Shown: piece after piece, positions 1 through 30,134 of the stretch
How the letters are laid out: every line of letters starts with the position of its first letter
Position numbering within the stretch: the stretch's first letter is position 1
Virus record (IMG/VR): IMGVR_UViG_3300035145_000338
Span: 1 to 30,134 of that record
DNA length: 30,134 nt
Origin: a virus
Direction: 5' to 3' (one strand)
Position numbers and translations under genes: made by a program
Notes under the pieces: model-generated
Databases searched by the model: none
What the model saw: the letters and a program-made list of their open reading frames with translations, nothing else
What the model was told of the DNA's origin: nothing

Positions 1-1375
1 TTGTCTCTGAAGGAGTACCATCATTATAAGTAATAATGATATTTTCTCCCGTTCTATCAATGGTATCAATAGCAGGGTTAAAACTTCTCAAGAAATCTGC
101 TGCCTCCTGTACTTCGGCATCAGTACCGTAATACAACTTAGCAACATTACTTAGAACATTTTTATCATCCCTATCCTTCTGACCTCTCTGTACTTGTGCA
201 GCAGTAGGTTGTGTTGGTCTCGTCCAATCATTAACAGTCATAACTTTGGTAGTTACATTGTGTTTATTGCGTATTGCGTTACGCATATATTGACGGAAGA
301 CCTCTTCTTGTTCTTCACCGTTAGGGTTTACACTCTTGTCAAAAATAGGTTGGTTAGTTTGAGGGTCAAGCAGAATCTTTTCAGGATTAGCCTTGGCATC
401 GTCTACAGAATATGTAAACGTAAACTCCTTACCGTTTGATGCAACCCCTGCATTTTCTGTAAGAACTGAGGATACAGTAAGCGGGTTTGCCGCTTGACCT
501 GTAATCCAATCATCCTCTGCCTGTAAATAGAGGTTCATTGCTTCAAGGTCAGACTCAGGTATTCCTAATGCTCTTGCTCTTTCTATGTCTACAACTCTAT
601 TACCACTCCCGTCAACCGTCATAAGTTTTTCCATAGGGTTGAGGATGGTTGTAATAGTTCCTGCATCTGTACGTGAGCCGATATCTCTAATAATCTGAGA
701 CCATTGACCATTACCTTCTACCCACTCCGCAGTTTTAGCTTCTATATTGTATTCGTTAAATTCACCCATAAGCTGACCACGTAAAGCGCTAACGCTCCGT
801 CTGTCGTTAGGGTCTGTACTTAACTCCATTAACCCTGTCTCGGGGTTTCTTACCTTCATCGCAACAACAACCTTACCTGTTCTTGGGTCGGGCATCAATT
901 GACTTCTATTGAAGTTAGCAAAACCTTCTGCATTCTCCATAAGCCATACCTCTAACTGTTGAGACGACATATCAGGATTGGTTGACTTCATACGCTCCAT
1001 CTTTTGTGCGTAAACATCTTGATACTCTTGCATCAATGTGAACGCTTGGTCCGTACCGTCTTGAAGATTCTGTCTTGCAGTTAAAAATTCAGTTGTACTA
1101 ATCTCACCCTTTTTCAATAACTCTTGCTGAAGTCTAACCGCTTCCGTAAGCTGCCCACTATAGTTTAATCCCCACTCTCTAATAGATGTAGACTCCCCCT
1201 GAGGTATGTTCTCCGCTTGTTTAAGGAATTCACGAGTTTGCTCATTAATCTCAGCAACCTGTGCATCACGCTTTGCAGCCTCTGCATTTAAAACATTACT
1301 AAGATTCTGACCTACCTCAGCCCAATTTATTTGAGCCTGCGGGTCGGTGGGTTGGTATGCGTATCCTGTTGCCAT
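1..1375 (-). CDS. Large probable internal virion protein (3' end outside window)
   Basis: An uninterrupted reading frame of 458 codons starts at the ATG at 1375 (N-terminus MATGYAYQPTDPQAQ) and runs off the left edge of the window, so the C-terminus is missing. The visible part is rich in Q, E, N and A, looks largely helical, and shows no signal peptide, membrane segment or enzyme motif that I recognise. It follows the gene at 1386-2252 after only 10 bases and is the last gene seen of the tail block. In podoviruses this position, after the tail tube and nozzle genes, is commonly held by the large ejection proteins (T7 gp15/gp16 type), which is why I suggest an internal virion or ejection role. 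That role comes from context only; another structural function is possible. Confidence 0.75.
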   Translation of the reverse strand, partial: MATGYAYQPTDPQAQINWAEVGQNLSNVLNAEAAKRDAQVAEINEQTREFLKQAENIPQGESTSIREWGLNYSGQLTEAVRLQQELLKKGEISTTEFLTARQNLQDGTDQAFTLMQEYQDVYAQKMERMKSTNPDMSSQQLEVWLMENAEGFANFNRSQLMPDPRTGKVVVAMKVRNPETGLMELSTDPNDRRSVSALRGQLMGEFNEYNIEAKTAEWVEGNGQWSQIIRDIGSRTDAGTITTILNPMEKLMTVDGSGNRVVDIERARALGIPESDLEAMNLYLQAEDDWITGQAANPLTVSSVLTENAGVASNGKEFTFTYSVDDAKANPEKILLDPQTNQPIFDKSVNPNGEEQEEVFRQYMRNAIRNKHNVTTKVMTVNDWTRPTQPTAAQVQRGQKDRDDKNVLSNVAKLYYGTDAEVQEAADFLRSFNPAIDTIDRTGENIIITYNDGTPSET

Positions 1376-1385
1376 TCTTTATATT

Positions 1386-2252
1386 TTAATTACCACCACT
1401 CCCAAGTCCAAGTCCTCCAAAAGAATAGGGTTGTTGTCCATAGTAGAATGGATTTTGCTGCATAGCCGCAGAGTTAAAACCAAAACCTTGGTTTAGTGAT
1501 TGTCCATACTGTAGTGGTTGCATCTGTAGGTTTGGTATTTGCATACCAAATTGAGAGTTACCAAACTGAGGTTGTATTGTTGGTGTGCTTCCGTATAAAT
1601 TAGGATATTGTTGTCTTAACGCATCCGTTCTTGGATTTGACATAGGTTGCGTACTAACAGAATTAATATCTGCCAACTGCCTGTTGTGTGTCCCTCCCTT
1701 ACCAAACATAGGAATCATTCCAACCCCTTGTTGTACAAAATTTATTGCACCTTGAACTCCTTCAGCTTTTGCTTTCTCTGCTCTTGCTTTTGCTTCAGCA
1801 GCCTCTCTTTGTTTACCTGCCACTTCACCTAAGTCCAACTGCACATTTACATCACGGTTACGAGACTCTTCTTCGATAATCATACCTTGAATGTCAGACA
1901 ACTCCTCACCCATTGCTGAGCGAATAGCACCCTGACCTTGTTGTTGAAGGGCTAATACTTTCCCTGCAGTAGTTTGAGAACCTCTCTCGCTTTCTTTACC
2001 TGCCTCAATAAGTTGAGCAGTACCTGTGAGTTCTGCTTCTCTTTGTAGTTCGTAAGGTTCTTTTTGAACCGCCATAGACTTAGCATAGTTCACTTCTAAT
2101 CGTGCCCTTGCATCTGCCATTTTTTTGTCGGCCTCTCTTGTTGCTCTTTCAGCAGCTTTTCTTTGATTTGCTGCTTGGCTAAAAGACATTGCGGTAGAAA
2201 CACCTGTTGCTGCTAATCCAACGCCTGCCGCTATAGTTGTAAATGCTGCCAT
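1386..2252 (-). CDS. Probable internal virion protein, T7 gp14-like in character
   Basis: The 288-residue protein opens with an Ala/Gly-rich hydrophobic stretch (residues 3-25, AAFTTIAAGVGLAATGVSTA), followed by a long charged helical region (about 27-165) rich in A, E, K, R and Q. A second glycine-rich hydrophobic segment lies around 167-186 (INFVQQGVGMIPMFGKGG). The last ~85 residues are low-complexity and rich in Q, N, G, P, Y and F. A small protein with an Ala/Gly hydrophobic N-terminus followed by a coiled helix is the usual look of T7 gp14-type ejection proteins, which enter the host envelope and help form the DNA channel. It sits between a GNAT-like gene and the large partial gene. The function is inferred from composition and position, not from a recognised domain. 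Confidence 0.75.
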   Translation of the reverse strand: MAAFTTIAAGVGLAATGVSTAMSFSQAANQRKAAERATREADKKMADARARLEVNYAKSMAVQKEPYELQREAELTGTAQLIEAGKESERGSQTTAGKVLALQQQGQGAIRSAMGEELSDIQGMIIEEESRNRDVNVQLDLGEVAGKQREAAEAKARAEKAKAEGVQGAINFVQQGVGMIPMFGKGGTHNRQLADINSVSTQPMSNPRTDALRQQYPNLYGSTPTIQPQFGNSQFGMQIPNLQMQPLQYGQSLNQGFGFNSAAMQQNPFYYGQQPYSFGGLGLGSGGN

Positions 2253-2253
2253 A

Positions 2254-2664
2254 TTATAATACTTTTATCATCTCACTTGTGTACGAGTCGCCCTTGATAT
2301 ATCCAAGCTTCTCGTATGTTCCGATTAGCCCTTTATGTTTTATCAAAGCATATGAATATTTATACCCACTACTCTTACATATATTTGTTAGCGTTTCAAT
2401 TAACAATCCAATCGCTTGTTGTCTTTTGGGTTTCTTTCTGTATGTCTTACTCGAAACAATCCAATCAACCCAAGCTACTGAAGAGTTGGTAACGTAGATG
2501 AACCCTGCACATATTGGCTCTTCTCCATCTAATACCATCACTCCACCTGTTCCGTTGTCAGGCAAGAAATCTTTTTGTGGTGCTTCCCAACCCCAATCAT
2601 CCCACCATTTTGTGAGTACATTATCGTAGTCAGATTCCACAAGTGTTCTTACATCTAACGCCAT
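2254..2664 (-). CDS. GNAT-like N-acetyltransferase family protein
   Basis: The 136-residue protein (start MALDVRTLVESDYDN) has the outline of a GNAT fold. There is an N-terminal strand-helix (residues 5-20), a beta-hairpin ending ICAGFIYVTN (51-60), a strand WVDWIVS (65-71), then a basic loop and helix at 75-97 where the acetyl-CoA pyrophosphate loop is expected, and a late YEKLGY (117-122) typical of GNAT proteins. The loop reads RQQAIG instead of the usual Q/RxxGxG/A, so CoA binding is uncertain. I chose the ATG at 2664. A GTG at 2703 would extend the frame by 13 residues, but that start lies inside a 17-base repeat and upstream of a promoter element. It sits alone among virion genes, so the substrate could be a virion or host protein; this is unknown. 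Confidence 0.75.
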   Translation of the reverse strand: MALDVRTLVESDYDNVLTKWWDDWGWEAPQKDFLPDNGTGGVMVLDGEEPICAGFIYVTNSSVAWVDWIVSSKTYRKKPKRQQAIGLLIETLTNICKSSGYKYSYALIKHKGLIGTYEKLGYIKGDSYTSEMIKVL

Positions 2665-2667
2665 ACG

Positions 2668-2675
2668 CAAAGATA
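2668..2675 (-). promoter_or_regulatory. Bacteroidetes-type -7 promoter element
   Basis: On the minus strand this reads TATCTTTG, an exact match to the Bacteroidetes -7 consensus TAxxTTTG. No clear TTG -33 element is visible; that region is occupied by the 17-base near-palindrome at 2688-2704. Only three bases separate the element from the ATG at 2664, so a transcript would begin at or inside the start codon (leaderless), or the true start lies further downstream. Confidence 0.5.
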
Positions 2676-2687
2676 CTAAAATAAATT

Positions 2688-2704
2688 GTGTCTTTGAAGA
2701 CACT
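2688..2704 (-). repeat. 17-bp dispersed near-palindrome, copy 1 (intergenic)
   Basis: The minus strand reads AGTGTCTTCAAAGACAC, a hairpin with a 6-bp stem GTGTCT/AGACAC and loop TCAA. It begins two bases after the stop codon of the gene at 2707-3504 and is followed by AATTTATTTT, so it could act as a weak terminator. It also lies 12 bases upstream of the -7 element at 2668-2675. Three identical copies lie at 11793, 18914 and 30047. Confidence 0.8.
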
Positions 2705-2706
2705 AA

Positions 2707-3504
2707 TTATGGGTATGATTTCATAACCTCAGACTCAACCGCAAAGAGGTTAATACCGTTTGTATTTGTATTGGTTATGTCAAATACGCAGTAGTGTCCT
2801 AATACACCGTGTGATTCAGCGATGGCATTTTTAATAAATAAAAAGAAAGCATCCTGAATTGGTATTGGTACTGCACCCGGAACAGTTGTATCTATTTCTA
2901 AGTTGTTTGTCCCCGATAAAGGGTCGTAGTTTATAGCGGTTACCTGACCTGCAAGTTGTGGTGTTGTATAGGGTGGTAGTGCGAAGTACAACATATCCCC
3001 TACAGATATAATGTTGTTTATCTTGTACTGTAGGTCAAAGAATACTGTGTTACCAACAACACTATCGCTTCTTCCTATCCCATTTAGAGAACGCAAAGCA
3101 TACTCGTCTTGACCTGCGGGAACTGTGCCTGAGTTTCTTACAAAGGCGTAGTAGACCTGCTCCTTTTTTTCAAACCACTCCGCCTGAATAAATCCTGAGT
3201 CTTGTATGTCGGTAGCTAACGTAGCCCCCCAAGTATCATCACCTTCTAAGTTTATGGTTTTAAATAACTTGTTTTCAAGTGGCATATCATTAAATACAGA
3301 ACGTAGCGTAGAGTTATACTGAATACCATAGAAATTATTTCTTGTACTGTTTACGTTGTGACGATACAAATTACCACCTTTAAACGTATAAAAATAGTTG
3401 TTCATACCTATCATCCAATCAGGTAGGTATGAGTAGAACGAAGGCCATCCTTGAACGCCTTGGTCATATGTTAGTGTATATTCTTGAAAGTTCTGTTCTG
3501 ACAT
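2707..3504 (-). CDS. Virion structural protein, tail-associated (unknown role)
   Basis: The 265-residue protein has a region rich in aromatic residues near the N-terminus (WPSFYSYLPDWMIGMNNYFY, residues 20-39, then FKGGNLYRHN). I recall this pattern from structural proteins of uncultured marine and crAss-like phages, where it accompanies the large tail/neck protein. The rest looks beta-rich with no enzyme motif, signal peptide or membrane helix. It starts 15 bases after the stop of the gene at 3520-4434 and is followed by copy 1 of the 17-base repeat, which may end this transcript. I infer a tail or nozzle component from its position between the large tail protein and the putative ejection proteins; a precise role cannot be assigned. 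Confidence 0.75.
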   Translation of the reverse strand: MSEQNFQEYTLTYDQGVQGWPSFYSYLPDWMIGMNNYFYTFKGGNLYRHNVNSTRNNFYGIQYNSTLRSVFNDMPLENKLFKTINLEGDDTWGATLATDIQDSGFIQAEWFEKKEQVYYAFVRNSGTVPAGQDEYALRSLNGIGRSDSVVGNTVFFDLQYKINNIISVGDMLYFALPPYTTPQLAGQVTAINYDPLSGTNNLEIDTTVPGAVPIPIQDAFFLFIKNAIAESHGVLGHYCVFDITNTNTNGINLFAVESEVMKSYP

Positions 3505-3519
3505 ATTCTTTTATTATGT

Positions 3520-4434
3520 TTAGCAAGCTTCTATTGTAATAATGACACCATTGTCATCAACTTGAATAGGGTACTGCACCCCATTTGCATTCTCTATTTT
3601 ATACCATCCGCCTAATAAAACCGACTGTCCGTTTGGGTCGCTAAAGACCCAATCATAAAGAGCAGGGACTCCTGCAGTTCCATTTACAGGTGCGTGATAG
3701 TACGTTTGATTAATAGTGTCTCCACAAGCATCTGTAACCAACGACCTTGGGACAGTCGTGCTGCTATAGCTTGGTAGTGCTGCGGGACAAGATACTCTTA
3801 TATCAAAAATAGTTCCCGCACAAGGACCAACAAACTCAAAATTCACTACGCTTGGTGTGGGATTTGGCTTTGGAATAACCATAATACAATCACCCGGAGC
3901 ACTACCAAGAGAAACATCACCCGGATTTACAGTAACTGACTGAGTGTTTCCTGTTTGCTGAAAAGAGCCTCCTACATAATTAAATTCGTTAAGGTTATAT
4001 GTTGAGCCTGATATACCACAATCACTATTCTGCGCACCAATGAATGTAAAATTACTTGTGCTTGTTGAGCCGTGATATCCATCAACAGGTGAACTTACCT
4101 TATTGTATACCGTACTATTAAATGTTGCCCTTATTCCATCAGGTACTGAGCGTGGGTTAAACATAACTAAAATAGCCCCTGTATCTGTTGGCGTGCCCCC
4201 AACATCTAAATCAAGAAGGTATATACCTTGAGCCCCACTTCCGTTTATAGTTCCACCACAAGGTTCGGCACACGTGGGGCACGTTTGAGCAGGAAGAAGG
4301 CTACAGTTAACTTGCTCCCTTACTATTACACCGTCTGAGTAAAATCCATCTGCGGCACATAAAGTCATTGCTGCGTTGTCATAGACCGCAGTCGAGTTTG
4401 ATAATGTTGTTCCGTCTATATAGTATGTTGCCAT
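3520..4434 (-). CDS. Cysteine-rich probable virion surface or tail protein
   Basis: The 304-residue protein (start MATYYIDGTTLSNSTAVY) is rich in S, T, G, N and P and looks all-beta. A cysteine cluster CPTCAEPCGG sits at residues 52-61, with further single cysteines at 26, 44, 139, 182, 205, 215 and 238, and the protein ends in Cys (TIEAC). CxxC plus a terminal Cys could mean metal binding or disulfides formed after release from the cell. It lies 16 bases downstream of the very large tail protein at 4451-9049, which also ends in Cys and carries CCGC and CDDC motifs, so the two may be partners on the same particle. No domain is recognised. A receptor-binding or decoration role is a guess from composition and location. 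Confidence 0.7.
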   Translation of the reverse strand: MATYYIDGTTLSNSTAVYDNAAMTLCAADGFYSDGVIVREQVNCSLLPAQTCPTCAEPCGGTINGSGAQGIYLLDLDVGGTPTDTGAILVMFNPRSVPDGIRATFNSTVYNKVSSPVDGYHGSTSTSNFTFIGAQNSDCGISGSTYNLNEFNYVGGSFQQTGNTQSVTVNPGDVSLGSAPGDCIMVIPKPNPTPSVVNFEFVGPCAGTIFDIRVSCPAALPSYSSTTVPRSLVTDACGDTINQTYYHAPVNGTAGVPALYDWVFSDPNGQSVLLGGWYKIENANGVQYPIQVDDNGVIITIEAC

Positions 4435-4450
4435 AATTTAATTTTGTTTA

Positions 4451-7400
4451 TTAACAAGGTCCGTTTGTAGTTACTGTTAGTCCACTTGCTTGCACACTAC
4501 CCGTGCGTGCACAGAATGTCTCTGCATCATATCCACTTGCGCCACCAACTGCCATCTCAACAATCTGTCCTGTGTCACAATCCTCAAACGAGAATGAAAT
4601 ACCTGAACCTGATGTTGTGCTTACTGTGTATTCTGTACAATCGGGTGTCGGGTCAGGGTCAGGGTCTGAGCCACCACTACCTTCACATCCGCAGCAAGCT
4701 TCTGTGACATCTAAACCTTGACATAGTTCAATAGGTGTACTGTTTCTGTAATCCCAAATCATATACAACTTGTCTCCCGCTACACTTGGCATATTGAATT
4801 GCGCTTGGTAGAACGTGTTGCCCTGTGTTGGCCCTTGTATAGGATTAGCAGTATTACTTGCATTAATCAAGTCATTGATATCAGATGGTGTGTTTTGGTA
4901 TAATGTGTTTGTCCTTAAATATCTAAACTTATCTGCATTGATATCAAAATCAAAATCATCTGTGCCTATCTTATTACTTCTAATAGAAATAACCGCCTGA
5001 TTAGCAGGTATTGTACCACCACCTTGTAGTCCTGAAATAGTATTGTATTGAGAAACTATAGGACTTGCGCCTGAACCAAACTCAACCTGTTCACTATGTA
5101 GTGGAGAAACAAAACCGTTATCAGTCCATCTGTAATCATTATGTATAAACAAACCTGCCTCATTGTCACTTGTCAAACAAACTAATATAATATCAATCTC
5201 TTGGGCTGATGGACAATTAACAGTTAGTGTTAATACACAACTGCCTGTAGATGTTATGTTAATGTTTGTCTCCTCTTCTAATATCTTAGATTTATCAAAG
5301 GTCAACTTACCACCCGTACTAACATTTCCTGATGTGTACGTAGAGCCGTCATATTCTGCTGATACATTAAATGTACCTGACACAGACACAACCTCGTATA
5401 CTACCTCAACATCCCCAACTAAGTTACCTAAGTTGTAACACAACTCGTATGGTTCTGTATTGGTTATGTTAATCGTAGTGGTGATGCCACAATCATCACA
5501 CTCAACATCTTGAGGGAGTTGTTGGTTATTTGATGATAAAACAAACTCATTCATATAAGGGTCAAACCCTCCTAACTTCTGAGTTTCAAAAGACGTGTTA
5601 AATAAGTCTCTAAACCACGTTCTCATTCCCAACGTTGATACCACTTGTAGTGAATCATTGTTTGGTCCTGAACCTGTTAACTGTAAAACCACACCCCTCT
5701 TGGCATCAGTAAAGTATTTATCTGCACCCCATTGAGCAAAACTCTCAGGATTGTGTGATATACCATACTCTTCTATTCTTGCAATCTGAGTTCCTAAAAC
5801 CTCAGGTGTTGATACGATAGCATTACCTGCTCCTGCATCTGATAATAAGTTTTTACCCGCTAATACATAAGATATCTTATCCTCTTGTAGAACTAATATA
5901 TCCGTCTCTCTTGCAAAGAGTTTCATAACCGGGCCAAATGAAAATTCCAAAGGTTTAAAGTTTGACAACCCTAAGTTGAACTCATTCAATCTATTTATAT
6001 TGGTCTCAGCATTATATACACCGCTATAAGTAAGGTCGGCAAATCGCAACTCTTCACCATATAGTTTTGAATCAGTTGTCGTAGCACGGTTACCTAATAC
6101 AAGTTCCTTACCTACAAGAGAGTCATTAATCTTATAACTCTCAACACCATTACCAAACGCATAGCAATTAAAGAATGAAGTTTTAACTAATCCCGGTGCT
6201 CCTGTACTAAAGTTTTGGTTTTGAATGTTACCAAGGTGTTCCCCGTTTGGTCCTATACCAAATGACACAGAACTTTCGTACCATAAATCCGGTTCAGCAT
6301 CTTGAGGGTCTGACTCAAACACAATTGTGTCTGCAGTTCTGATGACCTCAATCTCTACCTTTAAAGTAGTATTCTTCTTACTTCCGCCATAACCCTCACT
6401 ACTTTTTACAGTAAAATAATATCTATTACCTACCTGTCTAAATGTAGAAGATATGTTATTTACACCACAATTTTCCAAAGTCCCATCAACTGAATTGAAT
6501 CCCGGTCCTGTTACACCTGTTCCGCTATCAGTAGCCTGAGCCTCCAATGCAGATGCAACATTATCCCCAACAAACCAATCCTTGAAGTTTGGATACTCTT
6601 GTGATGCGGTAAACTTAGCCTCAACAGACCAATGTTTTGGTGGTACATTCCCAAGAAAAGAATCTAAATTACCCCTTCTATTGTTCTCAATTTTTATTCG
6701 TATTCTACTTCCTGCAGGAATTGTATAATCAATGAAGCTGCCCGGTGTGTTTGGGTCTTCTGTATCTACAGGATAGTTTATGATTCGACATCCGCTCCCA
6801 CTTGAAGACTTCTCTCCATAAGCAACCACAGGAAGTTCACCAACCTCTGTACTAAAATTGTTAGCACGAAGCTTCATATAAGTACCGGCAGGCACAGGGA
6901 TGATAGTTCCGTTTGAATCAACAGGCTCTATAAAGTCAGCCATCTGAGCATCCTTCTCTAATACCGTTGTCCAAGTACAATTATTTCTTGCACCTTGAGT
7001 ATCTGTCTTTACAATCAACTCATCTCCAACCTCAACCTTTTGAGAGTTCTGACCTTCAAGTAAGAAATAGTCAGCACCCGATACAGGGTCTCTAAAAAAT
7101 AGGTTTGAATATATGATATCGTAATCCTTCTTATCAGGCTTGATACAGAACTTGTATCTCTTAGCCCAACTTGGAGCAACCTGAGAAGTAGGAATATTTA
7201 CGTCTATAGTGTTTTTAAATTCAGATGAACTACAGGGTACGTGCACCGTGTTATTTGGACTAACCAATGCAGTTGTCATACGATTGTATTCATCCATATA
7301 AAGAATACCAACCTCATAACCTCTGTTACTATGCAAGCTTGACGGGTCTCCTACCTCTGCAAACTCCACGCTTGCAGTTGTGATAGAGTAGTATTCATAA

Positions 7401-9049
7401 ACCTCTTGTGTAATATTACCGCCTGTAGGGTCATCCACAAACTCTATAGTTGGCAACTGAAAACCTATTGTATTAGAACCGGGACTTGTAATTATCGATA
7501 TAGGTTGGTCAGGACCTGATATCCCACTTCTGTATTTAAACAACCCGCTTAACTCGTTAGGGACAATACAATTAAATAAATCTGTAAATGTCTGACCGTT
7601 ACAAGCATCAGCTATTGCTTGTATGTTTGCTGCAGTACCTATCTTTTCCTGAAAATCAGTTGACGTGGCGAGGTCATACACACTATTAAAATCTTGTGGT
7701 AGTATGTACGTAAAATCAACAGTTTGTTCCTCTGTGGTTTCAGTAGGAAATGGGGGTGTCCCTGACCATTGGTTGTGAGAGAATCTAAATAGAATGTTTA
7801 TTATAGCACCTGATATTAAGTTTGCATCGGTAAGGTCAATCTCTAATACCGATTGAGGTATTGTTTGAGCACCATCCCAAGAGTAGTTCCCTGAAGAGGT
7901 TTCAGTCTCTATTTGACTTAAACCAATATCCTCAGATGCTAACGTAGTAATGTACTCTAATTTTGTAGGGTTGCCATACGCATCCTCTAAATCATATCCC
8001 TCAACATAGTTACCATATACAAGCCTGTTACCCATTAAGGTTTGTGCTTGAGCAAGTCTTGGTACGTTATCAAATAACCTAAGAATCTCTCCTGATGGAG
8101 CGATAGTAAATATCTTACTGTTGTTAAACGTATATGTGTAGTCTGTATTATCAGCAAGACCCAACTCTTCTTTATCAAGCTTTTCGATAATCTTGATAGT
8201 AGAGTTATTCATATCCTTAAATAACAAGTCTACAGACTTAACAAGAGGGCCTCCTGAGTTGTATATTATCTTACATTGATTCGTAATGTTTAACATACCC
8301 TCGTTTAGAGCGGTAGCCGAATTGTATCTAAAAGGTCCGGGTAAAAAGCTTGGCTCTGAAAACTGTGACGTAGCAGAATACTCACCATCTTCGTATCTGT
8401 ATCTGTATGCAAAACATATAAACCTGTCTTCTAAGAAGTTGTCTTGGCTTGACGTTGCTTCAGGTACAATAGTTGGCGAGTTTGCGGGTGGTCTCTTAAT
8501 TACAAGAATAGACTCCTCAGTAAAACCATCCACCCCTGCCACGGGGTTTGGATAGTTTCTTGTTACGTTGACCTGCTTTGGTTGATTAAGGTTATCTGTA
8601 AAATACAGTAAGTTCTCAATCTTATTTACACCTGTTATAAGATACTGTTTATCAAAGTTTAGTGTAGTATTTACACCACCCCCATCATTAATTGATATAA
8701 GGTGATACGTAGTAGTATTAGTGTTATCGTTGTAAGAAACAACCATATCCAACTTACCTGTTGGAGAAGACGTGAAATTTGGGTCGTGTACAAACCAATA
8801 TATGGTTTCTATTGCGCCATCTTCAAAAGCACCTATACAACGAGCCGCCTCACTTAATGGCGTGCCATTGTAGGACAACTGAGTCAAAGGCAAATTACCC
8901 TTTGTGTTTTCTATTACACCAATCTCAGAGCCCTCAGTAGAACCCATACGAACATTTAATGCATCAATGTACTCCCCGTTAGGAACGAGTCGTTCATCAA
9001 CCATCTTGTTCATTTTTCCCGAAATGAAGTTTCTTGTCAGATTTGCCAT
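4451..9049 (-). CDS. Very large tail/neck structural protein (stabilization or nozzle-like)
   Basis: At 1532 residues this is the largest gene of the window. The N-terminus (FISGKMNKMVDERLVPNGEY, residues 8-27, then IDALNVRMGSTEGSEIG) is a pattern I recall from the tail stabilization or nozzle proteins of marine podoviruses and crAss-like phages. The body looks beta-rich and repetitive with many YGNY, DLT and VSY-like strands. Near the C-terminus come CDDCG (about residue 1184), CCGC (about 1453), an acidic proline linker DPDPDPTPD (about 1465), and then a ~60-residue terminal beta domain ending in Cys (TVTTNGPC). The gene starts one base after the stop of the connector gene at 9051. Its size and place after two connector-like proteins fit the distal tail tube. 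The linker plus terminal module looks like an added binding domain. Confidence 0.75.
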   Translation of the reverse strand: MANLTRNFISGKMNKMVDERLVPNGEYIDALNVRMGSTEGSEIGVIENTKGNLPLTQLSYNGTPLSEAARCIGAFEDGAIETIYWFVHDPNFTSSPTGKLDMVVSYNDNTNTTTYHLISINDGGGVNTTLNFDKQYLITGVNKIENLLYFTDNLNQPKQVNVTRNYPNPVAGVDGFTEESILVIKRPPANSPTIVPEATSSQDNFLEDRFICFAYRYRYEDGEYSATSQFSEPSFLPGPFRYNSATALNEGMLNITNQCKIIYNSGGPLVKSVDLLFKDMNNSTIKIIEKLDKEELGLADNTDYTYTFNNSKIFTIAPSGEILRLFDNVPRLAQAQTLMGNRLVYGNYVEGYDLEDAYGNPTKLEYITTLASEDIGLSQIETETSSGNYSWDGAQTIPQSVLEIDLTDANLISGAIINILFRFSHNQWSGTPPFPTETTEEQTVDFTYILPQDFNSVYDLATSTDFQEKIGTAANIQAIADACNGQTFTDLFNCIVPNELSGLFKYRSGISGPDQPISIITSPGSNTIGFQLPTIEFVDDPTGGNITQEVYEYYSITTASVEFAEVGDPSSLHSNRGYEVGILYMDEYNRMTTALVSPNNTVHVPCSSSEFKNTIDVNIPTSQVAPSWAKRYKFCIKPDKKDYDIIYSNLFFRDPVSGADYFLLEGQNSQKVEVGDELIVKTDTQGARNNCTWTTVLEKDAQMADFIEPVDSNGTIIPVPAGTYMKLRANNFSTEVGELPVVAYGEKSSSGSGCRIINYPVDTEDPNTPGSFIDYTIPAGSRIRIKIENNRRGNLDSFLGNVPPKHWSVEAKFTASQEYPNFKDWFVGDNVASALEAQATDSGTGVTGPGFNSVDGTLENCGVNNISSTFRQVGNRYYFTVKSSEGYGGSKKNTTLKVEIEVIRTADTIVFESDPQDAEPDLWYESSVSFGIGPNGEHLGNIQNQNFSTGAPGLVKTSFFNCYAFGNGVESYKINDSLVGKELVLGNRATTTDSKLYGEELRFADLTYSGVYNAETNINRLNEFNLGLSNFKPLEFSFGPVMKLFARETDILVLQEDKISYVLAGKNLLSDAGAGNAIVSTPEVLGTQIARIEEYGISHNPESFAQWGADKYFTDAKRGVVLQLTGSGPNNDSLQVVSTLGMRTWFRDLFNTSFETQKLGGFDPYMNEFVLSSNNQQLPQDVECDDCGITTTINITNTEPYELCYNLGNLVGDVEVVYEVVSVSGTFNVSAEYDGSTYTSGNVSTGGKLTFDKSKILEEETNINITSTGSCVLTLTVNCPSAQEIDIILVCLTSDNEAGLFIHNDYRWTDNGFVSPLHSEQVEFGSGASPIVSQYNTISGLQGGGTIPANQAVISIRSNKIGTDDFDFDINADKFRYLRTNTLYQNTPSDINDLINASNTANPIQGPTQGNTFYQAQFNMPSVAGDKLYMIWDYRNSTPIELCQGLDVTEACCGCEGSGGSDPDPDPTPDCTEYTVSTTSGSGISFSFEDCDTGQIVEMAVGGASGYDAETFCARTGSVQASGLTVTTNGPC

Positions 9050-9050
9050 A

Positions 9051-9977
9051 TTATTTCAGCCACTTATCTTGTCCTCTTAGGTTCATTAATAACCTACCGG
9101 GATGAATATTACTTATTCTAATCTTGGCGTTCCGTAGGAGTGCGCCCTTTCTTTTTCTTGTTCTTGCAATAATGTACTCCTGTACACCTAACTTAGAACT
9201 CAGAATAGCATATTCGATAGCAGCATAAATATAATCTTCGAAAAGTTTGTTTACTGAAACCTTTGAATCATCTCCATTTTCCATACCATCAGACACGTAC
9301 TCGAGTATAACTAAGTTGTTACCCACGCTTGAACTGAAGTTTATAACTCCTGCCTTTTTATCAATCGTGAATGTAGGATTAGCATTAGCAGTCTCAGTAT
9401 TTAAACCAAACCTTGCGCCAACCTCAAAATCAAAATACCAAGAACCATCAACGTTGTATCCGGGCATCCCGTTAAACTGTGCGTTGTTTTGGTCTAAGTA
9501 AATACTTTGTTTAGTCCCTGTGATTCTGTCATAGTCGATATGAGAAAACTCAGGTCTTAAAATATTACCATCTATATCGAATAGTATTCTACCTGTATTA
9601 TCCTGCAGATATGCGTTTGATGTTTGTGTTTGTACGTTCTCACTAAGAGGATATAGAACACCATCTTTATACATAGATATTCTCACCCAATTGACATAGT
9701 CAGAGGGTAGTACATATCTGAGGTTTTCTGTAACGTTTAATTCTAACACCTTTATTTCTTTAAAGGCATCATAGTTTAGTTCTTGTATAGCACGCTTTGC
9801 GTGAAACAAAACCTTAAATCTTTCTTCGTTGTTTATCAGATTATGATTGCCGGCATACATCAACATAAAGTTGTTGACGATGTCGTACAGGCTGACGTAT
9901 TGGTATGAACCCCAATTAGAATCTTCAGGCGTTTGCCCGCTATTCTCGTAATACTGATATTGTGATATATATGCCAT
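9051..9977 (-). CDS. Head-tail connector / tail tubular-like protein
   Basis: The 308-residue protein starts MAYISQYQYYENSGQTPEDS. Around residues 30-75 it has helices with YDIVNNFMLMY, FHAKRAIQELNYDAFKEIK and a conserved-looking strand LRYVLPSDYVNWVRISMYKD (about 87-106). This layout (two helices, then V/LPxDYVxWxRI) is what I know from the tail tube A / adaptor proteins of podoviruses (T7 gp11 or P22 gp4 class), which sit between portal and nozzle. The C-terminal part ends with basic helices (ARTRKRKGALLRNAKIRISN). Its start codon shares one base with the stop of the preceding gene (9977), and the following large tail gene begins immediately after it, so the three are translated as one unit. 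Family assignment is from pattern memory and gene order. Confidence 0.7.
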   Translation of the reverse strand: MAYISQYQYYENSGQTPEDSNWGSYQYVSLYDIVNNFMLMYAGNHNLINNEERFKVLFHAKRAIQELNYDAFKEIKVLELNVTENLRYVLPSDYVNWVRISMYKDGVLYPLSENVQTQTSNAYLQDNTGRILFDIDGNILRPEFSHIDYDRITGTKQSIYLDQNNAQFNGMPGYNVDGSWYFDFEVGARFGLNTETANANPTFTIDKKAGVINFSSSVGNNLVILEYVSDGMENGDDSKVSVNKLFEDYIYAAIEYAILSSKLGVQEYIIARTRKRKGALLRNAKIRISNIHPGRLLMNLRGQDKWLK

Positions 9978-10930
9978 TATGATTGTTCTTGGTTATTTTG
10001 TGTTTCTTCTCCCTGAGCAAACTGATAAACCTGACCCTCTCTAATTGACACACCTGCGTACTGTAATATCTTTAAAACCAAGTCTGCTTCAGAATCTAAT
10101 GCTAATTCAAAGTCTTGGAAATCGGGTTGAGATGGGTCATATACCGGCTCACCATTAGTTAATGATACAAATGTCCAATTAGGGTCTTTTGGATATCTTA
10201 TATACTGACACATTACTCGTCCAATAGAATTAACAGATTCAGGGAATACATTCATTATGCTGCCTTCCGTAGTGTAAGCAGGGAATGTGGTATTGGGAGA
10301 TGTTAGATGAGAATTGTTTAACATAGTAATCTTACTATGAGTTACCTTTTCTACCTCATTCATTCTTGTGCCTTTTCTGTATATAGCATATGGTAAACCA
10401 ATAGCATTAATTACCGATGCAGATACAGTTAATTCATTAGCATTATCTACAGATAAAACGTTAACATACTGAACTCCTGAGTTCTCAACTGCTACTATAT
10501 CTCCTACCTGAACATCTACGGTGAAATCTGCTGCAGAGTCAATCAATTTATTTTGACCACCAACAGTACCTGTGGTTATTCCTTCATCTAATACGGTATC
10601 ATAAATCAATACCTTATTTAATAAGTAGTAATCACTACCTGTTGTAGTTGGTGATGGTGTGAAATATATATTATCACTCTGATTATACAAACCTGCAGAA
10701 ACAGAGAAAATATTCAACTCCTCTTCAATACCCTTCGTTATATCCGCAAGCCCTGTACCTGAGGTACGAGCATTCTCTTTATTAATCTGATAGTTGTACT
10801 GATAAAAATAACTTTCAAACAAATCCAACTGAGCCTGCTTAGCGAATAAGTTAAAGTCCGATGGCGATAAGTATCCGTAGTTATTTTTATTTAGCACAGA
10901 CAGAACTGTATTTCTTACTGTGTTTATCAT
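9977..10930 (-). CDS. Head-tail connector / neck ring-like protein
   Basis: The protein has 317 residues from the ATG at 10930 (MINTVRNTVLSVLNKNNYGY). A longer frame from 10999 is rejected because it would run through a terminator and a promoter. The N-terminus has LSPSDFNLFAKQAQLDLFE (residues 21-39), a helix I recall from neck or connector proteins of crAss-like and marine podoviruses. A beta-rich insertion at about 115-190 (VQVGDIVAVENSGVQYVNVL and neighbours) looks like a small separate domain, and the C-terminus is Q/E-rich (AQGEETQNNQEQS). It is the first gene of the neck-tail unit: a strong terminator ends the previous unit at 10956-10988 and a -7 element lies 14 bases upstream of the start. 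I infer a ring below the portal; the exact position in the neck is unknown. Confidence 0.7.
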   Translation of the reverse strand: MINTVRNTVLSVLNKNNYGYLSPSDFNLFAKQAQLDLFESYFYQYNYQINKENARTSGTGLADITKGIEEELNIFSVSAGLYNQSDNIYFTPSPTTTGSDYYLLNKVLIYDTVLDEGITTGTVGGQNKLIDSAADFTVDVQVGDIVAVENSGVQYVNVLSVDNANELTVSASVINAIGLPYAIYRKGTRMNEVEKVTHSKITMLNNSHLTSPNTTFPAYTTEGSIMNVFPESVNSIGRVMCQYIRYPKDPNWTFVSLTNGEPVYDPSQPDFQDFELALDSEADLVLKILQYAGVSIREGQVYQFAQGEETQNNQEQS

Positions 10931-10944
10931 CGTAAACTTTTTTA

Positions 10945-10952
10945 CAAAGATA
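10945..10952 (-). promoter_or_regulatory. Bacteroidetes-type -7 promoter element of neck-tail unit
   Basis: The minus strand reads TATCTTTG (consensus TAxxTTTG), placed three bases after the T-run of the terminator at 10956-10988 and 14 bases before the ATG at 10930. A TTG -33 element is not apparent, because the terminator hairpin fills that region. The order terminator, promoter, start is what a new transcription unit should look like. Confidence 0.6.
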
Positions 10953-10955
10953 AGT

Positions 10956-10988
10956 AAAAAAAAAGAGGGGTCTAAAAACAGACCCCTC
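10956..10988 (-). terminator. Rho-independent terminator
   Basis: On the minus strand a perfect 9-bp stem GAGGGGTCT/AGACCCCTC with a six-base loop (GTTTTT) is followed directly by nine T residues. It lies 23 bases downstream of the stop codon of the conserved gene ending at 11012 and separates it from the neck-tail unit. Confidence 0.9.
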
Positions 10989-11011
10989 TCATAACCCATA
11001 ATAAGGTTTGG

Positions 11012-11760
11012 TTAATCCAACATTTTTTCAAGCAGCTTAAGACTCTCAATACCATCGTCACTTGATAAGAATGACGACACTAAGTAGTAAGGGTCTTCAC
11101 CATAAGGTACTACAAGCATTCTTGTTTTATTAGAACTTGTGTTATACCAAACCTCTTTTTTGTTTTTTCTAAATGTAAGGAGATTGTTCTCGAAGAAACT
11201 ATGAACCTTAGACTGTAGCTTTAGCATAGGGTCATTAAGTACGTTTAAGAAATCTTCAGGCTCTCTCTTAGCGTAAACCAAGATATCTCTTTTTAATTCC
11301 GCAGTTGACATCTTAGATGTGTCACCACCGAATAAAACTCTTGAAACACTTTCAATCATTTCCAAGTCAAGACTTCTTGCCTCAATAAGCGCATCAACCT
11401 CTAAGTTTAGGTTTTCTACAACTTGTGCAGCATCCTTCTCATCATCAACCTCCACGAATCTTTTGCCATTCAATGGATGATAACTTAAGAACTCCTGAAG
11501 TACAGGATTAGTTCTTGGAACTTGCAACATACCATCAATAAAGATTACAGGGTCTAATATGGCATTGCCATCCTGCTCGTCCTCAAAGGGGCTCTTTTGG
11601 TTTCTTGCGTATCTAAGCGCTCTGTTAGTGTTTGATGCCTCATCAAAATACATTAATGGGAATCTACGTGAGTTACGTGTTGGCAGCGTGTAAGATAAAG
11701 GGGCTGCATCCCTCGTTAATTTGTAGACACGGTCTACTGACTTTACTGTTTTTTTTCATA
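11012..11760 (-). CDS. Conserved phage protein next to capsid, apparent homopolymer frameshift(s)
   Basis: The uninterrupted part (11012-11653, from MYFDEASNTNRAL) encodes 213 residues. Upstream DNA also reads as protein: from the ATG at 11760, MKK then TVKSVDRVYKLTRDA, then APLSYTLPTRNSRRFPL leads straight into MYFDEA, giving about 248 residues. This needs single bases removed from the A8 run (11750-11757) and the C5 run (minus strand, 11700-11704). As written, an in-frame ATG at 11710 (MQPPLSYTLP) could also serve. The protein is charged and helical, with no domain or membrane segment that I can name. The extended N-terminus matches my memory of a conserved protein beside the capsid gene in marine phages. 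It lies between the terminators at 11780 and 10956, so it may be expressed weakly by read-through. A head completion or decoration role is possible. Confidence 0.65.
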
Positions 11761-11779
11761 ATTAGATATTATTAAAATT

Positions 11780-11814
11780 AAAAAAAGGGAGAGTGTCTTT
11801 GAAGACACTCCCCC
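11780..11814 (-). terminator. Strong terminator after the major capsid gene, built on the 17-bp repeat
   Basis: The minus strand reads GGGGGAGTGTCT, TCAA, AGACACTCTCCC, then seven T. The 8-bp stem GAGTGTCT/AGACACTC carries three more G-C pairs beyond a one-base bulge. It starts 13 bases after the capsid stop codon. Positions 11793-11809 are copy 2 of the dispersed near-palindrome. A strong stop here fits a capsid message made in excess. Confidence 0.9.
11793..11809 (-). repeat. 17-bp dispersed near-palindrome, copy 2 (terminator stem)
   Basis: An exact copy of AGTGTCTTCAAAGACAC on the minus strand. It forms the upper stem and the loop of the capsid terminator, and here the stem is lengthened by flanking G-C pairs that the other copies lack. 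Confidence 0.85.
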
Positions 11815-11827
11815 AATATTAAACCTC

Positions 11828-13267
11828 TTATTCTGAGAACAAGAAGAAGTTGTTTGCACCAAGGGTACATACCGCTCTTTCAGAAAGGAAGTGTACTTCC
11901 ATTGCATCAAGGTCGCTATTCATTGCACCACCCGCTGAACCTGTAATCCAAGTTTTGTAACGTCTGTCTTCAGTTTCAGAAGCACGGTAGCGAACGTGTA
12001 AGAATGGTCTCTTAGCGTTCTTACCAAGGATTTGGTCATAAACAGAAGTAGAACCTGCAGGAACTAACAATCCGCTTACTTTACCTGAACCGGCTGCATC
12101 TGACATACCACCACGCATTGTAGGGTCGTTCAAGTATTTCCAATCAGACTTGTAGAAGTCATATCCTCTACGGAAACCTGTGAAACCTAAGTTCAACGCC
12201 ATATCCTTGTCGTTGTCAAACAAACCGAAAGATGCGAAGTTAGCAGCACCTGTTGAACTGTAACCGTTCAATCCTGCCAACATATCATCAATTGCAAAAG
12301 AGAACTCTCTGTCAATGAACAATACGTTTTCTTCGATAGCACCTTGCTTATCCAAACGAGAAACGATAGTATCAAACTCAGTCAATGATTCAGGGTATCC
12401 ACCGCCCCAAACATTACCACGGTTTTCTACTGCGTAGAATACACCTTCAGAACCTTTGTTACCAACTTGGTCGTTAACTGATTGTGTTGCAGCACCTGAA
12501 CCTGCTTCAGCAGGAACTGCTTCAATCATTGCAGTCTCCAAGTAATCGTCAAAACGAAGTCTTGTTTCGTGCTCTGATTTCAAATACCATAGGTATCCGC
12601 TTGCACCGTTTTCAGTTGTTACCTCAACCCATCCGATTTGAGCCATATCAGAACCTGATACTGCATACTTATCTTTGATGATGATTGGTGAGTTCTCGAA
12701 GATTTCATCGTCAGCTTCCAAAGAACCTTCCATACCACGAACTCCTTTTTTGAATTCAGAACCGTAGATGAAGATGCTCACAACTGCTGAACTTGCAAAT
12801 GCCTGCCCTGCTGCTTCGTAGTAAGCTACGTCAATAGTACCTGCAGATGTGTCAACATCAACAACGATACCTTTGTTAGAGCCTGAACCTGCGTTGTCAG
12901 AAACCATAATGGTTTGACCTTTACGTACTGCAATACCATTTGTGCCCGGAGACAAAGTGTCGTTTACAGTAATAGTAGCCGTTAGGTCACCTGCTGCACC
13001 TGCAGAAGCACAGTTTACATATTTAGTGTGTAGTCTTCCTTGCTCAGCCCATTTGATAAGGTCAGAGTTAGAAGGCATTTCCGCACCTACCATTCTTAAG
13101 AAAGAAGAGATAGTACGGTTACCATATCTCTCAAACTCTTTCTCGTAAGTATCAGGTAGATACTGATTCAAGAAATCAAAGTTTGTGATATAGTTAGTCG
13201 ATAAAGGGACTTGCTCAGCGCTTGGCTGCAATGCGAATCCCGGAGTAGGGTTTACTTGTCCTGCCAT
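11828..13267 (-). CDS. Major capsid protein
   Basis: The 479-residue protein (start MAGQVNPTPGFALQPSAEQV) has the size and context of the ~490-residue HK97-fold capsid proteins of crAss-like and marine podoviruses. Visible parts are an N-terminal arm, a helix with YEKEFERYGNRTISSFLRMV (about 40-59), a beta-rich insertion (about 80-165) that looks like an added surface domain, and a body with FDDYLETAMIEAVP and ALNLGFTGFRRGYDFYKSDW. It follows the scaffold gene by 22 bases with an A-rich leader (TTTTAAAAAAAGAAAAAA) in place of a Shine-Dalgarno site, as is normal for Bacteroidetes. It is followed by the strongest terminator of the window. The DNA is visibly less AT-rich than its neighbours, as expected for a very highly expressed gene. 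No enzyme motif is present. Confidence 0.85.
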   Translation of the reverse strand: MAGQVNPTPGFALQPSAEQVPLSTNYITNFDFLNQYLPDTYEKEFERYGNRTISSFLRMVGAEMPSNSDLIKWAEQGRLHTKYVNCASAGAAGDLTATITVNDTLSPGTNGIAVRKGQTIMVSDNAGSGSNKGIVVDVDTSAGTIDVAYYEAAGQAFASSAVVSIFIYGSEFKKGVRGMEGSLEADDEIFENSPIIIKDKYAVSGSDMAQIGWVEVTTENGASGYLWYLKSEHETRLRFDDYLETAMIEAVPAEAGSGAATQSVNDQVGNKGSEGVFYAVENRGNVWGGGYPESLTEFDTIVSRLDKQGAIEENVLFIDREFSFAIDDMLAGLNGYSSTGAANFASFGLFDNDKDMALNLGFTGFRRGYDFYKSDWKYLNDPTMRGGMSDAAGSGKVSGLLVPAGSTSVYDQILGKNAKRPFLHVRYRASETEDRRYKTWITGSAGGAMNSDLDAMEVHFLSERAVCTLGANNFFLFSE

Positions 13268-13288
13268 TTTTTTCTTTTTTTAAAACTT

Positions 13289-14407
13289 TTATTTTTTACT
13301 TTTTATCCGTAAGCCTTTCCCTGATGTAGGGTTAACGGCTCTAATTTGCATTCCCCCCTTGTTTGTTACTTCCGGTGCTCTACGTGTTGTCATATTGACA
13401 TTTTTAGTTTGACGTATTACATCTTCTGTTGCAACTGATTTGCCTTGCTCATAAAAGAACTTAGCAAACTTTTCAGGGTTCATTGCGATGGCTAATGACT
13501 TATGGTATCCAACTGCATCTTTAAGTAGCCCATCTTCGTCCAAGAACTTTTGAATAAAGTTCGCAGGATTTTCTTGAGCACTCTTCAATTCATTTGCATC
13601 ACCCGGAGAGTAGATTACCTTCTTGTCTTCATCAATAGCAAACTCAAAACCTTTGAATTCACTTCCGAACACTTCGTTAGTTTTCTGCATAAACCAATCG
13701 GTTTTACGCTTGGCCTCTTCCTCATAAGTGGTCGCCTGTTGTACATACTGCTTGTAGTCCTCTAAAGCTTTTTTATCTTCCTCAGAAATAGAACTCCCGC
13801 TTGACTCAAGAGGAATTCTGTATTTTTCTTTCTCAGACTCAAAGTATTCTTTGGCCTTAGCAATATCCTTTTTCTTTTTTAATCTAATTTTCTTTACTGC
13901 GGTCTCGTCATCGAGTTCTTCATCATAAGAATAGTCCTCCATTAGAGCATCTATATCTTCTTCATCAAGACCCTTTTCAGTAGCCATTAGATATTCTTTA
14001 AGAAGTTTATCAGGATTTACAGCATCAAGGTCTCTGTTTAGTTTAGAGAAATCCTCGAACCCTCGTCCTGTTTCCTTCTTATATTTCAAATAAGTAGCCA
14101 CATCTTCAGGTAGCGGTTCAGACTCTTCTCGTGCCTGAAACAAATCCTGTACCGAAGTGATTTCCTTATCGTACTTCTTTTTAATAAATGAAAGAACGTC
14201 ATCCTCACTTAACTCTGAGGATTGAGTTTCTGTGGTTTGTGCATTTTCTGCATCAACCTTATTATCGTCAACTTCTGAGTTTACTTGTTCTGTTGAACTG
14301 TCAACTTCTGAGTTTACTTCTTGCTCGTGTTTTTCAAGCAGTTCGTTTTCAACTTCTTGAACCGACTTCTGCTCGATGCCATCAATGGCTCTTACCTTTA
14401 ATTCCAT
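13289..14407 (-). CDS. Probable scaffolding protein
   Basis: The 372-residue protein is strongly charged. The first ~75 residues are acidic and low-complexity (EVDSSTEQVNSEVDDNKVDA), followed by long predicted helices rich in E, K, D and A (about 85-260) and a basic C-terminus (RAVNPTSGKGLRIKSKK). A helical acidic protein with a basic tail directly before the capsid gene is the standard picture of a phage scaffold, in which the basic C-terminus binds capsid subunits during prohead assembly. I see no protease triad. It starts 47 bases after the portal stop with a TAxxTTTG element in the gap, so capsid and scaffold may be transcribed together from their own promoter. Identity rests on composition and gene order. 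Confidence 0.75.
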   Translation of the reverse strand: MELKVRAIDGIEQKSVQEVENELLEKHEQEVNSEVDSSTEQVNSEVDDNKVDAENAQTTETQSSELSEDDVLSFIKKKYDKEITSVQDLFQAREESEPLPEDVATYLKYKKETGRGFEDFSKLNRDLDAVNPDKLLKEYLMATEKGLDEEDIDALMEDYSYDEELDDETAVKKIRLKKKKDIAKAKEYFESEKEKYRIPLESSGSSISEEDKKALEDYKQYVQQATTYEEEAKRKTDWFMQKTNEVFGSEFKGFEFAIDEDKKVIYSPGDANELKSAQENPANFIQKFLDEDGLLKDAVGYHKSLAIAMNPEKFAKFFYEQGKSVATEDVIRQTKNVNMTTRRAPEVTNKGGMQIRAVNPTSGKGLRIKSKK

Positions 14408-14426
14408 ATGAGTTTAATTTAAGTTA

Positions 14427-14434
14427 CAAATTTA
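14427..14434 (-). promoter_or_regulatory. Bacteroidetes-type -7 promoter element of scaffold-capsid unit
   Basis: The minus strand reads TAAATTTG (TAxxTTTG), 19 bases before the ATG at 14407 in the 46-base portal-scaffold gap. No clear -33 TTG is visible, and the gap is very AT-rich, so a chance match is possible. Position favours a real promoter for the scaffold and capsid pair. Confidence 0.45.
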
Positions 14435-14453
14435 ATATAAAAAATTTAGACAT

Positions 14454-16892
14454 TTATCGAGGTGAGAACTCAGCTAAATCAAAACCATCTAAGCTATCCT
14501 CGTTTGATTCGAAGTTCATCGGAGGAAGGTTGTTCTTTCTCTGATTAATAAGCTTTGATTGCTCTGTATTCTGCTGACTAATCCTTTGCGACTTAGCCTT
14601 TTCTCTTTCTTTCTCACGCTCCTGTAAAGCGCTAACTTCCATACCACGTAGCTGCATATTGATTCCAAACTCTTTATCCATAAGAATAGACTTAAGTTCT
14701 GCCTCTTGCTGCAGCTTCATAATTTGGTTCTGAATCTCTGACTGTTGAATCTGTATCTTAGCCTGAGTTTCCATTTCTATTTTCTTCATTGCCAACTGAG
14801 CAGCAATCTCTTGAGATTTTAATTGTTGTTGAGATTGCATTGCTTGCTTCTGCATTTGCATCTGCTCTTCTCTATCCTGCTTAGCTTTACGCTTCACTTT
14901 CAAGAGTTGGTTAGCAAGCTTAATGTTTTTAATCTCTCTAATATCAATAGCATCCTCAAGGTTAATGTCACCTTTAGATAATGCCATTTGAATATTCTGC
15001 TCAAGTTGTGCCTTCTCTTCTTCGTCAGGTGCTACCTCAATAAAGATTCCGAAATCATAAATATATAAGTCCTTAATATCATTAAGAATGCTTACGTTGT
15101 ACTTTCCAATCTTATTTGCAAAATCATCTGCAAAGTCGGAATACTCTAATATATCACCAATCCTATATGTTAATGCCTCAGAAAGACTTCTAAACATATA
15201 CAAGCTACCATCAAGAATGTGACGTGTTGCAGTATTAGAATTCAAGGCTGCTAACTTCTGTAAACCAACTAACGAGTTAGGGTCAGGCATACTGCCATCT
15301 CTCGCTTCATTTAAGCCTGTTACAGAGCGTATCATATTTAAGTAATGGTTATAGTTACCTATAAGCATTTGTGTCTTAGATGCCCCCGAATTAGATGTTA
15401 ACTGTGTAATAGGAACTCTTGCATTGTTAAACTCACCATCCTGAGTATAAGACCTACCAACAACAGAACCTGTTTGGAAGTACAGTCTCAATGCATCTTC
15501 AGGATTGTAGGCGTTACCCGTACCAAGGTCTACCTCGTTCAAGCCATCAGCATCTATGAATACACCATCAGGAACTACCTTAGCAATAACCTGTTGTAAT
15601 TTGAGGTGTGTAATCTGAATTAAGTCAGCGAATGGTATCATCCTTCTAACTAAAGATTCAATAACACCTTTATACATTCTTGGCGCTACTGCCACATAGT
15701 TTGGCAATGCGTGTTGAGATGATGATTTTGGTCTAACCATATTCTCGGCCAACTCCCACTTCAATAAGTAGTTAGTTCCCATAACCATCACACCATCATA
15801 CCATACATCAATGGTCTTTTCTATTTTCTCAAAGTTATTCTCATCCATCATTTCTTGTGGTGGATTGAAGGTGTCATCCTTTTGAATAACTCTTGTTGCT
15901 CCTGTATCCTCATTAATCTTTTTCTTATAGACCATCTTCTTGGTGGTCTTATAATTAAAGTACATTAGGGTTACAGTATCTCTGTAGAATATATCATTAT
16001 CATAATACTGAGCAGTATTATAATAGTCGTACCAACTTTGCCCACTCTTTGCAATCTCTTCTAACTGCTCCTTGGTTAGAGTTGGGTCAATCTTAGTTAG
16101 TTCTGTAATAGGAAGTGTTTTAATCTCACCCCAATAGAAACAATCCTTAAAATGTGGGTCTTCTGTGTAGCTATATACAACATTAGCAGGGTCAACATAC
16201 TTAACCTCTACACCTGCTCCGGGAAGGAACTCGTGTTTAGCGACGGCAATACCTAACACAGTTAAATCATAGTCAAGACGTTTTCTTAAGTCTATATACT
16301 TGTTCTCTTCAAGAATAGTATTGATAGCCTCTTCTTCCGCTATTTCAATAGCAGGCTTGTAATTGAGTTGCATATATAAGGACAACTCTTCATCTGACTT
16401 AGGAAGTTCTTCAGGCTCTATAGTAAATGGATTAGCGCCCGTCTTTTCTTGAATAACCTCTAACATAGGTTTCGCAAGCATCTGACCTTCAATCATATCC
16501 TGATACTTACTTCTCTTAGATTGAGACATAGCATCTTGAGCATAAGCCTTAACCTTGAATAACCTATCGGACATCCCATTGACTACAATGTCCACGAACT
16601 TAGGAAGAATAGGTACAGGAGTCCAATCCAAATTTAGATAAGACAAGTCACCGTTAATTGCTAATTCGTTTTTATATTTACCAACAGGTTGTTCGCCACG
16701 TGCATATAGTCTTAACCTATGGAAGTTTCTCCATTGGTCATAGAATCTACATTGTGTCCCGTCCTTTTTGAACCACTCATACTGAATGGCCTGCCCGATT
16801 TGTAAACCGAAAGCATCTGATGCTTTTTCTGCATCAGAAACAAATTGACTTGGAAACCCTGTCGATGTTATGTTTACCTTAACATCTTTCAT
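14454..16892 (-). CDS. Portal protein
   Basis: The 812-residue protein lies between large terminase and scaffold. The N-terminal part has YARGEQPVGKYKNELAING (about 63-81) and PKFVDIVVNGMSDRLFKVK (about 96-114), patterns I know from the large portals of crAss-like and marine podoviruses. The middle has YVAVAPRMYKGVIESLVRRM (about 396-415) and a stem-like helix around DLIQITHLKLQQVIAKVVPD. From about residue 640 to 780 there is a long Q/E/K-rich helix (EEQMQMQKQAMQSQQQL), expected to form the barrel crown inside the capsid. At 812 residues it is longer than typical portals, which fits a long barrel. Its ATG overlaps the terminase stop as ATGA, showing translational coupling. Confidence 0.85.
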   Translation of the reverse strand: MKDVKVNITSTGFPSQFVSDAEKASDAFGLQIGQAIQYEWFKKDGTQCRFYDQWRNFHRLRLYARGEQPVGKYKNELAINGDLSYLNLDWTPVPILPKFVDIVVNGMSDRLFKVKAYAQDAMSQSKRSKYQDMIEGQMLAKPMLEVIQEKTGANPFTIEPEELPKSDEELSLYMQLNYKPAIEIAEEEAINTILEENKYIDLRKRLDYDLTVLGIAVAKHEFLPGAGVEVKYVDPANVVYSYTEDPHFKDCFYWGEIKTLPITELTKIDPTLTKEQLEEIAKSGQSWYDYYNTAQYYDNDIFYRDTVTLMYFNYKTTKKMVYKKKINEDTGATRVIQKDDTFNPPQEMMDENNFEKIEKTIDVWYDGVMVMGTNYLLKWELAENMVRPKSSSQHALPNYVAVAPRMYKGVIESLVRRMIPFADLIQITHLKLQQVIAKVVPDGVFIDADGLNEVDLGTGNAYNPEDALRLYFQTGSVVGRSYTQDGEFNNARVPITQLTSNSGASKTQMLIGNYNHYLNMIRSVTGLNEARDGSMPDPNSLVGLQKLAALNSNTATRHILDGSLYMFRSLSEALTYRIGDILEYSDFADDFANKIGKYNVSILNDIKDLYIYDFGIFIEVAPDEEEKAQLEQNIQMALSKGDINLEDAIDIREIKNIKLANQLLKVKRKAKQDREEQMQMQKQAMQSQQQLKSQEIAAQLAMKKIEMETQAKIQIQQSEIQNQIMKLQQEAELKSILMDKEFGINMQLRGMEVSALQEREKEREKAKSQRISQQNTEQSKLINQRKNNLPPMNFESNEDSLDGFDLAEFSPR

Positions 16893-19135
16893 CTAATAAT
16901 TTCGCTTGTTGTTCCCTTGTTATTATACCTTGCAAAGTTAATGTTTATTTTTGACTGTTTTTTCTGAGGTTGATATATGTGCTTTTGACAAGCCATAATC
17001 GCCAAGCCTGAAGATATACTCGCATCATACTTGGTTCTATTAGTAATATCAAACTTTGCCCAATCTTCAAGAGTCCTTGTAAACACCATATCACCCATTT
17101 CGTCAGAGGCTCTATACGTACCCTCCATATCTATGCCCACATACTTCTCAATGTAGGATTCAATAGCAGATGCGTGTGCCTGTTTTACATCCTCACTTGA
17201 GTTTGGTATGCCGCCAAGTTCTCTTTCTGTTTTAGATAGTTTGTTCTTGTGTTTGTCCGGCCTATTCATACAATAGTTTCTGTATCCTCTATTCTTAAAA
17301 TGATACAATAACCTTGGCTTGTTATTCTCCACTAAGATAGGCATACCATAAAACACACAAGCCATTAATACGTCCTCATAAAATATCTCTGCGGTCTGCG
17401 GTCTTGCTATGTATTCTAAAAAGAAATGATTACTTGGAGCATCATCCATATTAAATTTGGTCAGCCCGTGAAGAGCACCATTAGAACCACCTCCACCAAC
17501 AACGCCTGATATATCATAGGAGTCACAACCAAATGCTCCTATATGTTCATTCGGAGGAAATTTACTCCCGTTCTTAACTACGGGGGCAGTTCTTACCCTC
17601 GAACTTGGTATCCAACTTAAAAAAAACCTACCACTTTTTGTTGGGGAAAACACAACCTCACTATCTTTTATTCCGTTTTTCCAATGGAAAGAACCCTGAG
17701 TAATGTGATGTTCTTTTATTAAGGAATCGTTGTAATCTATTTGTTGATATATCTTGGTTAGGTTGAATATTGATTGCTTGCTCTCGTCACGGAATGCGTG
17801 TGACTCAGTTCTTGGAAACTGACGGTAAAATTCATTCAACGCATCAGCATCGTTCTTTAAGGATTCAACCTCTGCTTCCCAATAATCAATAGCGCCCTGA
17901 TTGATAATTTCGTTATCAATACCTAACAATGGTTTCTTAGGAGTTCTAAATACAGGCATACCATACCTGTCAATAAACCCTTCCATATTCCACTCCATTG
18001 GGATGAAAAGTGAATACATCCCACTTTGTGTTTGTCCGTTTGCACTTCTCTTTAAAACATTAGAGTTCTCGTAAAGCTTTTTAAAGTTATCACCACCCTT
18101 TGCTAATGCATTAGAAGTAGAGCCCATCATACACTTTCCTATCACTTTACTACCCAACCTAAGACAAGTCTTTGTTACTCGCCAATTGTTTAGAATATTA
18201 TTTGGCTTTACCCATTTACCACTCTCATCGTGTACTAATAATAAAAGTTTTTCACCATCATAAGAGTTATCATCTGTGTTCTTCCAATCTATAGTAGTGT
18301 CCAATCCTTCTATTTGCTCATCATCTGAGTCAAACATATTTTTCTTTGTAATCTTAGATGCCGGTACACGATAGGCTAATTCTGTTTTAGGCTTGTCCAT
18401 ACCATCCATAATAGGCTTAAAGAAGAATGGTAACCTGCTATTTATAGGAACTACCTTATCTGTAAACATCTTCTTTGCATCAGAACCTGTCTTAGATAAT
18501 ATGCCAACCCTCGAATCTTTTGCGAGTGTTGCGGTATTTACAGACTCTGACGAAGACATAAAAGAAAATCCCGAACGTCTAATCTTTAAGTAGACCATAC
18601 CGAAACTTCTCTTATCTGCCTTACAAGCTTCCCAAAAAATATATAGTAGTCTATTAGCCTCCCTGTAGTCGGGGTATCCAACATCAATGGATGTCCATTG
18701 AAGGTACATATAATGACTACCGGTTATGTATGTTGGTTTACCATTATTCATAAACCAATACCCGTCCTCACGGTAGTCAAACTCTTTTTCTATATAATCA
18801 ACCCAACGGCTTTTAAATTCCTTGGGCATATCATTCCATTGGAATATAGATTGAATCTTACTCAGTTCTTTAGGAAGGTCTTTTCTTTCCCAATACTGAT
18901 TTTCTTTTTTAGAGTGTCTTTGAAGACACTTTTTAGGAGCAAGGGGTAAACCTATTTTTAGGTTCTGTATTTCTATAACTTCTCCTAAAGTTCCGTCCTT
19001 TGATATTATAATAAGGTCATAGGTGTCGTCATACCCATACTTCCAACTCTTTGCTTTGTTCTTGTTGGTAAGTACAGATTTAGGTACGTAATCTTGTACA
19101 ACTCTATATAAACTATTTAGACCTTCTTTCTGCAA
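16889..19135 (-). CDS. terL: Terminase large subunit (DNA packaging ATPase-nuclease)
   Basis: The 748-residue protein packages genome DNA into the prohead. The ATPase half shows an A-motif region YLKIRRSGFSFMSSS (182-196) that has F where the P-loop lysine is expected, a clear Walker B with catalytic acid LLLLVHDESGKW (297-308), and a coupling motif CMMGSTSNA (335-343). The RNase H-like nuclease half shows acidic motifs FGCDSYD (535-541), ILVENN (600-605) and SEDVKQAH (647-654). No ATG lies near the 5' end. I use the TTG at 19135, which overlaps the preceding gene by 23 bases; the first internal Met is residue 103. Residues 70-75 (CLQRHS) are encoded by a copy of the 17-base repeat, so this loop may be an insertion specific to this phage. 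Confidence 0.9.
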   Translation of the reverse strand: MQKEGLNSLYRVVQDYVPKSVLTNKNKAKSWKYGYDDTYDLIIISKDGTLGEVIEIQNLKIGLPLAPKKCLQRHSKKENQYWERKDLPKELSKIQSIFQWNDMPKEFKSRWVDYIEKEFDYREDGYWFMNNGKPTYITGSHYMYLQWTSIDVGYPDYREANRLLYIFWEACKADKRSFGMVYLKIRRSGFSFMSSSESVNTATLAKDSRVGILSKTGSDAKKMFTDKVVPINSRLPFFFKPIMDGMDKPKTELAYRVPASKITKKNMFDSDDEQIEGLDTTIDWKNTDDNSYDGEKLLLLVHDESGKWVKPNNILNNWRVTKTCLRLGSKVIGKCMMGSTSNALAKGGDNFKKLYENSNVLKRSANGQTQSGMYSLFIPMEWNMEGFIDRYGMPVFRTPKKPLLGIDNEIINQGAIDYWEAEVESLKNDADALNEFYRQFPRTESHAFRDESKQSIFNLTKIYQQIDYNDSLIKEHHITQGSFHWKNGIKDSEVVFSPTKSGRFFLSWIPSSRVRTAPVVKNGSKFPPNEHIGAFGCDSYDISGVVGGGGSNGALHGLTKFNMDDAPSNHFFLEYIARPQTAEIFYEDVLMACVFYGMPILVENNKPRLLYHFKNRGYRNYCMNRPDKHKNKLSKTERELGGIPNSSEDVKQAHASAIESYIEKYVGIDMEGTYRASDEMGDMVFTRTLEDWAKFDITNRTKYDASISSGLAIMACQKHIYQPQKKQSKININFARYNNKGTTSEIIR
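16933..16940 (-). promoter_or_regulatory. Possible internal -7 element upstream of portal
   Basis: The minus strand reads TAACTTTG (TAxxTTTG) inside the last codons of the terminase gene, 40 bases before the portal ATG. It could drive portal transcription, but it lies in coding sequence and has no -33 match, so chance is a fair explanation. Confidence 0.25.
18914..18930 (-). repeat. 17-bp dispersed near-palindrome, copy 3 (inside terminase gene)
   Basis: An exact copy of AGTGTCTTCAAAGACAC on the minus strand, read in the terminase frame as TGT CTT CAA AGA CAC (residues 70-74, CLQRH). The stem here is 7 bp (AGTGTCT/AGACACT on the plus strand). It is followed on the minus strand by TCTAAAAAAG, so it is not a terminator. 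Confidence 0.85.
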
Positions 19136-19485
19136 ACCCTTGTTTAGTATCTACTTTATTTGAGCCATTCTCCATAGACTCTATTGCTTCCTTCTCCGCT
19201 TCAATCCTATTTAGGATTTCAAACGCATCGAAGATTGCTAACTTCTTTGTTGCTGCTGCATTCTTTAACCTGTCAGCAGATAGGTCGTCTTCGGGGTCGT
19301 GTTTAATAATCGCCTCCTTCGCCACCTTTATAAGCTGCTCCACCGCCCTGTGACCCGCCTCTATTATTTTTAATTTTGTTTCTTTTGAATTCACTTCTAA
19401 ATCTTTTTTCTTTCTTAAAAGGAATTGGGCTACCATCGTGCTCATTCCAACTATCTTCGAAAAACATCCACTTGTCTTTTTTCAT
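19113..19485 (-). CDS. Possible small terminase subunit, apparent frameshift at an A6 run
   Basis: Two overlapping frames look like pieces of one gene. The first (from the ATG at 19485) gives MKKDKWMFFEDSWNEHDGSP then IPFKKEK. The second (usable from 19445) gives DLEVNSKETKLKIIEAGHRA and continues helically to KQGFAERRSK. Removing one A from the A6 run at 19404-19409 joins them into 123 residues, whereas past the run the first frame becomes a low-complexity basic and Gly-rich tail. The joined protein is helical and charged, with ADRLKNAAATKKLAIFDAFE in the centre. It lies directly before the large terminase and overlaps it by 23 bases, the normal place for TerS, but I see no clear helix-turn-helix. 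The assignment is by position. The break may be a sequence error or a slippage site. Confidence 0.6.
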
Positions 19486-19487
19486 TT

Positions 19488-19952
19488 TTAAATCTTAAAA
19501 AACATAACTTGAACTAATCTTGCATCATCACCTTCTCCAAAGTTCTGTAAAGTATTTCTTGAATGCTTTACACTTGAGGGAAATATGTAAAGAGAATTGT
19601 ACTTTGCTTTACATACCAATATCTCATTATCGTTTTCATCGTATAGTGTTGTACCGTATCCACTTGGATACGTTTTATTCAAATATAATATAGCGGTGTA
19701 GTCACCGTGCATATCGTCTTTATGTATAAAATTAGGTTCTTCTTGTCCCAATGGAGACATCCTTGCAAAACTTAAAACAAGCTTTGCACCTAACAAAGAC
19801 TCTATAGCTTTTACAACATCATCTCTTTCTAACTCTTGGACGTTTTTAAAAACATTATCCCCTGACTTGAAATCAGTAAAGCCTTTCTTTTTTATATCCT
19901 CAACATACTTGTCAGGATTTTCAAATACGTCAGTTAGAAATATAGTCGTCAT
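19488..19952 (-). CDS. 2-oxoglutarate/Fe(II)-dependent oxygenase family protein
   Basis: The 154-residue protein has the ordered iron and cosubstrate residues of the prolyl-hydroxylase-like 2OG/Fe(II) fold: an HxD pair in NFIHKDDMHGDYTAILYLN (H77, D79), a distal His in FPSSVKHSRN (H130), and a basic residue 15 positions on in ARLVQVMFF (R145) that would bind 2-oxoglutarate. Such phage enzymes use O2 and 2-oxoglutarate to hydroxylate protein, nucleotide or small-molecule substrates; the substrate cannot be told here. The start overlaps the stop of the GroES-like gene by four bases, so the two are translationally coupled and may act together, for example in protein folding or modification. It is short for the family but complete in its core. 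Confidence 0.75.
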   Translation of the reverse strand: MTTIFLTDVFENPDKYVEDIKKKGFTDFKSGDNVFKNVQELERDDVVKAIESLLGAKLVLSFARMSPLGQEEPNFIHKDDMHGDYTAILYLNKTYPSGYGTTLYDENDNEILVCKAKYNSLYIFPSSVKHSRNTLQNFGEGDDARLVQVMFFKI

Positions 19953-20512
19953 AGTTTCATTGTAATACTGTGGTCGAACATTCTGTATAGCTTCTCTCCG
20001 TCTACCATAAACTCATATTCACTATCAGGCTTGAAACAAACCATATCTCCTTTGTTTATTCCTTTACTAATTAGATATTCATTAGGATACTTAACCAAAC
20101 CCATAAGGGGTTCTTCCTTAGTATTTTTATAAATGTACGAATTTTGTACGGGAATTGGTTCTATAAAGCAATACCTGTCATAGGCATTCCATTGTGTACC
20201 ATTATGGTACATAAAGAATTGGTCAGGTTCTATAAAGAATAAGTCATCCTTAAAGAAACTCTTTCCACTCTTTCTCCTTCCTTTAATGTCATTGTAAAAC
20301 TTAAATACGTTGTGATGCACAAGAAGTGTGTCACCAACTTTTATCGAACCTTGATATCCTAATGGTAGTTCTTTTACTATAGCTTCTCGATTCGCGAATC
20401 GAAAATCTTCTTCTGATGTAGAGGTTATAACCTCTACCCCACCTATGTCTTTGGTGTTATCATAACGCTTGCCCTTCTTGGGGCTCACTATAAAGTAAAA
20501 TGGAGACCGCAT
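19949..20512 (-). CDS. GroES-like co-chaperonin domain protein (tentative)
   Basis: The protein has 187 residues from the ATG at 20512; a TTG 21 bases upstream would overlap the preceding gene. The end, KGDMVCFKPDSEYEFMVDGE then KLYRMFDHSI, follows the GroES C-terminal pattern (GD-V-F, then E-DG-E, then L-hydrophobic, then D-I). The first half has IKVGDTLLVHHNVFKFYND (about 58-76), again like a GD-V-V strand. This suggests two GroES-like beta barrels or one long barrel with an insertion. Phage co-chaperonins (T4 gp31 class) adapt host GroEL to fold capsid proteins. It is coupled to the oxygenase gene that follows. The mobile-loop residues that contact GroEL are not obvious, so another beta-barrel protein remains possible. 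Confidence 0.5.
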   Translation of the reverse strand: MRSPFYFIVSPKKGKRYDNTKDIGGVEVITSTSEEDFRFANREAIVKELPLGYQGSIKVGDTLLVHHNVFKFYNDIKGRRKSGKSFFKDDLFFIEPDQFFMYHNGTQWNAYDRYCFIEPIPVQNSYIYKNTKEEPLMGLVKYPNEYLISKGINKGDMVCFKPDSEYEFMVDGEKLYRMFDHSITMKL

Positions 20513-20520
20513 ATTGTTTT

Positions 20521-20703
20521 TTATGAGCCACAACCTTCACATTCAAAGTAAGAATCCGTTGGTTTAACTCCGTTCAATTTCATTTCTATTGCGTGAATTT
20601 GGTCAGCTATTTCCATCTGCTCACCAAAGTCATCGGTATTTGATTTTTCTGCTTTTAGCTGCTCTAAATGAACAAGCATCTCTTGCTTTTCTTCCTTAGT
20701 CAT
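20521..20703 (-). CDS. Small coiled-coil protein with C-terminal CxxC
   Basis: The 60-residue protein (start MTKEEKQEMLVHLEQLKAEK) is a charged helix for its first ~45 residues and ends in FECEGCGS, with a CxxC pair that could bind a metal or be redox-active. It lies four bases after the 75-residue gene at 20708 and eight bases before the GroES-like start, inside a tightly packed operon. No family is recognised. I keep it because of the spacing, good start and compositional match to its neighbours. Confidence 0.65.
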   Translation of the reverse strand: MTKEEKQEMLVHLEQLKAEKSNTDDFGEQMEIADQIHAIEMKLNGVKPTDSYFECEGCGS

Positions 20704-20707
20704 ATCG

Positions 20708-20935
20708 TTAGAAATTTATATTATACTCAACAGAGATAGGCATAGTGCTTGTAAACTCCTTCCATAAGAGTATCTCTTCTCTATCACTCTCAATCCAAAT
20801 CTTTATAGAATCTGACTCTTGGTCATATCTAATAAGATGAATCTTGTGAGTTCCGTTTAAAATTTCCTGATTAACTATATAGTGCATTGCTCCTGACTTG
20901 TAGTCAGGGCCTATGCTGATTTTTCTTATATCCAT
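20708..20935 (-). CDS. Small conserved phage protein of unknown function
   Basis: The 75-residue protein starts MDIRKISIGPDYKSGAMHYI and looks like a small alpha-beta domain with alternating strands (HKIHLIRYDQ, SIKIWIESD) and a C-terminal strand (ISVEYNINF). I recall similar short proteins from uncultured marine phage genomes but know no function. It sits four bases downstream of the fibre gene at 20940 and four bases upstream of the CxxC protein. There are no cysteines, membrane segments or catalytic motifs. Confidence 0.65.
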   Translation of the reverse strand: MDIRKISIGPDYKSGAMHYIVNQEILNGTHKIHLIRYDQESDSIKIWIESDREEILLWKEFTSTMPISVEYNINF

Positions 20936-20939
20936 TTTA

Positions 20940-22055
20940 TTAGTTTGTTAGTTTCCAAATGGTAAGTTCAGTAGAAGGAACATCCGACCAAGTGCCGCCA
21001 CCAACAGCTTGTGGGTATAGACCTCCTGAGTTGTCTCCGTCTGAGTCCCTCATAATCTCAAAGTACATCACATCATTTGCCTCTACAGTCAACGCATAAG
21101 ACAATGAAACAGGTATATTGTATCCTAGCTTATCAACGTCTACTACCTTGGTAGGACCTACCTGAGTTCCACGGAATACAACCCTATATAATATTTTAGA
21201 TGTCTTAGAAGAGCCGTCAATTTTAGTAAAGTTTGCTATACCTGTAAAAAAGTAAGTACCTGCAGTTAGAAATGTAATGTCTCCAAATTGGTCAATTATA
21301 ACGTCAGAACTAAATGCTCCGTTTCCAAACTTCACCTTTAGCGGGGTATTTAGACCCGCAGGCTCTTGAGCGGTAGTATCATTCGGAACAGCAGTTCCAA
21401 ATACAGGTGTAAACGTAGTTACAGCACTACCTCCCGAACCTGTAATCCACTCAGTAGCTGTACCTGTAGATGAAAGCACCTGACCCGCAGTTCCTGTAGA
21501 ACCTGTAGAGTCAGTTAGTGCCGCATCAACTATAAGGTCATCAGTCCTTACACTTCCAACAACCTGAATAGAGCCTGTCAGACCCATGCCTTGTACTGCG
21601 GTATTTCCGTTGTCAAGAACAGATTGTAATGTAGCCTGAACCTGCGGAGTCTCGTCACTCCACTCTACTCCACTACCTGTACTTTTTAGAACTTGACCTA
21701 ACGCACCTACTTGAGATTGAGAGTCTAATACAAAACTCTGAAGGCTAACAGAACCCTCAAAAGTTGAATCAGCCCACACCTCAAGAACATCGTTTATAAC
21801 AGTCCCACCCGAAAACGATGCTGAGTCATTTACTTGCAGGTTTTCAGTTGTGATTTTACCGTGAAGGTTAATATCTTCTGTGGCAGAATTATCTACATTT
21901 AACACATCTTGTAGAGATGTAGTTTGATTTACTAAACCGATGATATCACCAATCTTGTAATTCTTAGTGATTGATGAATCATCTAAGTCAGTACCTATTA
22001 GTTTATCATCTATAGTTGGTAATGAGTCTATTGAGTATGTACTAATTCTTGCCAT
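20940..22055 (-). CDS. Second tail fibre / appendage protein with jelly-roll-like C-terminus
   Basis: The 371-residue protein has three parts. Residues 1-35 (MARISTYSIDSLPTIDDKLI and on) match the N-terminus of the 240-residue protein at 27535-28257 at 16 of 35 positions without gaps, suggesting a shared virion anchor. Residues ~45-205 are a T/S/G/V-rich shaft with repeated GQVL-S/KSTG-EW units (ALGQVLKSTGSGVEW and TAGQVLSSTGTATEW). Residues ~210-371 form a beta-rich head (ITFLTAGTYFFTGIANF, then STELTIWKLTN) resembling C1q/TNF-like or phage-fibre jelly rolls. It therefore probably forms a trimeric fibre or spike. It follows the coiled-coil gene at 22062 by six bases. The receptor is unknown. 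Confidence 0.7.
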   Translation of the reverse strand: MARISTYSIDSLPTIDDKLIGTDLDDSSITKNYKIGDIIGLVNQTTSLQDVLNVDNSATEDINLHGKITTENLQVNDSASFSGGTVINDVLEVWADSTFEGSVSLQSFVLDSQSQVGALGQVLKSTGSGVEWSDETPQVQATLQSVLDNGNTAVQGMGLTGSIQVVGSVRTDDLIVDAALTDSTGSTGTAGQVLSSTGTATEWITGSGGSAVTTFTPVFGTAVPNDTTAQEPAGLNTPLKVKFGNGAFSSDVIIDQFGDITFLTAGTYFFTGIANFTKIDGSSKTSKILYRVVFRGTQVGPTKVVDVDKLGYNIPVSLSYALTVEANDVMYFEIMRDSDGDNSGGLYPQAVGGGTWSDVPSTELTIWKLTN

Positions 22056-22061
22056 ATGTTG

Positions 22062-22289
22062 TTATTCTTTTTTGGTAATCTCTCCTGTCTGTACATTGAT
22101 AGTTGAATCTACCCCGTACTTCTCAACAAGTTTCTTTTCTTCTTCTGCATACTGAAGTCTTAATGCCTCAATATCTTTTAATAATGAATTCTGAGTGATT
22201 ACTGTATCGCCAAGTTTAACCTTAAGGACATTGAATTCATTTACCAATTCATTTACCCTCTGTAGTTCTTCTTTGCTAAGTTTAGCCAT
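22062..22289 (-). CDS. Small coiled-coil protein of unknown function
   Basis: The 75-residue protein (start MAKLSKEELQRVNELVNEFN) is almost entirely a charged heptad helix (to about residue 58), followed by a short strand-turn tail (DSTINVQTGEITKKE). It is the first gene after a promoter element 27 bases upstream. It precedes the second fibre gene by six bases, so it may be a trimerisation, chaperone or attachment partner of that fibre. This is inferred from context only. Confidence 0.65.
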   Translation of the reverse strand: MAKLSKEELQRVNELVNEFNVLKVKLGDTVITQNSLLKDIEALRLQYAEEEKKLVEKYGVDSTINVQTGEITKKE

Positions 22290-22316
22290 TTTGTTTATTA
22301 TTTAAGTTAATATATG

Positions 22317-22324
22317 CAAAGATA
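22317..22324 (-). promoter_or_regulatory. Bacteroidetes-type -7 promoter element
   Basis: The minus strand reads TATCTTTG, 27 bases before the ATG at 22289. It lies at the downstream edge of an AT-rich 21-base palindrome (22318-22338), so the same bases could serve as operator or terminator. Confidence 0.55.
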
Positions 22325-22338
22325 ATTAAATTATCTTT
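22318..22338. repeat. 21-bp AT-rich palindrome overlapping promoter and stop codon
   Basis: The plus strand reads AAAGATAATT, A, AATTATCTTT: ten-base perfect arms around one base. It contains part of the stop codon of the upstream gene (22337) and seven of the eight bases of the -7 element. It may be an operator for a dimeric regulator, or a weak hairpin ending the upstream unit. Confidence 0.6.
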
Positions 22339-22693
22339 ACAGGTATACCCTTGATACTTCTTCAATAATTGGCTTGGGGTTTTTCTTAGATTGCTCTAAT
22401 GATTCAAGCTTTTTAAGAATCCTTCTTTCGAAAGAATCAATTCTTTTATCAGGAACAGTATCTAAAGCCCAATCAATCAAGTCTTGTTCTGTAACATCAG
22501 AAATCAACTTAAAGTTATCTGATAAATTATCAACGTTTAAAATAACAGGAATAAAGTCCTCTACGACTAAATCGCCTCTTTTCCAAGTAGAAACTAAATC
22601 TAACTTAACAATAACGTCTTCTTTTTTTTCGCCAAGTTGGCTTGTTACGTTTCCTTTAAAAACGTCTTTAACTGAATAACTTTTACTTATCAT
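22337..22693 (-). CDS. Unknown protein in tail-fibre region
   Basis: The 118-residue protein (start MISKSYSVKDVFKGNVTSQL) has a beta-rich N-terminal half (VIVKLDLVSTWKRGDLVVED, then FIPVILNVDNL) and a helical C-terminal half with TEQDLIDWALDT and a charged helix FERRILKKLESLEQ. It overlaps the glycosyltransferase stop by 11 bases, which indicates translational coupling, and it ends in the AT-rich palindrome. Small genes of this size beside fibre genes are sometimes fibre assembly chaperones, but nothing in the sequence proves this. No known motif was recognised. Confidence 0.65.
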   Translation of the reverse strand: MISKSYSVKDVFKGNVTSQLGEKKEDVIVKLDLVSTWKRGDLVVEDFIPVILNVDNLSDNFKLISDVTEQDLIDWALDTVPDKRIDSFERRILKKLESLEQSKKNPKPIIEEVSRVYL

Positions 22694-23462
22694 TTTGTTT
22701 TTCTTTTATATATTCTTGTAATTCAACAAACGATTTAACGTCTCCTGTGTATTCGTGGTAACCACTATGACCTTGAACAACGCCTCCTTTAGCAAACACT
22801 TTTCCGCCTGTCTTTCTCCATAGATTACATAAATTGTAATCTTCGCTCATCATTCTATTAGCTTTCCAATCAGCATCGTATTCAATAGTAACAGGGAAAA
22901 AATCCCATCTATCTTTATTTTGGAATAATGGATTATCATCTTTATAGGTCTTAACCTCATTGGCTAATTTTTCAAAAACATTACGAGTGATGGCCATAAC
23001 ACCTGTTCCTATTCTATCTACTTCAAATGATTCGTTATTCAATATTGACTGCCTATCTTCTTCAGAAAGTGCTTTATTGAAATTAAAGAACCCCATATAT
23101 TTTGAAATATTTTCTAATGACTTATCTTTTTCAGCACCTAAAAAAATGCCTTCAAAGTTTATAGCCTTAGTTGGTGTTACTGCTCCAATGATATCTTTTC
23201 CTTCTTCAATCATATCAACTAAAGCCTTTGCATCAAAACGAATATCGCCATCTATAAACAAAAGTATATCTGATTCAGAATTTGAGAGAAACATAGAAGC
23301 AATTGTATTTCTTGCTCTTTGTATTAAACTTTCGTTATAAGTATGAGAGAACTCTAACTGATGTCCCCTCATACTTGCTTCTGCTATAAGACTTAACACA
23401 CTATTGTGATAGACTCCGTAATTCTGACCACCGTACATCGGTGTTGCTACTTGAATTTTCAT
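22683..23462 (-). CDS. GT-A fold glycosyltransferase
   Basis: The 259-residue protein begins MKIQVATPMYGGQNYGVYHN. A Rossmann-like start is followed by SLIQRARNTIASMFLSNSES (45-64) and the DxD metal/nucleotide-sugar motif in ILLFIDGDIRF (D71, D73). Further on come GAVTP (about 93-97), IGTGVMAITRNVFEKL and MSEDYNLCNLW, where SEDYN would be the acceptor-side acidic motif. This is the look of inverting GT-A enzymes found in phages. It lies between the long tail fibre and the fibre partner genes, so likely targets are a virion fibre or a host surface glycan that would block superinfection. The donor sugar cannot be read from sequence. The gene is complete and ends overlapping the next gene. Confidence 0.8.
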   Translation of the reverse strand: MKIQVATPMYGGQNYGVYHNSVLSLIAEASMRGHQLEFSHTYNESLIQRARNTIASMFLSNSESDILLFIDGDIRFDAKALVDMIEEGKDIIGAVTPTKAINFEGIFLGAEKDKSLENISKYMGFFNFNKALSEEDRQSILNNESFEVDRIGTGVMAITRNVFEKLANEVKTYKDDNPLFQNKDRWDFFPVTIEYDADWKANRMMSEDYNLCNLWRKTGGKVFAKGGVVQGHSGYHEYTGDVKSFVELQEYIKEKQNDK

Positions 23463-23487
23463 ATTTAATTTAATTTAGTTTGTAAGT

Positions 23488-26400
23488 TTAAGATTTATTT
23501 CTTATTTCATTAGTTCTATCCTCTAAAGTTCTTGTTTCTTCAGGTTCAAGGATTAAACGTCCATTTTCATCTGTGTTTGCTGATTCAAGATAAGACTTAT
23601 CATTACGTTCTCCCATTATCAACCAAGAAACTTCATCCGTACAGTTTGTGTCTTGAGCAATAATATTTAATGTAGAACCTGTAACACTTCCTTTTACCTG
23701 AGTCCATCCGTCTTCATTGGTAGTAAATACTTGAACATCTTTAGTTAAAGCCTCAAATGTACCTGTCATCATTCCTACTTCTGAATCAATATTTATAGAG
23801 GCAGAACCGTTTACAAGTTTTGTTTTCCCTCTATACACAACATCACCTCTATTACTCTCAATTACAGTATGTACTAAATCGTGAGTATCAGGATGAACAG
23901 GATGGTCAATTCGGAAGTTTTTACTTCCACTAACATTTAAATCGTAAAATACATTAACAAATCCATCCGCTATAATATAACCCGTTCCCGAAGGACCACC
24001 CCCTGTTGAAGCCGCAAGTATTATACTAATAGGTATATATTGATTACCTCCTGAAGATTTACCAAAGCCAATTTGGCTGCCATCCGTCTCAATAAAACTT
24101 GAACCTGTATTAACAAATAAGTTGCTTGCAGAACCTGAACCTGTTCCAAATGGAGAGAAAAACTTGTACTGCCCCGAAGAATTTGATTGAAACTGCATAC
24201 CATACGTTACGGGTGAACTCGTAGTAATAAGTTCAGTATAGTAATCAATCTTAGCCCCTGCTGATGGAAACGAAAGAGAAGCCGAAGCTTCAGTATCAAT
24301 AAAGAAATTATAGTTGACACCATAAAACTCATATTGACCTGTAAGGTTTGATGTAAATTTTAAATGGTCTTCACCCAAATTAAACCCCTCGTTAACATCA
24401 TAATCAATCATGACTACAGGCAAATAAGGATTGACATCAAACATAAGGTCTATTCCGGCAGGTGGTATTGTAGATGGCGAAATAGTTGTCCTTGGGTTAA
24501 ACATCGTTAAATACTGACCATTAGTCCCACCCATCCAATAGAAGGTATTTATTCCGTTTGGCGCATTTAAGTCAATCTCTAATGTATTGGTAGGAGTAGA
24601 TTGAATAGTTAAAGAGCCACTTGGACTATTTATAAAATTAGACATAGCTACATAATCTAATCCAAGAGCAACATCATAACCTACAGGTGGTTGAGGCAAT
24701 ACCGTTATTCCATCTCCTAAACTAAATACTTCAGGTGTAGTTGTAGTAACATTAGTTAAGTGACCAAACTCATCAACTGAAACAGAACTAATATATAAGT
24801 TACGGTTTATTACGGGGTCAAAACCTCCATAAGTCCCACTAAGACTTGATGTATCACCGTGAGATAATGTAACACTTCCTGAAGTGCCTCCTCCTGATAA
24901 ACCTGTACCTGCACTTACTCCGTCAATATCTCCTGTTGAGCCTGTTGTTATAGCAGTTATATGTCCATTAGCATCAACAGTAATAGTATCAATCTTAATA
25001 GAATTAGATGTTGAGCCATAAGTACCATTGAGACCTGAAGTATTACCGTGACCAATAGTCAATGTGTCTGTAGATGCATCTGTAGTTACGTCAATCTGAG
25101 AACCTCCATTGATTGTAAGCGTATCTGCAGTTCCGTCAGCATAAATAGTTGTCTGACCCGCACTTGCAATTGCTTGAAATCTATCGTATACATCAGTTGC
25201 GTTAAATGTGATTGTCTCATCATTTGATTGGTCAGTAGTAAAATCACCACCACCGGTAAGACCCGTCCCTGCAGCTAAAGTTATTACGGCATTATTAGGA
25301 ACTGCTCCTGATGGTAATGTATATGTTTCTGTATTAGCGCCCGTTACGTGACCAAGTGAGTTAGTAGTAACAGAAGTTATAGCGGTAAACGTACCCTCGT
25401 GAGACAACGTAGAAGAACTTGTTGTATTTGTTCTTGTTGTATCAGCGTGCGTAATGGTTAACGTTTCATCTGTGGCTTGGTCTGTGGTAAAGTCTCCTCC
25501 ACCGGTAAGACCCGTCCCTGCACTTAACGTTATCGTAGCATCATTTACGGTTGGCAATGTTACAGTTGCTGAGGTTAGTCCTGTAACGTGACCATAACCA
25601 TCAAGAGTAACTGATTGTATAAAATCTAAACCTGTATTTGTTACATCTCCTTGACTTGATGTATCAGCGTGAGAAACGGTTATTGTTTCATTTGTAGCTT
25701 GGTCAGTAGTAAAGTCTCCTCCACCTGTTAACCCATCTCCTGCAGTTAATGTTATTGTAGCATCATTTGGTGAAGGTAAATTATCTATTTGAGTTTGTAA
25801 ATTGGCATCACCTGCTATACGAGCGGTTTCCTCTGCGTTAATATTATTTTGTAATGTAACATCTGCACTTGCTCTTGTGCTTGCTTCAGAGTCAATGTTT
25901 CCTTGTAATGTAACATCTGCATTTGCTCTTGTGCTTGCTTCAGAGTCAATGTTTCCTTGTAATGTAACATCTGCATTTGTCCTATCAGTTATTTCTGCAG
26001 ATAAGTTATTTTGCAAATTTAAAATATCTGTATCATTGTCTGATACAGCAGTTTGAAGAGCAGTTATATCTGTATCATTGGAATCAATCTGTGATTGTAA
26101 ATTAGCATCTGCATTTGTTCTGTCTGTTACTTCTTGATTAAGGTCAGAAATTAATGGGTAAAAAGCAGAGTAGTCTGACTCATTAGCGATTACGTTTCCT
26201 AAACGACCAAATACACTTGTTACTGCATCTGTGTTGTCTACCTTTTCCCAAGAAGTGCCATTTGAAATAACCCAATCCCCAACTGCATAATCAATAGATT
26301 GATAAGTACCCGCTACACTTACAACATAATAATCACCTTTTACAGTTGTAGGGTCTGCTAATGTTGGGGTGTCTGTTGATGCATCCCAAGTACCTTGGTA

Positions 26401-27522
26401 TGATAACTGACCAAGAATTGAATCAGGTAATTGACTTTCAGGAATTTTTGCTCCCGAATCTAATGATGCATATCCATTTGCTTGCCCTTTTTCTGAGCGT
26501 AGTTGATAGTTAGAAAGGTCACCACCTATTCCGTCAATCTGAGATTGCAAATCAGCATCACCCGCAATACGTGCAGTTTCTTCGGCATCAATATTATCTT
26601 GTAAAGTTGTGTCAGCGTTTGTTCTTGCCAACGCTTCGGCATCAATATTGTTTTGTAAAGTTGTGTCAGCGTTTGTTCTTGCCAACGCTTCGGCATCAAT
26701 ATTGTTTTGCAATATACCGTCAGCGTTTGTTCTTGCCAACGCTTCAGCATCAATGTTATCTTGCAATGTACCGTCAGCATTGCTCCTTGCTAATGCTTCA
26801 GCATCAAGTTCTCCACTTGTGGCATAATCAGTAGCATCTAACGAACCATCGGCTTTTAAGAATTGAGTTTCAGCACCTGAAGTAACCGACACAGAACCAA
26901 CGGTAATATCATTTGTGGTTGTATTACCTCTTGTTGTAACCGTGTCTAATGTATCGTTTTCAGATATAGAATCAATTTGGGACTGCAAATCAGCATCACC
27001 CGCAATACGTGCGGCTTCTTCATTGTCTATATTATCTTGTAGAATATTATCATTAAGAACACGAGCATTATACTCATTAACAATAGCCTGAGCATTTGCA
27101 TCAACTCCATCTTGTAGTAAAGAGTCAGCATCTGCTCTGTTTTGAATCTCATTATTTAAATCAACAACAACATCATCGATGTTAGATTGAAGAGTATTGT
27201 CTCCGTCAATTCTATTTTGTATCTCATTTGCTAAATCAATAACAAGCTGAGCAGTAGTGCCGCTAAGCGTATCAATTTCACCTTGAAGTGCTGCATCGCC
27301 ATCAATTCTATCTTGAACCTCTTGAGCAAATTCAGTAATCGTTGGATAATCTCCTGTAATCCCTTTCCAAGCAGAACCGTTGTAATACTTGAAAGTCTGC
27401 TCTGCAGTATTATAAATAATTTGACCAACAAAACCTAATGGGTCTTGAGTCACTTTTTGTAGTGATGCCTCAATAAGTTCATTCTGTTCTAAGGATATAT
27501 CTGTGAAATATTTTAAAGCCAT
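23488..27522 (-). CDS. Long repetitive tail fibre protein
   Basis: The 1344-residue protein contains an N-terminal domain (1-55, with QIIYNTAEQTFKYYNGSAWK). Two coiled-coil regions (about 60-345 and 455-590) are built of 18-residue repeats of the type AEALARTNADTTLQNNID. Three modules of the type TAGTGLTGGGDFTTDQ (about 590-790) are followed by further G/T-rich shaft with GHVTG/GHLTN turns. The distal end (about 1205-1330, with NFRIDHPVHPDTHDLVHT, then YRGKTKLVNGSASINID) resembles a C-terminal domain I recall from many marine phage fibres. The repeats are also near-identical at DNA level (25851-25979 and 26601-26762), so length variants by recombination are expected. A trimeric fibre for host recognition is the likely role. 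No peptidase S74 motif is seen. Confidence 0.8.
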   Translation of the reverse strand: MALKYFTDISLEQNELIEASLQKVTQDPLGFVGQIIYNTAEQTFKYYNGSAWKGITGDYPTITEFAQEVQDRIDGDAALQGEIDTLSGTTAQLVIDLANEIQNRIDGDNTLQSNIDDVVVDLNNEIQNRADADSLLQDGVDANAQAIVNEYNARVLNDNILQDNIDNEEAARIAGDADLQSQIDSISENDTLDTVTTRGNTTTNDITVGSVSVTSGAETQFLKADGSLDATDYATSGELDAEALARSNADGTLQDNIDAEALARTNADGILQNNIDAEALARTNADTTLQNNIDAEALARTNADTTLQDNIDAEETARIAGDADLQSQIDGIGGDLSNYQLRSEKGQANGYASLDSGAKIPESQLPDSILGQLSYQGTWDASTDTPTLADPTTVKGDYYVVSVAGTYQSIDYAVGDWVISNGTSWEKVDNTDAVTSVFGRLGNVIANESDYSAFYPLISDLNQEVTDRTNADANLQSQIDSNDTDITALQTAVSDNDTDILNLQNNLSAEITDRTNADVTLQGNIDSEASTRANADVTLQGNIDSEASTRASADVTLQNNINAEETARIAGDANLQTQIDNLPSPNDATITLTAGDGLTGGGDFTTDQATNETITVSHADTSSQGDVTNTGLDFIQSVTLDGYGHVTGLTSATVTLPTVNDATITLSAGTGLTGGGDFTTDQATDETLTITHADTTRTNTTSSSTLSHEGTFTAITSVTTNSLGHVTGANTETYTLPSGAVPNNAVITLAAGTGLTGGGDFTTDQSNDETITFNATDVYDRFQAIASAGQTTIYADGTADTLTINGGSQIDVTTDASTDTLTIGHGNTSGLNGTYGSTSNSIKIDTITVDANGHITAITTGSTGDIDGVSAGTGLSGGGTSGSVTLSHGDTSSLSGTYGGFDPVINRNLYISSVSVDEFGHLTNVTTTTPEVFSLGDGITVLPQPPVGYDVALGLDYVAMSNFINSPSGSLTIQSTPTNTLEIDLNAPNGINTFYWMGGTNGQYLTMFNPRTTISPSTIPPAGIDLMFDVNPYLPVVMIDYDVNEGFNLGEDHLKFTSNLTGQYEFYGVNYNFFIDTEASASLSFPSAGAKIDYYTELITTSSPVTYGMQFQSNSSGQYKFFSPFGTGSGSASNLFVNTGSSFIETDGSQIGFGKSSGGNQYIPISIILAASTGGGPSGTGYIIADGFVNVFYDLNVSGSKNFRIDHPVHPDTHDLVHTVIESNRGDVVYRGKTKLVNGSASINIDSEVGMMTGTFEALTKDVQVFTTNEDGWTQVKGSVTGSTLNIIAQDTNCTDEVSWLIMGERNDKSYLESANTDENGRLILEPEETRTLEDRTNEIRNKS
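25851..25979 (-). repeat. Tandem 54-bp repeat in tail fibre gene, block 1
   Basis: Two nearly identical 54-base units (25851-25904 and 25905-25958, differing in the CACTTG/CATTTG position) are followed by a partial third. Each encodes 18 residues (SEASTRANADVTLQGNID type), five hexads or about 2.5 heptads of coiled coil. It lies in frame within the fibre. Confidence 0.85.
26601..26762 (-). repeat. Tandem 54-bp repeat in tail fibre gene, block 2
   Basis: Units 26601-26654 and 26655-26708 are identical; the unit at 26709-26762 has diverged. Each encodes AEALARTNADTTLQNNID. Exact identity of neighbouring units, including third codon positions, points to recent duplication or gene conversion. 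Confidence 0.9.
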
Positions 27523-27534
27523 ATCTATATATTA

Positions 27535-28257
27535 TTAGTTTATATAAGCCCAACCTCTAACAGGCTTACTGAAGTTAATGGTAAGTTGGTTTGTTGAATT
27601 ATATTGTACTTTTGCAAATACAATATTCTTTTGGTCATCTACAATAGTTACAGAAGCATACTTATCTAATCCGTGAACAACGACCCAAGTTTGAGATTCT
27701 GTTGATTGAGTGTAAACAAAATTGTTGTCTCCACTACCAACTCCTACATCAACGAGTGATAAAAAATAATTATCGTTAGCAGTTAAGCTACCGCTTGTCT
27801 TCAGGGGTACAACAGATACATTAAAAAATTCAGGCTCATCATTATCTCTAATTATAGAATTTAACTGAAATATCCCAAAGTTATTTTTATCATTGATATC
27901 TGAAAGCATCACATAAGTACCCGCAAGACCTTCAGAATAATAGTCTTCTAAGTCAAGAGCACTGTTTAACTCTGACTGACTTAACATGAACTCAGTTACT
28001 GATGAAAAAGAAACAACAGAAGATGGTTGTTCTTCAGCGAAAGAAATGCTTCCTGCTTTTCTCGGAATCCCTTCCTCCCAATGTTGGTATTTAAACATTA
28101 GTGTATCAGCATCAATAGTATTTTCGTTATTGATGTATGATACTATTTTATTTACCGTAAAGTTCTTTGTAGCGTTATTGGACTGCGCGTCAGTACCTAT
28201 CCACTTATCACCTCCCGATATACTATCATCCGTAGGATATGTATTTATTCTTGCCAT
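27535..28257 (-). CDS. Appendage / tail fibre-associated protein with shared N-terminal anchor
   Basis: The 240-residue protein starts MARINTYPTDDSISGGDKWI, the same N-terminal pattern as the fibre at 20940-22055 (M-A-R-I-x-T-Y, then DKxIGTD, then TKN). The middle (about 45-160) is a mixed domain with AGTYVMLSDINDKNNFGIFQ and FFNVSVVPLK. The end is a small beta domain, TWVVVHGLDKYASVTIVDDQ then FAKVQYNSTNQLTINFSKP, a phage-fibre module I recall from marine phages (WxVxHxL...VxVxD). It is 13 bases upstream of the long tail fibre and is preceded by its own -7 element and a leader hairpin. It probably forms a short spike or the base on which the long fibre sits. Confidence 0.7.
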   Translation of the reverse strand: MARINTYPTDDSISGGDKWIGTDAQSNNATKNFTVNKIVSYINNENTIDADTLMFKYQHWEEGIPRKAGSISFAEEQPSSVVSFSSVTEFMLSQSELNSALDLEDYYSEGLAGTYVMLSDINDKNNFGIFQLNSIIRDNDEPEFFNVSVVPLKTSGSLTANDNYFLSLVDVGVGSGDNNFVYTQSTESQTWVVVHGLDKYASVTIVDDQKNIVFAKVQYNSTNQLTINFSKPVRGWAYIN

Positions 28258-28259
28258 TT

Positions 28260-28282
28260 GTATATCTCTTTAGTCGATATAC
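28260..28282 (-). promoter_or_regulatory. Inverted repeat in the leader of the fibre operon
   Basis: GTATATC and GATATAC arms of seven bases flank a nine-base centre, exactly between the -7 element at 28282-28289 and the ATG at 28257. It could be an operator just downstream of the transcription start or an RNA hairpin that covers the start region. The arms are AT-rich and the stem is weak. Confidence 0.45.
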
Positions 28283-28289
28283 AAAGGTA
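28282..28289 (-). promoter_or_regulatory. Bacteroidetes-type -7 promoter element of fibre operon
   Basis: The minus strand reads TACCTTTG (TAxxTTTG), 24 bases before the ATG at 28257 and directly after the holin gene end (28297). A good -33 TTG is not seen. It separates the lysis cassette from the fibre block. Confidence 0.55.
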
Positions 28290-28296
28290 CGGATTT

Positions 28297-28695
28297 TTAA
28301 CTATTGGTTTTTTCGGAGTAGGTCTTAATCATTTTCTCTCCGGTACGTCCAATAACGTATCCACCAATACCTAATTGCAATAAGTTCCAAAACTCATCTT
28401 CAAGCGGAGGTATAGGTAATCCGAATAGTGGAGCGATAAACTTTACATATATAACTATAAATCCAAAAGCTAACATAAGAATAGGTCTCCAACTTCTTTG
28501 TAGCCAATTACCTTTTGCCTCTGTGATTATAACATCGGTTTGCATTTTCTGCAATTCAAGCTGCTTATCTAAAAGCATTTTCTGAATAGCTGCCTTGGCG
28601 GCAATCTTTTCTTCCTTAGACGTGAAGAGATTGTCCAATCCATCCATTATGTCCTTTACGACACTACCCCCGAACCAATCTAATATCTTCTTCAT
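28297..28695 (-). CDS. Holin, three-transmembrane type
   Basis: The 132-residue protein has an amphipathic N-terminus (KKILDWFGGSVVKDIMDGLD), a charged helix (about 26-60), the signature GNWLQRSWRPILMLAFGFIV (62-81) that begins the first membrane segment, and a second hydrophobic stretch around 84-98 (KFIAPLFGLPIP). A third segment lies at about 105-118 (LLQLGIGGYVIG), before a basic tail. This order (helix, NWLQRSWRP, hydrophobic pairs, GGYVxGR) is the pattern of the 3-TM phage holin family, which opens the inner membrane for the endolysin. Its start overlaps the amidase stop by four bases, so amidase and holin are coupled. Confidence 0.85.
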   Translation of the reverse strand: MKKILDWFGGSVVKDIMDGLDNLFTSKEEKIAAKAAIQKMLLDKQLELQKMQTDVIITEAKGNWLQRSWRPILMLAFGFIVIYVKFIAPLFGLPIPPLEDEFWNLLQLGIGGYVIGRTGEKMIKTYSEKTNS

Positions 28696-29108
28696 ATGAA
28701 TTTGTATTCTTCCGTGGCATCAAAACTTGGGCAGGCTTTCGCTGCAAAATCTCTATGGCCGTGAATCTTCACATCATCACCATATATTGATTTCAAAGTA
28801 ATGAGCAGGTTTGTTAAACTTTTCTTTTGCTCTTCTGTTCTTGTGTCTTTCGGTGTCTTACCATCCTCTTCTACACCTCCGATATAGCAAATTCCTATGC
28901 TATTTTTGTTTTCTCCAATGGTGTGAGCACCTGACCTGATAATAGGTCTGCCGATTTCAACTCGGCCATCTAATAGAATCACATAATGGTATCCGATGTC
29001 TGACCATCCCCTACCATCTACGTGCCATCTTTTGATGGTTTCTGTACTTATATCTTGCCCCTCTCGTGTTGCTGAGCAATGAACAATAATTTTATTTATT
29101 GCCCTCAT
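28692..29108 (-). CDS. N-acetylmuramoyl-L-alanine amidase (endolysin, T7-lysozyme-like)
   Basis: The 138-residue protein is an Amidase_2 family zinc enzyme that cuts the bond between N-acetylmuramate and L-alanine in peptidoglycan. Zinc ligands are visible as H10 in IIVHCSATREG, H118 in HGHRDFAAKACPSF and C126 in the same motif. Y40 (GYHYV) and K124 match the catalytic Tyr and Lys of T7 lysozyme. The length agrees with T7 lysozyme (about 150 residues). There is no signal peptide, so release through the holin encoded next is expected. Its start overlaps the preceding membrane protein gene by 17 bases. T7 lysozyme also inhibits T7 RNA polymerase, but nothing here indicates that second role. Confidence 0.9.
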   Translation of the reverse strand: MRAINKIIVHCSATREGQDISTETIKRWHVDGRGWSDIGYHYVILLDGRVEIGRPIIRSGAHTIGENKNSIGICYIGGVEEDGKTPKDTRTEEQKKSLTNLLITLKSIYGDDVKIHGHRDFAAKACPSFDATEEYKFI

Positions 29109-29271
29109 TATTTTTATTTCTGCGCTCTTTATCTAACAAATACCAACGTTGTGCAGTATATCCAATAGATAATACTAACAACATTATTTTTAATATCATA
29201 TCAATCTGTGAGTATGACAAAACAATTGCACTTGCGTTTAAAAAATATACCTTCAAATCTGACATAGTCAT
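29092..29271 (-). CDS. Small membrane protein of the lysis cassette
   Basis: The 59-residue protein (from the ATG at 29271, MTMSDLKVYFLNASAIVLSY) has one or two membrane segments (about 7-20 and 24-41, MILKIMLLVLSIGYTA) and a basic C-terminal tail (DKERRNKNNEGNK). This is the shape of a small class II holin, antiholin or spanin-like accessory. It starts just after the stop of the gene at 29273 and overlaps the amidase start by 17 bases. A longer frame upstream is rejected because it would cover the 54-residue gene. Holin or antiholin cannot be decided, and the gene at 28297 is the better holin. Confidence 0.65.
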   Translation of the reverse strand: MTMSDLKVYFLNASAIVLSYSQIDMILKIMLLVLSIGYTAQRWYLLDKERRNKNNEGNK

Positions 29272-29272
29272 T

Positions 29273-29437
29273 TTATACCTTACTTTGATTATAAGGGAAT
29301 AACTCGTTAAGGGTCTTACGCCTCTTACTGCAACCGCAATCCTTGCCTGTTGCTTTGCTAACTTTATCAACAACCTTCTTAATTCCTGTTGCCGATGTTA
29401 CCTTGTGAATCGTATCTCCTAACCCTTTAGATTTCAT
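29273..29437 (-). CDS. Small conserved phage protein with CGC motif
   Basis: The 54-residue protein begins MKSKGLGDTIHKVTSATGIK. The sequence continues KVVDKVSKATGKDCGCSKRR and ends LNELFPYNQSKV. It is basic and helical with a single CxC, and I recall close relatives as small unknown genes in many uncultured marine phages. It starts six bases after the 46-residue gene at 29444 and ends one base before the membrane protein start. The repeated GIKKVVDKVS/ATGKDCGC pattern suggests a conserved function, perhaps zinc or nucleic-acid binding, but none is known to me. Confidence 0.7.
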   Translation of the reverse strand: MKSKGLGDTIHKVTSATGIKKVVDKVSKATGKDCGCSKRRKTLNELFPYNQSKV

Positions 29438-29443
29438 AGTATT

Positions 29444-29584
29444 TTATTTTTTACAAGTGCATAGTTTATAAGGGCAGTCTGTTGTCTTAAACATAAGCTT
29501 AGACACCAACTTGTTCCAAGAGCATTGGAATTTACACCACACTCTTTGAATCCATAGACCCCATTTTACTAATAGCTTTCCCAT
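29444..29584 (-). CDS. Small Trp/Cys-rich protein
   Basis: The 46-residue frame starts at the ATG at 29584 (MGKLLVKWGLWIQRVWCKFQ) and ends DCPYKLCTCKK. It has five cysteines, four tryptophans and a net positive charge. A -7 element lies 16 bases upstream and the next gene follows after six bases, which supports it as a real gene. It could be membrane-active or metal-binding; no family is known to me. Confidence 0.55.
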   Translation of the reverse strand: MGKLLVKWGLWIQRVWCKFQCSWNKLVSKLMFKTTDCPYKLCTCKK

Positions 29585-29600
29585 AATTATTTGTTTGCTA

Positions 29601-29608
29601 CAAAGATA
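29601..29608 (-). promoter_or_regulatory. Bacteroidetes-type -7 promoter element of lysis unit
   Basis: The minus strand reads TATCTTTG, 16 bases before the ATG at 29584. It is flanked by a short GCTA/TAGC inverted repeat (29597-29610). The AT-rich region upstream has no clear -33 TTG. It probably drives the small genes and the lysis cassette. Confidence 0.55.
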
Positions 29609-29633
29609 GCTTTTATATATTATTAATTTTTGT

Positions 29634-29924
29634 CTAATACTTGCCTTTTCTGCTCTTAGGAGAAGAGGCCGTATCCTTACCCGGACCGCCCCACAACTTC
29701 TTACAAGCCCAATATCTTGCGCTCAATTTATTGGTAGCCGTTCCGCACTTATGGCGTGCTCTAAATGATTTGCGTGCTGCAGCAGAATAGTTATGGCCAT
29801 AGCCCTTTGCGCCAAAGTGAATTAATTTCTCCTTGCCGTTAGCACACGCCTTAACCATTTTCTTTTTACCTGCCCTGTCGCTTGGTTTCACGACATTGCA
29901 TTTCATTTTGCTTTTGTCTGCCAT
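29634..29924 (-). CDS. Small basic phage protein, DUF5872-like
   Basis: The 96-residue, strongly basic protein reads MADKSKMKCNVVKPSDRAGK, then LIHFGAKGYGHNYSAAARKS, then FRARHKC and LSARYWACKKLWGG. The FGAKGYGHNYS and RYWACKKLW blocks are patterns I recall from a small basic family of unknown function common in marine phages and some giant viruses (DUF5872 by memory). Cysteines at 9, 28, 60 and 74 could hold zinc, and the charge suggests nucleic-acid binding, for instance packing with DNA in the head. Its start codon follows the stop of the preceding basic gene directly, so the two form a pair. Confidence 0.75.
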   Translation of the reverse strand: MADKSKMKCNVVKPSDRAGKKKMVKACANGKEKLIHFGAKGYGHNYSAAARKSFRARHKCGTATNKLSARYWACKKLWGGPGKDTASSPKSRKGKY

Positions 29925-30134
29925 TTACTTTTTTCTTCTTCTTACTGCAGATACTTTTTTACCGCTCGCACCTTGCTTGCCTATACGCCTTTTTTCTGCT
30001 TGCTTTTTTCTTAGAGTGCTTTTAGACATCTCTGATTTTGTAACCGGTGTCTTTGAAGACACTCTTCTTGATGGTCTACAGTATTCGCTTTTGTTTCCTG
30101 TACCACAAGGTTTTCCTGTTCTTGTGTCTATCCA
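29925..30134 (-). CDS. Small basic protein, 5' end outside window
   Basis: The frame enters from the right edge and gives 69 visible residues: WIDTRTGKPCGTGNKSEYCR, then PSRRVSSKTPVTKSEMSKST, then a K/R-rich tail ending VSAVRRRKK. WIDTRTGKPCG and the VSSKTP block recall small basic proteins of marine phages that accompany the DUF5872-like gene. Two cysteines are visible. The VSSKTP codons are exactly copy 4 of the 17-base repeat. The start is missing. A structural or DNA-binding role is possible from charge alone. Confidence 0.65.
   Translation of the reverse strand, partial: WIDTRTGKPCGTGNKSEYCRPSRRVSSKTPVTKSEMSKSTLRKKQAEKRRIGKQGASGKKVSAVRRRKK
30047..30063 (-). repeat. 17-bp dispersed near-palindrome, copy 4 (inside small basic gene)
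   Basis: An exact copy of AGTGTCTTCAAAGACAC on the minus strand, read here as GTG TCT TCA AAG ACA C (VSSKTP), a different reading frame from the terminase copy. Confidence 0.85.

Follow-up and report, generated by a model that had tools for sequence, protein, structure and literature searches.

Co-chaperonins that carry two GroES barrels in a single chain are known mainly from chloroplasts. One review treats this build as chloroplast-specific (PMC5780408); a later addition is the cpn20 of the Plasmodium apicoplast, which replaces GroES in E. coli (PMC3542282). According to the latter paper, Cpn20 keeps a mobile loop and a roof in both of its domains. The co-chaperonin gp31 of phage T4 is described as having no roof loops and longer loops, and as folding the 56-kDa capsid protein gp23 (PMC6318259). 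Among 78 environmental genomes from the phi38:1 group, 36 are reported to carry GroEL (PMC5332604), and methylated peptides of the phi38:1 'chaperonin GroEL' have been tabled from infected Cellulophaga (PMC13288928), which indicates that the phage GroEL is made. A table row for the Pervagoviridae names a 'chaperonin cpn10' among the shared proteins (PMC8776804), a label that may denote a single-barrel or a two-barrel gene. Our literature search, whose coverage largely excluded subscription journals, found no report of a two-barrel phage co-chaperonin or of its setting.

Here we describe a 187-residue protein encoded in a stretch of viral DNA of 30,134 nucleotides (IMG/VR record IMGVR_UViG_3300035145_000338, positions 1 to 30,134; hereafter the window), which belongs to a phage of aquatic bacteria. 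The protein is predicted to consist of two GroES barrels arranged head to tail, as in Cpn20, a single chain of about 190 residues. Cpn20 is also its best whole-length structural match, and a single-barrel partner is likewise encoded by relatives of the phage. The phage protein has short roofs in both barrels and a short loop in the C-terminal one, whereas Cpn20 keeps both; there is no useful sequence match between the two, and the protein is encoded by a phage and not by plastid-bearing cells. With T4 gp31 it shares a phage origin, the absence of roof loops, a longer mobile loop and, as suggested here, a capsid client. However, gp31, which is about 111 residues long, is a single barrel (107-residue chain), and it uses the GroEL of the host, whereas relatives of the window phage mostly carry their own. 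Bacterial GroES and the single GroES of the phages themselves have the same fold as each half, but consist of one barrel of 83–97 residues with a canonical SGLIL or GGIVL loop.

Members of PHROG_13932 from Cellulophaga phages phi38:1, phi19:3 and Calle and from Flavobacterium elemo phages belong to the same family and occupy the same place on the side of the terminase gene. They are labelled cpn10, GroES or hypothetical, without a two-barrel description. Since relatives are already labelled 'co-chaperonin GroES', that label is not new; the build modelled here, two barrels without roof loops in one phage co-chaperonin, would be.

Two-barrel gene, its family and its neighbours

The two-barrel gene starts with an ATG at 20512 and ends with a stop codon at 19949; an alternative TTG start at 20533 gives a 194-aa form. 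The strings from which the original prediction had derived a GroES-like protein (GDTLLVHHN in the N-terminal half and GDMVCF, EYEFMVDGEKLY and DHSI near the C-terminus) are all present in the 187-aa reading frame. Comparison with five relatives gives a pS of 0.62–0.81 and a pN of 0.12–0.20, and the gene is real and conserved. Relatives were collected in one scan of viral contigs, from which the best 80 of 477 confirmed matches were kept. Annotated phage records match the protein in 85 cases (E ≤ 1), 77 of which cover at least 80% of the query, and comprise 68 from Flavobacterium, 15 from Cellulophaga, one from Maribacter and one further record. The Pachyviridae among them match at E 0.2–0.5 only; the phi19:3 type is linked to the window protein by tblastn only at the same E-values, and phi18:3 by its fold (5.2e-13).

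The 194-aa form matches PHROG_13932, 'co-chaperonin GroES', with residues 8–185 aligned to positions 1–190 of the 200 in the profile. Pfam gives no match to the window protein at E ≤ 10, and the Pfam Cpn10 model run on the window does not detect it. The same model matches 20 of 48 members of the two-barrel family (E ≤ 1), and its cut-off is passed by three of five two-barrel relatives tested (L104, L106 and L107) and not by the window protein. By sequence, the family profile matches PDB GroES chains over residues 115–186 and the Cpn20 chain 7ekq_R over 43 residues (144–186) at E 1.5. We regard the protein as working like Cpn20, but do not file it as a Cpn20 member.

The terminase gene is the fixed neighbour of the two-barrel gene (Table 1). 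We surveyed 185 loci containing the two-barrel gene, including that of the window and some contigs fetched twice; the terminase is present in all 154 loci with at least 2.5 kb of downstream sequence, and its distance falls outside 0–1.3 kb in seven of the 182 loci with a terminase match. The annotation of Elemovirus, Pervagoviridae and Pachyviridae records shows the same neighbourhood. The proposed coupling to an oxygenase gene is not a family trait: the oxygenase occurs in only 54 of the 154 loci, and is an accessory neighbour outside the family core. The oxygenase-like gene of the window also weakly resembles phrog_1644, 'minor coat protein'. A relative of the 75-aa protein encoded directly upstream is found in 157 of the 185 loci. 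The 479-aa virion structural protein is probably the major capsid protein, by analogy with phage Calle, in which the gene that is third after the portal-side neighbour in gene order is annotated as such.

A cellular home of the gene was considered and rejected. A scan of genome contigs gave 13 loci, all in records titled as MAGs, of which 11 contain a phage terminase; the remaining two are pieces of 3.2–3.6 kb with the phage's upstream 75-aa gene, a relative of which is present in all 13. A 1.05-Mb contig titled as an Aenigmatarchaeota archaeon chromosome (L221) includes phage DNA in which the terminase, portal and two-barrel genes are at 66–81% identity, likely through misassembly or a binning error.

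Table 1. Positions of the two-barrel gene, its predicted parts and neighbouring genes in the window.
Feature	Position	Strand	Basis
Two-barrel co-chaperonin gene, 187 aa	19949..20512	-	ORF; PHROG_13932 3.5e-22; AlphaFold2 pLDDT 84.4, pTM 0.78; 7ekq match
Predicted N-terminal GroES barrel, residues 1-110 folded alone	20183..20512	-	pLDDT 85.9, pTM 0.77; VIA; shuffles
Predicted C-terminal GroES barrel, residues 107-187	19952..20194	-	GroES chains Z 8.0-9.3; family profile E 4.6e-05 at 115-186
N-barrel mobile loop, about residues 12-41	20390..20479	-	pLDDT 71 and 67 over residues 21-40
GVEVI (Gly and hydrophobic stretch), residues 25-29	20426-20440	-	aligned with SGLIL loop of single GroES (hhalign)
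Shortened C-barrel loop with conserved S-Y-[ILVM]-x-K, residues 120-136	20105..20155	-	pLDDT 65 (121-130)
Terminase large subunit, fixed neighbour	16889..19135	-	phrog_6681 6.7e-184
2OG-Fe(II) oxygenase-like gene, overlaps two-barrel gene by 4 bases	19488..19952	-	PF13640 E 5.7e-4, below cut-off
75-aa protein gene directly upstream of two-barrel gene	20708-20935	-	
Virion structural protein, 479 aa	11828..13267	-	phrog_13704 9.1e-104 'virion structural protein'

Predicted barrels, loops and roofs

The structure of the whole protein, predicted by AlphaFold2 from an alignment of 46 relatives, contains two GroES barrels arranged head to tail. The blocks of ten residues with the lowest pLDDT are 121–130 (65), 31–40 (67) and 21–30 (71), which are the expected sites of GroES mobile loops; block 71–80 is also lowish (74). 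The only PDB match of the whole model in Foldseek at E ≤ 1e-3 is 7ekq_R (5.7e-05, TM 0.55, rmsd 7.4), followed by 7ekq_Q and then by single GroES chains. According to their PDB names, 7ekq_R is Cpn20 and 7ekq_P is chaperonin 11; chain Q we take to be CPN23, a Cpn20-type chain. VIA aligned 159 residues of 7ekq_Q to the model from residue 1 to 187 (Z 10.5, rmsd 4.3). Among viral predicted structures, the 'chaperonin cpn10' of phi18:3 is one of the first matches. The 304-aa BFVD entry A0A516L046, which could carry a further domain, also matches the whole two-barrel model (E 6.5e-09).

Both halves of the protein are predicted to have the GroES beta-barrel fold. The C-terminal barrel (about residues 107–187) is matched in VIA by single GroES chains, and by T4 gp31 with Z 7.2–7.5. 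The N-terminal barrel alone has no Foldseek match at E ≤ 1e-3, the best being a Cpn10 at 0.034. In VIA, co-chaperonins fill the top 13 rows for this barrel (Z 7.3–4.9, T4 gp31 at 6.6), followed by dehydrogenases, which have a GroES-like domain. The tool itself rates a Z below 8 as middling, and we identify the N-terminal barrel as GroES because a single family occupies the top rows. The halves were also compared by hhalign with a profile of phage single-barrel GroES and E. coli GroES, with 200 column shuffles as a control. The C half scores 38.6 (shuffle maximum 17.5) and the N half 22.3 (shuffle maximum 19.0, a narrow margin; probability 15–25%), and none of the 200 shuffles reaches either score. 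The comparison of the N half with the C half gives a score of 15.8, equalled by 14 of the 200 shuffles, and thus no signal of sequence duplication. The two-barrel claim therefore rests on the structure prediction and the GroES match of each half, and not on an internal sequence repeat. These results bear out the original prediction of a GroES-like protein in a two-barrel form, with no unrelated fold in the model; the duplication that it read from a repeated N-terminal strand holds for the fold and not for the letters, in which the halves are unlike.

The angle between the barrels is poorly fixed, with the rmsd to the Cpn20-type match ranging from 4.3 in VIA to 7.4 in Foldseek. A homo-heptamer of two tiers, with the barrels of each chain stacked, appears unlikely, as few residues lie between the last strand of the N barrel (99–103) and the strands of the C barrel (108–110, 114–119); Cpn20 as the best match also disfavours it.

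The window's clade comprises 36 of the 46 aligned sequences. Its N-barrel loop is longer than the loop of E. coli GroES and is conserved to 0.68 bits, against 0.70 bits for the barrel. Residues Arg16, Tyr17, Asn19, Thr20, Gly25, Ile29, Ser33 and Glu35 are invariant in all 36 members. The loop follows the pattern G-[IV]-[ED]-[FLVI]-I, with Ile or Val at position 26 and an acidic residue at position 27 in 35 members each, and Phe, Leu, Val or Ile at position 28 in all 36. The acidic middle position is unlike the IVL or LIL type of triplet, of which IVL in E. coli GroES is the GroEL-binding element of the mobile loop. In the C-barrel loop, Ser125 and Tyr126 are kept in 35 of the 36 members and Lys129 in all of them. 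The span from Pro119 to Gly138 has 20 residues in 36 of the 46 rows and 27–29 in four, and no clear GroEL-binding triplet is present in the C loop of the window's clade. Of the mobile loop with a hydrophobic triplet that was looked for, the N-terminal barrel provides a long loop of low confidence, in which an invariant glycine is followed mostly by hydrophobic residues, whereas the C-terminal loop is short and lacks a clear triplet.

In every lineage examined, Gly or Ser precedes hydrophobic residues in one or both loops, with the barrel concerned differing between lineages; two lineages have a degenerate C loop. The Elemovirus type has GLIL in the N loop and a C loop without a triplet, the phi19:3 type has GLEL in the N loop and SLIY in the C loop, and the C loops of Calle and of the relative L186 contain GLRV and SIIV, respectively.

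The roof loop of GroES is missing from both barrels. The N-barrel roof segment from Ala44 to Asp61 has 18 residues in 43 of the 46 rows, compared with 25 in E. coli GroES (Glu39 to the same Asp), and the C-barrel segment from Gly138 to Asp156 has 19 residues in 39 of the 46 rows, compared with 25 by the same motif. The roof segment of the phages' single GroES has 15 residues in all 16 distinct sequences, and that of E. coli GroES 24.

GroEL and single-barrel GroES genes in related phages

GroEL and single-barrel GroES were searched for with Pfam models in 22 larger and 20 smaller records of relatives, picked by length; these 42 include the near-identical pairs W04/W05, W02/W03 and W06/G022. 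GroEL is encoded in 18 of the larger and 10 of the smaller records, 28 in total, and all 28 also encode a single GroES. A separate single-barrel GroES is found above the cut-off in 21 of the larger and 10 of the smaller records (31 of 42), three of which, namely G016, W04 and W05, have no GroEL. The remaining 11 records contain neither gene. The pair lies 4.6–15.4 kb upstream of the two-barrel gene on the same contig in 25 of the 28 carriers; in G023 it is at the opposite end of the contig, and in W02 and W03 it is far away. As the 11 records without the pair have just 0.2–6.1 kb of sequence upstream of the two-barrel gene, most of these absences can be explained by contig ends; some carriers have the pair at 5.8–6.1 kb, so a real absence is possible. 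L106 and L107 (Pachyviridae) and L186 encode the two-barrel protein and a single GroES, with no GroEL detected by Pfam, and lids in these phages would need the GroEL of the host.

Neither GroEL nor a single GroES was found in the window by the Pfam Cpn60 and Cpn10 models. The close relatives G028 and G001 are 91–94% identical to the window up to its right end (G028 86% over the last 206 bases), with the alignment interrupted by an unaligned stretch of tail genes. Both encode a single GroES about 1 kb past the position of the window's right edge, with GroEL adjoining. It is very likely, judging from these two relatives, that the window phage has the GroEL/GroES pair just outside the record.

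Phage GroELs have Asp at the positions of E. coli D52, D87 and D398, which we take to be catalytic, in all 14 sequences examined. At the positions that presumably form the groove, Tyr199 and Phe204 are kept in all 14, and Glu at 234, Ala at 263 and Leu at 203 occur in 12 each, in an alignment that may be off by one residue. In the groove for GroES and substrate, the GroELs of L201–L211 and L215 (12 sequences) have Glu in place of E. coli L234, and V263 and V264 are both replaced by Ala. No tail of the GGM type, the GroEL C-terminal tail type, is present in the inspected C-terminal ends of these 12 proteins.

Candidate roles of the two-barrel protein

The two fused GroES barrels most likely constitute a phage co-chaperonin that serves as the lid, or as part of the lid, of a GroEL cage for the folding of head proteins. 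The two-barrel protein would form or join the lid that closes the cage, probably that of the phage's own GroEL, and head proteins would fold inside it; among these, the capsid protein of 479 residues is the client that most readily suggests itself and that we propose here. Within the ring, the two barrels of a chain are probably adjacent, the arrangement of chloroplast Cpn20. Contact with GroEL would be made by the N-barrel loop, and the C-barrel loop of the window's clade would dock weakly or differently. With the roof loops missing and the N loop long, the dome would be open and the chamber larger, as it is in T4 gp31. Lid activity, client and ring composition are inferred. The lid reading is supported by the presence of GroEL and a single GroES in 28 of the 42 records, by the aspartates kept in the phage GroELs, by the gp31-like combination of short roofs and a long N loop, and by loops that are low in confidence, yet with the N loop as conserved as the barrel. 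The acidic residue at position 27 and the short C loop mean that GroEL binding is not assured. The position of the two-barrel gene beside the terminase and apart from the GroEL/GroES pair, the three records with a single GroES and no GroEL, the changed groove of the phage GroELs, the middling N-barrel matches in Foldseek, VIA and hhalign, and the low pLDDT at residues 71–80 argue against the lid reading.

A two-barrel lid in phages, often alongside a GroEL and a single GroES of their own, would offer a small culturable system for studying why fused-barrel lids evolve and how the sevenfold GroEL accepts fused barrels, and would extend the T4 gp31 case of phages remodelling the folding cage. It is conceivable, if rather unlikely, that the phages have a private chaperonin that is complete in itself, with an altered-groove GroEL, a single GroES and the two-barrel GroES, the latter two combined in a mixed, roofless lid of seven barrels, as an independent counterpart of the Cpn10/Cpn20 lid for capsid folding.

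The ring composition of such a lid can be envisaged in two ways. Three two-barrel subunits and one phage single GroES would give seven barrels on the sevenfold GroEL, a specific form of the lid reading that is tenable but doubtful. Both kinds of co-chaperonin are encoded in 31 of the 42 records, and the best-matching structure, 7ekq, contains Cpn11 (one chain) and Cpn20 (two chains) plus chain Q. Chloroplast Cpn10 and Cpn20 are described as assembling into hetero-oligomers that are functional and contain seven GroES domains (PMC5780408). However, the two genes are in separate operons, the data would fit a different lid for each kind of client equally well, the predictions made here are of monomers, and a real absence of the pair in some records would make the mixed ring slightly less probable. 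Alternatively, and somewhat improbably, three or four two-barrel subunits (six or eight barrels) would cap GroEL by themselves, as the cpn20 of Arabidopsis and Plasmodium does in vitro, while the single GroES serves other clients. The placement of the two-barrel gene among head genes, with the single GroES elsewhere, fits this arrangement, as does the mainly tetrameric Plasmodium cpn20, which is reported to replace GroES alone (PMC3542282), but the short C-barrel loop of the window's clade would leave such a ring with three or four strong contacts.

A role outside the lid, in which the barrel pair has been taken over for head assembly or packaging and binds the terminase, the portal or the prohead, appears distinctly unlikely, even though the terminase adjoins in every locus with sufficient sequence. 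The eight invariant N-loop residues perhaps exceed the needs of GroEL binding, and the degenerate C loop of two lineages points in the same direction. GroEL nevertheless accompanies the two-barrel gene in two-thirds of the records, and the GroES-like loops GLIL, SIIV and SLIY are kept in other lineages. A weak further indication against such a role comes from phi38:1, in which the neighbouring gp091–093 are noted as 'structural protein' and the two-barrel gp089 is not.
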